Of a DNA stretch of 64,000 bases, positions 1 to 64,000 are shown piece after piece. Every line of letters starts with the position of its first letter. Position 1 is the first letter of the stretch. The notes under the pieces are model-generated. The model did no database searches. It worked only from the letters and a program-made list of their open reading frames with translations, and was not told the DNA's origin. Made by a program: the position numbers and the translations under genes. This stretch comes from Thermincola carboxydiphila (GTDB lineage: Bacteria > Bacillota > Thermincolia > Thermincolales > UBA2595): positions 59,671-123,670 of the forward strand of contig JAENZX010000006.1 in the NCBI GenBank assembly GCA_016841045.1. Direction: 5' to 3'.

Positions 1-438
1 TTCAGCCACGGCCAATGCGACAACGCCGGATGTAACATTAACAAAAATAGAAAGTAATTCACCATCGGCATTATACACAGGAAGTGGATGGCTAACAAGC
101 ACAAGCGCAGGTTATTCCGGTGGTAGTTCTGAATACACCAGTTTAGCAGGAAATACGGTAACTATAAGCTTTACGGGAACCGGAGTCAACTGGTATGGCC
201 GGAAGTACCCTAATCGCGGAATAGCAAAGGTATATATAGATGGTGTTCTTCAGGGTACAGTGGACCAGTATGGTGTAGATGTATTCCAGCAGAAGCTTTT
301 CACAAAGACAGGCTTAACAAATGGAAGCCACACAATCAAAATAGAATGTACAGGAACCAAGCAGGCCGCTGCAACAGGAACTGTAACAGAAATAGATTAT
401 ATAGAAGCAATCACAGAGCCTGATAATCAAGCACCGAC
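1..438 (+). repeat. Intragenic repeat copy 1 (identical to 976-1413)
   Basis: Bases 1-438 match 976-1413 with no difference found by eye, and bases 1-258 also match 1654-1911. The unit encodes the end of an FN3 module plus a jelly-roll module. It starts at the window edge, so it may extend further left. Confidence 0.9.
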
Positions 439-2071
439 GGTTCCGGCAGGTTTGTTAGCTACAGCAGTATCTGAAACCAGGATAAACTTAAGCTGGGAGG
501 CGTCAGTAGATAATGTAGGAGTGACTGGGTACCGGATTGAGAGGTCACTGGACGGCAGCAGTAGCTGGACCCAGATAGGGACCAGTGTAATAACAAGTTA
601 CTCAGATATGACAGTATCAGCCAATACAACATACTACTACAGAGTAAAAGCAGTAGATGCAGCCAACAATACATCGGACCCGTCAATAAGCGTTAATGCT
701 ACCACCCCAGCCCCGGATACTGAGGCACCAACAATACCTGCCGGATTTACAGCAACAGCAGTTTCAGGAGGCAGGATAGACATAAGTTGGACAGCGTCAA
801 CAGATAATGTAGGAGTAACAGAGTATCGAATAGAGAGATCGTTAGATGGCAGTACGGGGTGGACTCAGGTTGGATCCAGTACTACCACCGATTACTCTGA
901 TACAACTGTATCTGCTAACACAACATACTACTACAGAGTGATAGCAGTAGATGCAGCAAACAATATATCCAATCCTTCAGCCACGGCCAATGCGACAACG
1001 CCGGATGTAACATTAACAAAAATAGAAAGTAATTCACCATCGGCATTATACACAGGAAGTGGATGGCTAACAAGCACAAGCGCAGGTTATTCCGGTGGTA
1101 GTTCTGAATACACCAGTTTAGCAGGAAATACGGTAACTATAAGCTTTACGGGAACCGGAGTCAACTGGTATGGCCGGAAGTACCCTAATCGCGGAATAGC
1201 AAAGGTATATATAGATGGTGTTCTTCAGGGTACAGTGGACCAGTATGGTGTAGATGTATTCCAGCAGAAGCTTTTCACAAAGACAGGCTTAACAAATGGA
1301 AGCCACACAATCAAAATAGAATGTACAGGAACCAAGCAGGCCGCTGCAACAGGAACTGTAACAGAAATAGATTATATAGAAGCAATCACAGAGCCTGATA
1401 ATCAAGCACCGACAGCACCGACCGGGCTAACTGCAACGGCATCAGCGGGTAAAATTGATACAAATTGGACAGCGTCAACAGATAATGTGGGAGTGGCAGA
1501 GTATCGGATAGAGAGGTCGTTAGATGGCAGTACGGGGTGGACTCAGGTTGGAACCAGTACTACCACCAATTACTCTGATACAACTGTATCTGCCAATACA
1601 ACGTATTACTACAGAGTAATAGCTGCAGATGTGGCAAACAATCAATCCAATTTTTCAGCCACGGCCAATGCGACAACGCCGGATGTAACATTAACAAAAA
1701 TAGAAAGTAATTCACCATCGGCATTATACACAGGAAGTGGATGGCTAACAAGCACAAGCGCAGGTTATTCCGGTGGTAGTTCTGAATACACCAGTTTAGC
1801 AGGAAATACGGTAACTATAAGCTTTACGGGAACCGGAGTCAACTGGTATGGCCGGAAGTACCCTAATCGCGGAATAGCAAAGGTATATATAGATGGTGTT
1901 CTTCAGGGTACTGTGGACCAGTATGGTGCAGATGCATTCCAACAAGAGCTGTTTACTAAGACCGGCTTAACAAATGGAAGTCATACAATAAAGATAGAAT
2001 GTACCGGAACCAAGCAGGCCAGTGCAACCGGGACTGTAACAGAAATAGATTACATAGAAGTAATCGGTTAA
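2..2071 (+). CDS. Secreted multi-domain FN3 / jelly-roll repeat protein, 3' part only
   Basis: The reading frame is open from base 2 to the TAA at 2069-2071, so the true start lies upstream; 689 residues are visible. Two module types alternate. One is a jelly-roll/carbohydrate-binding-like module of about 135 residues (motifs NWYGRKYPNRG and IDGVLQGTVDQYG), seen three times at about 2-420, 1013-1395 and 1688-2071. The other is fibronectin type III (PTVPAGL, INLSW, YYYRV, ATTP), seen three times at about 421-700, 720-1010 and 1400-1680. The last jelly-roll module ends the protein, with no sortase motif, SLH domain or membrane anchor after it. Such modules are usual in secreted polysaccharide-binding or degrading proteins; any catalytic domain would lie upstream. 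The modules are unusually similar in DNA sequence, which points to recent internal duplication. Exact function unknown. Confidence 0.85.
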   Translation, partial: SATANATTPDVTLTKIESNSPSALYTGSGWLTSTSAGYSGGSSEYTSLAGNTVTISFTGTGVNWYGRKYPNRGIAKVYIDGVLQGTVDQYGVDVFQQKLFTKTGLTNGSHTIKIECTGTKQAAATGTVTEIDYIEAITEPDNQAPTVPAGLLATAVSETRINLSWEASVDNVGVTGYRIERSLDGSSSWTQIGTSVITSYSDMTVSANTTYYYRVKAVDAANNTSDPSISVNATTPAPDTEAPTIPAGFTATAVSGGRIDISWTASTDNVGVTEYRIERSLDGSTGWTQVGSSTTTDYSDTTVSANTTYYYRVIAVDAANNISNPSATANATTPDVTLTKIESNSPSALYTGSGWLTSTSAGYSGGSSEYTSLAGNTVTISFTGTGVNWYGRKYPNRGIAKVYIDGVLQGTVDQYGVDVFQQKLFTKTGLTNGSHTIKIECTGTKQAAATGTVTEIDYIEAITEPDNQAPTAPTGLTATASAGKIDTNWTASTDNVGVAEYRIERSLDGSTGWTQVGTSTTTNYSDTTVSANTTYYYRVIAADVANNQSNFSATANATTPDVTLTKIESNSPSALYTGSGWLTSTSAGYSGGSSEYTSLAGNTVTISFTGTGVNWYGRKYPNRGIAKVYIDGVLQGTVDQYGADAFQQELFTKTGLTNGSHTIKIECTGTKQASATGTVTEIDYIEVIG
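976..1413 (+). repeat. Intragenic repeat copy 2
   Basis: Second copy of the repeat (offset 975 from copy 1). Identity ends at 1414, where copy 1 has G (439) and this copy has A. Confidence 0.9.
1654..1911 (+). repeat. Intragenic repeat copy 3 (shorter identical block)
   Basis: Third copy (offset 678 from copy 2). It is identical through 1911, then diverges from 1912 on, including silent changes, while still encoding the same module. The abrupt boundary is what gene conversion or recent recombination would leave. Confidence 0.85.
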
Positions 2072-2164
2072 TCAGGTACCTAGGATTCGGCATTTCTGGA
2101 CTAAATTTGACTTGACTAGATCCTATAAGTGGAGGTTTATGTCTGAAATCGTTATTTGCTATAG

Positions 2165-2210
2165 AACCCTTCTAAGGCAAGTTGTTGTCAAAGAAGGGTT
2201 TTTCTTTGTT
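2165..2210 (+). terminator. Rho-independent terminator after the repeat protein
   Basis: Stem AACCCTTCT (2165-2173) / AGAAGGGTT (2192-2200), 18-base loop, then a T-rich run to 2210. It lies 94 bases after the stop codon and separates the repeat-protein gene from the glycan genes. The rest of 2072-2364 shows no convincing gene or promoter. Confidence 0.75.
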
Positions 2211-2364
2211 AGAAGAATTAAGCCTTTTAAAAGTGATAGCCCCCCTAATTTATCTTGTACATTAAGAGGAACTTTGCAATTAAATGTCGAACAATAGTAA
2301 TGACTTCATAAGGAATAACAATGTGCCAATTAAACTTTTATATGACATTTGGAGGAAATATTAA

Positions 2365-3696
2365 ATGAGAATACTGGTAACGGGGTTATGCACTCTGCAC
2401 TGGGGTAGACTTGAACATGGAAATGTTGGAAATTATTATATTATTGTGCCTTTTTTCCGTGAGTTGCATAGAACTTTTCCTGGAGCTGAAATTGTTACCA
2501 CATTACAATTGACAGAAGAATTTTGTCTAAAAGAAAATATTACATTATTACCCTTGGATTATTATTACGCATGGAATGAAAATGATTTATCCAATGCATA
2601 TCGGGATTACGCAATTGCCGAAATATACAATCAAACCGGGCAGCTTGTTGAACGCAGTCAATTTATAGACGAAATAATTAAGAGTGATTTGGTTATAAAT
2701 TTCAGTGGTGATATGTGGGGAGATAATTCAGCATCAATGGGGCATAAACGTTTCCTCGTTGATTTGCTCAAAAATCGTACTGCTCAGCTGATTGGCAAGC
2801 CAGTTGCAATGATAGCAAGTTCACCAGGCCCTGTTACCGAAGTAGAAACATTGGATTTTGCTAAATTAGTATATAGTAATTATTTGCTTGTTGCCAACCG
2901 TGAGCCGGAATCTCAAATTATATTAAAAAAAGCGGGATTTAATATGCTGCATACAGTTGATTTCGCGTGTCCTGCATTTCTATTTGATAGTTCATGTTAT
3001 CCTGAGCAAACTGCTTTCTCTCCTATTTATGAACGTGAAGGTCTTATCGGTGGTGACAGGAACAATGTCGGAATTATTATGTCAGGGTACATCATGCCTG
3101 ATGGTGAGTTTAACACATGGCCAAGAGGTGACCATGAGTACATAGAATATGCTGAAGTCGTGGAGTACATAGTCAATACTCTTGGTGCCCGTGTTGTATT
3201 GATGTCGCATTCCAATGGTTTTGAGCTGCCACCAAATTTCAAGCGTACACATTGGCGCGATTACAAAATAAACAACCAGCTATGGGATGTAGTAAAAAGT
3301 CGTGGTATTGCTGACATGAAACATGTACATAAGATTGACAGCTTGTATTATCCCTGGGAAATACATGCAATAATTGGTAAGCTGGACATGCTGTTTACGG
3401 GCCGCGTTCATGCTGCGGTTGCGGGTTTGGCTCAAAAGATTCCGACTGTTGCTATAGAATATAAAAACGGACCTTTATCACATAAAATGCATGGATTTCT
3501 TAAATTAGCTCATTTGGAAGAATATGTTCTCCCTCGTCATGATTTTGGGATAATTCCCCTTGTGAAGAAATGCTATGATAATATGGATGAAATACGTAAT
3601 CAGTTATCACAGATAATTCCAGAAGTACAAGATCGTGCCCGTGCCGGGTTTGATGCACTTAGACCATTGGTTGCTAACTCCACCAAAAAAGACTAA
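2365..3696 (+). CDS. Polysaccharide pyruvyl transferase family protein
   Basis: 443 residues. The C-terminal signature of the pyruvyl transferase family (Pfam PF04230) is visible: FTGRVHAAVAGLAQKIPTV followed by HKMHGFL, together with an N-terminal Rossmann-like start (MRILVTGLC) and the glycine-rich LVINFSGDMWGD. Family members transfer a ketal pyruvate from PEP to a sugar of an exported glycan, or are related GT-B-like enzymes. Cytoplasmic; no signal peptide or membrane span. The start ATG has GGAGGAAAT 8 bases upstream. It is the first gene of the left glycan set and follows a terminator, so a promoter should lie in 2211-2350. Family assignment is firm; acceptor and true donor are unknown. 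Confidence 0.75.
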   Translation: MRILVTGLCTLHWGRLEHGNVGNYYIIVPFFRELHRTFPGAEIVTTLQLTEEFCLKENITLLPLDYYYAWNENDLSNAYRDYAIAEIYNQTGQLVERSQFIDEIIKSDLVINFSGDMWGDNSASMGHKRFLVDLLKNRTAQLIGKPVAMIASSPGPVTEVETLDFAKLVYSNYLLVANREPESQIILKKAGFNMLHTVDFACPAFLFDSSCYPEQTAFSPIYEREGLIGGDRNNVGIIMSGYIMPDGEFNTWPRGDHEYIEYAEVVEYIVNTLGARVVLMSHSNGFELPPNFKRTHWRDYKINNQLWDVVKSRGIADMKHVHKIDSLYYPWEIHAIIGKLDMLFTGRVHAAVAGLAQKIPTVAIEYKNGPLSHKMHGFLKLAHLEEYVLPRHDFGIIPLVKKCYDNMDEIRNQLSQIIPEVQDRARAGFDALRPLVANSTKKD

Positions 3697-3747
3697 TACA
3701 TATAAAGCAAACCAGTAAGATTTATTACATGTTAAAAGGAGATAAGT

Positions 3748-4404
3748 GTGGCAAAATTACTTTTTTTAGCCTCTGGTGGCGGAGGCAATTTAAAATTTAT
3801 AAAGCAATGTATAGAAGAGGGAATTATCAAAAACTGTGATGTTGAAATGATAGCTGACAGAGATTGTGGAGCGTATATTTATGCAAAGAATAGCGGGTTG
3901 CCTGCAAAGATAGTAGATTACTCCAGAACAAATAATGCCCAATTACTTGATGCAATAAGACAATCGGAACCTGACATGATTATTACCAATATTCATAAAG
4001 TACTTGATGCTCAGATTGTAGGAATATGCAATAAGAGACTTATAAATCTTCATTATTCTTTGCTTCCTCTTTTTAAAGGAGAAATAGGTTCAAAGCCTGT
4101 TCAACAGGCTTTAGAACATGATTGTAAATTTATTGGCACTACTGTTCATTATGTAAATGAGGTTGTTGATGACGGAGAGATAATATCACAGAGTGTTATA
4201 AGGGTTATTAAAGAAATGAATTTTGATAGTTTAATGAATTTTGTTTTCAGGTCTGGCTGTCTGAATTTATTAAACGCCCTCAATTTAAATACTAATATTG
4301 AAGTTTTAAACAACAAAAATACATTTTCTCCAGAAAACATGATTTTTTCCCCGGAATTATCTTTTAAGATTGATGTTTCCGGTATCTGGGACAAAATTAT
4401 CTGA
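3748..4404 (+). CDS. Formyltransferase-fold protein (possible sugar N-formyltransferase)
   Basis: 218 residues, GTG start with AAAGGAGAT just upstream. It has the formyl transferase fold (PF00551). The catalytic triad of the family is recognisable: Asn and His in LINLHYSLLP, and Asp in VVDDGEII, matching NIHPSLLP...D of PurN-type enzymes. PurN itself usually carries a different N-terminal phosphate-binding region; this one begins LLFLASGGGGNLKFI, which is PurN-like. The genes around it make glycans, and a WecE-type 4-aminotransferase lies three genes downstream, so N-formylation of a nucleotide 4-amino-4,6-dideoxyhexose with N10-formyl-THF is a reasonable inference. A true purine-pathway GAR formyltransferase is less likely because no purine gene is nearby. 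Confidence is high for the fold and moderate for the substrate class. Confidence 0.7.
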   Translation: MAKLLFLASGGGGNLKFIKQCIEEGIIKNCDVEMIADRDCGAYIYAKNSGLPAKIVDYSRTNNAQLLDAIRQSEPDMIITNIHKVLDAQIVGICNKRLINLHYSLLPLFKGEIGSKPVQQALEHDCKFIGTTVHYVNEVVDDGEIISQSVIRVIKEMNFDSLMNFVFRSGCLNLLNALNLNTNIEVLNNKNTFSPENMIFSPELSFKIDVSGIWDKII

Positions 4405-4431
4405 TAGAAGATATAGTTTAGGTGAATTAGA

Positions 4432-5175
4432 ATGAAAAAAGTTGCAGTGCTGCAATCAAATTATATACCATGGAAAGGCTATTTTGACATTATTCATGAT
4501 GTGGACTTATTTATATTTCATGATGATTTACAATACACAAAAGGTGATTGGAGAAACAGAAACAAGATAATATCATCTAATGGTTTGATGTGGCTGACCA
4601 TTCCTGTTGGTACAAGCGAGAAAAGATTGATAGACGAGGTGCTGATTCAGGACGGCAAGTGGCAGAAGAAGCATTGGTCAAATATTACTGCATATTATTC
4701 TCGTGCACCTTATTTTAAGATGTATAAGGAATTTTTCGAATATGTTTATCTTGAAAAGAAGTGGGATTATTTGCATGAAGTCAATAGATTTATGATTATT
4801 GAAATATCAAGAAACTTTCTTGGAACTAAAACCCAATTCGCAGACAGCCGTGAATTTCATTCAGTGGGTGTAAAGCATGAAAAACTTTTAAGTCTTGTGA
4901 AGGCCACCGGTGCAGGCGTTTACCTGTCCGGTCCGGCTGCCAAAGACTACATAGTAGCAGAGGACTATGAAGAAGCGGGGATCGAGTTGGTATGGAAAAA
5001 TTATTCAGGTTATCCTGAATATAAGCAGCTCCATGGTGAAGTGTTTGAACATGGGGTAAGCATAGTTGATCTATTGTTTAATACTGGTAGTGATGCGCCG
5101 TATTACATTTGGGGATGGCGAGCTGACCTGTTAAAAGAAGAGAATATACTCTTCGATAAAGGACGAGGACTATGA
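4432..5175 (+). CDS. WbqC-like family protein
   Basis: 247 residues. The N-terminus reads VAVLQSNYIPWKGYFDII followed by FHDDLQYTKGDWRNRNKI and LTIPV, the hallmark of the WbqC-like family (PF08889). This family occurs in O-antigen and surface-glycan loci, mostly next to nucleotide amino-sugar genes; its biochemical role is not settled and acyl or amino-sugar modification has been suggested. No membrane span. It sits 27 bases after the formyltransferase and overlaps the next gene by 4 bases (ATGA), so the three are probably co-translated. The context suggests a step in making or modifying a 4-amino sugar. Family recognition is strong; function is not claimed. Confidence 0.8.
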   Translation: MKKVAVLQSNYIPWKGYFDIIHDVDLFIFHDDLQYTKGDWRNRNKIISSNGLMWLTIPVGTSEKRLIDEVLIQDGKWQKKHWSNITAYYSRAPYFKMYKEFFEYVYLEKKWDYLHEVNRFMIIEISRNFLGTKTQFADSREFHSVGVKHEKLLSLVKATGAGVYLSGPAAKDYIVAEDYEEAGIELVWKNYSGYPEYKQLHGEVFEHGVSIVDLLFNTGSDAPYYIWGWRADLLKEENILFDKGRGL

Positions 5176-6134
5176 ATTGTAAACATGAAAAAATTAAAAC
5201 TGTTAATATAGTTATCCCTTGTTACCGTTCTGAAAGAACAATTAAACAAGTTGTTGAGGGAATAAAAGCTGTATTTTCCAAGTGCCGGGATCTTAAACAT
5301 CGTATTATTCTTATCGATGATGGATCTCCCGATAACGTATTTAGCGTAATTAGAGAAATGTGTGTGGATGATCCTCAAATCATTGGCATAAGTCTCTCAC
5401 GTAATTATGGGCAGCAAAGCGCACGGATGGTTGCGCTGCCTTATGTCGATGGCGATTATGTTATTTATATGGATGATGATGGTCAGCATCCGCCTGAAGG
5501 GATTCTGGCTCTCATTGATAAACTAGAAGAAGGCTATGATGTTGCTTTCGCTCGTTTTAAGGAAAAAAAACACAGCTTTTTCAAGCAAATTGGCAGCAGA
5601 CTTAATGCGACGATGGCTACAATTCTTATTGGCAAGCCTAAAGAAGTTGTATCATCAAGTTTTTTTGCGATGCGTTTATTTGTGGCAAGGGAACTAGTCA
5701 ATTACAAAAGCTCGTTCCCATATATAGTAGGATACATGCTAAGAATAACAACTAAAATAGCTAATGTCGATATTGAACATAAAGAACGTATAACAGGTAC
5801 AACTACCTACACTTTTAGAAAGATGCTTTCAATTTGGATCAATGGTTTTACAAGTTTCTCGGTCGTGCCTTTGCGGGCAGCTTCGATGATTGGTGCAATA
5901 ACAGCCGGGGGAGGCTTTCTATTTGGGTTTTACATTATATTTAGAAAAATCTTTAATCCTTCCATTCCAACCGGTTATAGTTCTATTATGGCCGCTTTCC
6001 TTTTTGTTGGCGGCATGATAATGCTTATGCTGGGGCTTCTCGGCGAATATGTAGGACGTATATTCCTTAGCATAAATAACCTACCCCAGTATGTGGTAAA
6101 GGAAACTATAAATTATGACAAGGGAAAAGTATGA
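5172..6134 (+). CDS. Polyprenyl-phosphate glycosyltransferase, GT2 (DPM1/ArnC/GtrB type)
   Basis: 320 residues. N-terminal GT-A domain: VIPCYRSERTI, LIDDGSPDN (donor site) and YMDDDGQHPPEG (DxD metal site). Two C-terminal transmembrane helices (about residues 235-260 and 270-295) are followed by GEYVGRIF, as in GtrB/ArnC-type enzymes that move a sugar from a nucleotide to undecaprenyl phosphate. The lipid-linked monosaccharide would be flipped and used outside the cell, for example by the GT39-like protein at 9315. It starts by ATGA overlap with the WbqC-like gene and ends by ATGA overlap with the aminotransferase gene. The sugar cannot be read from sequence; the product of the neighbouring aminotransferase/formyltransferase is a candidate. 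Confidence 0.85.
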   Translation: MNCKHEKIKTVNIVIPCYRSERTIKQVVEGIKAVFSKCRDLKHRIILIDDGSPDNVFSVIREMCVDDPQIIGISLSRNYGQQSARMVALPYVDGDYVIYMDDDGQHPPEGILALIDKLEEGYDVAFARFKEKKHSFFKQIGSRLNATMATILIGKPKEVVSSSFFAMRLFVARELVNYKSSFPYIVGYMLRITTKIANVDIEHKERITGTTTYTFRKMLSIWINGFTSFSVVPLRAASMIGAITAGGGFLFGFYIIFRKIFNPSIPTGYSSIMAAFLFVGGMIMLMLGLLGEYVGRIFLSINNLPQYVVKETINYDKGKV

Positions 6135-7318
6135 AGATGAATAAAAAGCGAATGAAAATACCCTTCAATAAACCGTACTTGACTGGTAACGAGATGAAAT
6201 ACATAACTGATGCGCTTGCAAGAAATCGCATCTCTGGAGATGGATATTACAGTAAAATTGTCCATTCTTTTTTCGAACAAAAGTTTGATATTGAAAAAGC
6301 CCTGTTAACAACTTCTTGTACTCATGCATTAGAAATGGCGGCCATGTTGATAGACTTAAAACCCGGGGATGAGGTTATTTTACCTTCATATACCTTTGTT
6401 TCAACAGTTAATGCGGTTATGTTAAGAGGAGCTAAACCGGTTTTTGCTGAAATCGACCCGGTCTACCTAAACATTGACACTAAAGATGTTTTGCAGAAGG
6501 TTACTGAACGCACAAAAGCTATTTTTGTTGTTCATTATGCTGGAGTAAGCTGCGATATGAACAAAATTATGGATATTGCTCATGAACACAACCTCTTTGT
6601 AGTTGAAGATGCTGCGCAGGCAATGAACGCGAAGTTTGGGGACCGTTACCTTGGTACTATCGGCCATATTGGATGTTTCAGCTTTCACGAAACAAAGAAT
6701 TATCAATGTGGTGAAGGAGGAGCCATATTCATAAATGTTCCTGATAAACATATTATTGAACGGGCTGAAGTTATCAGGGAAAAAGGGACTGATAGGAGTA
6801 AGTTTTTCCGAGGAGAAGTGGATAAATATACCTGGGTGGATGTAGGTTCCAGCTACCTTCCTTCTGATATGCTTGCTGCCTTTTTATATGCGCAGATGGA
6901 ACGTCTGGACGAGATTAATGATTTAAGAGCCAGAATTTATGAACGGTACCGTGAATGTTTAATACCATATGTTCAGCAAGGTTTGCTTAGAATACCTGAA
7001 ATTCCCCCGGAGCAAACCGGTAATCATCATATGTTTTATATTATCCTAAATTCAGAGGAAGAACGGAATTGGATTATGGAAGGATTAAAGAACCGCGGAG
7101 TTGGAGCCGTTTTTCATTATATTCCCCTTCATCTATCTCCTATGGGAGAAAAACTTGGTTACACAAAAGGGGATCTACCTGTAACGGAAAGGTTAAGCTC
7201 ATGTTTATTACGGCTGCCCATGTATGCCGGAATGACAATAGAAGAGCAGGAGTATGTATTAGAGAGCCTATTTGTCCTGACAGAAGTGATGGACCAGGTG
7301 GTAGTGTCAAAATTATGA
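6131..7318 (+). CDS. wecE: dTDP-4-amino-4,6-dideoxyhexose transaminase, WecE/DegT type
   Basis: 395 residues, PLP-dependent DegT/DnrJ/EryC1/StrS family (PF01041). Visible motifs: IPFNKPYLTGNEMKYI near the start, TSCTHALEMAA (phosphate binding), VEDAAQA (Asp to the PLP pyridine) and FSFHETKNYQCGEGGA with the Schiff-base lysine at about residue 189. The HETKNYQCGEGG block and start closely resemble WecE/RffA, which makes dTDP-Fuc4N from dTDP-4-keto-6-deoxyglucose. That substrate would come from RmlA/RmlB encoded at 13379 and 14890. It overlaps the previous gene by ATGA. An in-frame ATG nine bases after the chosen start is an alternative. Assignment to the WecE branch rests on motif resemblance, so the exact sugar isomer is an inference. 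Confidence 0.8.
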   Translation: MKMNKKRMKIPFNKPYLTGNEMKYITDALARNRISGDGYYSKIVHSFFEQKFDIEKALLTTSCTHALEMAAMLIDLKPGDEVILPSYTFVSTVNAVMLRGAKPVFAEIDPVYLNIDTKDVLQKVTERTKAIFVVHYAGVSCDMNKIMDIAHEHNLFVVEDAAQAMNAKFGDRYLGTIGHIGCFSFHETKNYQCGEGGAIFINVPDKHIIERAEVIREKGTDRSKFFRGEVDKYTWVDVGSSYLPSDMLAAFLYAQMERLDEINDLRARIYERYRECLIPYVQQGLLRIPEIPPEQTGNHHMFYIILNSEEERNWIMEGLKNRGVGAVFHYIPLHLSPMGEKLGYTKGDLPVTERLSSCLLRLPMYAGMTIEEQEYVLESLFVLTEVMDQVVVSKL

Positions 7319-7331
7319 CCGAAGGAATTGT

Positions 7332-8306
7332 ATGAAATTGAATGCCGATAAAGCAAACAAAATAAAATTATTGTTTAGGTTATTTATCAGTTTAGGCCTT
7401 CTTTACTTTATAATGAGGAAAACTGATTTTTTACACATTTATGGAATAGTTAAACAATTGAATATCGTCTGGTTATTTTGGGGTCTTTTACTGTCATTTT
7501 GTTATATGATTTTTTTTGCCTTGAGGTCCAAAATTATTATGGATATCTGCCCTTCATCCAGGGTAACTACTAGTAAATCATATCTTTATTACCTTTACGG
7601 AGCATTTTACAGTAACTTCCTGCCGGGTATGATAGGCGGGGATGTACTGCGGACATATTATCTGTCAAAAGACGGCCCCAGTCTTTATGAAACTGGGGCT
7701 TCAGTGGTGCTGGAAAGAATAAGCGGAATGTTGGTTGTTATATTAATTGCGCTTTGGTCTACTCTAGCATTATTTAATGACAATATTGCCATAATGTCGT
7801 CGCTGATTTTGCTTATCACAGGGTATATTGTCTTTGTTACTCTATTGTTCAATTCCCGGTTCAGGAAGTTTCTTGAGCGGTTTGCCAACGGAGATAGTGC
7901 TTTCAATAAAATGATAAGTAAACTTGTTTACTTCACCAGTGTAATGCAGAATTATATGCAAACAAAGGTGGTTTTCTGGGTTATAATATTATCCTTCGGA
8001 GCACAGGTGGCGGATTTTTTTGTCACCTACCTTTACGGACTTTCATTGAATATTGAAATTCCCCTACTTTATTATTTTGCTTTCATGCCTGTGGTTTACA
8101 CTGTTACTATGATACCGGTATCTATTAATGGTATAGGTTTGCGGGAAGGAATTGTTGTTTTTCTTTTTTCACAGGTGGGAGTTACCAGAGAACAGGCCCT
8201 GATTTTGGCGTTTCTCATTTATTTTGACAAGCTGATAAAAGGACTGGTTGGGGGACTTGTTTTGTTACTAAATAACTTTATTAAGCTGCGCCAAAAGAAA
8301 GCATAG
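7332..8306 (+). CDS. Flippase-like integral membrane protein (UPF0104 / LPG-synthase TM family)
   Basis: 324 residues with about eight hydrophobic segments. The family PF03706 signature is visible: YYLYGAFYSNFLPGMIGGD, RTYYLSKDG and VVLERISGM in the first half, and SINGIGLREG in the second. Related proteins are the membrane half of MprF and the AglD/glycan-associated flippase-like proteins, thought to move or modify lipid-linked substrates. RBS GAAGGA lies 7 bases before ATG, and the gene begins 13 bases after wecE. In this setting a role in translocating the polyprenyl-linked sugar made by the GT2 at 5172 is plausible but unproven. A second paralogue lies at 43003. Confidence 0.8.
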   Translation: MKLNADKANKIKLLFRLFISLGLLYFIMRKTDFLHIYGIVKQLNIVWLFWGLLLSFCYMIFFALRSKIIMDICPSSRVTTSKSYLYYLYGAFYSNFLPGMIGGDVLRTYYLSKDGPSLYETGASVVLERISGMLVVILIALWSTLALFNDNIAIMSSLILLITGYIVFVTLLFNSRFRKFLERFANGDSAFNKMISKLVYFTSVMQNYMQTKVVFWVIILSFGAQVADFFVTYLYGLSLNIEIPLLYYFAFMPVVYTVTMIPVSINGIGLREGIVVFLFSQVGVTREQALILAFLIYFDKLIKGLVGGLVLLLNNFIKLRQKKA

Positions 8307-8313
8307 GGGTACT

Positions 8314-8338
8314 AAGGCTGATTCAGGCCTTTGTTTTA
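8314..8338 (+). terminator. Probable rho-independent terminator
   Basis: AAGGCTG (8314-8320) pairs with CAGGCCTT (8324-8331), with one bulged base and a 3-base loop, followed by TTTGTTTT. It ends the 2365-8306 set or attenuates readthrough into the methyltransferase. Confidence 0.6.
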
Positions 8339-8401
8339 TGGAATTCAAGAAATTTTAAATAAATTAGTTGTATTAGTCGTAAGTAAGGTTGGGAGTTTGA
8401 G

Positions 8402-9277
8402 ATGAAGGTTTGTTTAAAGTGTAATAATAAATTTGATAATTTGTCCTGGGAGTGCCCAATATGTCATTTTTCGCCTGAATATATTCATGGCTTTCCTGCT
8501 TTTTCGCCTAGCCTGGCAGAAAATAATGACGGATTTAATCCCAGTTCTTTTGAGAAACTTGCCAGTCTGGAAGCGAGGAATTTTTGGTTTCGTTCACGTA
8601 ATCGACTAATATTTTGGGCATTAAGAAAACACTTTTCAAAAGCTACACGATTTTTAGAAATTGGGTGTGGAACCGGCTATGTTAGCTCAGGCATAGAAAA
8701 GGAGTTCCCTGAAATGTCTCTTTGTGGGAGCGAAATTTATAGTACAGGTCTTACGTTTGCTGCACAAAGACTTAGGAATGCCAGCCTCTTTCAAATGGAT
8801 GCTCGTTGTATACCTTTTGAACGCGAATTTGACGTAATATGTGCTTTTGATGTGCTTGAACACATTGAGGAAGATGAAAAGGTGTTAGCTGAAATGTTCA
8901 AAGCAGTTAAACCCGGTGGTGGTATAATAATCACCGTACCGCAGCATAAATTTCTTTGGAGCAGGACGGACGAGAGAGCTTGTCATGTTCGGCGTTATAG
9001 TTCAACTGAATTAGAAGGCAAAGTTAAGAAGGCTGGTCTTGTTGTAGAATGTATGACGTCATTTGTTACACTTTTATTTCCACTCATGATTTTATCAAGA
9101 ATTAACAAGAGGGATAAAGAAGGTCGTACTGGCGGAGAACTTGAGTTAAATGCTAATTTAAACCGTATTTTTGAAAGGATTATGGATTTTGAAAGAGGGA
9201 TACTGAAATTTTGTAGTTTACCTTTTGGTGGATCTTTACTTTTAATTGCCAGAAGAGATGGCGACTTGAATTGGTGA
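8402..9277 (+). CDS. SAM-dependent methyltransferase with N-terminal zinc ribbon
   Basis: 291 residues. It starts with a two-knuckle zinc ribbon (CLKCNNKF ... CPICHF, four Cys at about residues 4, 7, 18, 21), then a class I Rossmann methyltransferase domain: FLEIGCGTGYVS (SAM-binding motif I), QMDARCIPF and CAFDVLEHIEED (motif II/III region). Zinc-ribbon methyltransferases of this build are frequent in surface-glycan loci and often act on sugars. Cytoplasmic. RBS GGGAG lies about 8 bases before ATG. It sits alone between a terminator and the GT39-like gene. Acceptor unknown; a sugar of the local glycan is the natural guess. Confidence 0.75.
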   Translation: MKVCLKCNNKFDNLSWECPICHFSPEYIHGFPAFSPSLAENNDGFNPSSFEKLASLEARNFWFRSRNRLIFWALRKHFSKATRFLEIGCGTGYVSSGIEKEFPEMSLCGSEIYSTGLTFAAQRLRNASLFQMDARCIPFEREFDVICAFDVLEHIEEDEKVLAEMFKAVKPGGGIIITVPQHKFLWSRTDERACHVRRYSSTELEGKVKKAGLVVECMTSFVTLLFPLMILSRINKRDKEGRTGGELELNANLNRIFERIMDFERGILKFCSLPFGGSLLLIARRDGDLNW

Positions 9278-9314
9278 CGTACATAAAAGATAAGGATAAA
9301 CGGGAGGCAACTTA

Positions 9315-10778
9315 GTGAGACAAGCGATGCTACTATATGTACTCTTTTATATGGCTTTAACTATAGTGACAATTGATTTCCCACCGGTGTTTATTGATGA
9401 GCCGTGGCTTGGAGAGGTTTCATTCAACTTAGTTCAAAACGGAGAACTAAAAACAACATCGTTCCCTTACAGTCAAAATTATATGTTGTGGTTGGGAAAT
9501 CTTTTTATACTAATGAATGCCCTATCAGTAAAGGTGTTTGGGTTTAACATATTTGCATTGCGATTATTTTCAGTTCTGTTTTTTGGCGGTTCGATGTTTT
9601 TGCTATACTCTATTCTAAAGAAATTGTTCAATGAAATGCTAGCTTTTACTTTTGTAATCGTTTTTAGCCTAAGCCCATTTACTGTTAACATGGCTCGAAT
9701 GGTGAGACCTGAGAGTTTTATAGTATTTTTGTTTCTCTTAGGGTTATATTTAGTCTTTACCTTTGATAAATCAAAACCAAAGAAAGCAATGTTACTGGGT
9801 CTTATTTTTTCATTACCCGGTTTGATACACATCGTAGGACTGTTTACTGGTGTGATAGGGTTTATTCTGCTTTTGAAACATCCCAAAGCATTGTTATATT
9901 ACATTTTAGGGGCAGTACCAAGTGGTGCGATATTTATTTACAAGCTCAACGGTAACCTTGAATTTTATGTGAATCACGGTCAAAAAACAGGCACTTTTGA
10001 AATCTCATTAATTAAAGTGCAAAAATATCTTGCGTTTCTTTACCAAGGCTTTGATGTAACCAGCTATTTGATAATTTTCTTTATGTTGCTGGCAATACCA
10101 GGGATAATTAAAATATATAAACAAAAACAAATTTGGTGCAATTACCAGATTTTCTTCATTAGTTTTATGACACTCGCTGTATTAATATTTGTAATATTTA
10201 ACCTGTCAAGACTATATCTAGTTTATTTTTTGCTGTTCCTGCTAGTGCTTTTGTTAGTCCCTTTGTATCAGTATAAAAAATCCGTTTTTCTTACAGCTTC
10301 ACTAACGTTAAGTTTACTCTTTATTTATCAAAATGTTCTATGGTTTAACTACTTTAAGACTGCAGACTACGGACTGTATGAACAGGAACTAAGAAAAGTT
10401 ATCCCTCAAAATAGTTCAGTGTTAGGTAAAATAAACTACAAACTGTCTTTTCCAGATGGTAAATATTTTGCTTCAGAGGACCTAATTTATTTTATAGAAG
10501 ACGGTGGTAGTGTAAAAGAATATATTGATAGATATAATATAGGTTATATAGTTTACGACTACGCTTGGGATTATCAGAATGAAATTAGAAATTACCTAGC
10601 AAATAATACTCAACTTATATATGCATTCAACGAAAAATTCTACAGTAACAGACTAGGTCCAACGGGATCGATGCACATTTGGCTTCCTTATTACAATTTA
10701 ATAGAAGTATCATCCAGCAATCAAATGGATAAAGCAATGTACTGGACCAAAGTATACAAAATTAATAAGCGCATTTGA
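9315..10778 (+). CDS. GT39-like membrane glycosyltransferase (PMT/ArnT type)
   Basis: 487 residues, GTG start with GGGAGG upstream. About ten hydrophobic helices, and an N-terminal loop with FIDEPWLGE right after the first helix; the acidic D-E there matches the catalytic DE of the PMT/ArnT GT-C fold. RMVRPES follows in the second loop region. A hydrophilic C-terminal domain of about 130 residues would face outside. Enzymes of this class use a polyprenyl-phosphate sugar (such as that made by the GT2 at 5172) to decorate a protein or glycan outside the membrane. The stretch is visibly A+T-rich (9541-9600: 20/60 G+C). Donor and acceptor unknown. Confidence 0.7.
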   Translation: MRQAMLLYVLFYMALTIVTIDFPPVFIDEPWLGEVSFNLVQNGELKTTSFPYSQNYMLWLGNLFILMNALSVKVFGFNIFALRLFSVLFFGGSMFLLYSILKKLFNEMLAFTFVIVFSLSPFTVNMARMVRPESFIVFLFLLGLYLVFTFDKSKPKKAMLLGLIFSLPGLIHIVGLFTGVIGFILLLKHPKALLYYILGAVPSGAIFIYKLNGNLEFYVNHGQKTGTFEISLIKVQKYLAFLYQGFDVTSYLIIFFMLLAIPGIIKIYKQKQIWCNYQIFFISFMTLAVLIFVIFNLSRLYLVYFLLFLLVLLLVPLYQYKKSVFLTASLTLSLLFIYQNVLWFNYFKTADYGLYEQELRKVIPQNSSVLGKINYKLSFPDGKYFASEDLIYFIEDGGSVKEYIDRYNIGYIVYDYAWDYQNEIRNYLANNTQLIYAFNEKFYSNRLGPTGSMHIWLPYYNLIEVSSSNQMDKAMYWTKVYKINKRI

Positions 10779-10809
10779 AAGTGGCGACTTTTTAGCACTT
10801 ACATATCAT

Positions 10810-10856
10810 AAGATAAGCCCCCAATCTTTTGATAAGGGCTTATCTTAATATTTTTC
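10810..10856. terminator. Bidirectional-looking terminator between convergent genes
   Basis: Perfect 11-bp stem AAGATAAGCCC (10810-10820) / GGGCTTATCTT (10836-10846) with a 15-base loop, then AATATTTTT on the + strand. It lies between the GT39-like gene (+) and the leftward methyltransferase (-). The T-run is clear only for the + direction. Confidence 0.8.
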
Positions 10857-10861
10857 CACAT

Positions 10862-11773
10862 TCAAACACTTGCCTCTTTTTTCATTATTATAACCAAATT
10901 GTCCCCATGTCGTTTATCTAAAATGCTAAAAAAGCGGGAACATACATTGACCCAGAGTTTATAAAGCATACTCTTAGGCTTTTTCGAATCGTCATAATTA
11001 ATAGAGTACATATCATTATGCATAAAGTTGGAAACGGTTGAATATTCGCTAAAAGAACTTAGAATTCTAAATCCGTGTGATTTACCAAGTTCTTCCAATG
11101 ATTTTGCTGACAACGCGTAAAAATGCCTTGGGGGATAAAAACACCACCAGGGATTTTTAATAAAATCAGTGGTTGATTTGTTTTTTAAAAGGGTTTTATA
11201 ACGTTTTAAGTGATCGATTCTGTAAAACTCTCTAGAACCTTTATTTGGAGTAGCAATAATCAGTAAGCCATCTTTCTTTAAAAATGTGTTTACTGATCGA
11301 AAAAAATCATGAGGGTTTTTGAAGTGCTCAATGACATGTGAAGAAAAAACAATGTCAAAATTATCCGTTAAGTCTGCCGTGTCGTACACTGGCACTCCAA
11401 GATTGCGGGCGTTTTTTATTGCCTCGTCATCTATTTCGGTCATTTTTACGTGATAGCCTATATCCATAAAGCCCTTTGAATAAAGACCGCCTCCGCCGCC
11501 AAAATCCAACAAACTGTTTCCTGTCTGCCAGGGTCTTATCATATTTTCGATATATCGGCATTTACTAACAAAAGTCTTCTGCAGGTGTTCTGAGTAATTC
11601 TGGCAGTTATAGCTAAAACCCTGGTAAAAACAGTTAATTTCTTCATCGCTTGGAAAATAAGAGGGAAAAACAGTGTTGCATTTGTTACAAAAATTTGCTT
11701 GCCCTGGGTAGTTGTTGATATCGCCCAGAATTTCAATGTCAGAATTACTACAAATTGGGCAATGTTCTGTCAC
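10862..11773 (-). CDS. SAM-dependent methyltransferase with N-terminal zinc ribbon (leftward)
   Basis: 303 residues, GTG start at 11773 with GGGAGG 9-10 bases upstream on the minus strand. It has an N-terminal zinc ribbon (CPICSNSD ... CNKCNTVF) and then a class I methyltransferase domain: LLDFGGGGGLYSKGF (motif I), MTEIDDEA (acidic ribose contact) and DIVFSSHVIEHFKNP. This is the build of C-methyltransferase-like proteins in glycan loci, although the long N-terminal and C-terminal parts typical of NDP-sugar C-methyltransferases are only partly present. It is one of only two leftward genes in the window and separates the two rightward glycan blocks, so it is transcribed independently, probably from the 11774-11945 gap. 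Substrate unknown. Confidence 0.75.
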   Translation of the reverse strand: MTEHCPICSNSDIEILGDINNYPGQANFCNKCNTVFPSYFPSDEEINCFYQGFSYNCQNYSEHLQKTFVSKCRYIENMIRPWQTGNSLLDFGGGGGLYSKGFMDIGYHVKMTEIDDEAIKNARNLGVPVYDTADLTDNFDIVFSSHVIEHFKNPHDFFRSVNTFLKKDGLLIIATPNKGSREFYRIDHLKRYKTLLKNKSTTDFIKNPWWCFYPPRHFYALSAKSLEELGKSHGFRILSSFSEYSTVSNFMHNDMYSINYDDSKKPKSMLYKLWVNVCSRFFSILDKRHGDNLVIIMKKEASV

Positions 11774-11870
11774 GAAGACAAACCTCCCTATCCATCACTT
11801 TAGTCTCGATACAATTCACCACGCAACATAAAAAAACCTCTTAATTTGACTATAAAGTTTAAAAAAGAAA

Positions 11871-11885
11871 TTACTTTAAGAGTAA
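11871..11885. promoter_or_regulatory. Candidate operator: inverted repeat in the divergent gap
   Basis: TTACT-TTAAG-AGTAA, a perfect 5-bp inverted repeat with a 5-base spacer, in the 172-base gap between the leftward methyltransferase and the rightward regulator gene. A weak TTGACT-like hexamer lies at 11846-11851. Its position suits autoregulation by the winged-helix protein at 11946, but no second copy was found to support it. Confidence 0.3.
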
Positions 11886-11945
11886 ATTTATTACTCGGAA
11901 GGAATAATAATTTTCGACTCGAATATATACTTGAGGTGAAAATTT

Positions 11946-12491
11946 TTGCTTGAATCATTAATAACATCTAAAACCCGAATAAAACTACTTCTAAAGTTTT
12001 TTATAAACCCTGAGTCTAGAGCTTACCTGAGAGCCTTGGCGGATGAACTGGGGGAATCTACTAATGCAGTCAGGGTGGAACTAAACCGGTTAACAGAGGC
12101 GGGCCTGCTCTCCGCCAGCGCTAACGGGAGAACAAAGATGTACAGGGCGAACACCACTCATTCGCTATTTCCTGATATACATAATCTTGTTAAAAAAAAC
12201 CTGGGTATAGACAAGGTTGAAACCATAGTATCTGAACTGGGGTCAGTGGATTTGGCTTTGATTACCGGGGATTACGCCCGTGGGGTTGATTCGGGAATTG
12301 TTGACCTTGTGATTGTAGGTGAAATCGACCGTGCATTTTTAAATCACATGATTGACAAATCAGAGGAAGTAATTAAGAGAAAAATTCGTGCTCTAGTGTT
12401 AAACATGAATGAATATGAGGAATTAAAGTACAAGCAGAAGCTTGATAAAGCATTAGTAATCTGGAGAGATGATGAAAAATTTAAGGAATAG
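11946..12491 (+). CDS. Winged-helix regulator fused to a degenerate nucleotidyltransferase-like domain
   Basis: 181 residues, TTG start with GAGGTG 7 bases upstream. Residues 1-75 form an ArsR-like winged helix (RIKLLLKFFINPESRAYLRA, LADELGESTNAVRVEL, LTEAGLL, NGRTKMYRAN). Residues 95-170 resemble the small MNT-type nucleotidyltransferase fold: ITGDYARGVDSGIVDLVIVG. A catalytic MNT enzyme would show GS-x-ARG ... SDID; here the Ser is Asp and the first metal-binding Asp is missing, so the domain is probably a sensor and not an enzyme. It stands directly before rmlD (21 bases) and opens the long glycan operon, which suggests that it controls that operon. Function inferred from domain order and position. 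Confidence 0.7.
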   Translation: MLESLITSKTRIKLLLKFFINPESRAYLRALADELGESTNAVRVELNRLTEAGLLSASANGRTKMYRANTTHSLFPDIHNLVKKNLGIDKVETIVSELGSVDLALITGDYARGVDSGIVDLVIVGEIDRAFLNHMIDKSEEVIKRKIRALVLNMNEYEELKYKQKLDKALVIWRDDEKFKE

Positions 12492-12512
12492 TTATTTTCA
12501 AAGGAGAGGCAA

Positions 12513-13349
12513 ATGAGAGTACTGGTAACTGGTTCCAGGGGAATGCTGGGAACGGACTTAATGAAAGCTCTCAATAAACGCCACATGGCGGTGGGGCTGG
12601 ATATTGAAGAACTGAATATTACGGACCTAACACAAACCCTTAAAACTGTCAAAGAACTGGCTGCTGATGTGGTTATTAACTGTGCGGCTTATACAAATGT
12701 TGACGGCTGTGAAACAAATGAGGAACAAGCCTACAAAGTCAATGCCATTGGGCCGAGAAATCTTGCCGTGGCCTGCAATGAATTGGGTGCAGCACTGGTT
12801 CATATTAGTACAGATTACGTATTTCCGGGAACAAGTTCCAGGCCATATAGGGAAGATGATCCTATCGGGCCTAAAAGCGTTTACGGCTGGTCCAAGCTTG
12901 CGGGGGAAAACAATGTCCGTGCTTTATGCAGTCGGCATTACATCGTTAGAACCTCATGGCTGTTTGGACAACACGGGCCAAATTTTGTGAAAACAATGCT
13001 TCGCCTGGCAGCAGAACGAACGGAATTGACTGTTGTTAACGACCAGACCGGTTCTCCCACCTATACCGGAGATTTGGCAGCAGCTCTTATCGACCTTATT
13101 GCTCAACCGGCCTATGGTACTTATCATTTAACCAACAGCGGCACCTGCACCTGGTACGAATTTACAAAAGAAATTTTACAGGATGCAGGTATTACAGGTG
13201 TTGACGTTAAACCCATTAGTACGGAAGAACTAAATCGGCCAGCTCCGAGGCCAGCATTTTCAGTGCTGGATAACTTTAACTGGGTACTTCAGGGTTTTAA
13301 GCCCTTGAGGCACTATCGGGAGGCTTTAGGAGACTACCTGGCCATATAA
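12513..13349 (+). CDS. rmlD: dTDP-4-dehydrorhamnose reductase
   Basis: 278 residues, usual for RmlD. Short-chain dehydrogenase fold: VTGSRGMLGTDL (nucleotide-binding GxxGxxG), INCAAYTNVDGCE, HISTDYVFPG, YGWSKLAGE (catalytic Tyr-x3-Lys) and RTSWLFG, all standard RmlD motifs. It reduces dTDP-4-keto-L-rhamnose to dTDP-L-rhamnose with NAD(P)H in the cytoplasm. RBS GGAGAGG lies before ATG. It leads the rml set (D-A-C-B), with rmlA 29 bases on. Together with the divergent RmlC at 14338 the set should supply dTDP-L-rhamnose or a related 6-deoxyhexose for the glycan. Confidence 0.92.
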   Translation: MRVLVTGSRGMLGTDLMKALNKRHMAVGLDIEELNITDLTQTLKTVKELAADVVINCAAYTNVDGCETNEEQAYKVNAIGPRNLAVACNELGAALVHISTDYVFPGTSSRPYREDDPIGPKSVYGWSKLAGENNVRALCSRHYIVRTSWLFGQHGPNFVKTMLRLAAERTELTVVNDQTGSPTYTGDLAAALIDLIAQPAYGTYHLTNSGTCTWYEFTKEILQDAGITGVDVKPISTEELNRPAPRPAFSVLDNFNWVLQGFKPLRHYREALGDYLAI

Positions 13350-13378
13350 AAGGCTAAACAATAAAGGGGGAATTCTTG

Positions 13379-14290
13379 ATGAAAGGGATTGTTCTTGCCG
13401 GAGGCAGCGGGACAAGGTTGTATCCCATAACTAAATGTATCTCCAAACAACTATTGCCCGTTTACGATAAACCTATGGTATATTATCCATTATCAGTACT
13501 AATGTTAGCAGGGATAAGAGACATTTTGATAATTTCCACCCCCGAGGACACTCCGAGGTATGAGCAGCTATTGGGTACCGGTGAGGATTGGGGTATTAAA
13601 CTTAGCTATGCTGTACAGCCCACACCTGGCGGTTTGGCTCAGGCATTCACCATTGGTGAGGAATTTATCGGGAGTGACCGTGTAGCACTGGTTTTAGGTG
13701 ATAACATATTCTTTGGGCATGGCTTTACCGGAATGCTTAAAGAAGCTGTTGCCAAGGAAAAAGGGGCTACTGTATTTGTCTATAAAGTGAAAGATCCTGC
13801 CAGGTTCGGTATAGTAGAATTTGATAAAGAAGGAAGAGTATTGTCTTTAGAGGAAAAACCAAAGGAACCAAAATCCGACTATGCTGTTACCGGCTTATAT
13901 TTTTACGATAATGACGTGGTGGAGATAGCAAAGAATATGAAGCCTTCCGCTAGGGGAGAACTGGAAATAACTGATGTGAATAAAGAATACCTCAAAAGGG
14001 GAAGCCTTAGTGTTCAATTGCTGGGCAGAGGTTTTGCCTGGCTGGATACAGGAACCCATGCCTCATTATTAGAAGCCTCTCAGTTTATTGAGACAATAGA
14101 AAGAAGGCAGGGCATGAAAGTTGCCTGCCTTGAAGAGATTGCATATAATAATGGTTTTATTACAAGAGAACAGCTAATTGTTTTGGCCAACCGTTTGAGG
14201 AATAATCCTTACGGTGAGTACCTTCTCGAACTGGCACTGAAACCGGAAACGGATATAAACAGCCATGACCATAATTTTAAGGTAATTTAA
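13379..14290 (+). CDS. rmlA: Glucose-1-phosphate thymidylyltransferase
   Basis: 303 residues from ATG 13379; the in-frame TTG directly before it is a poorer start because AAAGGGGG lies 8 bases before the ATG. Motifs: [16 protein letters not shown] (nucleotide binding), [23 protein letters not shown] (Asp metal ligand), [15 protein letters not shown] and [10 protein letters not shown]. It forms dTDP-glucose from dTTP and glucose-1-phosphate, the feed for rmlB and therefore for dTDP-rhamnose and for the WecE-type aminotransferase at 6131. A short-form RmlA, as expected for this family. No oddities seen. Confidence 0.95.
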
Positions 14291-14337
14291 AACAGAAGTT
14301 TAAAGGAAAACAAGAAAGGTGATATAGGGAGGTTCTC

Positions 14338-14799
14338 ATGGATTTAATAGCAGGTGTTGAAGTTAAAAAGCTGATTAAACATGTGGATGACCGAGGTTTT
14401 TTCATGGAAATCCTGAGGGATGATGACAAACTGCTGGACCGGTTTGGACAGGCTTCCATGTCCCTGACTTACCCGGGGGTTATAAAGGCGTTTCATTATC
14501 ATAACATTCAGGATGACCACTGGTTTTTTCCCAGCGGAAATGCTCAGGTTGTGCTGTACGATATGAGGGAAGATTCACCTACATATAAAAAGACTAATGT
14601 GTTTTACATGGGTGAACATAACCCTATCCTGGTCAAAATCCCAAAGGGTGTGGCCCATGGCTACAGGGTCCTCGGCAGCGAACCGGCTGTAATTATTTAT
14701 TTCACCACAGAAAGCTACAAGAGGGAGGAACCAGATGAGTTTCGTATTCCCTGGGATGACCCTGAAATAGGCTTTGATTGGACAACACAAAATAGGTAA
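14338..14799 (+). CDS. rmlC: dTDP-4-dehydrorhamnose 3,5-epimerase family, short divergent RmlC
   Basis: 153 residues, about 30 shorter than typical RmlC. The cupin core is clear: DDRGFFMEILRDDD, AFHYHNIQDDHW (catalytic His region), LYDMREDSPTYKK, IPKGVAHGYRVLG and IPWDDPEIGFDW. Standard RmlC has R-G-L-H-Y-Q; here the block is K-A-F-H-Y-H, so the substrate-contact Arg and the Gln are changed, while the His and the C-terminal DDP...W motif remain. It lies between rmlA and rmlB, so 3,5-epimerisation of dTDP-4-keto-6-deoxyglucose is the first guess. The substitutions leave open a different or partial (3- or 5-only) epimerase product. RBS GGGAGG lies 8 bases before ATG. Confidence 0.8.
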   Translation: MDLIAGVEVKKLIKHVDDRGFFMEILRDDDKLLDRFGQASMSLTYPGVIKAFHYHNIQDDHWFFPSGNAQVVLYDMREDSPTYKKTNVFYMGEHNPILVKIPKGVAHGYRVLGSEPAVIIYFTTESYKREEPDEFRIPWDDPEIGFDWTTQNR

Positions 14800-14814
14800 G
14801 CTACAGATGAATAC

Positions 14815-14829
14815 CGATTAACGTGGATG
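14815..14829 (+). repeat. Short dispersed repeat, copy A
   Basis: CGATTAACGTGGATG in the rmlC-rmlB gap matches 13 of 15 bases of the copy at 52394-52408. A partial relative lies at 53207-53218. Confidence 0.35.
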
Positions 14830-14889
14830 AAAGTGGATAAATACAGTGTGTTTGCGTGGCAAACCGAATGGAGGGGGAAAGAAAACACC

Positions 14890-15903
14890 ATGTCTAAAAA
14901 GCTATTAATTACAGGCGGAGCGGGATTTATTGGCAGCAACTTTATAAAGTTCATGCTTAAAGAACATCCGGAATATAAACTCATAAACTTAGATGCCCTG
15001 ACTTATGCCGGAAACCTCGAAAATCTGGCTGATATAGAAGACAAGCCCAACTACAGCTTTGTTAAGGGGGATATTCGTGATAAGGAATTGGTTGACAAAA
15101 TCGTAGGAGATGGAGTTGACCATATTGTAAACTTCGCTGCTGAGTCTCATGTAGACCGGAGTATCGAAGGACCGGAAATTTTTATCCTGACTAACATATT
15201 GGGCACCCAGGTGCTCCTGGATGCAGCCCGTAAGCACGGGATCAAAAAATTTCTTCAGGTATCTACAGATGAAGTTTACGGTTCTTTAGGACCTACAGGA
15301 TACTTCACTGAGGAGACCCCCCTGGCCCCTAACAGCCCTTATTCGGCCAGTAAAACCAGTGCTGATCTCATAGTCAGGGCATATCATGAAACCTTTGGTC
15401 TTCCCATGAATATTACACGGTGCTCTAATAACTACGGGCCGTATCAGTTTCCCGAAAAACTGATTCCCTTGATGATTGGCAATACCCTTGAAGACAAAGC
15501 CTTACCGGTCTACGGTGACGGACTTAATATTAGGGACTGGCTTCACGTTAAAGATCATTGCAGGGCAATTGATGTTGTACTCCATGAAGGAAAAGATGGA
15601 CAGGTCTATAATATTGGTGGAAACAACGAAAAGGCCAATATTGAAATTGTCAAGCTGATTCTTGAGGAACTTGGCAAACCTGAATCTCTGATCACGTATG
15701 TAAAGGACAGGTTAGGTCATGACCGCCGGTATGCTATAGATTCTTCCAAGATGCAAAAGGAATTGGGCTGGACACCCGAATACACCTTTGATGTAGGTAT
15801 AAGGGAGACTATCCAATGGTACCTTAATAACCGGGATTGGATGGACAAGGTACGGTCAGGGGTTTATATGGAATATTATCAAAAGATGTATGGGAACAGG
15901 TAA
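14890..15903 (+). CDS. rmlB: dTDP-glucose 4,6-dehydratase
   Basis: 337 residues from ATG 14890. A start at 14827 would add 21 residues with no family counterpart; GGAGGGGG at 14870-14877 supports the shorter form although its spacing is long. Extended SDR: LITGGAGFIGSNF, NFAAESHVDRSI, VSTDEVYGSLG (catalytic Thr/Asp/Glu), YSASKTSADL (Tyr-x3-Lys), RCSNNYGPYQ and RDWLHVKDH. It makes dTDP-4-keto-6-deoxyglucose, the branch point for rhamnose (rmlC/rmlD) and the 4-amino sugar (wecE). Followed five bases later by the ABC permease gene. Confidence 0.95.
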   Translation: MSKKLLITGGAGFIGSNFIKFMLKEHPEYKLINLDALTYAGNLENLADIEDKPNYSFVKGDIRDKELVDKIVGDGVDHIVNFAAESHVDRSIEGPEIFILTNILGTQVLLDAARKHGIKKFLQVSTDEVYGSLGPTGYFTEETPLAPNSPYSASKTSADLIVRAYHETFGLPMNITRCSNNYGPYQFPEKLIPLMIGNTLEDKALPVYGDGLNIRDWLHVKDHCRAIDVVLHEGKDGQVYNIGGNNEKANIEIVKLILEELGKPESLITYVKDRLGHDRRYAIDSSKMQKELGWTPEYTFDVGIRETIQWYLNNRDWMDKVRSGVYMEYYQKMYGNR

Positions 15904-15908
15904 TAATA

Positions 15909-16718
15909 ATGAACTATCTTAGACACTTTGGTTTGTTCATAAAAGATATAATACAGAGCCGATTTCTTATTTTGGAGCTTGCTAAAAACGACTTCAGGGA
16001 AAAGTATCTTGGCTCTTATCTGGGCATACTATGGGCATTTTTACAACCAATCATGACAATTTTTATATTTTGGTTTGTTTTTGAAGTTGGCTTTAAATCA
16101 AAACCTGCCGGGGATTTTCCTTTTATTTTGTGGCTGGTTTCGGGGCTAATACCATGGTTTTTCTTTTCTGAAGCACTATTAAATGCAACGAATTCTATAA
16201 TATCAAACAGCTATTTAGTTAATAAGGTGGTTTTTAGAGTAAGTATCCTGCCCTTGATTAAGATAATTTCAGCTTTAGCTATACACATTTTTTTCGTTGT
16301 TTTTCTAATTATAATTTTTTTACTCTATGGATATTCACCAACTATTTACTATCTGCAGATTATCTATTATATAACGGCATCTCTGCTGCTCTTATTGGGT
16401 TTTTCATGGATGACCTCATCTCTGGTTATTTTTCTAAAAGATATAAGTCAGGCTATTGGTGTTATTCTACAGTTTGGTTTCTGGGGGACCCCGATATTCT
16501 GGTCCCTTGATATAATTCCTGAGAAATATCAGGTGCTTTTCAAGCTAAATCCTGTTTACTACATTATTCAGGGTTTTAGAAACACCTTTATTTACCACCG
16601 TTGGTTCTGGGAAGATGCTTCTCAAACAATTTACTTTTGGTTGGTTACTATTATAATTTTTGCCATAGGAGCACTTGTTTTTAGAAAGTTAAGGCCTCAT
16701 TTTGCAGATGTCCTGTAG
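15909..16718 (+). CDS. wzm: ABC-2 type polysaccharide export permease (Wzm)
   Basis: 269 residues from ATG 15909 (MNYLRHFGLF). The family block is clear: LAKNDFREKYLGSYLGILWA near the start (the amphipathic coupling region of Wzm/TagG permeases), then about six membrane helices, and WGTPIFWSLDIIP plus NPVYYIIQGFRN near the end. It partners the Wzt ATPase at 18832 to export an undecaprenyl-PP-linked polymer across the membrane. The RBS is weak and the gene follows rmlB by 5 bases, so translational coupling is likely. Permease and ATPase genes are unusually separated here by two genes (NeuA fusion and GT2). Confidence 0.9.
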   Translation: MNYLRHFGLFIKDIIQSRFLILELAKNDFREKYLGSYLGILWAFLQPIMTIFIFWFVFEVGFKSKPAGDFPFILWLVSGLIPWFFFSEALLNATNSIISNSYLVNKVVFRVSILPLIKIISALAIHIFFVVFLIIIFLLYGYSPTIYYLQIIYYITASLLLLLGFSWMTSSLVIFLKDISQAIGVILQFGFWGTPIFWSLDIIPEKYQVLFKLNPVYYIIQGFRNTFIYHRWFWEDASQTIYFWLVTIIIFAIGALVFRKLRPHFADVL

Positions 16719-16745
16719 ATTAGTAAACAAATGTAGGTGACATAT

Positions 16746-17936
16746 ATGAATGGACAAGAAAACACAAAATTTATCGCTTTCATTCCTGTCAGGGGTGGAA
16801 GCAAGAGCATTCCACTAAAAAACATAAAAATGTTTTGTGGTAAACCTCTTGTTTATTGGACGCTAAAAGCAGCCAGTGAAGCGAGTCCAATAGAAAAGGT
16901 GTATGTAGCCACTGATGATGACAGGATTAAACATACGGTTAGTAAATTTAATCTGCCTAAGGTCGTTGTCGTTGACAGGGGTAGGCATACAGCAACAGAT
17001 AATGCCACCACAGAATCGGCAATGTTGGATTTCGCAGAGAAACACGATTTTGAAAATATATTACTCGTTCAGGCAACATCTCCTTTACTGGAAAAAGAAG
17101 ACTTGGAAGGAGGCATCTTCAGATATATAGATGACCGGGCTGACAGTCTTCTGTCGGTTGTAAGACAAAAGAGATTTATCTGGCAGGCTTCCGGATCTTT
17201 TGCCCAACCGGTAAATTATGACCCTGCGATAAGACCCAGGAGGCAGGATTGGGAAGGATTTCTGGTCGAGAATGGAGCATTCTACATTACCTCCAGAGAG
17301 CGTCTTTTACAGAGTCGGTGCAGGATTTCAGGCAATACTTCCTTTTACGAGATGAAAGAAGAATCATATTTCGAAATAGATGAAGAATCTGATTGGGTGA
17401 TTGCCGAACAGCTCAAGCAAAAGCACTCTGTTCAAAACGGCCTTTCCGGCGTCAATTTTAACAGGATTAATTTATTAATTTCAGACGTCGATGGGGTATT
17501 AACCGATACGGGAATGTATTATTCCACCTCCGGAGAAGAACTAAAAAAGTTCAGCGCCAGGGATGGAAAAGGTATTGAACTGCTTAAAGCTGCTGGAATA
17601 AAAGTGATGTTTCTTACCTCAGAAGATATATCCATTGTTAGCAATAGGGCCAAAAAGCTTAATATTGATTTTCTGTTTATGGGAATTAAAGATAAGAAAC
17701 ATTTTTTGGAAGATTTTTTTGAAAAGCATAGTGAATTTGATTTTAGTAAAACAGCGTACGTAGGTGATGATGTCAATGATTTGGAAGGTATCAGGTCTGC
17801 ATATTTTTCTGCCACTCCATCGGATGGGGTAGAACAGGTTAAGCGCTCCGCGGTATATACCTGCTCCTCCAAAGGCGGACATGGGTGTATCAGGGAAGTG
17901 TGTGACCTTATACTAAACGGGAGGACAAATGGCTGA
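16746..17936 (+). CDS. neuA: Bifunctional CMP-nonulosonate cytidylyltransferase / KdsC-like HAD phosphatase
   Basis: 396 residues from ATG 16746 (AGGTGA 5 bases upstream). Residues 1-230 are a NeuA/KdsB-type cytidylyltransferase: FIPVRGGSKSIPLKNIK, VYVATDDDRI, LLVQATSPLL (Q-x-T/S-P-L) and NGAFYIT. Residues 240-396 are a HAD phosphatase of the KdsC type: LISDVDGVLTD (catalytic D247 and D249), FSARDGKGIELLKAAGI, FLTSED, GIKDKKHFLEDF and AYVGDDVNDLEG. The same fusion order occurs in vertebrate CMAS. A single chain would dephosphorylate a 9-phosphate (or 8-phosphate) keto acid and activate the free acid with CTP. Its partner is probably the NeuB-like synthase at 21200. It overlaps the next gene by 8 bases. 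Confidence 0.88.
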   Translation: MNGQENTKFIAFIPVRGGSKSIPLKNIKMFCGKPLVYWTLKAASEASPIEKVYVATDDDRIKHTVSKFNLPKVVVVDRGRHTATDNATTESAMLDFAEKHDFENILLVQATSPLLEKEDLEGGIFRYIDDRADSLLSVVRQKRFIWQASGSFAQPVNYDPAIRPRRQDWEGFLVENGAFYITSRERLLQSRCRISGNTSFYEMKEESYFEIDEESDWVIAEQLKQKHSVQNGLSGVNFNRINLLISDVDGVLTDTGMYYSTSGEELKKFSARDGKGIELLKAAGIKVMFLTSEDISIVSNRAKKLNIDFLFMGIKDKKHFLEDFFEKHSEFDFSKTAYVGDDVNDLEGIRSAYFSATPSDGVEQVKRSAVYTCSSKGGHGCIREVCDLILNGRTNG

Positions 17937-18792
17937 CATTTCATTAGTTATCATAAATGACGAGGGAGCTGAATATCTACCCCGACTGCTTGACAGTATA
18001 CGAGAACAGGCTGCAATCCCTGATATCGAGTATATATTGATTGATAACTATTCCAGGGATAATTCGGTTAGCCGGGCGAGTGAATTAGGAGTAAGAGAAA
18101 TTTTCCAGTTTCAGCAAAAGGTAGAAAACCGTGGGGTGTTATACAATAAAGGGTACGAACTGGCCTCGTCTCCTTATATTCTGTTTATTCATAGTGATGC
18201 TTACTTCTTTTGTGATTTTTTTCAAAAGCTTAAGGAGAAACTGAATTCTCATGCACCTGACGGCCTCGTCATGTTTACTCAGTACTATCCTGATTTTAAC
18301 CTGATTGGGCCGGAAAGGATTGGGATAGACGTGGACAGTGGTAGTCTATACTATTGGCAGATATTCAGGAAGTACCCGGAACATGTTGAGTGGCTGCTGG
18401 AATTTACCGAGGCGTGTTTTCTGGCTAACAGGGAGGTTTTTGATAAGATAGCATTTGATGAAACCTTTCACAATTCTTTTTATGAGCATGTGTTAGCTGA
18501 CCGCGTAAGAGACATGGGTAGAAATGTTGAAAGTTACGAGGAATGCAAGTTTGGACATTATTTCATAGAACTGCATGAAAAGCTGAAGACTTATAACACT
18601 GATATAGCTTTAATAGCCGAAAAGATTTCCGGTTTGTTAATTATGAAATCATCGGTATGGCTTAAGGAGCGGGACAATCTTATGAGAGAAGTATCCCGAC
18701 AGGCAGAAATAATGGAGCAAATGAGACTGAAAAATCGGGCCAAACGGTTAATTAAGAAATTCATAATGTATGACCTTTTCCTTGGAAAGTAG
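17929..18792 (+). CDS. Glycosyltransferase family 2
   Basis: 287 residues. GT-A start ISLVIINDEGAEYLPRLLDSI, then YILIDNYSRDNS (the usual second donor-binding strand) and FIHSDAYFF in the place of the DxD motif (H-S-D, with only one acidic residue in the core). Acceptor region WLLEFTEACFLANREVFDKI. Basic, coiled-coil-like C-terminal helix (about residues 235-285: RLKNRAKRLIKKF), perhaps a membrane contact. GGGAGG lies before ATG inside the end of the NeuA fusion (8-base overlap). Close coupling to the CMP-sugar gene makes it a candidate for the linked sugar, but GT2 enzymes rarely use CMP donors, so the donor is left open. Confidence 0.75.
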   Translation: MADISLVIINDEGAEYLPRLLDSIREQAAIPDIEYILIDNYSRDNSVSRASELGVREIFQFQQKVENRGVLYNKGYELASSPYILFIHSDAYFFCDFFQKLKEKLNSHAPDGLVMFTQYYPDFNLIGPERIGIDVDSGSLYYWQIFRKYPEHVEWLLEFTEACFLANREVFDKIAFDETFHNSFYEHVLADRVRDMGRNVESYEECKFGHYFIELHEKLKTYNTDIALIAEKISGLLIMKSSVWLKERDNLMREVSRQAEIMEQMRLKNRAKRLIKKFIMYDLFLGK

Positions 18793-18831
18793 GGTCGGTT
18801 ACTAAAAGTCTTTGAAGGAGAAGAAATTTTG

Positions 18832-20061
18832 ATGAATGGTCCTGCAGTAAGTGTGGAAAATATCACAAAATTATACAAGTTATATGATAAACCGTCCGAC
18901 AGGGTGAAAGAGGCCTTAAACCCTTTTACCTCCCAAAAGTATCACCGGGAGTTTTTTGCTCTAAAAGATGTTTCGTTTGAGGTAAATAGGGGAGAGACAC
19001 TTGGTGTTGTTGGTAAGAATGGCTCTGGCAAATCAACCCTGTTAAAAATACTAACAGGGGTTCTAACCCCCACGTCCGGTCGGGTAGTAACTGACGGGAG
19101 AATATCTTCTTTGTTGGAGCTAGGTGCAGGTTTTAATTTTGAGCTCACTGGTCTGGAAAACATTTTTCTATTTGGTACCATAAACGGGTTCAGCAAGGAA
19201 GAAATGAACCAAAGGCTCGAACAGATTATCGAGTTTGCAGATATTGGACCCTTCATAAACCAGCCTGTAAAGATGTATTCTAGCGGTATGTTTGTGCGCC
19301 TTGCATTTGCTGCAGCAATCAATATTGATCCTGAGATATTGATTGTAGATGAGGCTCTTAGTGTGGGTGATATGAAGTTTCAGAAAAAATGCCTGGAAAG
19401 AATTGATCAATTCAGGGAAGCGGGGAAGACAATCCTTTTTTGTTCTCATGATTTACATGCTGTAGGAGAACTCTGTAGCAGGGTTATTTGGCTAAAAGAT
19501 GGGGAGGTAGCTCAAATTGGTGAACCTGGTCCTGTAATATCCTCTTATGTATCAATGATGACGGAAGCAGGAACAAAAGAAACAGTAGTTGATTCAGCTC
19601 ATAAGAATCCTAATCATTACATTAAAAACTCAGAAGAAGTAAATATATTGTCAGTTAAGGCTTATGATTCTAAGGGGATTGAAAAAGACGTATTTTTTAC
19701 AGGTGAAGACATACATTTCAATGTAAAATATCAGGCTTTTTCAGGTATTAACGGACCTAATTATAGTGTTATTATTTTTAGAAAAGATAAAATCCCCGTA
19801 GGAATTTCTAAAACTAACTTTGATAAGAGCATTGCCCCAAGAGGATTTATTAAAGGTGAAGCCTCTTTTGAAGTTATACTAAAAAACATCCAGTTAAATG
19901 CGGGGCATTATTTGTTAAGTATAGCTATATGGGATAAAGCAAAAAAAATTATTTTTGCTGAAAATAGAACATTTGAATTTGAAGTAAAATCTTTGAAAAT
20001 TGTATTTGGTCCAACAGAAGAGAAATGCGTGTTTTTCCCTGAAACTGAGTGGAAATACTAA
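18832..20061 (+). CDS. wzt: Polysaccharide ABC exporter ATPase with C-terminal carbohydrate-binding domain (Wzt)
   Basis: 409 residues from ATG 18832 (GAAGGAG 12 bases upstream; an adjacent in-frame TTG is less likely). ATPase domain to about residue 245: VVGKNGSGKSTLLKIL (Walker A), YSSGMFVRLAFA (signature), ILIVDEALSVGD (Walker B) and FCSHD (switch His). TDGRISSLLELGAGF is the Q-loop region variant typical of Wzt/TagH. Residues about 265-409 are rich in beta strands and match the position of the Wzt C-terminal domain, which recognises the end of the exported glycan. That form exports polymers whose chain end is marked, for example by methylation. Works with Wzm at 15909. Confidence 0.9.
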   Translation: MNGPAVSVENITKLYKLYDKPSDRVKEALNPFTSQKYHREFFALKDVSFEVNRGETLGVVGKNGSGKSTLLKILTGVLTPTSGRVVTDGRISSLLELGAGFNFELTGLENIFLFGTINGFSKEEMNQRLEQIIEFADIGPFINQPVKMYSSGMFVRLAFAAAINIDPEILIVDEALSVGDMKFQKKCLERIDQFREAGKTILFCSHDLHAVGELCSRVIWLKDGEVAQIGEPGPVISSYVSMMTEAGTKETVVDSAHKNPNHYIKNSEEVNILSVKAYDSKGIEKDVFFTGEDIHFNVKYQAFSGINGPNYSVIIFRKDKIPVGISKTNFDKSIAPRGFIKGEASFEVILKNIQLNAGHYLLSIAIWDKAKKIIFAENRTFEFEVKSLKIVFGPTEEKCVFFPETEWKY

Positions 20062-20081
20062 AGAGATTTAAGGTGAAAACA

Positions 20082-21179
20082 TTGAAAAGAATACTTATGT
20101 TCACTTACCTTCAACGCCATCTTAAAAAGATGATTCCTTTAATAAATGAATTAGTTAAACAAAACGATAAGGTTCAACTTACAGTAATTTTGATGACAAA
20201 GGAAGAAGAGGAAATTGCTAAAGAAAATAATATTAACTACAGGATGCTTGATAAGTTTACAGATACAAAAAGAAATTACGACTTCGACCTTGGATGGGGT
20301 TTAAAACCTCTCATTAATGCTATTGATCGAATTAAGCCCGACCTTTTCCTGGCTATTGAAGTCAACTATATCCTAAGAAATGCTGTAAGATATTGTAAAC
20401 GGATTGGCATTCCCACTCTTATTGTCCAACACGGCACTCCAAATAAATATTCTCTTCATGCATTTACACCTTTTGAAGGAGATTGTTTTGCAGCTTGGGG
20501 ACAGTTTACAAAAGATTTCCTTGTTTCTCACCGTGCTTCCGGTGATAAGATTGTATTAACTGGAGGGGTTTCCTTCGACAAGACGAATGAACTTATCCCT
20601 GACAAAAACAAAATAGCCGGTGATTTAAATATTGATCCGGCAAAAAAGTGGATTGTATTCACTACTCAGGGACCGGGAGCAGGGAACCGTCCTTCAGAAG
20701 AAGAGATATTAACTGGAGTAACAGAGGTCGCCAGGCAAATCCTGCAATATGACCAATACCAACTCATCTATCAGGTGCATCCGGGGCAGCCGGTTGAATA
20801 TATTAAAAATTTTGTGGATACCGTTGAGGGTCATAATGCAGTCGTTGCTAAGTACAAAAATACGGAGGAACTTATGGCTGCCTCAGACGGTATTATAACA
20901 TTTTTCTCCACCACAGCCATTGATGCAGTTTTGATGGAAAAGCCTCTGCTTCTTATTAATCTTACCGATGATAAAGACTTTTTTCCTTTTGTTAAGATGG
21001 GAGCAGCTTTTGGTGCGTACGAAAAAGAAGAAATACCAACCCGTTTGGAAGAACTATTGACAAAAGCCTATCAACTGAAGCCTTTTTACAGAGAAGCCCA
21101 GGAATATATGAATTATAAAAATGACGGAAAAGCTTTAGAAAGAGTTATAAGTTTATGTTATAGGATGTTAAAACTTTAA
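20082..21179 (+). CDS. GT-B-fold glycan transferase, CDP-glycerol transferase / capsule-synthase-like
   Basis: 365 residues from TTG 20082, chosen because AAGGTG lies 6 bases upstream; a GTG at 20049 would overlap wzt by 13 bases. Two-domain GT-B pattern: KRILMFTYLQRHLKKMIP start, PDLFLAIEVNYILRNA, PTLIVQHGTPNKYS (His-Gly at a domain edge), KIVLTGGVSFDKTNE, then VFTTQGPG, IYQVHPGQP and FFSTTAIDAVLMEKPLLLIN. The last block (S-T-x-A-x-D-A) is typical of CDP-glycerol glycerophosphotransferase and related capsule transferases, and UDP-GlcNAc 2-epimerases share the fold. It lies between wzt and the NeuB-like gene. A NeuC-type epimerase is not excluded, but the usual epimerase motifs are not evident. 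Confidence 0.6.
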   Translation: MKRILMFTYLQRHLKKMIPLINELVKQNDKVQLTVILMTKEEEEIAKENNINYRMLDKFTDTKRNYDFDLGWGLKPLINAIDRIKPDLFLAIEVNYILRNAVRYCKRIGIPTLIVQHGTPNKYSLHAFTPFEGDCFAAWGQFTKDFLVSHRASGDKIVLTGGVSFDKTNELIPDKNKIAGDLNIDPAKKWIVFTTQGPGAGNRPSEEEILTGVTEVARQILQYDQYQLIYQVHPGQPVEYIKNFVDTVEGHNAVVAKYKNTEELMAASDGIITFFSTTAIDAVLMEKPLLLINLTDDKDFFPFVKMGAAFGAYEKEEIPTRLEELLTKAYQLKPFYREAQEYMNYKNDGKALERVISLCYRMLKL

Positions 21180-21199
21180 TAGGTTAGGGAGGCTGTCAA

Positions 21200-22078
21200 A
21201 TGAGCGGAAATGAAATTAAAACCTATGTTGTTGCGGAGATTGGATGTAACCATAAGGGTGATTTGGAAATTGCCAAAGAGATGATTAAAGTTGCTGCCCA
21301 ATTCTGTAAAGCCGATTGTGTGAAGTTCCAAAAGAGGAATCCCAGGGAACTTCTAACTGAAGAAGAATATAACAGCCCCCATCCAAACCCTTCAAATTCC
21401 TATGGGGAAACTTACGGGGCGCACCGGGAAGCTCTTGAATTAACTGTAGATCAGCACCGGGAATTGGTTGAAACCTGCAGGGAATGGAATATAGATTACA
21501 GCAGTTCAGTATGGGACCTTACTTCTGCAAAAGAAATTGCATCCCTTAACCCGCCACTTATTAAAATTCCCTCCGCCTGTAATCTCGATTTTCGAATATT
21601 AGATTTTTTGGCCGATAATTATGGAGGAGAAATTCACCTTTCCTTTGGAATGACTACCAAAGAAGAAGAAGAAAAGATAATAAGATTTTTTAAGGACAAA
21701 CACAGAAATCAGGATTTAATCATTTACTCATGTGTTTCAGGATACCCTGTTGCCTTTGAGGACCTATCCCTTTTAGATGTTAAAAGACTCAGGGATACTT
21801 ATGGATATGATGTTAAAGGTATTGGGTTTTCCGGCCACCATTTGGGTATAGCTGCGGATATAGGGGCTTTGACCCTCGGCGCCAGATACTTTGAAAGACA
21901 TTTCACTATGGATAGAACATGGAAGGGCACAGACCACGCTGCCAGCCTAGAACCTGATGGGTTGAGAAGATTGGTTCGTGATATCAGGAATGTAAGTAAG
22001 GCACTTACCTTCAAGAGAGAGGATCTTCTCGATGTGGAAAAAGTACAGAGAAAAAAGCTGAAAAGAGAATTTCTTTAA
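21200..22078 (+). CDS. neuB: NeuB-like nonulosonate synthase, TIM barrel only (no SAF domain)
   Basis: 292 residues. The NeuB family barrel is clear: VVAEIGCNHKGDLEIAKEMI, CVKFQKRNPRELLT, IKIPSACNLDF, HLSFGMTTKEEE, YSCVSGYPV, GIGFSGHHLGIAAD and FERHFTMDRTWKGTDHAASL. Canonical NeuB/LegI/PseI are about 335-350 residues, ending in a SAF (antifreeze-like) domain that helps bind the aldose; this protein stops after the barrel. It should condense PEP with a hexose-derived aldehyde, giving a nine-carbon keto acid. With the NeuA-HAD fusion four genes upstream, a 9-phosphate route (as for KDN or Neu5Ac in animals) is inferred. RBS GGGAGG lies 9 bases before ATG. Confidence 0.82.
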   Translation: MSGNEIKTYVVAEIGCNHKGDLEIAKEMIKVAAQFCKADCVKFQKRNPRELLTEEEYNSPHPNPSNSYGETYGAHREALELTVDQHRELVETCREWNIDYSSSVWDLTSAKEIASLNPPLIKIPSACNLDFRILDFLADNYGGEIHLSFGMTTKEEEEKIIRFFKDKHRNQDLIIYSCVSGYPVAFEDLSLLDVKRLRDTYGYDVKGIGFSGHHLGIAADIGALTLGARYFERHFTMDRTWKGTDHAASLEPDGLRRLVRDIRNVSKALTFKREDLLDVEKVQRKKLKREFL

Positions 22079-22083
22079 CACGG

Positions 22084-22109
22084 AAGCAATTTAACTATTT
22101 GAATTGCTT
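22084..22109 (+). terminator. Weak intra-operon hairpin after the NeuB-like gene
   Basis: AAGCAATT (22084-22091) / AATTGCTT (22102-22109), 10-base loop, followed by only a short T stretch. It could be an mRNA stabiliser or a leaky terminator in the 117-base gap before the next gene. Confidence 0.35.
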
Positions 22110-22195
22110 TTAAAGGGGTTTTGTGAATTATGGTAGAAATTCATTTAAAGAAACAAGTATTTTGTCGAAATTTTGGCTAAAGTTTGGAGTTTTTT

Positions 22196-24394
22196 ATGAA
22201 AATTTTGGAGAAGTTAAAACAATTTGTTCATGATGTTTTTCCTTATAATACTAAAAGAGGGCTCTTTATAAGAATGCTATACCGGTTAGTCAGAAGTCCT
22301 TTAGGTATTGCCAAAAAATTAACTAGACAAAGAATTAAAAAATTCTTTTATTCACTGTTTAAGGATGACAGGGGAACATTTAAAGAAAAACTCAAACGTT
22401 TTTTTGATATTTACGATACTAAGGTTAAACTTTTTTACCCTCCGGAGCCCAATAAGGAGCTTAAGGTTCTTGAGTTTCCCAAGGTAGAACAGCCCCTTGT
22501 TTCCATTGTTATCCCCGTTTACAACCAGTGGCTGCATACTTACTGCTGCTTGTTATCAATACTTGAACACACACCGGATATCCGATATGAGGTTATAGTG
22601 GCTGATGACGTATCAACAGATGAAACAGTTAATATTTTAAGTTACACAAGAAATGTAACGGTTGTCAGAAATCAGAACAATCTGGGGTTTCTGCTAAACT
22701 GTAATAATGCAGCTTCAAAAGCCAGAGGAAAATATATACTTTTTTTAAATAATGACACTAATGTTCAGGAGAATTGGTTAAATCATCTTGTCAATTTAAT
22801 TGAAAGTGACGAAAAAATAGGAATGGTTGGTTCTAAGCTGGTGTACCCCAATGGGAGGCTTCAGGAGGCGGGGGGGATTATCTGGAAAGATGCCAGCGGA
22901 TGGAATTATGGTAATATGGATCACCCTGCCAAGCCAGAATATAATTATGTTAAAGAAGTGGATTATATTTCGGGGGCTTCCATAATGATAAGGTCCGATT
23001 TGTGGAATCAAATAGGCGGGTTTGATGAAAGGTTTGCTCCGGCCTATTATGAAGATGCAGACTTGGCCTTTGAAGTAAGAAAGTACGGTTACAAGGTAAT
23101 GTATCAGCCCAAATCGGTTGTAGTTCATTTCGAAGGAAGGTCCCATGGTACTGATATTAATGCCGGAATAAAGAGCTATCAGGTCAAAAACAGGGAAAAG
23201 TTTATAGAAAAGTGGAAAGACAATTTACTGAATGAACAGTTTGAGAATGGTAATAACGTATTCTGGGCCAGGGATAGAAGTAAAGGGAAAAAGACAATTC
23301 TGATAATAGATCATTACGTGCCAACCCGCGATAAAGATGCTGGTTCAAGAACGATGTTTCAATATCTAAAGCTTTTTACAAACTTGGGTATGAATGTTAA
23401 ATTTTATGGAGATAATCCTCATCCGTACCAGCCATATACAGACGAATTACTTCAATTAGGCATAGAGGTTTTATACGGAGATTTTTCCTTTAAAGTTTTT
23501 GAGAAATGGATAATTGAAAACGGAAAATATATAGACTATACCTACCTTTTACGTCCTTATATTTCCGAAAAATACATTGATTTAATTAAAAATTTTACAG
23601 ATTCGAAAATAGCTTATAATGGTACGGACTTTCATTGGATTAGGGAAGAAAGGCAGTATAAGATAGACAATAATAGCGAAACTCTTAAACATGCACAGGA
23701 AATGAAAAAAATTGAGTTCAATTTGTTTAATAAAAGTGACATCGTAATTACTATTAGTGAATTTGAAAAAAGTTTGTTAGAACAGGAGATGCCTGGAAAA
23801 AATGTAGTCGTGATTCCTACGTTTATCTATGAGTCGGATTTTCCACTCGGAAAAAGCAATAGCGTAAATGAGAGGAAGTTTGTAACCTTTGTAGGAGGTT
23901 TTTCTCATATACCAAATGTAGATGGTATATTATGGTTCACCCAAAGCATTTGGCCAAAGATTCAATCGGAGTACCCAGAATTGGAGTTGAAAATAATAGG
24001 CTCAAATCCGCCGGAGCAAATTAAAAATTTATCTAGTGATACAGTCGAGGTAACAGGATACTTGTCAGACCAAATGCTCGAGGAATACTACTCAAAGACC
24101 AGGGTAGTTGTTGCACCTCTACGTTATGGTGCCGGTGTCAAGGGTAAAATAATTGAAGCAATAGCTCACGGAATTCCTACTGTAACAACTTCTATTGGGG
24201 CTGAAGGAATTACTGATTCAGAGCATCTTTTGGCTGTACAGGATGACGAAGACCTGTTTGCACAGAGTGTATTACAGCTAATTAGAGATAATGAGCTGTG
24301 GAGCAGAACAAGGCAAGCATGTATTGACTACTCTAAGGATAATTTTAGTATAAAGTCCGCTGAGCAAATACTAACCCAGAATATTTTTAATTAA
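22196..24394 (+). CDS. Two-domain glycosyltransferase: GT2 fused to GT4
   Basis: 732 residues from ATG 22196 (GGAG 6 bases upstream). Residues 1-90 are basic and helical. Residues about 95-340 are a GT2 domain: VSIVIPVYNQWLHTYCCL, VIVADDVSTDET, NLGFLLNCNNAASKARG, LFLNNDTNVQENW (D-x-D-type site NND), SGASIMIRS and YYEDADLAFEVRK (catalytic ED). Residues about 365-730 are a GT-B GT4 domain: LIIDHYVPTRDKDAGSRTM, ISEFEKSLLEQ, VVIPTFIYESDFP, FVGGFSHIPNVDGI, APLRYGAGVKGKIIEAIAHG (donor E-x7-E region). One chain can therefore add two sugars in order. Twelve bases separate it from the SDR gene. Sugars unknown. Confidence 0.85.
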   Translation: MKILEKLKQFVHDVFPYNTKRGLFIRMLYRLVRSPLGIAKKLTRQRIKKFFYSLFKDDRGTFKEKLKRFFDIYDTKVKLFYPPEPNKELKVLEFPKVEQPLVSIVIPVYNQWLHTYCCLLSILEHTPDIRYEVIVADDVSTDETVNILSYTRNVTVVRNQNNLGFLLNCNNAASKARGKYILFLNNDTNVQENWLNHLVNLIESDEKIGMVGSKLVYPNGRLQEAGGIIWKDASGWNYGNMDHPAKPEYNYVKEVDYISGASIMIRSDLWNQIGGFDERFAPAYYEDADLAFEVRKYGYKVMYQPKSVVVHFEGRSHGTDINAGIKSYQVKNREKFIEKWKDNLLNEQFENGNNVFWARDRSKGKKTILIIDHYVPTRDKDAGSRTMFQYLKLFTNLGMNVKFYGDNPHPYQPYTDELLQLGIEVLYGDFSFKVFEKWIIENGKYIDYTYLLRPYISEKYIDLIKNFTDSKIAYNGTDFHWIREERQYKIDNNSETLKHAQEMKKIEFNLFNKSDIVITISEFEKSLLEQEMPGKNVVVIPTFIYESDFPLGKSNSVNERKFVTFVGGFSHIPNVDGILWFTQSIWPKIQSEYPELELKIIGSNPPEQIKNLSSDTVEVTGYLSDQMLEEYYSKTRVVVAPLRYGAGVKGKIIEAIAHGIPTVTTSIGAEGITDSEHLLAVQDDEDLFAQSVLQLIRDNELWSRTRQACIDYSKDNFSIKSAEQILTQNIFN

Positions 24395-24405
24395 AGGAGT
24401 AGAAT

Positions 24406-25263
24406 ATGAATCGTTGGGTGATTGGCAGCGATGGCTTTATAGCAAAGAGATTGCTGCAAAATACTGATGCCGCATATACAATTAAGAAAGTTTCGCCTCA
24501 ACTTGATAAGGACAGCATTTATTTGGATTTATTAGAACCTGAAAAATTTGAGTACGACCTTATTCAAAAAGATGATGAAATAGTTTTTCTTGCTGCTATT
24601 TCTTCACCAGATTTATGTGATAATCAGACAGAACACGCTTACGCTGTAAATGTAAAAGGTACCAGTCATTTTATCGAAAAGGCATTATATAGACAGGCAA
24701 AAGTTCTGTTTTTTTCATCAGATACAGTTTATGGCAGGCGAAATCAGATTGTTAACGAACTAAGCCTGACAAATCCGTTAGGCAATTATGCCAAGATGAA
24801 AAGAGAAGTTGAACTTAAATTTTTGGACAGAGAAAACTTCAAGGTGTTTCGCCTATCATACGTGTTTTCAAAAGACGATAAATTTACTAAATACATTTGC
24901 CAGTGTTCAGAGAAAGGACAAGCTGCTGAAATTTTTCATCCATTTTACAGGAACATCGTATTTATAGAAGACCTTATTGACGCTATCGGGCTTATGTTTC
25001 AAAACTGGGAACAGACTAAGAGCAAAGTCGTAAACATTTGTGGAAATGAAAGCTTGTCAAGAGTTGATCTGGCAGCTTATTATGAAGAACTCGTAAATGA
25101 CAGCTTTAATTTTACAGTTACTGAGCCACCGCCGGCTTATTTTGAAGCAAGACCCCAAGTTATTCAAATGAGTTCTCTATATCTTCCTGACTTACTGGGA
25201 AGAGATCCCATGAAAATTAAAGAAGCTGTACTTCGCGAATTTGGAATAAATAAATTGAGGTGA
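24406..25263 (+). CDS. NAD(P)-dependent sugar reductase/epimerase, SDR (RmlD/DmhB-like)
   Basis: 285 residues. Extended/atypical SDR start WVIGSDGFIAKRLL (GxxGxxA), then DEIVFLAAISSPDLCD, VLFFSSDTVYGR, YAKMKREVE (Tyr-x3-Lys), FRLSYVFSKD and VFIEDLIDAI. The build is that of a reductase working on a keto-deoxy sugar. It is directly followed by a GMD-like dehydratase and then the GDP-heptose genes. In GDP-6-deoxy-heptose loci a dehydratase (DmhA type) is paired with a reductase (DmhB type), and this pair fits that pattern; assignment is by context. Overlap with the next gene depends on the start chosen there. Confidence 0.7.
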   Translation: MNRWVIGSDGFIAKRLLQNTDAAYTIKKVSPQLDKDSIYLDLLEPEKFEYDLIQKDDEIVFLAAISSPDLCDNQTEHAYAVNVKGTSHFIEKALYRQAKVLFFSSDTVYGRRNQIVNELSLTNPLGNYAKMKREVELKFLDRENFKVFRLSYVFSKDDKFTKYICQCSEKGQAAEIFHPFYRNIVFIEDLIDAIGLMFQNWEQTKSKVVNICGNESLSRVDLAAYYEELVNDSFNFTVTEPPPAYFEARPQVIQMSSLYLPDLLGRDPMKIKEAVLREFGINKLR

Positions 25264-25268
25264 TTATT

Positions 25269-26288
25269 TTGACTGTAAAAAAGCGTGCACTTATTACAGG
25301 TATTACCGGAATGGTGGGTTCCCATCTTGCCGATTTCTTGCTTGAAAACACTGATTGGGATATTTATGGAATGTGCCGGTGGAGAAGCCCTTTAGATAAT
25401 GTTGAACATCTTATACCACTGGCCAATAGTAAGGATAGAGTTTACTTTTTGTACGGTGACCTAAACGACTATTTATCTCTTCATAATGTCATTAAAGAGT
25501 CAAAACCCGATTACGTATTCCATTTAGCAGCACAGAGTTTTCCCAGAACCAGCTTCGATTCTCCTATAGATACTTTAAATGTTAATATTTTGGGAACATC
25601 AAGACTGCTGGAAGCGTTAAGAAGTTTTGAGGATTTAGATCCTATTATCCATGTTTGTGCATCTTCCGAAGTGTTTGGACGTGTACCTAAAGAAAAACTG
25701 CCAATAGATGAAGAATGCTCTTTTCATCCGGCATCTCCATATGCGATTTCTAAAATTGGAACTGATCTAATCGGAAGATTCCATGCAGAAGCATATGGAC
25801 AGAAAATCATGACAACCAGAATGTTTACTCATACAGGGCCCAGAAGAGGAGATGTCTTTGCTGAATCTACTTTTGCAAAACAAATAGCCATGATTGAAGC
25901 GGGGGTAATTCCACCGATTGTTAAGACGGGAAACCTGGATTCCCTGAGAACCTGGTCTGATGTTAGAGATGCAGTAAGGGCATATTACATGTTGGTAACA
26001 GTTAATCCCATTGCGGGTGAATACTACAATATTGGAGGGACTTTCTCCTGTAGTGTTAAAGAAATGTTAGATACCCTTCTTAGCATGTCAACATTAAAAG
26101 ATATTAAGGTTGAAACAGATCCCGAAAGGTTAAGGCCAATCGATGCAGACCTTCAGGTTCCCAATACGGCTAAATTTAAGAACCACACTGGCTGGCAGCC
26201 GGAAATTCCTTTTGAAAAGACCATGGGTGACCTCTTGAACTATTGGAGAGAAAGGATCAAAAAGGGACAATCCTTTTTGACGAGATAG
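25269..26288 (+). CDS. GDP-mannose/GDP-heptose 4,6-dehydratase-like SDR
   Basis: 339 residues from TTG 25269 (GAGGTGAT just upstream; a GTG at 25260 also in frame). Extended SDR of the GMD type: [81 protein letters not shown] (Tyr-x3-Lys), [20 protein letters not shown] and [22 protein letters not shown] converts GDP-mannose to GDP-4-keto-6-deoxymannose; DmhA/WcbK-type relatives use GDP-D-glycero-D-manno-heptose. It lies directly before hddA-gmhA-hddC-gmhB, so the heptose version is favoured by context. No sequence feature seen here decides between the two. Confidence 0.82.
26257..26280 (+). other. Inverted repeat at the 3' end of the dehydratase gene
   Basis: TCAAAAAGG (26257-26265) / CCTTTTTGA (26272-26280), a 9-bp perfect stem with a 6-base loop. 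It ends 8 bases before the stop and 20 bases before the hddA ATG, whose RBS (GGGG at 26288-26291) is poor. The hairpin may affect translation or stability of the heptose genes. Confidence 0.45.
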
Positions 26289-26299
26289 GGGCCTTTTTT

Positions 26300-27325
26300 A
26301 TGATAATTCGTTCAAAAGCTCCACTTAGATTAGGACTTGCCGGTGGCGGAACAGACGTTTCTCCCTTTAGCGATGAGTTTGGTGGTTATGTACTAAATGC
26401 AACAATTGACATGCATGCTTACTGTACTATTGAGGTAACCAATGACAACATGATATCTTTTCATGCAGCTGACATCGGGGCCTTCTTTGAATCAGAATCA
26501 AGAGACTATCTTTATCTTGATGGTAACCTTGATTTGCATAAAGGTGTTTATAATCGTGTCGTAAAACAATTTAACAACGGTGAACCCTTGTCCTTTAGAA
26601 TGACAACCTATTCTGATGCACCTGCAGGATCTGGTCTGGGATCATCTTCGACTATGGTTGTAGCAATTTTAAAAGCATTTGAGGAATGGCTGAGATTACC
26701 TCTCGGAGAATATGATATGGCTCATCTATCGTATGAAATAGAGAGAGTTGACGTTGGCCTCAGCGGAGGAAAGCAGGATCAGTATGCCGCAACTTTCGGG
26801 GGGTTCAATTTTATAGAATTTTATTCAGATGACAGGGTAGTAGTTAATCCCCTGCGAGTGAAGAACTGGATAATAAATGAATTGGAAAACTCTATGCTGC
26901 TTTATTATACCGGAGTTTCAAGGGAATCGGCGAAAATCATAGATGAACAAAGCAAGAACGCCATAAATAAAAATGTTAAATCCCTGGAAGCGATGCATGA
27001 GCTCAAATCAGATGCATTGGTAATGAAAGAGGCTTTACTTAAAGGAGAGATACCCCGGTTTGCCAAGTACCTCGGTAAGTCCTGGCTGGCAAAAAAACGT
27101 ACAGCGTCAGTTATATCAAACGAAATGATTGATAGGGTGTATGATATCGCCATCAACGCGGGTGCTTATGCCGGAAAAGTTTCAGGTGCCGGTGGAGGTG
27201 GGGTAATGATGTTTATAGTTGATCCGATTAAAAGACTTAATGTCGTTAGAGCTTTAAATGAGCTTGAAGGGCGGGTATTAAACTTTCACTTTACCAATAA
27301 CGGTACTCAGGGATGGAGAATTTAA
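26300..27325 (+). CDS. hddA: D-glycero-alpha-D-manno-heptose 7-phosphate kinase
   Basis: 341 residues from ATG 26300; an upstream in-frame start at 26243 would lie inside the dehydratase gene and lacks family homology. GHMP kinase: [20 protein letters not shown] (motif 1), [17 protein letters not shown] (ATP-binding motif 2) and [14 protein letters not shown] (motif 3). The AGGGTDV start is typical of HddA/WcbL rather than galactokinase or mevalonate kinase. It phosphorylates D-glycero-D-manno-heptose-7-P at O-1 (alpha), the branch leading to GDP-heptose instead of ADP-heptose. The next three genes complete that branch. 40 bases to gmhA. Confidence 0.88.
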
Positions 27326-27365
27326 GGACCTACTTGCAGAAGAAATAGCGCGAGGTGAAAAGAGT

Positions 27366-27950
27366 ATGAATGAATTTATAAAAATTCAAATTAATAAATC
27401 TCGTGATTTAAAAGAGGCCATACTGCATAATGACGATTTAATAACTTTGATACAACAAGTGGCCCATAAAATTATAGAAGTTTATAAAAACGGTAACAAA
27501 ACTTTAATCGCCGGGAACGGTGGAAGTGCAGCAGACGCGCAGCACATAGCAGGAGAGTTTGTTAGCCGCTTTTATTTTGACAGGCCGGGACTGCCCTCTA
27601 TAGCCCTTACTACAGATACATCAATACTGACTGCAGTTGGCAATGACTACGGTTTTGAAAACCTTTTTGCCCGGCAGATTCAAGCCAATGGTATCAAAGG
27701 TGATTTATTTATCGGCATATCTACCTCAGGCAATTCCCCTAATATTATCAGGGCCCTGGAAGAATGTAAGAGAATCGGAATTACTACGGTTGGATTCACC
27801 GGTGAAACCGGAGGGAAAATGGGGGAACTTTGCGATTACTGTATTAAGGTGCCTTCAGGAGAGACACCTAGAATTCAGGAAGCTCATATAATGATTGGAC
27901 ATATAATATGTTCTGTGGTGGAAGAAGCAATATTTGGACGGGGATTTTAA
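27366..27950 (+). CDS. gmhA: Sedoheptulose-7-phosphate isomerase
   Basis: 194 residues, the normal GmhA length. SIS domain: LIAGNGGSAADAQHIAGEFV (substrate phosphate and zinc-site region), ALTTDTSILTAVGNDYGFE, GISTSGNSPNIIRALE and QEAHIMIGHIICSVVE (catalytic Glu/His helix). It turns sedoheptulose-7-P into D-glycero-D-manno-heptose-7-P, the first step of the heptose pathway, as a cytoplasmic tetramer in known cases. GAGGTG lies 10 bases before ATG. Two bases separate it from hddC, so co-translation is expected. Confidence 0.93.
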   Translation: MNEFIKIQINKSRDLKEAILHNDDLITLIQQVAHKIIEVYKNGNKTLIAGNGGSAADAQHIAGEFVSRFYFDRPGLPSIALTTDTSILTAVGNDYGFENLFARQIQANGIKGDLFIGISTSGNSPNIIRALEECKRIGITTVGFTGETGGKMGELCDYCIKVPSGETPRIQEAHIMIGHIICSVVEEAIFGRGF

Positions 27951-27951
27951 T

Positions 27952-28644
27952 ATGGAAGCGATAATACTTGCCGGAGGCTTAGGCACAAGGTTAAAGTCAG
28001 TGGTGACAGATCTTCCTAAGCCTATGGCACCAATCGGAAACAAACCTTTTTTGGAGTATCTCTTACAATTTGTTGGCAGTCAGGGCATTGACAGAGTAGT
28101 TCTGTCTACCGGATATAAGCACGAAACTATTAAAAGTTATTTCGGTGATAAATTCAATAACATTACTCTTTATTATTCTGTCGAAGACGAGCCTCTTGGG
28201 ACCGGTGGAGGTCTGAAGAAGGCATTTAAAATGGTAAATAGTGATAACGTTTTTATTATTAATGGTGATACTTTTTTTGATATTGACCTCCTCCAACTGG
28301 CAGAAATACATGAATCAACCCAATCAGACTTAACCATGGCTCTAAAACCTATGAACAATTTTAATCGGTATGGTACTGTTTCAATTGATGGACATAAGGT
28401 TACCGGTTTTATTGAAAAAAAATATCAGGATACAGGTAACATTAACGGTGGAGTGTATATAGCAAAGGCAAACCTATTTGACGGATTCCCTTTGCCTGCA
28501 AAATTTTCTTTTGAAACAGACTTTCTGGAGAAGTATTTAAATCAACTTAATATAAATGCTTATATCTCAGATACATATTTTATAGATATTGGAATTCCCG
28601 AAGATTATATGATTGCTCAGGAGCAGTTGAAGAGGTACATATGA
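27952..28644 (+). CDS. hddC: D-glycero-alpha-D-manno-heptose 1-phosphate guanylyltransferase
   Basis: 230 residues from ATG 27952; an ATG at 27934 would overlap gmhA by 17 bases and lacks the standard start. Nucleotidyltransferase fold: [73 protein letters not shown] (metal Asp) and [10 protein letters not shown]. This start and the EPLGTGG block are characteristic of HddC/RfbF-like small guanylyl- or uridylyltransferases. Here it would make GDP-D-glycero-alpha-D-manno-heptose. GDP as nucleotide is inferred from gene order (hddA-gmhA-hddC-gmhB). Overlaps gmhB by ATGA. Confidence 0.87.
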
Positions 28645-29198
28645 ACAACGCGCTTTTTCTTGACCGGGATGGCGTAATTAACGTAGAAAAAAATTACGTC
28701 CACAAAATAGAAGATTTTGAATTTGTGGAAGGTATTTTTGATACTTTGGCATATTTTCAGGAAAAAGGGTTTCTGCTTATTGTCATTACTAATCAGGCTG
28801 GAATAGGCAGAGGCTATTATACTGAGGAAAACTTCCATGTTTTAAACGATTGGATGTTAGAACAGTTTGACAGGCATGGCATACAAATTACGAGAGTTTA
28901 TTTTTGCCCACATCATCCTGAATATGGAATCGGAAAGTACAAGCAGGATTCTCAGTATAGGAAACCTAATCCCGGTATGATATTAGAGGCACAAAGGGAA
29001 TTTAATATCAATCTATCCAAATCTGTTCTTGTTGGGGACAAGGAGTCTGATATAAAAGCAGGAATAAATGCCGGAGTGAAAATGAATATTCTTATCCAGA
29101 CTAGTAGAGAGAATTGTCAACAGACTGAAGCAGATTATGTCATCAAGGATATCAGAGAGCTAACTACCATACTTCAGGGAGAGAAAAATTTTGAGTGA
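28641..29198 (+). CDS. gmhB: D-glycero-D-manno-heptose 1,7-bisphosphate phosphatase
   Basis: 185 residues. HAD-IIIA phosphatase: [13 protein letters not shown] (nucleophile and acid Asp), [15 protein letters not shown] (motif II), [11 protein letters not shown] (motif III Lys) and [16 protein letters not shown] (motif IV). GmhB normally carries a zinc loop with C-x-H plus a C-x-C pair; here CPHHPEYG keeps the first Cys and His, but the second Cys pair is replaced by QDSQY, so zinc binding is probably lost or altered. It removes the 7-phosphate from heptose 1,7-bisphosphate. ATGA overlap with hddC and an 8-base overlap with the next glycosyltransferase gene. Confidence 0.9.
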
Positions 29199-30378
29199 TG
29201 GTGTAAGCATAATTATTCCCACCTACAATGGGGGAGAAATATTTAAGAAAAACCTTAAAGCCCTGGCTGCTCAGAAATTTTCCGCTGAGAAAGAAGTAAT
29301 AGTCATTGATTCAGGTTCGACTGATGGAACTTTTGAAGCAGCACAAGCATCAGGGGCTAGGGTGAAGAGTATCCAGCAAGAAAGCTTTCATCACAGCAGA
29401 ACCCGTAACGATGGAGTTAAAATGGCGAAATACCCCAAAGTAGTTATGCTGGTTCAGGATGCCATACCAATCTCTGATCAATGGCTTAGTCGGCTGGTAA
29501 ATTCTATTGATGAGGAGAATGTCATAGCTGCATATGGCCAACAGGTACCCCATTTGGATGCTGATTTATACGCAAGATTGGAAGTAGATTCTCATTCTGA
29601 CTATTTGGGCGAAGCTCTTCTTGTTCAGGCCATTGAGTCTCGCGAAGAATTCCTTCGAATGTCTTACCACGATGCATTGAGAAAGGTAAGACTTGATAAT
29701 GTTTTTGCCATATATCGGCGCGACTGTCTATTACAGACACCATTTCCTGATGTAGCTTTTGCTGAAGACCTGGCATGGGCAATGGAGATGATGATGCAGG
29801 GCTATAAAATAAAGTTCCTTCCTGACACCAAAGTTTATCATTCCCATAACCGTAGTTCCGATTATCGCTTCAGAAGGGCACTTATTGATACGATATTTTG
29901 TTCACAGATTCTGGGAAAAGTAGATAAGGACCTATCTTTCCTAAACGCAGAGGATTTGAATAAAATATCCAGGCAAATTGATGATTGTGCCCAAAAAATG
30001 CATTTTGAGATTAATCAATCAAATAAACCGGTTGAGCCTGAGGTATCAAATCCAAAATACTTTAATTTACTAAGGAATACTTACTGCCGGCAGTTAGCCA
30101 AGGGGTTAATTGCCTTAATGAATAAGCTCGAATTTAGAAATATAGCAGTTTTTAGCATGAAGCAGATTCATGAAAACAAGTTAAGAAGTATTTTGAAATT
30201 GGTATTGGAAAGGTATCCAACAGATGTATCAACAACTTCACTTCATTCTGTAATCGACCAGGGTGCCGCCAGTCTTAAGGGAAGCGTTTTTGGTACTGTT
30301 TATGCAAGTTATAAACTTAAAGGGACTGTTCCAAATAGTATTTATCAAATGATTGTTCCATATCTAAATGGGGTATAG
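29191..30378 (+). CDS. Glycosyltransferase family 2 (rhamnosyltransferase-like)
   Basis: 395 residues, TTG start inside the end of gmhB. GT-A motifs: [42 protein letters not shown] (pattern seen in RfbF/RgpB-like rhamnosyltransferases), [14 protein letters not shown] (D-A/D-x-D position) and [18 protein letters not shown] (catalytic ED). C-terminal 150 residues are helical and unassigned. Since dTDP-rhamnose is made upstream, rhamnosyl transfer is a fair guess but not proven. An independent unit is not evident: the next gene follows 48 bases later. Confidence 0.78.
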
Positions 30379-30426
30379 CTCAGGTCATAATACTCCGTTA
30401 AAAAATCCGCTTAGGGGAGAAATGCA

Positions 30427-31782
30427 TTGAAAATAGTATTAACGGTCCATGAGTTTTTACCAGAGTTCGTGGCGGGTACAGAGATTCTTACCTTTGAAAC
30501 TGCCAAGGGACTACAAAAAAGAGGTCATGATGTAATAATTTGGACAGGCCATCCTTCTGATGAGCCCAGTGTAATTGATGAATATGTCTACGAAGGAATT
30601 CCAGTAAAAAGATACAAATTTAACAGGACTGAAGCTGCACAAAACTCAAACCTCATGGAGGCTGACTACCGAAATCCACAGTTTGGAAATAAATTTCGTG
30701 AATTTTTATTGGAATATAAACCAGATTTAATTCACTTTTTCCATGTTTTTCGCTTATCAGCCGATGTTGTTTTTGCCGGAAGGGATCTTAATATTCCAAT
30801 GGTCTTCACGACAACAGACTTTTGGATGATTTGTCCTACGATCCAACTGCTTCTTCCGGATAATTCGCTCTGCATAGGTCCGGAAAAAGGAAATATAAAT
30901 TGTTTAAGACATATTGTAACCAAGACGCAGTCGAAAAAGATTGATAATATAGTACGGCTTATGCCTGATTGTTTACTAGCTTTTTTGGCATGGGGGACTG
31001 GCAAGACTTGGTGGCCTAAAAATAAATATTTTTCATCTATTGCATCACTTACCCGCAGAACAGATTGTTTGTGTCAGGCACTAAACTTGGTGGACAGGGT
31101 ACTGGTTCCAACAAAGATAATGAATGATTTGCTGGTGAAACACGGGGTTAATGCTGACAAAGTCACTTTACAGCCTTTTGGGGTCAAATTTGCACCGTTG
31201 GATAAATTAATCCCCCGACAGTCCGGTGAGGAGCTGCGTATTGGCTATATAGGAAATATTAATGAACATAAAGGATTGCATATATTATTGGAAGCTATTG
31301 ACCTGTTAGGCAAAGATGCCCAGGTGAATTTGAAGATTTATGGCAATGCAGGAGATTTTCCTGAGTTTTTTGCCAAGATTAAAAAGATGGCCGGTAATGA
31401 CCCGCGTATACAATTCTGCGGCACCTTTCCCAATGAGGAGATCAATTTAGTCTTTTCCCAAATGGATGTTTTGGTAGTTCCCTCGATATGGTATGAGAAT
31501 ACTCCACTTGTGATACATTCAGCACAGGCTAATAAGACTCCCGTTATCGTCAGTGATGTCGGTGGCATGACTGAAGTTATAGAACATGACAAGAATGGCT
31601 TGGCTTTCCCAAAAGGAAACGCGCAGGAATTAAGCCGTCAAATTAAGCGACTGCTCAATGATAAAGGCCTGTTGGCCAAACTTTCTAAACAGGCAAAAGA
31701 ACCGAAAACAATGGATACTTATGTGGAAGAATTGGAAGAAATATATCGGCGGATTTTGTCTGAAAGGGGAAAGGACAAATGA
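30427..31782 (+). CDS. Glycosyltransferase family 4
   Basis: 451 residues, TTG start with GGGGAG 6 bases upstream. GT-B fold: IVLTVHEFLPEFVAGTEILT (Gly-rich N-domain start), DVIIWTGHP, LIHFFHVFRLSADV, RVLVPTKIMNDLLVK, RIGYIGNINEHKGLHILLEA, FCGTFPNEEI, VVPSIWYENTPLVIHSAQA (E-x7-E-like donor site, E-N-T-P) and PVIVSDVGGMTEVI. A Cys-rich insert (DFWMICPTIQ, CIGPEKGNINCLRH) resembles a group of GT4 enzymes often seen in S-layer-glycan and capsule loci. Overlaps the next gene by ATGA. Sugar unknown. Confidence 0.83.
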   Translation: MKIVLTVHEFLPEFVAGTEILTFETAKGLQKRGHDVIIWTGHPSDEPSVIDEYVYEGIPVKRYKFNRTEAAQNSNLMEADYRNPQFGNKFREFLLEYKPDLIHFFHVFRLSADVVFAGRDLNIPMVFTTTDFWMICPTIQLLLPDNSLCIGPEKGNINCLRHIVTKTQSKKIDNIVRLMPDCLLAFLAWGTGKTWWPKNKYFSSIASLTRRTDCLCQALNLVDRVLVPTKIMNDLLVKHGVNADKVTLQPFGVKFAPLDKLIPRQSGEELRIGYIGNINEHKGLHILLEAIDLLGKDAQVNLKIYGNAGDFPEFFAKIKKMAGNDPRIQFCGTFPNEEINLVFSQMDVLVVPSIWYENTPLVIHSAQANKTPVIVSDVGGMTEVIEHDKNGLAFPKGNAQELSRQIKRLLNDKGLLAKLSKQAKEPKTMDTYVEELEEIYRRILSERGKDK

Positions 31783-32714
31783 GATTTCTGTTGCTTGGAG
31801 GGGGTGGCTTTATCGGCTCCCACATATGTGATAGGCTGTTGAAGGATGGTCAAGAGGTTCGGGTATTTGAAAGACAAGGATGTCCTAGACGAAATCTGCT
31901 CCATTTAGACAGTGACATTGAGTGGATTGAAGGAGATTTTACAGACCCTGCCTGCCTTAGAAAGGCCGTAAAAGGCATAGATGTGATTTTTCATTTAATA
32001 AGCACTACCGTTCCAGGCAATTCAAATGATAACCCAGTTAGTGATATCTCCAGCAATGTAATTCCTACTTTGAATCTTCTTGATATGGCGGTTCAAGCTG
32101 GTGTTAGAAAAGTTATATTTTTTTCTTCAGGCGGTACAGTATATGGTATTCCGCACAATGTCCCTATAACTGAAGAACACCCAACTAACCCAACGAGTTC
32201 TTACGGTATACATAAACTAATGATTGAGAAGTATCTTGCTTTGTATTTTCAGCTTTATGGTTTGGATTACTCAATTCTTCGCACCTCAAATCCATACGGT
32301 GAAAATCAAAATCCCAAGTGGTATCAGGGAGCTATAGCGGTTTTTATTTACAAAGCATTAAAAGGGGAAACCGTGGAAATCTGGGGAGATGGTTCAGTTG
32401 TCCGGGATTACATATATGTAGGCGATGTAGTAGATGCGGCTATAAAGGCATCAAAATGTTTACACAACGAAAAAATAATCAACATTGGAAGCGGTACAGG
32501 TCTATCTCTAAATGATGTACTTACCGAAATTGAAACCATTACTGGTCAAAGTATTGATGTGCGTTACAGTGAATCCCGGTCCTTTGATGTTCCCGTTAAT
32601 ATTTTAGATATATCAAGGGCCAAAAGAATTTTAGATTGGTATCCCCGGGTTAAATTTACTGAGGGTCTGAAGAAAACAATTGACCATTTTCGCACCGTAT
32701 ATTTAGAACCATGA
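31779..32714 (+). CDS. NAD-dependent nucleotide-sugar epimerase (GalE/WbpP-like SDR)
   Basis: 311 residues. Extended SDR: FLLLGGGGFIGSHICDRLL (GxxGxxG), IEGDFTDPACL, VIFHLISTTVPG, IFFSSGGTVYG (catalytic Ser), SSYGIHKLMIEKYL (Tyr-x3-Lys), LRTSNPYGENQNP, EIWGDGSVVRDYIYVGDVVDA. The pattern is that of UDP-hexose 4-epimerases, with VRDYIYVGDV replacing the common RDYIHV. It would give UDP-galactose, UDP-GalNAc or a similar sugar for the surrounding glycosyltransferases. ATGA overlap with the GT4 gene; an 86-base gap follows without a clear terminator. Confidence 0.82.
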   Translation: MRFLLLGGGGFIGSHICDRLLKDGQEVRVFERQGCPRRNLLHLDSDIEWIEGDFTDPACLRKAVKGIDVIFHLISTTVPGNSNDNPVSDISSNVIPTLNLLDMAVQAGVRKVIFFSSGGTVYGIPHNVPITEEHPTNPTSSYGIHKLMIEKYLALYFQLYGLDYSILRTSNPYGENQNPKWYQGAIAVFIYKALKGETVEIWGDGSVVRDYIYVGDVVDAAIKASKCLHNEKIINIGSGTGLSLNDVLTEIETITGQSIDVRYSESRSFDVPVNILDISRAKRILDWYPRVKFTEGLKKTIDHFRTVYLEP

Positions 32715-32800
32715 TCCTGCACAACGCTTCACTACAGAACGTTTAATAGTAAGAAAAATTATTGTTAGAAAAAATATTTTTAGTTTTTAGGGGAATATCC

Positions 32801-34474
32801 ATGAATCAAACCTCAACACTAACAATCTTATTAAAAGCCTTTATAAAAAAACTGGTGCGTGAACCGTCCCTCATTTTTAACCCCCAGTACCTTTTTTCGC
32901 GTTTTAAAAAGTATTTCCAGCATGTCGATTATTCAGCCTGGATAGAACAGCAGCAGCTCTCTCCCGAGCAGCTTGCAAGCCTAAATCAAAATCCCGGCTT
33001 TTCTGATAAACCGTCTGTCTCTGCAATATTATTTGAGTCGACAGATAAAAATGTTACCCGTGAGTCCCTTAATTCTCAGGTATACCCCGTCAGTGAAATA
33101 CTGCAAATTAGTTCTTCTAATCTATGCGGCACAGGCTTTAAGGAAACCGTAGAGAAATCAGCCGGCGAATTTTTTCTATTTCTCAAAGAAGGTGACCTTT
33201 TATATCCGGATACCCTCTATCAAATGGTCAGGCTGCTGGCTTCTGAAGCTGATAAGCAGATAGATCTAATTTTTACAGATCATGATTTCTACTCCGGGAC
33301 TAAACGTATGAATCCGTTTTTTAAGCCCGGTTGGTCTCCCGACCTTTTTTTTGTTAACAACTATCTAAAAAGGGCCTGCCTAGTTAGAAAATCTGTTCTT
33401 ATAGAATTGTTAGGCTCTGATAGAGTATTGTTAGGTTCTGATATCGATACGGATATCGATGCAGCTTTATACGAACTATACTTAAAAATATCTGAAAAGG
33501 GTAGAGTCGCACATTGTCCCGGTGTGCTGTTTTCTTTTCCCTCGACGGATTCACAGCTTGAAGCACCCGAAGCAAATGAAGTTCGTTCTAGGGCTCTTCT
33601 AAGAAGAGAGGAAAATGCCATAGCTGCAGTTAATAAATATTCTGTTCCTACTGTGGTCAGAAGTTTGGTTAAGGAACCTCTTATATCAATAATAATTCCT
33701 ACCTGTTTCAAGAAAGACTTCATAATCGACTGCCTCAATTCGATTAATAAAGCAAGTACTTATAAAAACTATGAAATCATTGTTCTTGATAACTCCCGGC
33801 AGGGTCCTGACTATGGAAAGAGAAAACTGGAAAACTATGATTGCAAAGTAATGTACCTTGATCAGCCCTTTAACTGGGCCCGGTTTAATAATATTGGTAC
33901 TCGGCATGCCTCTGGAGACGTTTTTCTGTTTTTTAACGATGATACCGAAGTGGTCACCGGTGACTGGCTGGAGAGAATGGCTTCTCAGGCCATAAGGCCT
34001 GAAATCGGGGTGGTTGGTCCCATGTTGCTGTTTCCCGACGGATTGGTCCAGCATGCAGGGATGTTCCTGATTAATAACGGTGGTGGTGTAAGGCACTGTT
34101 TTACCCATCTGCCTGAGGATTTCGCAGGCTGTCATAATCTCCTTCATTACCAGAGAAACGTAATAGCCATGTCCGGGGCCTGCCAGATGGTTGCCCGGGA
34201 TAAGTTTGAACAGGTCAGTGGCTTCGATGAACGATTCAGTGTAGGTTCAAACGATGTTGATTTCTGTCTGCGCCTTTGGGAGAAGGGCTGCTACAATCTT
34301 TACCTTCCCGAAGTGCAGATAATTCATAAGGAAAAAGCCAGTAGAGCCAATCTTTCCGAAGAAGAGAATACCCGGGAGTTCTGGGAAAGGTGGGGTCATC
34401 TGTTAGCCCAGGGCGACCCGTTTTATAATAAGTACCTGTCACAGGAACACTCGGATTTCAGATTGAGACTCTAG
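32801..34474 (+). CDS. Tandem GT2 glycosyltransferase (degenerate first domain)
   Basis: 557 residues from ATG 32801 (AGGGGAA 7 bases upstream; a TTG at 32762 would add 13 residues). Residues about 65-285 look like a worn GT-A domain: LFLKEGDLLYPDTLYQM, FTDHDFYSGTKRMNPFFKPG (the usual DEDK site altered) and LVRKSVLIE. Residues about 290-540 form an intact GT2: ISIIIPTCFKKDFIIDCL, IIVLDNSRQGPDY, FNWARFNNIGTRHASGD, LFFNDDTEV (D-D-x), SGACQMVARDKF, SNDVDFCLRLWEKG. Both domains match a common class of capsule/S-layer GTs. Only the second is likely to be active. 21 bases to the next gene. Confidence 0.82.
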   Translation: MNQTSTLTILLKAFIKKLVREPSLIFNPQYLFSRFKKYFQHVDYSAWIEQQQLSPEQLASLNQNPGFSDKPSVSAILFESTDKNVTRESLNSQVYPVSEILQISSSNLCGTGFKETVEKSAGEFFLFLKEGDLLYPDTLYQMVRLLASEADKQIDLIFTDHDFYSGTKRMNPFFKPGWSPDLFFVNNYLKRACLVRKSVLIELLGSDRVLLGSDIDTDIDAALYELYLKISEKGRVAHCPGVLFSFPSTDSQLEAPEANEVRSRALLRREENAIAAVNKYSVPTVVRSLVKEPLISIIIPTCFKKDFIIDCLNSINKASTYKNYEIIVLDNSRQGPDYGKRKLENYDCKVMYLDQPFNWARFNNIGTRHASGDVFLFFNDDTEVVTGDWLERMASQAIRPEIGVVGPMLLFPDGLVQHAGMFLINNGGGVRHCFTHLPEDFAGCHNLLHYQRNVIAMSGACQMVARDKFEQVSGFDERFSVGSNDVDFCLRLWEKGCYNLYLPEVQIIHKEKASRANLSEEENTREFWERWGHLLAQGDPFYNKYLSQEHSDFRLRL

Positions 34475-34495
34475 TCATACAAGGGCGGGTAGACT

Positions 34496-35608
34496 ATGCC
34501 GAATAAAATCTATATCAATGCCCGTTTTCTCACCCAGTCCATTACCGGGGTTCAGCAGTACGCCCTGGAAATTGTCCGTAATTTTGACCTGCTGCTTGAC
34601 CGGGGAGAGATCGACCCAAATGTATATACTTTTACCATGCTTGCTCCCTCCAAAGGAGTAATTCACGACCTGGGATTAAAGCACATATCCCTTCGTCAGG
34701 TTGGGAGGCTTACAGGCCACGCCTGGGAACAGGCTGAACTGCCCTTTTATTCGGGTGACGGTTTGCTTTTTTGCCCTGGTAATACGGCACCTGTTATATC
34801 TCTAACTTCAAGTCAGAAAACCGTTACCACGGTACACAGTCTGGCTTATCTGTACTTTCCCGAGTCCTACAGTCTGCCCTTCAAGGCTTTTTATAATATT
34901 ATTGTCCCCCTTGTACTAAAAAAGGCGGATGCGGCAATTACTGTATCACAGGCTGAAAAAGAACTTATTCTCAAAAGATACCCCTTTGCAGCTAAAAGAT
35001 TGCACGTAGTTCAAAATGGCGGGATTACCGGTAGTTATAAAGAGGAAGATCGAAATACTTGTTTATATAGTACCAAACTACCCTCTCCCTTCCTTCTCTT
35101 TGTGGGCTCCTTAAGCAGGGGTAAAAACCTTGGTGCCGTTATAAAGGCCCTCTCACTGCTGGAGGATGAAAACCTGCATCTTGTCGTGGTTGGAGCCACC
35201 GGGAAGACCTTTGCCGAAGCGGGGATGGATATACCTGATCACCTTTTAGACAGAATTCATTTTAGAGGTCAAATCAATGATCCACAGGAACTCCTGCATT
35301 TATACAAAACAGCTGCATGCCTCGTCTTTCCATCGTACTACGAGTCCTCAGGGCTGCCTCCTGTTGAGGCTATGGCCTGCGGTTGTCCGGTAATTGTTTC
35401 AGACATTCCGGCTCTTAGGGAACGGTGCGGTGATGCGGCATTATACTGCAGCCCCGATAGACCCGGGGACTTTGCTGAACGGATAAAACAGGTTTTAACA
35501 AATAAACTATTAAGAGAACGCCTGAAGGAAAAAGGGCTCCAACGTTCCCGGATATTTACCTGGGAGAAAACCGCTCGCGAGACGTGGAACATTATAAAGA
35601 ATATCTAG
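34496..35608 (+). CDS. Glycosyltransferase family 4 (mannosyltransferase-like)
   Basis: 370 residues. YINARFLTQSITGVQQYALE start, CPGNTAPVISLTS, VTTVHSLAYLYFPESYS, DAAITVSQAEKELILKRYP, LHVVQNGGITGSY, FLLFVGSLSRGKNLGAVIKAL, HFRGQINDPQELLHLYKTA, VFPSYYESSGLPPVEAMACG (E-x7-E donor motif) and PVIVSDIPALRE: a canonical GT-B GT4 domain throughout. The start resembles WbaZ/WbcX-type mannosyl- and rhamnosyltransferases. Followed 13 bases later by the ligase-like gene. Donor not determined. Confidence 0.85.
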   Translation: MPNKIYINARFLTQSITGVQQYALEIVRNFDLLLDRGEIDPNVYTFTMLAPSKGVIHDLGLKHISLRQVGRLTGHAWEQAELPFYSGDGLLFCPGNTAPVISLTSSQKTVTTVHSLAYLYFPESYSLPFKAFYNIIVPLVLKKADAAITVSQAEKELILKRYPFAAKRLHVVQNGGITGSYKEEDRNTCLYSTKLPSPFLLFVGSLSRGKNLGAVIKALSLLEDENLHLVVVGATGKTFAEAGMDIPDHLLDRIHFRGQINDPQELLHLYKTAACLVFPSYYESSGLPPVEAMACGCPVIVSDIPALRERCGDAALYCSPDRPGDFAERIKQVLTNKLLRERLKEKGLQRSRIFTWEKTARETWNIIKNI

Positions 35609-35621
35609 GGGAGTAATGCAA

Positions 35622-37031
35622 ATGTACTATTTCTTACAGCTGCTGATATTGGTTCTGCCCTGGTTTGCCCTATCTCCGTGGCATAAAGTTTTTGGTATAC
35701 CGGGTGGGTATATATATGCTGCCCTTTCAGGTCTTTTTATCGTCATCCTTATCGTCAACAGGCCTGGTCTAATAAAGTGGAATAATATAAAAAATACACC
35801 ACTTATCATACCTATGTTAATTTTCTTGGGGGCAAATATTCTTTCTTTTATATGGACTCTGCTTTCTCAGGGACCAGAAGCCTTTTGGATTAATAATTTT
35901 AAAGAATTCTCCTATCTTGTTTTTGCTGTTGCTTACTACTGGGCTGTAGTTAATTTTCTTAATAACAGCGAAAAGCTGGTGGGTTCTATAAGGGTCTTCT
36001 TAATCAGCTTAAACCTCGCAGCCCTTTATGGTATCGGAAAACTGGTAATGTTTATGCTCGGGTCGCCTTTAGGCCAGGCTCAACCGTGGACCGTGCCCCG
36101 GCTTCTTGCTCCTGCCGGTGAGGCGCAGGTCATGGGTAGCTTAATGATAACCCTTCTTCCGTTGGCGGCTGCCATTGTGCTATACAGGATAAAATTGTTC
36201 AGTTCCTTTTCGGGTTTCTTATCAGCAGTGATATTGCTTTTTACGATGATTGCTACTTTTTCTGCCGGGGCCTGGATTGGTTTGGTCATGGCCCTTATAG
36301 TCCTACTGGTATGGGTGCCCCTATATGATTTCCGACAGGGTATTTCGCTTTTTATGGTTTTTGTGCTTGTATCTTCTGCAGTGTTTTTCGTTGACAGAAC
36401 GATACATCCAGGGTATCTCAAGGGTTTTGACTCAATAATCGTAAAAATAACTGGACAGTCTCAAAAGCTTTCGGTAAAGCCAGATGAGCAGACGGGCCGG
36501 TTAAAGCTGGAGACACCAAATGCGTCTAATGCCGGAGATGCTTCCAAGCGCGCTGACATCAAAGCTGCCAGGTACCAGGAAAGTGTTTTTTCCAAGGTGG
36601 AACGAAGCTGGTTTAGGGCTGCCCTCTGGGATATGTTTAAAAGTTCCCCGGCGTTTGGTGTGGGGACGGGTAACTTTGAAAAGCAGTATAATAAATACCG
36701 TCCCGAAGGTACTCCTGAGCTTCCCTATACCCCAAAGCCGCACAACCAGTATATGGAGATTTTGGCTGAAACGGGCTTGGCAGGAGCATTGGCTTTCTTC
36801 CTGATAATAATTAATCTGTTTGGTTTGTTGTATCAACAATGGTTTGTCCTATCCGAAAACGGCAAAAAACTTGTTCTGGGCCTGGTTGCTTCTCTAATTG
36901 CTGTAGCAGTTCAGGGTTATGTTTTTGGAATTCTTGTTCATATCCAGGTATGGTTACTGCTTGCCCTGACCGTATCTGCGACATCGACATGCCGTTATCA
37001 CGGAACAAATATTTACCGGGGGGAGACTTAG
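35622..37031 (+). CDS. O-antigen ligase / polymerase family membrane protein (Wzy_C)
   Basis: 469 residues from ATG 35622, which has AGGGGAG at an 8-base spacing; ATG 35616 sits too close to it. About eleven hydrophobic helices. The family PF04932 loop is visible: RSWFRAALWDMFKSSPAFGV, GTGNFEKQYNKY and KPHNQYMEILAETGLAG. The long periplasm-side loop (about residues 270-350) between helices holds the active region. In Gram-negative cells WaaL joins O-antigen to lipid A; Gram-positive homologues polymerise or join glycans to surface proteins, including S-layer glycoproteins. Such a step fits the SLH proteins nearby. Stop codon is one base before the next ATG. Confidence 0.82.
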   Translation: MYYFLQLLILVLPWFALSPWHKVFGIPGGYIYAALSGLFIVILIVNRPGLIKWNNIKNTPLIIPMLIFLGANILSFIWTLLSQGPEAFWINNFKEFSYLVFAVAYYWAVVNFLNNSEKLVGSIRVFLISLNLAALYGIGKLVMFMLGSPLGQAQPWTVPRLLAPAGEAQVMGSLMITLLPLAAAIVLYRIKLFSSFSGFLSAVILLFTMIATFSAGAWIGLVMALIVLLVWVPLYDFRQGISLFMVFVLVSSAVFFVDRTIHPGYLKGFDSIIVKITGQSQKLSVKPDEQTGRLKLETPNASNAGDASKRADIKAARYQESVFSKVERSWFRAALWDMFKSSPAFGVGTGNFEKQYNKYRPEGTPELPYTPKPHNQYMEILAETGLAGALAFFLIIINLFGLLYQQWFVLSENGKKLVLGLVASLIAVAVQGYVFGILVHIQVWLLLALTVSATSTCRYHGTNIYRGET

Positions 37032-37032
37032 T

Positions 37033-38121
37033 ATGAAAACTGCAATAGTTGTTGACTGGCTTACCCAGATGGGTGGAGCAGAACGGGTAGTACTTGCCAT
37101 TAAAGAACTTTTTCCCGAAGCCCCAATTTATGCCACTGTTTACAATCCTGATACTGTGGATAGGGTTTTTCATGATATGGATGTGCGAACCTCTTTTATC
37201 CAGAGACTGCCGGGTGCCAAAAAGAGTTATCAAAAGTACCTGCCTCTCATGCCTACAGCAGTTGAGCAGTTCGATCTAAGCGAGTTTGACCTGGTTATCA
37301 GCAGCAGTTCATCTATGGCCAAGGGAATTCTTACAAGAGCTGAAACGGTACATGTCTGCTACTGTCATACACCAATGAGGTATGCATGGGACTTTTATCA
37401 TGAGTACCTTAATGGACCGGATGTTGGATGGCTAAAGCGGAAAGTGATACCCTGGCTCATGAACTACATTCGCATGTGGGACAGGCTGACTGCGGACCGC
37501 GTTGATTATTTTATTGCCAACTCTGAAACTGTCGCCCGAAGGATAAAGAAACATTATCATCGTGATTCGGTGGTTATAAACCCACCGGTTGAGGCTTCAT
37601 TTTTTACACCTGGAGACATAGATGAGGATTATTTCCTGGTTATTTCAAGGCTGGTTCCTTATAAGCGGGTTGACATGGCTATTCAGGCCTGTAATGAGCT
37701 TGGCCTGCCCCTTCGAGTAATCGGAACGGGGCCTGAGTTTGACAGGCTGAAAGCTATGGCTGGTCCCACTGTGAAGATGATGGGCCGCCTTTCCGAAGAA
37801 GAAATAAAAACTCATTATTCACAATGCAGGGCTTTTCTTTTCCCAGGCGAAGAAGATTTTGGCATCACCCCGTTAGAAGCTCAGGCCTCAGGCCGGCCGG
37901 TTATTGCTTTCGGCAAGGGAGGGGCCTTAGAAACGGTGGTTGACGGCAAGACAGGATTATTCTTTGCTGAGCAGACAGTGGATTCACTAAAAAGTAGTAT
38001 AAAACGCTTTGAAAATACCAGTTTCGACAGGCAGGTAATCAGGCAGCACGCGGAGAAATATGATAAAGTTAGTTTTCAGGAGGCGTTCAAGTCTTTCCTG
38101 GATTCAATCGGTAAATTTTAG
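37033..38121 (+). CDS. Glycosyltransferase family 4, WbaZ-like
   Basis: 362 residues. TAIVVDWLTQMGGAERVVLA start (MGGAE nucleotide loop), SFIQRLPGAKKSYQKYLPLM, FDLVISSSSSMAKGI, HVCYCHTPMRYAWDFYHEYL, VDYFIANSETVARRIKKHY, VINPPVEASFF, FLVISRLVPYKRVDMAI, FLFPGEEDFGITPLEAQASG and PVIAFGKGGALETV. The CYCHTPMRYAWD block is the mark of the WbaZ-like GT4 branch, which transfers mannose or a relative from GDP sugars; GDP-heptose or its deoxy form could be a donor here. Probably coupled to the ligase gene (1-base gap). Confidence 0.88.
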   Translation: MKTAIVVDWLTQMGGAERVVLAIKELFPEAPIYATVYNPDTVDRVFHDMDVRTSFIQRLPGAKKSYQKYLPLMPTAVEQFDLSEFDLVISSSSSMAKGILTRAETVHVCYCHTPMRYAWDFYHEYLNGPDVGWLKRKVIPWLMNYIRMWDRLTADRVDYFIANSETVARRIKKHYHRDSVVINPPVEASFFTPGDIDEDYFLVISRLVPYKRVDMAIQACNELGLPLRVIGTGPEFDRLKAMAGPTVKMMGRLSEEEIKTHYSQCRAFLFPGEEDFGITPLEAQASGRPVIAFGKGGALETVVDGKTGLFFAEQTVDSLKSSIKRFENTSFDRQVIRQHAEKYDKVSFQEAFKSFLDSIGKF

Positions 38122-38165
38122 TTCAAAAAGGCACAAGTTTTTCAGAGTGCAGGTTTGGGGGGAGT

Positions 38166-39626
38166 ATGTTGCTGAGGAAAACACTGCTTAACATTTTGCT
38201 CAGGTCAGCTTTTGTTGGCCTGGATATTCTGTTTGTTACAGTTATCTATTTTAGTCTATATCTCTACAGAATTAGCAACGAATTCAAAATAAGTCTCCAC
38301 CTTATAGATATAGTTGACTACCGTTTCTGGACTGGACTGACATATTTTTCTGACTATTCCCGTTTCTACCTGATTGTAGTTGCAACTATCATCTTCTTCC
38401 TGCACAGGTACGGCCTTTACGGTCTTAATAATCGTTCGAGCCTGACTGACGAAACTTGGAAAATAATCAAGGCAGTTGTTTATTCAGTTATAGGAGTTGC
38501 CTTTCTCTCATATCTTTTTAAGCTTCAGGTTTTCTCCCGTTTTGTATTTATTAGTTTTATTATTACTACTGTTATCTGTCTTTGGTTATGGCGGGTCCTG
38601 AAGTATTTTGTTATCGTAAGTCTTTTTAAACAGGGTTACCTGCAAAAAAACCTGCTAATTGTAGGCGCGGGTGAAGTCGGCAGGATGATTGCTGCCGAAA
38701 TGAAGAACAGACCTGGTCTGGGTTTTAGGGTCGTTGGTTTTCTTGACGATAATCCCCAAAAAATAGGAACCCTGGTAGAAGGCGTCAGGGTAATTGGTTC
38801 CACTGAGGAAATAGAAGCTTCGGTCCTGGATATGCTGGTAAAGGAAGTCGTTATCACCATTCCCTCAGAACGTGAGCTGATTAACCGGATTATTACAAAA
38901 ATCAGAAGACATAACGTCCAGATTAGAATTGTTCCTGAAATGTTTAACCTTATGACCTCTGCTGTTGAAGTCGGCCAGCTTGGACCTGTGCCCTATATGA
39001 GAATTGTCAAAACCCCAATGCAGGGTGCTCCTTTGCTGGTAAAAAGGTTATTTGATATAACAGTCACCTTATTCGGACTTATTCTTATATCACCTGTATT
39101 TTTAATTACTGCAATAGCTATAAAAATCGATTCACCGGGACCGGTTATATTTAAGCAAAAGAGGGTAGGGAAAAACGGTGAACTCTTCGATTTTTTCAAG
39201 TTTCGTTCAATGATACCGCAGGCGGAAGCCTTAAAAGCTGAGTTGGCTGCGGCTAACGAAGTTGATGGACCTGTGTTTAAAATAAAAAATGACCCCCGGA
39301 TTACCAAAGTCGGTAGATTTATAAGAAAATACAGTATTGATGAATTACCACAGCTTTTAAATGTTCTCAAAGGAGACATGAGTCTTGTTGGGCCCAGGCC
39401 GCCTGTGCCAGGAGAAGTAGACAAATATGGCAATCTGGAATGGCGGAGGCTGGAAGTGATTCCCGGCATAACCGGTCTTTGGCAGGTAAGCGGCCGGAGT
39501 GAGCTTTCCTTTGACAAGTGGATGGAGCTGGATGTTTACTATATAGAAAACTGGAACCTGTGGCTGGATTTCAAGATTCTACTTCAGACTATCCCAGTTG
39601 TATTGACGGGGAAAGGCGCGTATTAA
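38166..39626 (+). CDS. Polyprenyl-phosphate hexose-1-phosphate transferase (WbaP/WcaJ/CpsE type)
   Basis: 486 residues. Four N-terminal membrane helices (about 10-130), a CoA-binding-like Rossmann domain (NLLIVGAGEVGRMIAAEM, VVGFLDDNPQKIG), a fifth helix (LFDITVTLFGLILISPVFLI) and the catalytic bacterial sugar transferase domain (PF02397): SPGPVIFKQKRVGKNGELF, FKFRSM, DPRITKVGRFIRKYSIDELP, GDMSLVGPRPPVP and PGITGLWQVSGRSEL. It places the first sugar-1-P (commonly Glc or Gal) on undecaprenyl phosphate, starting the glycan exported by Wzm/Wzt. It ends the long glycosyltransferase run. RBS GGGGGGAG lies just before ATG. Confidence 0.92.
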   Translation: MLLRKTLLNILLRSAFVGLDILFVTVIYFSLYLYRISNEFKISLHLIDIVDYRFWTGLTYFSDYSRFYLIVVATIIFFLHRYGLYGLNNRSSLTDETWKIIKAVVYSVIGVAFLSYLFKLQVFSRFVFISFIITTVICLWLWRVLKYFVIVSLFKQGYLQKNLLIVGAGEVGRMIAAEMKNRPGLGFRVVGFLDDNPQKIGTLVEGVRVIGSTEEIEASVLDMLVKEVVITIPSERELINRIITKIRRHNVQIRIVPEMFNLMTSAVEVGQLGPVPYMRIVKTPMQGAPLLVKRLFDITVTLFGLILISPVFLITAIAIKIDSPGPVIFKQKRVGKNGELFDFFKFRSMIPQAEALKAELAAANEVDGPVFKIKNDPRITKVGRFIRKYSIDELPQLLNVLKGDMSLVGPRPPVPGEVDKYGNLEWRRLEVIPGITGLWQVSGRSELSFDKWMELDVYYIENWNLWLDFKILLQTIPVVLTGKGAY

Positions 39627-39687
39627 CAGTTTGTCTTTAACAGATTTTTGTCATTTACAAATCTTTAATACACTGTTATTCTTATTT
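39625..39687 (+). other. Weak nested inverted repeats after the sugar-P transferase gene
   Basis: Outer AACAGT (39625-39630) / ACTGTT (39672-39677) and inner AGATTT (39642-39647) / AAATCT (39659-39664), followed by a T-rich stretch. It could be a weak terminator in the 104-base gap; the stems have little G+C. Confidence 0.25.
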
Positions 39688-39730
39688 GATGGAACTCTAT
39701 CTGTGTTTTTTCCCTTGGAGGTGTTTTTTG

Positions 39731-40657
39731 ATGAAGCTGCAGACACGAATTGAAAATGCTGAGATGCCTATATCACCGGTTGTTGCGAAACGATCGGTTC
39801 TCTCTTTATTGTTGAAAACAATGAGACCCAAACAGTGGACCAAAAATCTTGTTGTTTTTGCCGGCCTTATTTTTTCGCAGCAGGCCTTTATAACCGGCAA
39901 CTTGATGCTTGCTGTCTATGCTTTTTTTGTTTTCTGCCTTTTGTCAGGCGCTGTTTATTTGATTAATGATTTAGCAGATGTGAAAAAAGACAGGGCCCAC
40001 CCCGAAAAGAAAAAGCGTCCTATTGCTTCGGGCCAGCTTACTGTTTCTGCCGCCGTTACCGGCGCTGCAGCTGCAACCTTACTTTCGCTGGCAGGGGCCT
40101 TTGTTGTGGATATGGAGTTTGGGCTTATTGCCCTGACTTATTTTTTGACTACCCTAAGCTATACTTTTAAGCTCAAAAATGTAGTTATAATAGATGTTAT
40201 TGTTATTGCTATCGGTTTTGTGTTCCGGGCGCTGGCAGGAGTTGTGGTAATTGATGTTAGCTTATCTCCCTGGCTTCTGGTATGTACTTTTCTCTTAGCT
40301 CTTTTTCTGGCCCTCACGAAGCGCCGCCACGAACTGGTTCTTTTGGATACTAACGCCATATCACACCGCAGGATATTGGACGAATACAGTCCGGCAATGC
40401 TTGATCAGATGATTTCTGTAGCAACATCCTCGACTGTCATGGCATACTCTTTATATACGTTTACTTCCGGACATCCGGTCTACCTGATGGCAACAATACC
40501 TTTTGTTATTTATGGTATATTCAGGTACCAGTACCTGGCTCATAGTAAGGATATTGGAGGCAGCCCCGAATCGGCCCTTTTAAAGGATCTGCCGATGGTG
40601 GTCAATATCCTGTTATGGGTTAGTACGTGTCTGGTTATATTGTATATGTTTGAGTGA
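39731..40657 (+). CDS. UbiA-family prenyltransferase, decaprenyl-phosphate phosphoribosyltransferase-like
   Basis: 308 residues from ATG 39731 (GGAGGTG 9 bases upstream). About eight membrane helices. The Asp-rich prenyl-PP/Mg motif is NDLADVKKDRAHPEKKKRPI, which matches the ND-x-x-D...DR-x-HP-x-K-x-RPIA-x-G motif of DPPR synthase rather than quinone prenyltransferases. TKRRHELVLLD and LDEYSPAMLDQM are further DPPRS-like signatures. In actinobacteria DPPRS joins PRPP and decaprenyl phosphate on the way to arabinofuranose; homologues in other bacteria may supply a ribose- or arabinose-type lipid donor. The next gene's best start lies 34 bases on. A terminal arabinan pathway (DprE1/2) was not seen in the window. 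Confidence 0.8.
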   Translation: MKLQTRIENAEMPISPVVAKRSVLSLLLKTMRPKQWTKNLVVFAGLIFSQQAFITGNLMLAVYAFFVFCLLSGAVYLINDLADVKKDRAHPEKKKRPIASGQLTVSAAVTGAAAATLLSLAGAFVVDMEFGLIALTYFLTTLSYTFKLKNVVIIDVIVIAIGFVFRALAGVVVIDVSLSPWLLVCTFLLALFLALTKRRHELVLLDTNAISHRRILDEYSPAMLDQMISVATSSTVMAYSLYTFTSGHPVYLMATIPFVIYGIFRYQYLAHSKDIGGSPESALLKDLPMVVNILLWVSTCLVILYMFE

Positions 40658-40691
40658 TATAGTAATCCTGTCAGGGGGAACTGATAAAAAT

Positions 40692-41852
40692 ATGCCCAGA
40701 GTTCTTAAGCTCTTTTCACTTCTAAAAGGGCTGATAAAAAACGATTTTCAGATGGCTGCCGGACTTATGGGTGAAATGCACGGCCTGCCGCAAAAATTAG
40801 GACAGCATTTCACTCTATATCCGGGTCAGCAGTACCAGGAGTATTTCGACAAGCTGTGCACCGGTGGTAAACAGGAAGATATTCAGGTGGGAGAGATACT
40901 TAACAGTCTTGGTATAGGCTCTCATAATGCTGAAGTTTATGCCCAGGCTTCAATAGGCCAGGTATACAGGGTAGAGACAGATACCGGAGAGTTTGCCGTT
41001 AAGGTCAGGTATCCAGGAGTTGAGAAGCGAATCACTGCTGACTTTAAGCTTCTAAAAACTCTTCTCTGGCCGGTTAAGTTTACACCACTTAAGAATAATG
41101 CCCTTATCCCGCTTCTTGAAAACCTGCAGGTGACCCTTTTAGATGAGTGTAACTACGAGAAAGAAGCCCGAATTCAGGACAGTTTCAGCAGGCTGTTTGG
41201 AAAAGAAGAAACTGTTTTCGTACCGGAGCTGGTGGCGTCTAATAAAAAAGCAATAGTTACCGGTTGGGTTAACGGTCACAGTCTGACTGATGGTAAAGTA
41301 GGTCTTGGGGCATGGTTTATTGACGCTTATCTGCATTTTGTTATAAAATCACTAAAACAGCTTAAAATGATTCATGCCGATCCTCACCCAGGTAATTTCA
41401 TTCTAATGGAGGGAGCCCCCGAAAGCAGCGGTCAGGCTCCACCCAAACTGGCAGTGCTTGACTTCGGTTCCGTTATTCACTTTAGCAGTGAAGAAGCAGA
41501 GGCAGTGCAAAGATTGCTATTGGGTGATTATCTTCATGAGGATGAACTGATTGAAGATTTATTGATTTCAGGCCTGGATAGGGAAACGGTAGAAGTATAT
41601 AGGCCAATAATAAGTGATTTGGTGGTTATCCTGCTGGAACCCTTTTATTATCCCGGCAGCTACGATTTTTTCAACTGGCGTCTGCAATACAAGATCAACA
41701 CTCTTCTCAGCTCAAAGACATGGGAAAGACCCCTTGCAATTCCCCTGAACCTTTTGCTGCTTTTGCGGACACTGCAGGGGATATACTATTATGCAAGGGT
41801 GAACTTTATTTCATTCAATTGGCAGGAAGCTGTCAGAAAATATATGAGGTGA
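40692..41852 (+). CDS. ABC1/UbiB-family atypical kinase-like protein
   Basis: 386 residues from ATG 40692; AGGGGG lies 13 bases upstream, which is long, and a TTG at 40650 overlapping the UbiA gene has no RBS. ABC1 hallmarks: LPQKLGQHF (KxGQ N-terminal lobe), YAQASIGQVYRVET (Ala-rich/QxSIGQV loop), FAVKVRYPGVE (Lys), LLDECNYEKEA, IHADPHPGNF (catalytic loop) and LAVLDFGS (metal Asp). The family phosphorylates or regulates isoprenoid-lipid pathways in other organisms. There is no ubiquinone pathway in view, and the UbiA-like partner here is of the DPPRS kind, so a role in polyprenyl-lipid handling is inferred. Confidence 0.85.
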   Translation: MPRVLKLFSLLKGLIKNDFQMAAGLMGEMHGLPQKLGQHFTLYPGQQYQEYFDKLCTGGKQEDIQVGEILNSLGIGSHNAEVYAQASIGQVYRVETDTGEFAVKVRYPGVEKRITADFKLLKTLLWPVKFTPLKNNALIPLLENLQVTLLDECNYEKEARIQDSFSRLFGKEETVFVPELVASNKKAIVTGWVNGHSLTDGKVGLGAWFIDAYLHFVIKSLKQLKMIHADPHPGNFILMEGAPESSGQAPPKLAVLDFGSVIHFSSEEAEAVQRLLLGDYLHEDELIEDLLISGLDRETVEVYRPIISDLVVILLEPFYYPGSYDFFNWRLQYKINTLLSSKTWERPLAIPLNLLLLLRTLQGIYYYARVNFISFNWQEAVRKYMR

Positions 41853-41857
41853 CATTT

Positions 41858-42940
41858 ATGAGTACTGTTTATATAATGAAAACCAATCCTGAAACAGTTA
41901 TCAAGGATTATGCCGATCTTTTGAAAAAGGCGGAAATTAATAAACACCTTGACCCCAATACAACAACTATTCTCAAAGATAATATATCCTGGCACTTCCC
42001 ATATTTAAGTGCAAACACAACTCCGTGGCAGCTTGAAGGAACTATATTGTCTCTTAAAGAATTGGGCTTTGCCGATATCACCTGTGTTCAGAACAAGACT
42101 GTGGTAACAAATGCCTTTAAAGGGGAAAAGCTTAATAAATATGTTCCGATTTTTAAGAAGTATAATATCCCTGTTATGTACAATTTTCAGGATGAGGATA
42201 TGAAATGGGTCAAGTATGAGCCAAAAGGTGAGATATTGGTATTAGACAAGATTTTTCCGGAGGGGATACTTGTCCCTGATTACTTTTTTGGTAAAAACGT
42301 GGTTCACCTCCCGACAATGAAATGTCACATCTATACTACTACCACAGGGGCAATGAAAAATGCCTTTGGTGGTCTGCTCAATACCAAGAGGCACTACACT
42401 CACAGCGTGATCCATGAGACCCTGGTCGATCTATTAACCATACAAAAAGAGATCCACCCCGGAATGTTTGCTGTCATGGATGGTACCGTCTGTGGAAATG
42501 GACCGGGGCCAAGAACTATGGAACCCATTGAAAAAGATTACATAATGGCAAGCAGCGACCAGGTTGCTATTGATGCTGTCGCATCGAAAATGATGGGCTT
42601 TGATCCTATGTCCCTGCCGTACATCCGAATTGCCCATGAGAGGGGTTTGGGAGTAGGTGATCCTCGACAGATTGAGGTAGTCGGGGAAGATATTGAAAAA
42701 ATTAATTTTAACTTCAAAGTTGGTGACAATATGGCTTCAACAGTTGGGGATGCACTCTGGTTTGGGCCTTTAAAGTCACTGCAAAACCTCTTCTTCAGAA
42801 CTCCGCTTGTAAACCTCTTTATTTTTGGCTCCTTTTTTTATCATGACTACATTTGGTGGCCATTTAAGGGGAAACAAAAGATGGATTACGTTCGCAAAAA
42901 TTACAGATGGGGTCAATTATTCGAGAAATACAGTGAATAG
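41858..42940 (+). CDS. DUF362 domain protein
   Basis: 360 residues from ATG 41858, with GAGGTGA 7 bases before it at the end of the kinase gene. DUF362 features (PF04015): TILKDNISWHFPYLSANTTP, FADITCVQNKTVV, NVVHLPTMKCHIYTTTTGAM, KNAFGGLLNTKRHYTH, FAVMDGTVCGNGPGPRT and SSDQVAIDAVASKMMGFDP. Many DUF362 proteins carry a ferredoxin-like cluster domain; none is present here, and only a few cysteines occur. Function of the family is not established. A 5-base gap to the ABC1 gene suggests that the two act in one pathway. Cytoplasmic by composition. Confidence 0.85.
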   Translation: MSTVYIMKTNPETVIKDYADLLKKAEINKHLDPNTTTILKDNISWHFPYLSANTTPWQLEGTILSLKELGFADITCVQNKTVVTNAFKGEKLNKYVPIFKKYNIPVMYNFQDEDMKWVKYEPKGEILVLDKIFPEGILVPDYFFGKNVVHLPTMKCHIYTTTTGAMKNAFGGLLNTKRHYTHSVIHETLVDLLTIQKEIHPGMFAVMDGTVCGNGPGPRTMEPIEKDYIMASSDQVAIDAVASKMMGFDPMSLPYIRIAHERGLGVGDPRQIEVVGEDIEKINFNFKVGDNMASTVGDALWFGPLKSLQNLFFRTPLVNLFIFGSFFYHDYIWWPFKGKQKMDYVRKNYRWGQLFEKYSE

Positions 42941-43002
42941 TTTCGCTTCTAATATTAAATTAGCTGAATAAATAACCAGAATTACTTTCAGGGGGTATTT
43001 GT

Positions 43003-43971
43003 TTGAGCGGCCTAAATAGAACGTTGATATGGACAGTCATCTTGGGCGTAGTTACCATTGTTTTGGTAAGTTTTCTTGCCGATTTTGAAGATACAGTACA
43101 GGCCTTGAGAAATTTTAAGATAGTTTACCTGCCTTTTATTTTGATACTTACTTTCATCAATTATCTGCTTCGTTTTGTTAAATGGCAGTTTTTTCTAAAA
43201 CAACTTGACATTGAAGTTCCCATAAAGGACAGTTTTGCTATATTCTTAAGCGGGCTAGCCATGTCCGTTACACCCGGGAAGGTCGGAGAAATACTGAAGT
43301 CGCTGCTCCTGAAGGAGCTTAGAGGAGTTTCCATAAGCAGGTCAGCTCCGATAATTTTCGCGGTACGTCTTTCTGATGGATTTGCGCTGCTTATTCTTTC
43401 ATTGACGGGGCTTCTTACCTTTACCTATGGCAGAGAGGCACTTGGTGCCACTGCGGTTGTTATGATACTTGTATTAATAGCTGTTAGTAACCCCAGATTG
43501 CACGGACCCTTTGTCAGACTGTGCTCCCGGCTGCCGGTGGTTAACAAGTTTACCGGAGTGTTAGAAAATCTAATGGAGTCAGCGGGCCAGTTAATGAGGC
43601 CTAAAGCTCTGCTTATTACAATATTCTTAGGTATTGTTTCATGGTCCTTTGAGTGTATAGCTTTTTATCTTGTATTCATTGGTCTGGGTTACAAAATTTC
43701 AATCCTGTCTGCTACCTTTGTCCTGGCTTTTTCCTCAATAGTTGGCGCTGTTTCTATGCTTCCCGGAGGGCTCGGTGCAGCAGAAGGCAGTATTATGGGT
43801 CTATTGGTCAAAATAGTTGGTGTACCCAGTGATATTGCTGCTGTGTCAACAATCCTTATCCGGTTTTGCACCCTCTGGTTTGGTGTTCTGGTAGGTCTGG
43901 CTGCCCTTTGGACCAGACGTGGCTGGATTAAAATTGTAAGCGCCCAAACCCCTTCACCGGCTAAGCAATAG
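43003..43971 (+). CDS. Flippase-like integral membrane protein (UPF0104 family), second paralogue
   Basis: 322 residues, TTG start with AGGGGGT 6 bases upstream. About eight hydrophobic segments. PF03706 signatures: FLSGLAMSVTPGKVGEILKS (the P-G-x-x-G-E-x-x-R/K core), ISRSAPIIFAVRLSDGFALL, SFECIAFYLVFIGLGY and LPGGLGAAEGSIMGLL. This copy is closer to the archaeal/bacterial AglD-like form than the 7332 copy. It follows the DUF362 gene and may handle the lipid made by the UbiA-like enzyme. No enzymatic evidence. Confidence 0.8.
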   Translation: MSGLNRTLIWTVILGVVTIVLVSFLADFEDTVQALRNFKIVYLPFILILTFINYLLRFVKWQFFLKQLDIEVPIKDSFAIFLSGLAMSVTPGKVGEILKSLLLKELRGVSISRSAPIIFAVRLSDGFALLILSLTGLLTFTYGREALGATAVVMILVLIAVSNPRLHGPFVRLCSRLPVVNKFTGVLENLMESAGQLMRPKALLITIFLGIVSWSFECIAFYLVFIGLGYKISILSATFVLAFSSIVGAVSMLPGGLGAAEGSIMGLLVKIVGVPSDIAAVSTILIRFCTLWFGVLVGLAALWTRRGWIKIVSAQTPSPAKQ

Positions 43972-43991
43972 CTGAACCAATTAAACCTCTA

Positions 43992-44021
43992 TTGACAAAA
44001 GGATAATATCAAGATTATACT
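43992..44021 (+). promoter_or_regulatory. Promoter of the efflux-type cassette
   Basis: TTGACA (43992-43997), 18-base spacer, TATACT (44016-44021): consensus -35 and a 5/6 -10. The start should fall near 44028, which would put a palindromic operator on the transcription start. Confidence 0.65.
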
Positions 44022-44028
44022 TATCATA

Positions 44029-44044
44029 GACTGACCCGTCGGTC
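44029..44044. promoter_or_regulatory. Candidate TetR operator
   Basis: GACTGAC-CC-GTCGGTC: two 7-base half sites with one mismatch, around the predicted transcription start. This GACCGAC/GTCGGTC form is common for TetR-family regulators, and a TetR gene ends the same cassette (46404). Confidence 0.6.
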
Positions 44045-44066
44045 GATTTAAGTTGGGGGGAACGAC

Positions 44067-45203
44067 ATGAAATTTAATAGAAGGACTAAGTTGTTCAGCA
44101 CTGTCTGCCTGATAACAGCCCTTGCCTTTTTAGGGGGCTGTGGCAAAAAAGAAGTAGACACCTCTGTGACGGAAGATAAAAATGTTCCTGTAACGATTGT
44201 TGAAGTAAAAACAGACAGCTTATCAACCGGCACTACTATATCGGGAAAAGTGACACCTCAGCAGGAAGTCGCAATTATCCCAAAGATACCTGGTAAGGTT
44301 GCACGGGTTCCGGTGGATGTAGGGGCACGTGTCAATAAGGGGGGTCTCTTAGTAAAGCTTGACACAACTGATTTGGAGATTAGTTTAAGTTCCGCTCTTA
44401 ACGGGCTGCAAAATGCAAAACTTACTCACAATCAGGCTAAACTGAATTACAACAACGCAAAAACCAATTATGACCGGATGAAATCACTATATAAGGATGG
44501 AGCAATTTCATATCAGCAGTTGGAGCAGGCTGAGCTTGCCTTTAACCTGGCCAAGGATGCACTAAAGGCTCCAGCGGTAGCTAATGCTCAGACCCAGATA
44601 GACTCCATAAGAAATCAGATTACCAATGGGACCATAACTTCTCCTATTGATGGTGAAGTTGCTGTAAGAAACATAGATCCGGGTGAAATGGCCGGTACCC
44701 AGCCTGTTATGACTGTTGTCAATATTGATACCGTCTTTGTGGAAGGAACTATTGCCGAAGGAGACGTTGCTCTTGTAAAACAAGGGCAAAAGGTAGCTGT
44801 AAATGTTGATGCGGCAGGTGGAACTTTCGAAGGCATAGTCAAGATAATAAGTCCTGTGGCTAACCCGCAGACTAAAGGCTACCCTGTTAAGGTTGAGATT
44901 CAAAATCCGGGGCACAAATTAAAGCCGGGTATGTTTGCGGAAATAAAACTCGTTACGGCTGAAAAGAAGAATGTAGTGGTAGTACCAAAGCAGGCTCTTG
45001 TTACCCGTGGAGCATCCAAGGTCGTCTATGTAGTTGAGAATAGTATTGCATTGGAACGTTCAGTTGAGACTGGTATTGAGTCAGACGATAAGATTGAAGT
45101 GACAAAAGGCCTCAATGTTGGAGAAAAAGTTGTAATCCAGGGTCAGCAGTCGCTTTCTGATAAGGCAAAGGTTTCTGTAAAAACGAGTAGTACCGGTTCA
45201 TAA
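44067..45203 (+). CDS. RND-type efflux periplasmic adaptor (HlyD/MFP family) lipoprotein
   Basis: 378 residues. Signal peptide with lipobox: residues 14-29 hydrophobic, then FLGGC, so Cys is lipidated. Adaptor order: beta-barrel/lipoyl half VEVKTDSLSTG, GKVTPQQEVAIIPKIPGKV, coiled-coil hairpin (about residues 110-180), second lipoyl half TSPIDGEVAVRNIDPGEMAG, then beta-barrel TVVNIDTVFVEGTIAEGDV and FAEIKLV, and the membrane-proximal end. It would link an inner pump to a TolC-like channel. In this cassette the pump itself is absent: the next gene is TolC-like. Promoter and operator lie just upstream; the RBS is GGGGGGAA, 7 bases before ATG. Confidence 0.88.
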   Translation: MKFNRRTKLFSTVCLITALAFLGGCGKKEVDTSVTEDKNVPVTIVEVKTDSLSTGTTISGKVTPQQEVAIIPKIPGKVARVPVDVGARVNKGGLLVKLDTTDLEISLSSALNGLQNAKLTHNQAKLNYNNAKTNYDRMKSLYKDGAISYQQLEQAELAFNLAKDALKAPAVANAQTQIDSIRNQITNGTITSPIDGEVAVRNIDPGEMAGTQPVMTVVNIDTVFVEGTIAEGDVALVKQGQKVAVNVDAAGGTFEGIVKIISPVANPQTKGYPVKVEIQNPGHKLKPGMFAEIKLVTAEKKNVVVVPKQALVTRGASKVVYVVENSIALERSVETGIESDDKIEVTKGLNVGEKVVIQGQQSLSDKAKVSVKTSSTGS

Positions 45204-45223
45204 GAAAAACAGGGGGGAGAGAT

Positions 45224-46336
45224 ATGAACACGAAGTTATTTAAGAAAAAAACGTTTCTCGTTATTGTGGTTACCTTGTTTCTAGTCGGTATTCTTGGTGC
45301 TAATTTTGCTGTAGGAAACAGCGGTGTTAAAACAGAGGAATTAAGCCTTAAGGAAGCTGTTGACCTGGCAGTGAAGAACAATCCTGATATTAAGATTGCA
45401 GAGCTTAGTGTTAAAAGAGCTGAGGCCGAATTCGAAAATGTTGAAGACACTGCTGATGATATAAAAGCAGATAAAGTGAATTCCTACCAATTGGCACTGG
45501 CCAAGTGGGTAAACCCAAAGGCTTATGATAATGCTGTAATCATGACCAAAAAACAAAGTGAAGTAACCCGGAAAAAAATCATGCTTGACGTTGAGAACCT
45601 TTATTATAATGTTCTCAAGGCAGAACGTAACCTTTCCATCAAGCGTGAGGGACTTAATTACATACAGGACCAGCTTAAGGTTGCTCAGTCTGCCTATAAA
45701 TTGGGCACAAAGGCCAAACTCGATGTTAATACAATAGAAGCAGCGGTTGCAGCCTCACAGGCTCAGGTAGTAAGTGAGGAGAACAACTATCGAGTAGCTG
45801 TTATGGAACTGAACAGAATAATTGGCCTTGACCTGGATACCCCGCTTAAACTGACAACGAAGTTTACTGTTGAGAAGACAGTTAACACCATCAAAGTGGA
45901 TGAAACCATAAAAAAGGCCTTGGAAGATGATATCCAAATCCTTGAGGTCAAGACCGGACAGGAACTTGCGAAGATTAAGTATGATGTCGCTAAAAAGTTT
46001 TATATTGGCGGAGTTACTATCTTTGATACAGCCGAAATAGATAACAGTATTGCCGAAACCAAAGTAAAGAAACAGGAACTGGCGACTGTATCAGCAGTCA
46101 GGCAGGCTTACCTGACCCTATCTTCCCTTGAGAAGAAGGTTGATTGGAACAATAAAGAGGTTGAAAAGGCACAGGAAAACGCCCGCATTTATAAACTTAA
46201 GTATGAAGCTGGCCTGGCAACAAGTCTTGATGTCAGGAAAGCAGCTCTCGATCTCGAAGAGGCTAAGACTAATCTTGCAAATACTATTTTTGATTATAAT
46301 CTTTGTAAGGCCAAGTTTAAGTACGAATTATTTTAG
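45224..46336 (+). CDS. TolC-family outer-membrane-efflux-like protein
   Basis: 370 residues with N-terminal signal peptide (hydrophobic residues about 10-30). TolC/OEP-type helical repeats: ELSLKEAVDLAVKNNPDIKI, LDVENLYYNVLKAERNL, YKLGTKAKLDVNTIEAAVA and, in the second half, VRQAYLTLSSLEKKVDW, YKLKYEAGLATSLDVRKAAL and LCKAKFKYEL. Long coiled-coil segments throughout. Shorter than E. coli TolC and probably lacks a full beta-barrel. TolC-like proteins occur in some Clostridia without a proven outer membrane, so this is not proof of a diderm cell. 20 bases after the adaptor gene. Confidence 0.82.
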   Translation: MNTKLFKKKTFLVIVVTLFLVGILGANFAVGNSGVKTEELSLKEAVDLAVKNNPDIKIAELSVKRAEAEFENVEDTADDIKADKVNSYQLALAKWVNPKAYDNAVIMTKKQSEVTRKKIMLDVENLYYNVLKAERNLSIKREGLNYIQDQLKVAQSAYKLGTKAKLDVNTIEAAVAASQAQVVSEENNYRVAVMELNRIIGLDLDTPLKLTTKFTVEKTVNTIKVDETIKKALEDDIQILEVKTGQELAKIKYDVAKKFYIGGVTIFDTAEIDNSIAETKVKKQELATVSAVRQAYLTLSSLEKKVDWNNKEVEKAQENARIYKLKYEAGLATSLDVRKAALDLEEAKTNLANTIFDYNLCKAKFKYELF

Positions 46337-46403
46337 TATAGGGCTTAACGAGACAGGTTACACTGTTAGGTAATACTTTAGCTGCCCGGAGGAAGGTGAA
46401 GCA

Positions 46404-46991
46404 ATGAGTCAATTAGGCGAGGAAGACAAAAGACAAAAGATACTTAAAGCAGCTGTGAAAGTATTTTCACAAAAGGGGTTTCACGAGGCCAAAGTTGACG
46501 AAATTGCTCAGGTTGCGGATGTCGGAAAAGGAACTGTATATGAATATTTCTCCAGTAAAACAGAGCTTTTTCAGGAAATGTTCAAAGCCGGAATGGATTT
46601 TTATATTAATAACGTTAAAATTGAGCTTAAGCCCGGTTTGACAGCTAGAGAAAAGCTTACGAAAATGGCCCGGCTTCATCTAAGATTCATTGTTAAGTAC
46701 CGGGATCTGGCGAGAATCACCTTAACCGAGCATACGTATTTCAACGAAGACTTCAGAAAGTGGACGTATGAAAGCAGGGCAAGAAAAATTGAGCTGATAA
46801 AGCAGATTATTGATGAAGGCATTACTGGTGGTGAATTCCGCAGTGTTGACTCTCGTGCAGCGGCTTTGGCTTTTATGGGTGCGCTCGGTTCAATTTTTCC
46901 TCCAATTGTTTTTTCCAAGGAAAAGGCTTCATACAAATCCCTCTTAGAGCCAATTATGGATATAATTTTCAATGGCCTGGAAAGCAAATAG
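46404..46991 (+). CDS. TetR/AcrR-family transcriptional regulator
   Basis: 195 residues. N-terminal helix-turn-helix: RQKILKAAVKVFSQKGFHEA, VDEIAQVADVGKGTVYEYFS, SKTELFQEMF: a textbook TetR DNA-binding domain. The C-terminal ligand/dimer domain (about 65-195) is helical and unassigned. It closes the adaptor-TolC cassette, whose promoter carries a matching palindrome (44029-44044), so repression relieved by a substrate of the system is expected. RBS GGAGGAAGGTGAA precedes ATG. Followed by a terminator. Confidence 0.9.
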   Translation: MSQLGEEDKRQKILKAAVKVFSQKGFHEAKVDEIAQVADVGKGTVYEYFSSKTELFQEMFKAGMDFYINNVKIELKPGLTAREKLTKMARLHLRFIVKYRDLARITLTEHTYFNEDFRKWTYESRARKIELIKQIIDEGITGGEFRSVDSRAAALAFMGALGSIFPPIVFSKEKASYKSLLEPIMDIIFNGLESK

Positions 46992-47000
46992 TAATAATTC

Positions 47001-47030
47001 AGCCCCCCACAACAGGGGGCTATTTTACTT
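47001..47030 (+). terminator. Rho-independent terminator after the tetR gene
   Basis: AGCCCCC (47001-47007) / GGGGGCT (47015-47021), 7-base loop, then ATTTTACTT. Closes the efflux-type cassette. Confidence 0.8.
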
Positions 47031-47075
47031 CATTATCCTTTTTTCGCAAGTTATCAAATACGCAGGAGAAAGGTC

Positions 47076-47104
47076 TTGCATTGTAGAAGATTAAAAAGTA
47101 CTAT
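47076..47104 (+). promoter_or_regulatory. Candidate promoter of the SLH subtilase gene
   Basis: TTGCAT (47076-47081), 17-base spacer, TACTAT (47099-47104). The -10 is good (5/6) and the -35 only fair. Expected start about 47111, giving a 78-base leader that contains the inverted repeat at 47128. Confidence 0.4.
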
Positions 47105-47127
47105 TTTGTAGAATTAAGTTTGTTGAG

Positions 47128-47166
47128 GTAAATTTACATATAAATTTGAAATGAATGTAAATTTAC
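47128..47166. promoter_or_regulatory. 12-bp inverted repeat in the SLH subtilase leader
   Basis: GTAAATTTACAT (47128-47139) and ATGTAAATTTAC (47155-47166), perfect, 15-base loop. Each arm also contains the palindrome GTAAATTTAC. It ends about 9 bases before the RBS GGGAGGG. It could be paired operators or an mRNA hairpin near the start. Confidence 0.55.
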
Positions 47167-47188
47167 TTAGTCTGGGAGGGAAACCTTA

Positions 47189-50100
47189 GTGTTCAGAACA
47201 AAGGGTATTAGGACTATAACCTCTGTCATGTTAGCGCTTACAATAATCACTTTACATATAATTCCCGGGTACGCTGCCAAGTTCAGTGATCTCTCCGGGT
47301 ATTGGGCGGAAGATTCTATCACCAGGCTTGCTGCTTTGCAAATTGTAAAAGGCTATAACGGAAAATTTAACCCGGGCGGTGGGGTTACCAGGGCAGAGTT
47401 CGCCGTTATGATGGTTCGGGCCCTGGGTCTTGTAGATCAGGCGGAAGTACTTAAAGGCGCATCAGCCGGATTTAAAGATTTACCAAGCACTCATTGGGCT
47501 TCAGGTTTTATTATTGTGGCAAAAGAAAATGGGATCATTTCCGGTTACCCGGATGATACCTTCAAACCCTCGGCTCTAATAACCAGAGCCGAGATAACCA
47601 GTGTCCTGGTTAGAGCGCTAAACCTTTCACGGGTTGGGGATTCCGACAGTATTCCCGAGGTTTTTAAGGATTGGCAGGAAATCCCTGTTTGGGCAGCAGA
47701 TGCTGTGATAAGTGCCCATAATTATAAACTTATAAAAGGGTTTCCTGACGGTAGTTTTTATCCGGAGAAAAATGCTACCAGGGGAGAAACTGCTGTACTG
47801 ATTGAAAGGGTTTTGGAAAGATTAGGGTCAGAATATTCATTCTACGGTATTGTACAGAGTATTAATAAAACATCCAACCTTATTACCATAGATATCAGTG
47901 GTCAGATTGAGTCATTCAGCTATAAGTCAGGTATACGGGTCAAGCTTTCTAAAGGCTATGGTATTTTAAGCGATATTAAGCCGGGACAAGGCATATATAT
48001 AATATTGGATGATAATGGTTATGTGGTCTACATCGAGGCAGCAGAGGATGCTGGCTTAGAAGGGGTAATTTCGGAAGCTTCCGTTGAGGTAAAAGCTCAA
48101 AACTATATAAAACCTCAAAACTATATAAACGCTCAAAGCTCTATAAAATCTTTAACCAAAAGCTACAATGACAAAAAAATGACAGGTAACGAAGTTATCC
48201 CTGTTATCTTGGTTACGCGTGAAGGTATGGCCATGGAAGTGGCAGCAATTATCAGAGCGCACGGGGGAAGCGTTACACATGTAAATAGCGAATTGGACTT
48301 CCTTTTTGCACGTATTAATTCCAGTCTGCTTGAAAACTTAAGATTCAATTCTCTGATTGAGGAGATTACCCGGGATGATAAGGTAAAAATTGAAATATTA
48401 TCAACCAGTGAAGATGAAGATGCTCTGATAAACACAGAAAGCAACGCTGCAAGCAGTCTTAATGCCACCAAACAGGCTATTAATGCCCCTGAATTTGTGA
48501 AGGTTACTCGTTCTGACGGCAAGAATCAGATAGTTGCGGTGATAGATACAGGTATTGACCCTGGGCACCCCGATCTTCAAAAAACTTCTGCCAACAAGCA
48601 CAAAATAGTTGACTGGCGGGATTTTACCGGGGAAGGAGATATTCATACAAGTTACAGCGCCCATCCTCAAAATAACTTTGTCAACTTAGCAGATACCCAT
48701 TATAATGCAGCTGGAATAACTTCTGTCAGCGGCAGTATGAAGTATGGTTATTTGAGAGAGGTGGATTTTACTGATATAGACGGAAAGAACGGATATGACC
48801 TGAACTTCAATGGAAGTGAGCATGATGTTTTTGCAGTAATAGTTACAGATAGTAAACAGAGCGGAGTCTACGATACTGTCTATATAGATACCGATGATGA
48901 CAAGGATTTTTCCAATGAAAAACCTCTTCACCAATATTCGAAAACTTTTGAATATAACAGTTTTACAGGACCTGAGGGAAGCGATAGACTTAACTTTGTT
49001 CTTGCCCAGGTAGAATCGGATGGCTCAAAGATTAACATTGGTTTTGATGGAAACGATCACGGGACCCATGTGGCAGGAATTGTTGCTGCTAACGGCAGTA
49101 TTAAAGGAGTGGCTCCTGGAGCTCAGCTTATGTCCCTGAAGGTTCTCGATGCTGAAGGATATGGCTCCCTTAGTACAATAACAGAAGCAATTTCATATGC
49201 AGCATCCAATGGTGCCAAAATCATCAATTTAAGTCTGGGAATTTCCTTAAGTGATGACAATGACGACGACGCAGGTATCCCGTCAAAATTGCTGAACAAA
49301 TTGACAGAAAAATATGGTGTGATTTTTGTTGTGGCGGCAGGAAACGATGGTCCGGGTTTAAACACTTTAAATACACCAGGTGGTGCTTTAGCAGCTTTAA
49401 CAGTTGGTGCTTTTAATACTCCGGAAATGTGGAAAACGGACTACGGCTGGACTGTACCGTCTGAAAACCTTTGGTTCTTCAGCTCTATCGGCCCGGGAAA
49501 AGATGGTTCTGTAGCTCCATCCATTGTTGCCCCTGGCAGCGCGGTCTCAACTGTACCATTACGTGGCGGAAAACAGTATTTTTTAAGTGAAGGCACCAGT
49601 ATTGCCGCTCCACACGTTGCCGGAGCTGTTGCATTACTCTTGGAAGTTGTTAATAGAAATAACTTAAAGGTTTCTCCGGTAACCTTAAAACGGGCCATAG
49701 AACTTGGGGCCAGGCCTATTACGGGATATTCAACAGCGGAGCAGGGGTATGGAGCATTAAATCTACCCATTTCGTGGGCTGAACTGCTTTCTCTGCAGGA
49801 AAGCAGCCATATTAAATCTCGAACAGACAATCCGGGAACTGGTGAAGGGGTTGGGTTTGTGTTCCGGGAGGGGTTACCCGGGAGGGTAACGCTTTATCTT
49901 CGAAATGCTTCGAATGCCCTGAAAAGATTAGTTATATCAGAAAACCGTTTTTCTAAACCTTCCCAGAACCAGGTATTCATTCCTTCCCAATTGACCAGAG
50001 CTGTCGAAATTGATGTCTCTGTTCCAGAAAAGAAGGGCTTATTTTCCTGGTTTATTACAGGAGACGACCCCGATACATACGGTAAAGACCTTGAGGTTTT

Positions 50101-50773
50101 AACCACCGTGGTCAACCCGTATCTTTTGACTGAAAGTAACAACTATAATGTGATTATTAAAGACGAAGCCGAGTCTGCCCAATATAAGAGATACTTTTTC
50201 AAGGTTCCGCCCGGAGTTGAATCTCTAACCGCCAAGTTAACAGTCACGGGAGAGCGGGGACGAGCAAAGATTTTCCTATTTGAACCCTCAGGAAAATTGG
50301 CCGGTGATTCACAAGGTTTTGCCGGGGTTAATTATGGTCCGGGAAGTGATACTGTTACAGTTTCCAGCAAGTCGCCCGATGCCGGTGTTTGGGAATGTAT
50401 AGTATATAGTTCTGCTGGGTTAAGCAGCTTCGATTTAACCAACACGGAGTTTTCACTGGGAGTCACTCTTTCCGGAGCCGGTTCCGCGGAACCGGAACAA
50501 ACCTCACGGAAAGTAATAGTGGGCCTTGTACCTAAAACAATTCTTTCCGGTGTTAGAGATTACATTACGGTACAAATCCGTGACCGTTTTACTAAGAAGC
50601 CTTTTGAGGGGTTTATAGAGATAAACGGTAAACTATTTTACTCACGTCGTGGAAAGGTAACTCTGCCGGTAGAAGTCTCCCAGAACAGTCTTACCCTAAT
50701 AGTAAAGACTTTGCCTGAATCACCATTAAATAAGCCATGGGAATTTGATTTTACATTGAATACAGGGAAATAG
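47189..50773 (+). CDS. SLH-anchored subtilisin-like serine protease
   Basis: 1194 residues, GTG start behind GGGAGGG. Signal peptide (about residues 7-29, ending GYAA). Three SLH domains (about 31-215: FSDLSGYWAEDSITRLAALQ, GFKDLPSTHWASGFI and VFKDWQEIPVWAADAV) tie it to the wall. A linker has three 6-residue repeats (303-320: AQNYIK, PQNYIN, AQSSIK). S8 domain: D453 in VAVIDTGIDPGHPDL, H624 in GNDHGTHVAGIVAANG and S804 in EGTSIAAPHVAGAVAL. About 170 residues separate D and H, with an insert rich in Asp (DTDDDKDF) that may bind calcium. C-terminal beta domains (from about 880; YFFKVPPGVESLTAKL is PPC-like). It probably acts on surface or secreted proteins. Confidence 0.92.
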   Translation: MFRTKGIRTITSVMLALTIITLHIIPGYAAKFSDLSGYWAEDSITRLAALQIVKGYNGKFNPGGGVTRAEFAVMMVRALGLVDQAEVLKGASAGFKDLPSTHWASGFIIVAKENGIISGYPDDTFKPSALITRAEITSVLVRALNLSRVGDSDSIPEVFKDWQEIPVWAADAVISAHNYKLIKGFPDGSFYPEKNATRGETAVLIERVLERLGSEYSFYGIVQSINKTSNLITIDISGQIESFSYKSGIRVKLSKGYGILSDIKPGQGIYIILDDNGYVVYIEAAEDAGLEGVISEASVEVKAQNYIKPQNYINAQSSIKSLTKSYNDKKMTGNEVIPVILVTREGMAMEVAAIIRAHGGSVTHVNSELDFLFARINSSLLENLRFNSLIEEITRDDKVKIEILSTSEDEDALINTESNAASSLNATKQAINAPEFVKVTRSDGKNQIVAVIDTGIDPGHPDLQKTSANKHKIVDWRDFTGEGDIHTSYSAHPQNNFVNLADTHYNAAGITSVSGSMKYGYLREVDFTDIDGKNGYDLNFNGSEHDVFAVIVTDSKQSGVYDTVYIDTDDDKDFSNEKPLHQYSKTFEYNSFTGPEGSDRLNFVLAQVESDGSKINIGFDGNDHGTHVAGIVAANGSIKGVAPGAQLMSLKVLDAEGYGSLSTITEAISYAASNGAKIINLSLGISLSDDNDDDAGIPSKLLNKLTEKYGVIFVVAAGNDGPGLNTLNTPGGALAALTVGAFNTPEMWKTDYGWTVPSENLWFFSSIGPGKDGSVAPSIVAPGSAVSTVPLRGGKQYFLSEGTSIAAPHVAGAVALLLEVVNRNNLKVSPVTLKRAIELGARPITGYSTAEQGYGALNLPISWAELLSLQESSHIKSRTDNPGTGEGVGFVFREGLPGRVTLYLRNASNALKRLVISENRFSKPSQNQVFIPSQLTRAVEIDVSVPEKKGLFSWFITGDDPDTYGKDLEVLTTVVNPYLLTESNNYNVIIKDEAESAQYKRYFFKVPPGVESLTAKLTVTGERGRAKIFLFEPSGKLAGDSQGFAGVNYGPGSDTVTVSSKSPDAGVWECIVYSSAGLSSFDLTNTEFSLGVTLSGAGSAEPEQTSRKVIVGLVPKTILSGVRDYITVQIRDRFTKKPFEGFIEINGKLFYSRRGKVTLPVEVSQNSLTLIVKTLPESPLNKPWEFDFTLNTGK
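48095..48148 (+). repeat. Three 18-base tandem repeats in the protease linker
   Basis: Three in-frame 18-base units encode AQNYIK, PQNYIN and AQSSIK. The first two are nearly identical in DNA; the third has drifted. Likely a slippage-prone linker between the SLH and protease parts. Confidence 0.7.
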
Positions 50774-50791
50774 TTTTCCATAATCTTGTGG

Positions 50792-50820
50792 TTGAATGTG
50801 TTAGTAAATTACGGTAAAAT
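50792..50820 (+). promoter_or_regulatory. Candidate promoter of the LCP gene
   Basis: TTGAAT (50792-50797), 17-base spacer, TAAAAT (50815-50820). The leader to the start is about 125 bases and holds repeated AGTAAATTAC words and a palindrome. Confidence 0.45.
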
Positions 50821-50896
50821 ATTTGAGTAAGGTGTTCACACTTTCTTTCTTTTTCATTTAGTAAATAACTCAGTAAATTACCATTATATTAAGTGT

Positions 50897-50913
50897 TTGG
50901 TATTAATAACCAA
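50897..50913. promoter_or_regulatory. Palindrome upstream of the LCP gene
   Basis: TTGGTATTAATAACCAA, nearly perfect dyad, flanked on both sides by ATTAAGT (50889 and 50917 areas). A possible regulator site; no cognate protein can be named. Confidence 0.35.
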
Positions 50914-50951
50914 TACATTAAGTATGTATATTAGAAATAGAGGTGATGGCG

Positions 50952-52367
50952 GTGCTCTCACAATTGCGCAAAAGAACTACGTGGTTTCATATTGTTGCGG
51001 TTGTAGTTGCTTTTACTGCCTCCTTTTTTGTTGGTAAAGCTGCAGCCCTTTGGGGCAAACCTGATGTTGCGCAGACAGTCCAAAAAAAGAGTGAAAAGGC
51101 GCCAGAAGAATTTCCGGTAAACAACCTCAATTTTCTTCTTTTGGGTGTAGATGCCCGACCGGGGGAAAAGGATTCCAGGTCTGATTCGCTTATTGTAGTG
51201 AGTATTGACAGGGCTACTAAGAAAATTGCCATGGTCTCTATTCCACGAGACTCACTGGTGGACATACCGAAACATGGCAAAGATAAAATTAACAGTGCCA
51301 ATGCTCTTGGCGGGGCCGATTTAGCCCGTGAAACAGTAGAGGACCTGCTTGGAATTGAAATACCCTACTATGTCAAAACTAACTTTGATGGATTTAAGGA
51401 AATTGTTGATACCCTTGGCGGGGTAGACCTTGAGGTCGAAAAAAGGATGTATTACCCGGCGGAAGGGATTAATCTGAGACCAGGAATGCAAAGACTGGAT
51501 GGAAGCAAAGCACTTGCTTATGTGAGATTCAGGCATGATGCATTGGGTGATATTACCAGGACTCAGCGTCAACAAAAGTTTTTGGCAGCTTTGGCTGGAG
51601 AAATGCTTCAGGCCAGTACTATAATTAAACTGCCCCGTTTGGTGCCGCAGTTGATGGATGCCGTTGAAACCAACCTTGGTGTAAAGGATGCAATTTTTCT
51701 GACCAGGGCGGCATCTAACCTTAAAGCGAATAATATCGTAACAGCTACTCTTCCGGGAAGTTTCTTTAATTATAAGGGGGCAAGCTACTGGAAAGTAGAT
51801 GAAGCTAAAACTAAAGTAGTATTAAGTGAATTGTTTCAGGGAACAAAGGTTGCTACTATTACCGGTCCTGATATAAATGTACCCGCCGAAAAACCCGAAT
51901 ATAGGAAGACAAAGTCCCAGGGTTCAATAGTAAAGATTGTTCCTGTTACTGAAGATAACGCAAGTAAGGACAGTAAAGATTCTGTAGATACTCCGCAGGA
52001 ACAGACCAATACTGAAAATAATCAATCAACAGATGAAAATAAATCAGAATGGAACAATCAGGACACACAGTCCAAACCAGGACTGCCACCTGATGCCCCT
52101 GCTGATTCTGCTGCAGGCTCTGACGGCAATCAGAGCGGCCAGTCAAACCAGTATCCTGGCGGAAAAAACCAACCACAACAGGATACTTCGGGCCAGGCGA
52201 AGCCTCCGGCTAATTCAGGAACACCGGGAAGCGCCACTTCAGGCACTAATCAGAACCCTGCAACCGGTGATACCAACAATTCCGGGGCAGCCAGCCCTGT
52301 GCCAAATGGCCCTGTTTCAACCAGCCCTGTTTCAACGCCTACGATAGATAAAGTCACACAAGGATAG
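50952..52367 (+). CDS. LytR-CpsA-Psr (LCP) family glycopolymer transferase
   Basis: 471 residues from GTG 50952, chosen because AGAGGTG lies 6 bases before it; ATG 50946 and GTG 50943 are closer to the RBS than usual. One N-terminal membrane helix (about 10-33). LCP domain: NFLLLGVDARPGEKDSRSDS (catalytic Arg/Asp), VVSIPRDSLVDIPKHGKDKI, DGFKEIVDTLGGVDLEVEKR and LAYVRFRHDALGDITRTQRQ. LCP enzymes move undecaprenyl-PP-linked wall polymers to peptidoglycan or to proteins. The C-terminal 140 residues are low-complexity (Gln, Asn, Ser, Pro, Gly), probably crossing the wall. Its stop codon lies inside a terminator. Confidence 0.9.
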   Translation: MLSQLRKRTTWFHIVAVVVAFTASFFVGKAAALWGKPDVAQTVQKKSEKAPEEFPVNNLNFLLLGVDARPGEKDSRSDSLIVVSIDRATKKIAMVSIPRDSLVDIPKHGKDKINSANALGGADLARETVEDLLGIEIPYYVKTNFDGFKEIVDTLGGVDLEVEKRMYYPAEGINLRPGMQRLDGSKALAYVRFRHDALGDITRTQRQQKFLAALAGEMLQASTIIKLPRLVPQLMDAVETNLGVKDAIFLTRAASNLKANNIVTATLPGSFFNYKGASYWKVDEAKTKVVLSELFQGTKVATITGPDINVPAEKPEYRKTKSQGSIVKIVPVTEDNASKDSKDSVDTPQEQTNTENNQSTDENKSEWNNQDTQSKPGLPPDAPADSAAGSDGNQSGQSNQYPGGKNQPQQDTSGQAKPPANSGTPGSATSGTNQNPATGDTNNSGAASPVPNGPVSTSPVSTPTIDKVTQG

Positions 52368-52387
52368 GTTGCACCTATCCTTTTTTG
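52360..52387 (+). terminator. Strong terminator overlapping the LCP stop codon
   Basis: AAGGATAGGT (52360-52369) / ACCTATCCTT (52373-52382): a perfect 10-bp stem, 3-base loop and a T6 run. The LCP stop codon (TAG, 52365-52367) is inside the first arm, so ribosomes ending translation may affect folding. Confidence 0.8.
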
Positions 52388-52393
52388 TGAAAC

Positions 52394-52408
52394 GGATTAA
52401 CGCGGATG
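52394..52408 (+). repeat. Short dispersed repeat, copy B
   Basis: GGATTAACGCGGATG before the tagA-type gene; 13/15 identical to 14815-14829. Confidence 0.35.
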
Positions 52409-52421
52409 CGAGGGATTAAGT

Positions 52422-53153
52422 ATGGATAGAGTCAGTATTCTTGGTGTTGAGGTGGACAACGTAAGTCTAAAAGAGGCGGTTAACAAAGTTGGAGAGCTGG
52501 TTGCTGCAGGTTCACCCTCTTTGATAGTTACTGCCAATCCGGAAATAATTTGGCTTGCCCGGAATGATAATAGCTTTGCACAATGCCTAGAGGCCGCTCA
52601 AATGGTTACCGCTGACGGTATTGGTATAATTATTGCTGCAAAAATTCTTGGTAAGCCCCTTAAGCAAAGGGTGACGGGTATTGACCTTACTACAGCAATT
52701 TTTACAGAGACAGAAAAAAAGCCATATAAATTTTACTTCCTTGGCGGAAAGCCAGGAATTGCTCAAAAAGCATCAGAAAAAATATCTGCCCGGTTTCCTG
52801 GTGTCCAGGTTGTCGGCATTCATCATGGCTATTTTGACGACGATACGATGATATTGAATGACATTAGGGAGAAAAAGCCCGATATTTTATTGGCTGCTCT
52901 CGGAATGGGCAGACAGGAGAAATGGATACGTGAAAAGGCGATGGCGGCAGGAGTTCCTGTTAGTATAGGTGTTGGCGGAAGTTTTGATGTTTTTTCGGGA
53001 GAAGTAAAGAGGGCGCCTGTTTGGATGCAGAAAACAGGTCTTGAATGGCTTCACAGGTTGATTAACCAACCCTCACGATTCACGAGAATGCTCCAGCTCC
53101 CCAAATTTCTAATGGCCGTAATCATGTCCAGATTAACCGGCAAACAAACGTAA
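52422..53153 (+). CDS. tagA: WecG/TagA/CpsF family glycosyltransferase (GT26)
   Basis: 243 residues, full length for the family (PF03808). Motifs: VSILGVEVDNVSLKEAV, IVTANPEIIWLARND, VTADGIGIIIAAKILG (catalytic Thr/Asp region), RVTGIDLTTAIF, FYFLGGKPGIAQKA, GIHHGYFDDD, LLAALGMGRQEKWI and GVGGSFDVFSGEVKRAPVWM. TagA/WecG adds ManNAc or ManNAcA to a polyprenyl-linked GlcNAc, the second step after a TagO-type enzyme; such a gene lies at 57930. It acts at the inner membrane face. The gene follows a strong terminator, so it has its own promoter or depends on readthrough. The name is by family. Confidence 0.9.
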   Translation: MDRVSILGVEVDNVSLKEAVNKVGELVAAGSPSLIVTANPEIIWLARNDNSFAQCLEAAQMVTADGIGIIIAAKILGKPLKQRVTGIDLTTAIFTETEKKPYKFYFLGGKPGIAQKASEKISARFPGVQVVGIHHGYFDDDTMILNDIREKKPDILLAALGMGRQEKWIREKAMAAGVPVSIGVGGSFDVFSGEVKRAPVWMQKTGLEWLHRLINQPSRFTRMLQLPKFLMAVIMSRLTGKQT

Positions 53154-53198
53154 GACCAACAAATATTACCATGGCAAAATTGGAGGATAAAAGGCCGG

Positions 53199-53210
53199 AA
53201 TTCGCGAATT
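53199..53210. promoter_or_regulatory. Perfect 12-bp palindrome AATTCGCGAATT
   Basis: Located in the 88-base gap before the small SLH gene, about 32 bases from the ATG. It could be an operator; no other copy was seen. Confidence 0.3.
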
Positions 53211-53241
53211 AACGTGTATAAAATCTTTAGGGGGATGATCG

Positions 53242-54276
53242 ATGAAAAAGTTTCTGGCAATCGTAGTTATCGTTTCAGTCATGGTTACACTCTTCTCTCT
53301 CCCAGCTATGGCCAATAAAACGGAGCACCTGACAGGTGACTTTACTGATATCGAGGATCACTGGGCTTATGAACAGATGAGTGAGCTAATTGCCATGGGA
53401 ATACTCAAAGGTTATACCGAAACCGTATGGGATGCTGACCTGGGTGAGAGAGTAGAGGTACAAACCGTGCGGCCTGATCAGAAAATAACCCGTGTCGAGT
53501 TTGCAGTACTGTTGTTCCAGGCGCTTAATCTTGATTCTGAGACTGAAGAAGCACCATTTTCTGACCAGATTCCAGATTGGGCTTCTGAAGCCGTAAATTC
53601 TCTACATAAAGCGGGGATTGTCGGCGGGTACCCGGATGGCACTTTTAAGCCCAACAATAACATCAACAGAGCAGAGATTGTATCTATGCTTGTTAGGGCT
53701 CTAAATGATAAAAGCGAGCAGTCAGGTAAAGACTTTCCGGATGTTAAGTCAAGCTATTGGGCCTATGACAGCATTCAGAAAGCTTATTCTATGGGTATAG
53801 TAAAAGGGATGCCTGACGGTAATTTTATGCCTGCAAATGGTGCCAAGCGCAGCGAGGTTATGGCTATGATTTACCAATTCCTTTTAAAGGACAGTTCTCA
53901 GGCACCTGATGACGATATTGTTCTTTCCCGGACTGAAGGCGTTTTAAAATCCTTTGAATCAGCGGTTGAGAGCTCTGATGCCGTTGACCTCAGCTCGCAG
54001 CTGCCTTTTACTACAGGTGAATATGAGCTTTTGGTTCCTGACGGCCAGGCTGCATTAAATGAGTTAAAGAACAATGGCACACTAACTTACGAAGTTAACT
54101 ACCCGGGAAAAGTAGTCAGAAAGAGTGATCGTTTGGCTGAAGTAGTATTTGAAACAAAAGCATCCTTTACAATGGACGATATCTCCGTGGAGCGCAGTTT
54201 AAAAGAGCATTACTACCTGATGAAAATCCGTGAGCAATGGTATGTGTATTCATCCATGGATGAAGAACTGCTCTAA
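53242..54276 (+). CDS. Small secreted SLH-domain protein
   Basis: 344 residues. Signal peptide (residues 1-25, FSLPAMA cleavage region). Three SLH domains fill residues about 30-215: FTDIEDHWAYEQMSELIAMG, FSDQIPDWASEAVNSLHKAG / IVGGYPDGTFKPNNNINRAE and FPDVKSSYWAYDSIQKAYSM / GIVKGMPDGNFMPANG. The last 125 residues (from VLSRTEGVLKSFESA) form an uncharacterised alpha/beta domain ending EHYYLMKIREQWYVYSS, of the NTF2-like/DUF4878 look (inference). Wall-bound through pyruvylated glycan if SLH rules hold. GGGGGATGATCG precedes ATG. Followed by a terminator. Confidence 0.85.
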   Translation: MKKFLAIVVIVSVMVTLFSLPAMANKTEHLTGDFTDIEDHWAYEQMSELIAMGILKGYTETVWDADLGERVEVQTVRPDQKITRVEFAVLLFQALNLDSETEEAPFSDQIPDWASEAVNSLHKAGIVGGYPDGTFKPNNNINRAEIVSMLVRALNDKSEQSGKDFPDVKSSYWAYDSIQKAYSMGIVKGMPDGNFMPANGAKRSEVMAMIYQFLLKDSSQAPDDDIVLSRTEGVLKSFESAVESSDAVDLSSQLPFTTGEYELLVPDGQAALNELKNNGTLTYEVNYPGKVVRKSDRLAEVVFETKASFTMDDISVERSLKEHYYLMKIREQWYVYSSMDEELL

Positions 54277-54301
54277 AAAAGAATATCAAGAAATTAACCG
54301 G

Positions 54302-54330
54302 GAGTGTCCTATGGGCACTCTTTGTCTTTT
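54302..54330 (+). terminator. Rho-independent terminator after the small SLH gene
   Basis: GAGTGTCC (54302-54309) / GGGCACTC (54313-54320) with one G-T pair and a 3-base loop, then TTTGTCTTTT. Confidence 0.8.
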
Positions 54331-54338
54331 CTCCTCAC

Positions 54339-54367
54339 TTGTTAAATATTTGTTCAACTGATAAAAT
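54339..54367 (+). promoter_or_regulatory. Promoter of the GT4-murJ-fabZ unit
   Basis: TTGTTA (54339-54344), 17-base spacer, TAAAAT (54362-54367). It follows a terminator directly, which supports a new transcription unit here. Confidence 0.55.
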
Positions 54368-54446
54368 ATAGTGATAGGACAAACCAAGTAATTAAATTTC
54401 AATGTCAATGTATTCCGGTAATTTTTAAACAGCAGGTGGTGACCTA

Positions 54447-55580
54447 ATGGGGCGGCTAAAAGTACTTCACATTATAGGCGGGGGTGAGTTTGGAGGCGCG
54501 GAACAGCACCTCTTGAGCCTCTTGAGATACATTGACAAACAGGAATGTGAACTGCAGGTCGCGTGTCTTTTTGCAGAACCGCTTGCTCCTATGATAGTTC
54601 ATGAGGGTTTTCCGGTTCACGTTTTGCCTATGAAAAATAAGCTTGACCTTAAACCTGTGAGCAAGCTGGCAGCGCTGATCCGGGCGGAAGGCTTCAATAT
54701 TATTCATACCCACGGCGTCCGTGCCAATATGATAGGCCGTCTTGCGGCCAGGAAGGCCGGGACAGGCCGGGTTGTTACAACTGTTCACAGTGTCTTGGCA
54801 TTTGATTATAATAGATGGATTGACAGATGGGTGAACCGGGTCTGTGAGGCTGCTACTAAAAATATGACTGAACATTTTATTACTGTCAGCGATATGCTGG
54901 CCCGGCAGATGATAAATGAAGGAGTGCCTGCCGGAAAGGTTACTGCAATACATAATGGATTAGAAATTGAAAAGTACGACTCCAGTCTATCGGGTGAGGA
55001 AACCAGACGAGAACTTGGAATAGGCAAGGAGAAGTTAGTATTAGGAATTGTTGCCAGACTGCATCCAGTAAAAGGGCATGTCTTTTTGCTTGAGGCCTTG
55101 GCGGATGTTGCTACCAGGGTACCGGAACTGGTCCTTTTGATTGTAGGAAGCGGGCCGGAACGAGCCAGCCTTGAATTTATGGTATCAAGACTGGGGCTAT
55201 CGGATAATGTAATTTTCACGGGCTTTAGAAAGGATATACCACAGGTAATAGCAGCAGTGGATATTCTGGTTTTACCATCACTGTCCGAGGGACTGAGCTT
55301 GACTATTATGGAAGGCATGGCAATGGAAAAGCCGGTTATTGCGACAAGTGTTGGAGGGACGCCAGAAATCATTACTTCAGGGTTCGACGGAATGCTTGCA
55401 CCTCCTGCTGATACATATGCTCTGGCCAGGTGTATAGAGGAACTGGTTAAGAACCCAGGAGATGCCGCCAGGCTGGGCAGGCAGGCCAGAAAAACTATTG
55501 AGAACAGGTTTACTGCCGGTCTTATGGCTGCTAAAACTACCCGACTCTATAGAGATTTAGTTAAGGAAGGAAATTTATGA
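54447..55580 (+). CDS. Glycosyltransferase family 4
   Basis: 377 residues. VLHIIGGGEFGGAEQHLLSL start (GGAE nucleotide loop), FNIIHTHGVRANMIGRLAAR, TVHSVLAFDYNRWIDR, HFITVSDMLARQMINEG, VTAIHNGLEIEKY, LGIVARLHPVKGHVFLLEAL, FTGFRKDIPQVIAAVDILVL, PSLSEGLSLTIMEGMAMEKP (E-x7-E donor motif) and SVGGTPEIITSGFDG: a full canonical GT4. AGGTGGTGA lies about 8 bases before ATG. It overlaps murJ by ATGA, which suggests that it builds a lipid-linked sugar of a wall glycan. Sugar unknown. Confidence 0.88.
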   Translation: MGRLKVLHIIGGGEFGGAEQHLLSLLRYIDKQECELQVACLFAEPLAPMIVHEGFPVHVLPMKNKLDLKPVSKLAALIRAEGFNIIHTHGVRANMIGRLAARKAGTGRVVTTVHSVLAFDYNRWIDRWVNRVCEAATKNMTEHFITVSDMLARQMINEGVPAGKVTAIHNGLEIEKYDSSLSGEETRRELGIGKEKLVLGIVARLHPVKGHVFLLEALADVATRVPELVLLIVGSGPERASLEFMVSRLGLSDNVIFTGFRKDIPQVIAAVDILVLPSLSEGLSLTIMEGMAMEKPVIATSVGGTPEIITSGFDGMLAPPADTYALARCIEELVKNPGDAARLGRQARKTIENRFTAGLMAAKTTRLYRDLVKEGNL

Positions 55581-57145
55581 TTAGCGGAAAAACAATTGCC
55601 AAAGGTGCTGTTGTAGTGATGGCAGCAACTCTGCTAAGCCGTATGTTTGGCTTTATCAGAGATATGGTTATTGCCAATTACTTTGGGGCAACCGGAGCGA
55701 CTGATGCTTACCAGGCAACTTATCCGGTCCTTTATGGAATTGGTGCGGCTATTGCTGCTTCTGTCAGTGCAGGATTTATACCTGTTTATAATAGTTATCT
55801 GGTATCAAATGATCGGGAAAACGCTTCGAAATTGGTAAACACTCTGATAAACCTGTTGGTTTTTCTCCTGCTTTTGATAATCCTGTTAGGCACATTTTCA
55901 ATACCGGTTCCGGGTCTAGTAAAAATATTTGCTCCTGGATTTAGGGGTGATTCTGTCCAGTTGACCGGGCAGTTGATCCGTATTATGCTGCCGTCTCTTA
56001 TCTTCGTTAGTTTGATGGGAATTGCTTCGGGATACCTAAATTCACGCCAGCATTTTTTGTTTCCTGCCCTGGGGCCGATCTTCACCAGCTTGTCTATTAT
56101 CGGATCAATTATTTTTTTGGATCCGTCTTTAGGTGTTAAAAGACTTGCAATAGGGACACTTGTTGGATTTGGCTTTCAGTTTCTGCTTCAGCTGCCTATG
56201 ATGTATAAAAAGGGTTTCCGTTATAAACTGGAGCTTGCTATTTTTCATCCAGGTGTATCAAGGGTATTTAAGCTAATGATGCCTGTTCTTGCAGCATCAA
56301 TGGCCCCACCGCTGATTCTTTTGGTTGAGAGAAGGCTTGCTTCGGGGCTGGATGCCGGTAGTATTTCTACCCTGACCTATGCCTTTAGGCTCATGCAGCT
56401 GCCGCTGGGTTTATTTGTGATGGCGGTTTCTGTCCCTTTGTTTCCGGCTCTTTCCGCTTTGGCTGCACAAAAGGATTTTGAACGATTAAAAGAGACTATG
56501 GCTAAGGGAATAGGTGTGCTTGCTGTAATAATGATTCCTGCATCTGCCGGACTAATTGCCCTGGATATTCCTATTGTAAGACTGTTGTTTGAAAGAGGGG
56601 CCTTTGAGGCTAAAGATACTCTGCCGACAGCTTATGCATTGGCTTTATACTCTCTGGCTTTAGGACCTCTGGCAGTGAGAGATATTTTCCGAAGGGGCTT
56701 TTATTCGCTGCAGGATACAGTTACCACTGTGGTTGTAACATTACTAAGTTTATTGCTGAATGTTATACTGGATTTTGCCCTAGTAGAAGTCATGGGAATA
56801 GGGGGACTGGCACTGGGTGCTTCGCTCACTGTACTGATCGAAGTTTCTTTGCTGTATTTTCTTTTTAATAAAAAGCTGAAGGGGATGCCTTTAAAATCCT
56901 TTGGTACAAATCTGTTAAAAATTTTGATTGCGTCAATTATTATGGGGGTTGCTGCCTACTATACCAGTATGTTTATTGGAGGGGTAATGGATCTTAGCAG
57001 TAACTTTGCCAGGTTGGTCCAGGTTGGGGTTTCTATAAGCCTGGGAGTGCTTATATATTTGGTGGCTGTAATTGCTCTAAAGGTGGAAGTGGTACAGGAC
57101 GCATTCGAAATGGTTAAAGATATCTACATAAAGTTTGCCAGGTAA
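55577..57145 (+). CDS. murJ: MurJ-type lipid flippase
   Basis: 522 residues, about 14 membrane helices. MOP superfamily start [20 protein letters not shown], then [91 protein letters not shown] and [11 protein letters not shown]. These motifs are MurJ/MviN-specific and not those of Wzx. It flips lipid II (or a related lipid-linked wall precursor) to the outer face of the membrane. Since the chromosome should have only one or a few copies, its place in a GT4-murJ-fabZ unit may be housekeeping or a second copy dedicated to this glycan. ATGA overlap with the GT4 gene. Confidence 0.9.
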
Positions 57146-57173
57146 TAATAACATTTTGATTGGAGGAATAAAA

Positions 57174-57596
57174 ATGCTGGACATTAATGAAATTCAAAAA
57201 ATTCTGCCTCATCGTTACCCTTTTTTGCTTGTGGACAGAATAGAAAATTTTAATGAAAATAAGATCACCGGACTAAAAAATGTAACTGTTAACGAATCTT
57301 ATTTTCAGGGGCATTTTCCCGGCTACCCTGTTATGCCCGGTGTGCTGATTCTTGAAGCAATGGCTCAGGTCGGCGCTGTATGGATATTGAGTAAGGAGGA
57401 ATACAAAGGAAAGATTGCGCTTTTTGCCGGACTTGATAATGTTAGGTTTAGAAGGCAGGTAGTTCCCGGGGACCAGCTTAGAATCGAAGTTGAGGTCATA
57501 AAGCTTCGTAGAAGTATAGGAAAAGCTTCTGCAAAGGCTTTTGTTGGAGATGATGTGGCAGCTGAGGCCGATTTGATGTTTGCCATTGCGGACTGA
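57174..57596 (+). CDS. fabZ: 3-hydroxyacyl-ACP dehydratase FabZ
   Basis: 140 residues from ATG 57174 (GGAGGAAT 6 bases upstream; a TTG at 57135 overlaps murJ and lacks homology). Hot-dog fold: [40 protein letters not shown] with catalytic His47 and Glu61 (14 apart, as in E. coli FabZ), and [18 protein letters not shown]. It dehydrates 3-hydroxyacyl-ACP in fatty-acid elongation. It ends the GT4-murJ unit. No other fab gene lies in the window. Confidence 0.95.
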
Positions 57597-57646
57597 GGTG
57601 GTAAAATAGTTTATAACCAAGATTTATAGCTAAGAAAGAAAAAGTG

Positions 57647-57675
57647 ATGACAATCGATGTCAAGTGTGATAAAAT
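57647..57675 (+). promoter_or_regulatory. Promoter of the tagO/wecA-type gene
   Basis: ATGACA (57647-57652), 17-base spacer, TAAAAT (57670-57675), each 5/6 to consensus. Expected start near 57682, giving a leader of about 248 bases. Confidence 0.6.
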
Positions 57676-57685
57676 CCAATAATAG

Positions 57686-57894
57686 GGGACAAAAATCACA
57701 TTCTTTTGTGGACTGATCCCGAATAGAAATAAACGGGATGGTTTAGTTTGTCCTTATATTCACTTCCCTGATTTTAATTTATCCTATAGCTAAACGCCGC
57801 TAAGACTGCCACTTCTTCAAGTGGCAGATAAGTGGCGGCTAAGCTCCTGGATAACGGTTTCTAACTTCAGATGGAGTCTTAAACTCCATCTGAA
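57686..57894 (+). ncRNA. Candidate structured 5' leader RNA upstream of the tagO/wecA-type gene
   Basis: The 333-base gene-free stretch 57597-57929 holds a promoter and three structured units. (1) A possible three-way junction at 57687-57753: closing stem GGACAAA (57687-57693) / TTTGTCC (57747-57753), small arm CACA/TGTG (57697-57700 / 57707-57710) and arm ATCCCG (57716-57721) / CGGGAT (57734-57739). (2) A two-tier hairpin: GCCGC (57796-57800) / GCGGC (57835-57839) around CTGCCACTT (57806-57814) / AAGTGGCAG (57819-57827). (3) TTCAGATGGAGT (57866-57877) / ACTCCATCTGAA (57883-57894), 12 bp perfect, 35 bases before the ATG. No T-run follows any of the hairpins, so a plain terminator is unlikely. 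It matches no riboswitch class I can recall. A mobile-repeat remnant for units 2-3 is an alternative. Confidence 0.45.
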
Positions 57895-57929
57895 CAAAAA
57901 ATCCTGTTAATGGGAGAGGAGACGAAGAA

Positions 57930-59006
57930 ATGACAGGGCTATTCATTGGATTCATGATAGCATTTCTCATTTCATTGGCAGTAACTCCCTTGATAAGTAG
58001 ATTAGCTTTTTATGTAGGAGCAGTTGACAAACCTGATGCCAGAAAGGTACACTCCCGTTTAATGCCTCGTTTGGGCGGGTTAGGTATATATCTGGCATTT
58101 ACTTTGACGGTTCTGTTAATGGAACCAATGTCAAAAGACATTGTTGGTCTTCTGCTTGGTGGAACTCTTATTATGATAATAGGTTTTATTGATGATATAA
58201 GAAATATTTCACCCCGCACGAAACTTTTAGGTCAAATAGTTGCTGCCAGTGTTTTAGTTGTATTTGGAATAAAACTCAAATTTTTAACCAACCCCTTTGG
58301 GGCATTGCTTTACCTTCAGTATTTTGGGATTGATTTTGGAATACCACTGACTATTTTATGGGTCGTGGGTGTGACAAATGCAGTGAATTTAGTGGATGGT
58401 TTGGATGGGCTTGCGGGCGGACTTGCTTCAATTGCCGCTATGACTATTGGAGTAATTGCCTGGCATGAAGGACAGACTCTGGCAGTTGTACCTGCTGTTA
58501 TACTTTGTGCTGCTATAACTGGTTTTCTAAAGTATAACTTTAATCCTGCTAAAATATTTATGGGTGATTCAGGAAGTCTGTTTCTTGGATATATGTTGGC
58601 AGGCCTATCCTTAATGGGACTCACTAAGGGTGCATCAGTAATTACTATATTTGTTCCTGTTCTTATCTTTGGTATTCCGATTTTTGATACTTTGTTTGCG
58701 ATTTTAAGAAGGTATATCAATAACAAACCTATTTTTCAGGCTGATAAGGAACACTTACATCATAGATTACTGGCTCTTGGACTTTCACACCGGCAAACCG
58801 TTTTGGTTATTTATGCAGTAAGCTGTTTCTTAGGTGCCAGTGCTGTATTTCTTACGTTCCTGACAACTGCCCAGGCCTTTGTAGTGTTCGTAGGCATTAC
58901 CCTGCTGGTTTTTGTAGCAGCTAACCGGGTAGGAGTTTTGAGCACAAAGGTGGCCAAGCGAAGGCAAGCACCGGAGGCTCAAAACAAAACAAATTTCAGT
59001 GCTTAA
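57930..59006 (+). CDS. tagO: Undecaprenyl-phosphate GlcNAc-1-phosphate transferase (TagO/WecA family)
   Basis: 358 residues, about ten membrane helices. PNPT family motifs: VDKPDARKVHSRLMPRLGGL (cytosolic loop 1), IGFIDDIRNISPRTKLLGQ (DD catalytic region), TNAVNLVDGLDGLAGGLASI, NFNPAKIFMGDSGSLFLG (GDSGS) and KEHLHHRLLALGLSHRQTV (HxHHR loop, typical of TagO/WecA). The HLHHR motif sets it apart from MraY. It starts a wall glycan by putting GlcNAc-1-P on undecaprenyl phosphate; TagA at 52422 would take the next step. Preceded by a long structured leader (57686-57894). GGGAGAGGAG precedes ATG. Followed by a terminator. Confidence 0.92.
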   Translation: MTGLFIGFMIAFLISLAVTPLISRLAFYVGAVDKPDARKVHSRLMPRLGGLGIYLAFTLTVLLMEPMSKDIVGLLLGGTLIMIIGFIDDIRNISPRTKLLGQIVAASVLVVFGIKLKFLTNPFGALLYLQYFGIDFGIPLTILWVVGVTNAVNLVDGLDGLAGGLASIAAMTIGVIAWHEGQTLAVVPAVILCAAITGFLKYNFNPAKIFMGDSGSLFLGYMLAGLSLMGLTKGASVITIFVPVLIFGIPIFDTLFAILRRYINNKPIFQADKEHLHHRLLALGLSHRQTVLVIYAVSCFLGASAVFLTFLTTAQAFVVFVGITLLVFVAANRVGVLSTKVAKRRQAPEAQNKTNFSA

Positions 59007-59036
59007 TCTAAATTATAAATTTTTTAGTATCCCATA

Positions 59037-59068
59037 GGGCAAGCGAAGATGCTTGTCCTTTTCATTTT
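59037..59068 (+). terminator. Rho-independent terminator after the tagO-type gene
   Basis: GGGCAAGC (59037-59044) / GCTTGTCC (59051-59058), one G-T pair, 6-base loop, then TTTTCATTTT. Confidence 0.8.
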
Positions 59069-59135
59069 ACCAAGGCATAATCAACAGGGATAAGGCAAAT
59101 AATACTGGCGTAAAAAATGCCAGGAGGGATGACAG

Positions 59136-59654
59136 GTGCCGGTTATAATAGAGGGGGTCATGAGGGCTGCTTTTGCGTTTATATCTTTGTTAGTTCTTAT
59201 CAGGCTAATGGGAAGGCGTTACAGCTCTCAGTTGACATTTTTTGAGTATATAACTGGAGCAGCAATTGGAGCAATGGGAGCAATAATTGCTGTAAACCAG
59301 AATGTAAGTATTTGGGGTGCTTTTGCTGCACTGCTTACTTTTGTTGTTCTAATGATTTTAAATGGTTACTTAATACTAGAAAGCCGCCCATTAAGGAAGC
59401 TCATGCAAGGTGAGGCTGTGGTTGTAATTCAAAAGGGAAACATTCTTGGAGGAAACCTGACTATGGTGAAGTATTCTAGGGATGATTTGGTAGCTGTATT
59501 GAAAGAAAAAGGGTATTCTGATATTTCAGATATAGAGTATGCTATAATAGAAAGTAATGGAAAGTTAGACATAATACCTAATAGCCGAACCAGAGAAGTT
59601 AATAGCCGAAGCAGAGAAGTTAGCCCGGAGGATATGGGGGACAAGCAGATTTAA
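59136..59654 (+). CDS. DUF421 (YetF-like) membrane protein
   Basis: 172 residues, GTG start with GGAGGGATGA upstream. N-terminal half has three membrane helices (about 7-25, 35-55, 60-80) with VLIRLMGRRYSSQLTFFEYI and TGAAIGAMGAIIAVN; the C-terminal soluble part reads LILESRPLRKLMQGEAVVVI, GNILGGNLTMVKYSRDDLV and IEYAIIESNGKLDIIP, standard for DUF421. The tail has a short repeat (NSRTREV, NSRSREV). Members are linked to spore or envelope stress in Bacilli, but biochemical function is unknown. It stands between a terminator and the phosphohexomutase gene. Confidence 0.88.
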   Translation: MPVIIEGVMRAAFAFISLLVLIRLMGRRYSSQLTFFEYITGAAIGAMGAIIAVNQNVSIWGAFAALLTFVVLMILNGYLILESRPLRKLMQGEAVVVIQKGNILGGNLTMVKYSRDDLVAVLKEKGYSDISDIEYAIIESNGKLDIIPNSRTREVNSRSREVSPEDMGDKQI

Positions 59655-59743
59655 GTGTGTTAGCAAAATTGTAATGAAACTTTAAGTCACACATAAAATA
59701 ATTAACGGCTTTTGCCCATAAAAACAATTCAGGGAGGTTCTAC

Positions 59744-61162
59744 ATGACAATTAAGTTTGGTACTGATGGTTGGAGAGAAATAATGGCAGGGGAGTTTACC
59801 TTCCAAAATGTAAAGTTTGTAACTCAGGCCATTGCAGAATATATCAATGATAAGGCAATGGGAGACCGAGGGGTTGTTATTGGCTACGATAACAGGTTTC
59901 TATCCGAGCATTTTGCTGAAGCAGTCGCTGAGGTGCTCTGTGGCAACAATATAAAAGTTTTTATGACCGGAAGAGCCACACCAACACCTGTTACTGCTTT
60001 TGCAGTTAAGATGCATAATGCGGCCGGAGCAGTGATGTTGACAGCGAGCCACAACCCTCCGCAGTATAATGGAATAAAATTTATTCCCGAGTATGCGGGA
60101 CCGGCGCTGCCCTATATTACAGATGTTCTTGAAAAAAATGTAAATGAGGTTGTGAACTCAAGGAAATATAAAGATATCAGGTATGATAAAGCAATTGAAG
60201 CAGGTCTGGTTATTGATGTTGATCCATTTCCCGAGTATATTTCACACCTGAAAAATATCATAGACATCAATAAGATTAGAGAGGCTGGACTCAAAATAAT
60301 TGTTGACCCTATGTATGGGGCAGGAATAGGATATCTTGATCATATTTTGAAAGAAGCGGGTTGTAGTGTAGAAGTAATTCACGGTATCCGCGATCCCTTG
60401 TTTGGCGGTTCCTTACCTGAACCGTCTGAGAAAGTACTTACGGAACTTAGAGATAAGGTAGTTTCTCAAAAAGCAGATTTAGGACTGGCAATGGACGGAG
60501 ATGCTGACCGGTTCGGAATTATTGATAGTGACGGTACATATATAAGTCCAAATCAGGTGTTGTATCTGATATACTTCCACCTGCTTAACAGCCGCGGTCT
60601 GAAAGGCCCTGTTGCCAGGTCGGTGGCAACTACCCATATGCTGGACAGAATTGCCGGACATTACGGCTTTGAGGTAGATGAGACTCCTGTAGGCTTTAAG
60701 TATATCGGAGAGTCTATGATGAAAAAAGGCAGTATTTTAGGTGGCGAAGAAAGCGGCGGGTTAAGTATATCCGGACATATACCGGAAAAGGACGGTATTT
60801 TGGCGGCCATGTTAATAACCGAACTTGTGGCCGAACAGAAAAAACCCATTAGAGACATTATCAGACATATTAATGAACAGTTTGGTTCTTTGATTAGCCA
60901 AAGGCTTGATATTAAAACAACTCCGGAGAAAAAGGAAATGGTGCTAAGTGCCCTCGTGGAAGCAAAACCGGCGGAGATAGCCGGTCTTGCTGTAAGCAGG
61001 ACTATTGCAGTTGATGGGAAGAAATTTGTGATGGAAGAGGGAAGCTGGGTTTTAATAAGGGCATCAGGAACAGAGCCTCTGTTCAGGATTTATGTTGAAA
61101 CTGATTCTACTGATAAATTAAAAGAGATTCAGAATGCCACCAGGGAATTATTAATGTTATAA
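59744..61162 (+). CDS. Phosphoglucomutase/phosphomannomutase family protein
   Basis: 472 residues, alpha-D-phosphohexomutase family. Motifs: IKFGTDGWREIMAGEFTF start, VMLTASHNPPQYNGIKF (phosphoserine at about residue 102), LGLAMDGDADRFGIID (metal loop), GEESGGLSISGHIPEKDG (sugar loop) and IRASGTEPLFRIYVETD (phosphate loop). It interconverts hexose-6-P and hexose-1-P (glucose, mannose or glucosamine cannot be separated by eye). Its product would feed rmlA and the sugar-nucleotide genes. Preceded by GGGAGG; its stop overlaps the convergent GT87-like gene by 6 bases. Confidence 0.92.
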   Translation: MTIKFGTDGWREIMAGEFTFQNVKFVTQAIAEYINDKAMGDRGVVIGYDNRFLSEHFAEAVAEVLCGNNIKVFMTGRATPTPVTAFAVKMHNAAGAVMLTASHNPPQYNGIKFIPEYAGPALPYITDVLEKNVNEVVNSRKYKDIRYDKAIEAGLVIDVDPFPEYISHLKNIIDINKIREAGLKIIVDPMYGAGIGYLDHILKEAGCSVEVIHGIRDPLFGGSLPEPSEKVLTELRDKVVSQKADLGLAMDGDADRFGIIDSDGTYISPNQVLYLIYFHLLNSRGLKGPVARSVATTHMLDRIAGHYGFEVDETPVGFKYIGESMMKKGSILGGEESGGLSISGHIPEKDGILAAMLITELVAEQKKPIRDIIRHINEQFGSLISQRLDIKTTPEKKEMVLSALVEAKPAEIAGLAVSRTIAVDGKKFVMEEGSWVLIRASGTEPLFRIYVETDSTDKLKEIQNATRELLML

Positions 61163-62344
61163 AGTGCCGGCAGATTCTTGCCGGTTTTCTAAAATACGAC
61201 GCAAAGCCAATACCAAAAATCCTAGAAGGACTAAGGGCACGATTTGTATTTTTATAAGTTTGGCTATAGGGTCATTAATAAGCGGCATTACCCACATTGT
61301 TAGAAGAGTCAGTTTTTCGTAAGGTTTCCAGCCGTTAGTGTGTGCTTCCCATCCATACCAGGCCATGGCCAGTGCCAAAATAACAAGGTCATACTGAAAA
61401 GCATAAGGAGTCACCATGAAAATGCTGGCGATAAGAAAGGGAATCTTTAATGAAAATGGCAGATTTCTTTTGTACCAGACCCAAAAAACCGCTAAGGTCA
61501 TTCCAACCGTAAACAGCCCCTGAACTGCATATGAAGCCTTGGCTCCCAGACCTAGCAGCATACTTAAGGCAAAAACTGTTGACAATTTAGCCCATGGTAA
61601 ATATCCGCTTTCTATTAAACTGGTAACAAAGGGCATTTGTTGTTTAAAGGTCAGCCACACATCCGGATCAAAGAATAAAATACTGGATAGGGCTAGTATC
61701 GCAGCAGAGATCATTGCACCCCCGAGTGCTTTCCAGTATTTGCCGGCAACCAGGGCTACAAACACAAGAAAAGCTAAATGAGGTTTATAACTCAGCACAC
61801 CTAAAAGTAAACCTCCTAACCAGGGGTTTCCTTGTAATAGAAACAGTCCCCAACCAAGCAGTGACGCTGTCAAAAAACCATTTTGTCCGTGTAGAATATT
61901 TTGCAGTGCTCCCGGAAAAGCGAGAGCGAGGCTGTAAATTAGGGGGTCAGGAACTATTCGGCGTAATACTGCGACATAGATTATAAGAGTAGAAGTGATC
62001 CATATTGCCAGTGAAGCAATGTACGGCAGGTATGACAATGGGAATACAAACAGCAGAAAAGTTGGCGGATAGTACCAGCCAACAGGATTAATAAAATGGC
62101 CGACTATTTCGGTTTCTTTTTCCCAGGCTTTTGTAATGTTATAAATATCAAGGATACGACCTTCTTTTGCCATATCAGAAGCGGCATAGAAACATATGAA
62201 GTCGGTTCCAAACGGCAGGTTTCTTCTATCGCTTATCCCTGACCCGGTAATGAACCAGTAAAAGCCCATCACAACGAAGACGACAATCAGTGACCAGGAA
62301 TAAACCAGAATTCTTCTTCTGTTCAGCCATTCCAATGCAAACAC
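61157..62344 (-). CDS. GT87-like polyprenol-phosphate mannosyltransferase family membrane protein (DUF2029)
   Basis: 395 residues from GTG 62344; a TTG at 62335 has a better distance (6 bases) to AGGTAGGTG and may be the true start. About ten membrane helices. GT-C character: DFICFYAASDMAKEGRILDI in the first large loop (acidic residues), NPVGWYYPPTFLLFVFPLSY, LHGQNGFLTASLLGWG and LGVLSYKPHLAFLVFVAL (KPH motif), MLLGLGAKASYAVQGL. This pattern is that of PF09594, which includes mycobacterial alpha-mannosyltransferases using polyprenol-P-mannose. It would extend a glycan outside the membrane. Convergent with the phosphohexomutase gene and divergent from the degS-like gene. Confidence 0.8.
   Translation of the reverse strand: MFALEWLNRRRILVYSWSLIVVFVVMGFYWFITGSGISDRRNLPFGTDFICFYAASDMAKEGRILDIYNITKAWEKETEIVGHFINPVGWYYPPTFLLFVFPLSYLPYIASLAIWITSTLIIYVAVLRRIVPDPLIYSLALAFPGALQNILHGQNGFLTASLLGWGLFLLQGNPWLGGLLLGVLSYKPHLAFLVFVALVAGKYWKALGGAMISAAILALSSILFFDPDVWLTFKQQMPFVTSLIESGYLPWAKLSTVFALSMLLGLGAKASYAVQGLFTVGMTLAVFWVWYKRNLPFSLKIPFLIASIFMVTPYAFQYDLVILALAMAWYGWEAHTNGWKPYEKLTLLTMWVMPLINDPIAKLIKIQIVPLVLLGFLVLALRRILENRQESAGTL
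61167..61190 (+). terminator. Terminator of the phosphohexomutase gene, inside the convergent gene
   Basis: CCGGCA (61167-61172) / TGCCGG (61179-61184), 6-base loop, then TTTTCT. It lies within the 3' coding end of the leftward GT87-like gene. Confidence 0.65.
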
Positions 62345-62452
62345 CTACCTAAATAAAATTAGTAACTTTTTCCGTTACCAATTAATTATATACGAAAGCA
62401 CTGTTATTGAACATGGTGTTCTAGATTAAACTAACTGGAAAGGTTGTTATTG

Positions 62453-63517
62453 ATGTTTGAAAAAGTAATAAAAAAAATGGTTAAGACACTGGATGATGGG
62501 CGAGTTGAGCTTTTTTCCGCGGCTGAAAATGTAAGGAATGAATGTCCAGGATTGAACGAAGAATTGAAGGAAATCGACAGAAAGATTTTAAATCTAGATA
62601 ATCTGATTGCTGAATCGGGCGCAATGAATCGTTCTGGGAAAAGCCGCTATATGGTACAGCGTAATCGATTGCTGGGGAAAAAAACGAAAGTGGAAGAAAA
62701 ACTCTATAGCTTTCAGTCAACTATTGAAAAAGCAGAAAATATGGTTTCGCGAATTGGGATGGTTATGGATTTCTTAAGTGGTGACTATAACGATTTGAAT
62801 CTTAGGTTTGAAAACCTACAGCAAAGACAACAATTGAGCCTGCAAATTATTAGAGCTCAGGAAGAGGAGCGGAAAAGAATGGCCCGGGATATTCACGATG
62901 GTCCTGCTCAGTCAATGGCTAATGTTGTCTTTAGAATTGAATTCTGTGAAAAGTTGTTGGATATTGAGCCTGACAGAATTCGTGAAGAATTGAGGGAGCT
63001 AAAGGAAGTTATAAAAGATAATCTACAGGATGTCCGAAAGATTATTTTTGATCTAAGACCAATGGCTCTTGATGACCTCGGTTTAGCTCCCGCGATAAAA
63101 AGATATGTAGATAACTTTAGAGAAAGCAGCGGTCTAAAAGTAAATTTTCATTTTTTTGGACAAGAATGCAGGTTGGAACCGGCGCTTGAAATTGTTGTTT
63201 TCAGATTAATTCAGGAGTGTCTTAACAATATAGTTAAGCATGCTGAGGCTGATGAAGTAACTTTAACACTTAAGATTAAGCCTGATTTCATTACGGTTGT
63301 TGTTGAGGATAATGGAAAAGGCTTTGACTTGTCCAGGCACTCTCTGGAAGGATTTAATAATCACTTTGGTCTTATTAGTATGGATGAAAGGGCTTCTCTT
63401 TTGGGTGGTGAAATGAAGATAAAAACAGAGGAAGGCAAGGGAACAAAAGTATCTTTTCGGCTTCCGGTAAAACAACAATCCAAGGCTATAAAAATAGACC
63501 AAATTAAAAATTCCTAA
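62453..63517 (+). CDS. degS: DegS-type sensor histidine kinase (HisKA_3), cytoplasmic
   Basis: 354 residues from ATG 62453 (GGAAAGG 9 bases upstream; a TTG at 62444 is adjacent to the RBS and unlikely). No membrane segment. N-terminal coiled-coil sensor region (about 1-130), RAQEEERKRMARDIHDGPAQ with phospho-accepting His148, FDLRPMALDDLGLAPAIKRY, then an HATPase_c domain: ECLNNIVKHAEADEVTLTLK (N box), VVEDNGKGFDLSRHS (G1) and GEGKGTKVSFRLPVK-like end (EEGKGTKV). This is the DegS form, which normally phosphorylates a DegU/NarL-type regulator; none is adjacent. The next gene downstream is a pilin-like start behind riboswitches. Confidence 0.9.
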   Translation: MFEKVIKKMVKTLDDGRVELFSAAENVRNECPGLNEELKEIDRKILNLDNLIAESGAMNRSGKSRYMVQRNRLLGKKTKVEEKLYSFQSTIEKAENMVSRIGMVMDFLSGDYNDLNLRFENLQQRQQLSLQIIRAQEEERKRMARDIHDGPAQSMANVVFRIEFCEKLLDIEPDRIREELRELKEVIKDNLQDVRKIIFDLRPMALDDLGLAPAIKRYVDNFRESSGLKVNFHFFGQECRLEPALEIVVFRLIQECLNNIVKHAEADEVTLTLKIKPDFITVVVEDNGKGFDLSRHSLEGFNNHFGLISMDERASLLGGEMKIKTEEGKGTKVSFRLPVKQQSKAIKIDQIKNS

Positions 63518-63548
63518 ATAAAAATTTGGAGAAACTTTAAAAAATATG

Positions 63549-63577
63549 TAGACAGGCTATGTAAAATGTGGTAATAT
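63549..63577 (+). promoter_or_regulatory. Promoter of the riboswitch-pilin unit
   Basis: TAGACA (63549-63554), 17-base spacer, TAATAT (63572-63577), with TG-n directly before the -10 (extended -10). Expected start near 63584, just before the first aptamer. Confidence 0.65.
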
Positions 63578-63608
63578 GAAACTGCAAAAACGGAATAACA
63601 ATATGTTA

Positions 63609-63699
63609 TATCCCGATAAAGGCAAAATCACTGAAAAGTGATGACGCAAAGCCATGGGTCTAAGGTGATAAATCACTATGATTGCCAGGTTGCCGAAGA
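63609..63699 (+). promoter_or_regulatory. Cyclic-di-GMP-I (GEMM-I) riboswitch aptamer 1
   Basis: Class I c-di-GMP motifs in order: GGCAAA (63621-63626), hairpin ATCACT-GAAA-AGTGAT (63627-63642, GNRA tetraloop), GACGCAAAGCCATGGGTCTAA (63643 on; conserved GACGCAAAGCC core), a variable arm GTGA-TAAA-TCAC (63665-63676) with the receptor-side sequence, then ATGATTGCCAGGTTGCCG (63678-63695). The fit to the GEMM-I consensus is close. An expression platform with terminator and anti-terminator follows. Confidence 0.93.
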
Positions 63700-63700
63700 T

Positions 63701-63758
63701 AGAAGTTGTTTTTTAACTTCTCTTACAGGCATTCCTGCAAGGGAAGTTTTTTATTTTT
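63701..63758 (+). terminator. Riboswitch 1 expression platform: terminator with competing anti-terminator
   Basis: Terminator AACTTCTCTT (63715-63724) / AAGGGAAGTT (63739-63748), 10 pairs with one G-T, inner CAGG/CCTG stem, then a T-rich run to 63758. AGAAGTT (63701-63707) just after the aptamer can pair with AACTTCT (63715-63721) and would block the terminator. Which state ligand favours cannot be told from sequence. Confidence 0.85.
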
Positions 63759-63765
63759 AAAACCT

Positions 63766-63867
63766 GACAACGAAAAAGGCAAAACCGTTGAAAAGCGGTG
63801 ACGCAAAGCTATGGGTCCTAACTAGTGAGTAGTGTTACCCACTAAAGGATCGCCAGGCCGCCGAATT
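63766..63867 (+). promoter_or_regulatory. Cyclic-di-GMP-I riboswitch aptamer 2
   Basis: Same order as aptamer 1: GGCAAA (63778-63783), hairpin ACCGTT-GAAA-AGCGGT, GACGCAAAGCTATGGGTCC core, a longer variable arm (63818-63848), then GATCGCCAGGCCGCCGAA. Core elements start 157 bases after those of aptamer 1. Variable stems differ from copy 1 but keep pairing, a sign of selection. Confidence 0.92.
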
Positions 63868-63869
63868 GA

Positions 63870-63920
63870 GAAGTTTGATACCGCAAGCTCTTCCTTCGGC
63901 GTGGGAAGAGCTTTTTGTTT
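63870..63920 (+). terminator. Riboswitch 2 expression platform terminator
   Basis: AAGCTCTTCC (63885-63894) / GGAAGAGCTT (63904-63913), a 10-bp stem, then TTTTTGTTT. GAAG-TTTG (63870-63877) can pair with CAAG-CTCTTC as a possible anti-terminator, weaker than in copy 1. Confidence 0.82.
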
Positions 63921-63967
63921 CCTTAAAATGTGGAGCGGTAATAAAGTTCTGAAAGGAGGTGAGAAGG

Positions 63968-64000
63968 ATGATGTCAATGATTAAAAATCTGTGGAAAGAA
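63968..64000 (+). CDS. Start of a probable Flp-type (type IVb) pilin gene, cut by window end
   Basis: Eleven codons visible (MMSMIKNLWKE) with AAAGGAGGTGA 5 bases upstream, the strongest RBS in the window. Short basic start followed by W-K-E matches the leader of Flp pilins (typically a basic leader, then G-x-x-x-x-E-Y). The gene is directly under two c-di-GMP riboswitches, which fits pili and adhesion. Only the first residues are present, so the identity is inferred. Confidence 0.5.
   Translation, partial: MMSMIKNLWKE

Follow-up and report, generated by a model that had tools for sequence, protein, structure and literature searches.

The stretch of DNA analyzed here (the window, 64,000 nucleotides, C48:59671-123670) belongs to the 4.16 Mb draft genome of Thermincola carboxydiphila and ends shortly after the start of flp1, a gene encoding an Flp pilin. 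The leader of this gene contains two aptamers of the c-di-GMP-I class in series, each followed by a terminator of its own (Table 1). Covariance-model searches (cmscan) assigned copy 1 to RF01051 (E = 1.4e-17) and copy 2 to RF03167 (E = 4.7e-14), and copy 2 was also significant when scored against RF01051 (E = 1.1e-12). An earlier note on this DNA had read the pair as two complete GEMM-I aptamers, a reading borne out by RF01051 scores that both lie far above the gathering cut-off of 35 bits (that of RF03167 is 59 bits); it had also located both terminators correctly. Among the 21 class I aptamers of the genome, these two form the only close tandem. The same note had placed the leader behind a single extended -10 promoter. 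A matching site with a TG 5′ of the -10 element is indeed present, but chance alone would yield about 1.3 such matches in a region of this size, and as the leader promoter it is suggestive only. Directly 5′ of the leader lies a gene for a DegS-like histidine kinase (window 62444-63548). In most relatives, a gene for a receiver-domain regulator stands between the kinase gene and the pilus locus; it is absent here.

Table 1. Features of the tandem leader in window coordinates (position in L022 = window position - 61329)
Feature	Position	Strand	Evidence and remarks
Promoter-like site TAGACA-17-TAATAT, TG 5′ of -10 (candidate)	63549-63577	+	9/12 consensus matches
Copy 1, c-di-GMP-I aptamer	63611-63697	+	RF01051 94.2 bits; G20, A47, C92 by sequence
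Copy 1 P1 5′ strand, interrupted pairing with 63694-63701	63609-63615	+	Sequence and folding
Copy 1 antiterminator hairpin AGAAGTT/AACTTCT	63701-63721	+	Free-state extension; pairs to aptamer 3′ strand
Terminator T1 and U-rich tail	63715-63758	+	Stem 63715-63748, -15.8 kcal/mol
Copy 2, c-di-GMP-I aptamer, P3 arm of TAGTG repeats	63769-63866	+	RF03167 68.3 bits, RF01051 66.7 bits
Copy 2 antiterminator, CGCCGAA 63859-63865 with TTCGGCG 63895-63901, plus inner stem	63859-63901	+	
Terminator T2 and tail	63885-63922	+	Stem 63885-63913, -16.1 kcal/mol
flp1 ribosome binding site AGGAGG, ATG 8 nt downstream	63954-63959	+	Sequence
flp1 start (Flp pilin), continuing past the window as L022:2639-2803	63968-64000	+	PF04964 44.3 bits

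Past the window edge, flp1 goes on to encode MMSMIKNLWKEERGQGMTEYGLILAL..., and its product carries the GxxxxEY signature, in agreement with the earlier proposal of a pilin-like gene downstream and with the match to the Pfam family Flp_Fap. The gene heads a complete Tad locus with the order flp1-flp2-GT2-third aptamer-tadV-tadE-tadG-cpaB-cpaE-cpaF-tadB-tadC-DUF192-diguanylate cyclase. Pfam matches and synteny together identified the Flp pilin, prepilin peptidase, TadE/G, CpaB, CpaE, CpaF, TadB, and TadC; the GT2 gene is GT2-like, and CpaE carries a receiver domain. The locus closes with the gene for a MASE9-GAF-GGDEF protein, in which the GGEEF motif is intact and an Asp is found in GHRGGD, a sequence that would be expected of an enzyme making c-di-GMP. 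The third aptamer (L022:3615-3707) lies 5′ of tadV and overlaps the 3′ end of the GT2-like reading frame. It lacks a terminator; a long perfect hairpin comes after it, just 5′ of the tadV ribosome binding site (region L022:3615-3833). Its position corresponds to that of the second-flp leader of relatives, with the flp gene missing here.

Both terminators compete with an upstream pairing. In copy 1, AGAAGTT (63701-63707) is complementary to AACTTCT (63715-63721), which overlaps the 5′ arm of T1; the mutually exclusive antiterminator proposed for this copy in the earlier note is therefore present, and its pairing is stronger than that of permuted or shuffled controls. In copy 2, CGCCGAA from the aptamer pairs with TTCGGCG, and the inner stem masks the 5′ arm of T2. 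In the free full-length RNA, the calculated terminator probability was 0.47 for T1 and 0.14 for T2. Permuting the terminator base pairs gave mean probabilities of 0.96 and 0.89, respectively, with values as low as the native ones in 0/400 and 7/400 permutations, and shuffling the linker gave 0.97 and 0.93 (1/400 and 5/400). The free-state antiterminators of both copies are thus predicted to be stronger than chance (0-7/400 permutations).

The direction of switching, on which the earlier note was silent, was deduced from folding and from which strands are shared. Both antiterminators use the aptamer strand and neither terminator does, as in the Cd1 riboswitch, so the two copies are probably OFF switches of Cd1 topology, through which c-di-GMP would repress Tad pili; in this modeling, the ligand-bound state was imposed and not predicted. 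It counts against the OFF explanation that the AGAAGTT/AACTTCT hairpin of copy 1 hardly overlaps the aptamer proper. An OFF rule extended to all 21 aptamers of the genome was rejected, as most of those outside the Tad locus behaved the same as controls.

The usual direction of c-di-GMP signaling is to favor attachment, which repression of an adhesive pilus opposes. This lends some weight to the alternative that one or both copies are ON switches, in which c-di-GMP blocks termination and turns the Tad pili on, and so does the homologous c-GAMP switch before the pilM pilus genes of Geobacter, which is ON (PMC9262584). Such a direction nevertheless appears unlikely for the present leader, where it is the antiterminators and not the terminators that draw on the aptamer strand, and where removal of that strand brought the terminator probability to 0.96 in both copies.

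The OFF reading was compared with the leaders of related Tad loci. A scan of named genomes found the closest Flp pilins among Thermincola-type Firmicutes; the order is represented by 10 genomes in the set, and a class-level sample gave the same 10. A strong flp match was obtained in nine of these (the present genome included), with the Tad locus syntenic to the contig ends. Every flp gene of the eight relatives is directly preceded by a single c-di-GMP-I aptamer and terminator. No doublet before flp was found in any of the eight, and this arrangement was seen only in the present genome. A further aptamer lies 5′ of the GT2 gene in G008 and in the three Thermincola-type genomes. Blocking of the terminator 5′ arm by upstream sequence exceeded the control mean in all 14 of the relatives' flp leaders, none being individually significant. 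In several relatives the terminator prevails at equilibrium also when no ligand is bound, so that the OFF direction there would rely on folding kinetics. Outside this group, a class I aptamer of Salirhabdus euzebyi (Bacillaceae; L033:2927-3018) heads a Tad locus (DUF192, flp, flp, tadV, tadE), and its TTACCGAAAG is able to pair with CTTTCGGTAA of the terminator region, an OFF-type pairing. Predicted class I control of Tad loci thus extends beyond this genome and is probably of the OFF type.

The two copies are identical at 57 of 75 core positions. All three Tad copies of this genome group with the Tad aptamers of relatives and not with the other aptamers of the genome (support 90/83), and copy 2 is placed, weakly, with the first-flp leader type of the relatives (91/42). 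A recent duplication or an assembly artifact is unlikely in view of this identity and the weak first-flp grouping of copy 2; more likely than a fresh duplication is a rearrangement that brought two Tad-family leaders next to each other, although the data are thin. A rival reading is that one copy alone is the working gate and that the other, a remnant of Tad-locus rearrangement, adds little. The modest identity of the copies is compatible with this, a single switch per flp gene suffices in relatives, and the third aptamer, having lost its terminator and flp gene, illustrates that decay does occur. We nonetheless consider a lone working gate quite improbable, as each copy retains the pocket bases and a terminator, along with an antiterminator of more than chance strength.

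The ligand pocket was inspected at three positions, G20, A47, and C92, which we take to be the ligand-contacting bases in the numbering of the Vc2 structure. Position 20, the unpaired first G of GGCAAA in the Rfam structure line, is G in both copies; A47 (GACGCAAAGC) and C92, the first C of CCGAA, are likewise canonical by sequence, as are G20 and C92 of the third aptamer. Neither copy has the A at position 20 that marks c-AMP-GMP riboswitches. With both pockets canonical, copies 1 and 2 should bind the same ligand, which we infer to be c-di-GMP. Assignment of copy 2 to the c-di-GMP-I-GGC variant, which we understand from its consensus and name to have a G where an A would otherwise follow GACGC, was discarded, as copy 2 has A (GACGCAAAGC) where the consensus has G. 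The earlier suggestion that the doublet might act as a logic gate accordingly finds no support: a two-input gate built from aptamers with different ligands is very improbable, since the slightly better fit of copy 2 to RF03167 (68.3 vs 66.7 bits) is not diagnostic when 18 of the 21 genome aptamers, copy 1 among them, pass that cut-off and copy 2 lacks the consensus G, and two pockets canonical for one ligand leave no second input, so the doublet can only deepen and steepen a single response.

Several further observations concern class I aptamers in this genome. An A20 is limited to L005 (C36) and the truncated L021 (C55). The latter (G000:C55:64346-64406) is missing most of P3 and runs straight into a hairpin and T tract; by its sequence it may be a decayed or unusual variant. 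Part of the copy 2 P3 arm (window 63823-63834, TAGTGAGTAGTG) belongs to a dispersed TAGTGNN heptad repeat. A 19-base TAGTGNN pattern had 37 matches in the genome, whereas the reversed control had none or nearly none, and the repeat gives rise to very long P3 arms in aptamers L018 (C30 near 16007) and L019 (C24 near 6976).

Position 20 also varies among the relatives. In G004, G003, and G005, the Tad aptamer before the GT2 gene (L062:2238-2323, L063:2324-2409, and L064:2004-2089, respectively) has A20 (AATAGCAAA) and is the sole A20 aptamer by pattern in each genome, and the nearby flp aptamer has G20. A second GGDEF protein is encoded 3′ of the Tad cyclase in four loci (L062:14255-15406, L063:14354-15496, L064:14009-15151, and L069:13600-14763). 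Its GGEEF motif is intact, and it has Asn (GHLTGN or GHLMGN) at the site where c-di-GMP cyclases have a base-recognizing Asp. Orthologues were found only in G003, G004, G005, and G009, all of which have A20 aptamers; G000 (the present genome) and G008 have A20 aptamers without this protein. The second GGDEF protein could possibly make another cyclic dinucleotide.

Taken together, we regard it as fairly probable that the Tad/Flp leader carries a doublet of complete c-di-GMP-I riboswitches, both acting as terminating OFF switches in series. At low c-di-GMP, the 3′ strand of each aptamer would be taken into its antiterminator, and polymerase would continue past the two terminators to transcribe flp1-flp2 and possibly the tad genes. 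With c-di-GMP bound, P1 and the 3′ strand would be held, the antiterminator blocked, and the terminator left to halt transcription. If the two gates respond independently to one ligand, read-through would multiply, so that less leaks through, repression sets in at a lower threshold, and the turn-off is steeper. Two identical ideal gates, calculated as 1/(1+x)^2, have a 90-10% range of about 40-fold as against 81-fold, and the leak is squared; deeper and steeper repression would be expected from two OFF gates on this model. Should the genes from tadV to the cyclase be cotranscribed with the pilin genes, negative feedback would arise, with c-di-GMP limiting its own synthesis. More tentatively, this scheme may extend to Thermincola-like Firmicutes as a group: c-di-GMP would repress the Tad pilus through one Cd1-type OFF switch per flp gene, a cyclase from the same locus would close a negative feedback loop, and in the present genome the gate would have been doubled for a deeper, steeper turn-off.

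The predicted OFF control of an adhesive pilus, together with a cyclase gene at the end of the locus, is in our view the most interesting part of this system. A search of the open-access literature yielded no report of a c-di-GMP riboswitch controlling a Tad pilus locus. The relatives, where each flp gene has a single switch, and the present genome, with its doublet, form a natural series in which the sharpening attributed to tandem switches could be tested with orthologous leaders.

The tandem c-di-GMP-I riboswitch is itself a known architecture, and the locus is a new example of it and not a new kind. Such tandems were the commonest doublets in one survey, which lists 347 doublets and 12 triplets (PMC9481103), and a c-di-GMP-I triplet is cited from Bacillus thuringiensis. 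The present locus resembles the surveyed tandems in that two complete class I switches for the same ligand class follow one another, each with a terminator, and differs from them in its target, the Tad/Flp pilus, and in its predicted OFF direction. Tandem c-di-GMP-I riboswitches of Bacillota are enriched before COG1305 transglutaminase genes (PMC12452182), an arrangement with the same architecture but a different target gene; the two class I doublets checked in relatives (L070:1500-2739; L072:2677-3834 and upstream) are of this type, both preceding transglutaminase genes. The pilM c-GAMP riboswitch of Geobacter metallireducens shares with the locus a homologous aptamer placed before pilus genes; it differs in its ligand, its ON direction, its single copy, and a terminator (T+A+H) that uses the aptamer strand (PMC9262584). 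Closest in mechanism is Cd1 of Clostridioides difficile, experimentally shown to be OFF, with a T+H terminator and an A+T antiterminator (PMC9262584). There, as here, the antiterminator takes the aptamer-stabilizing strand and the terminator does not, but Cd1 is a single switch before flagellar genes, whereas the present locus sets a doublet before pili.
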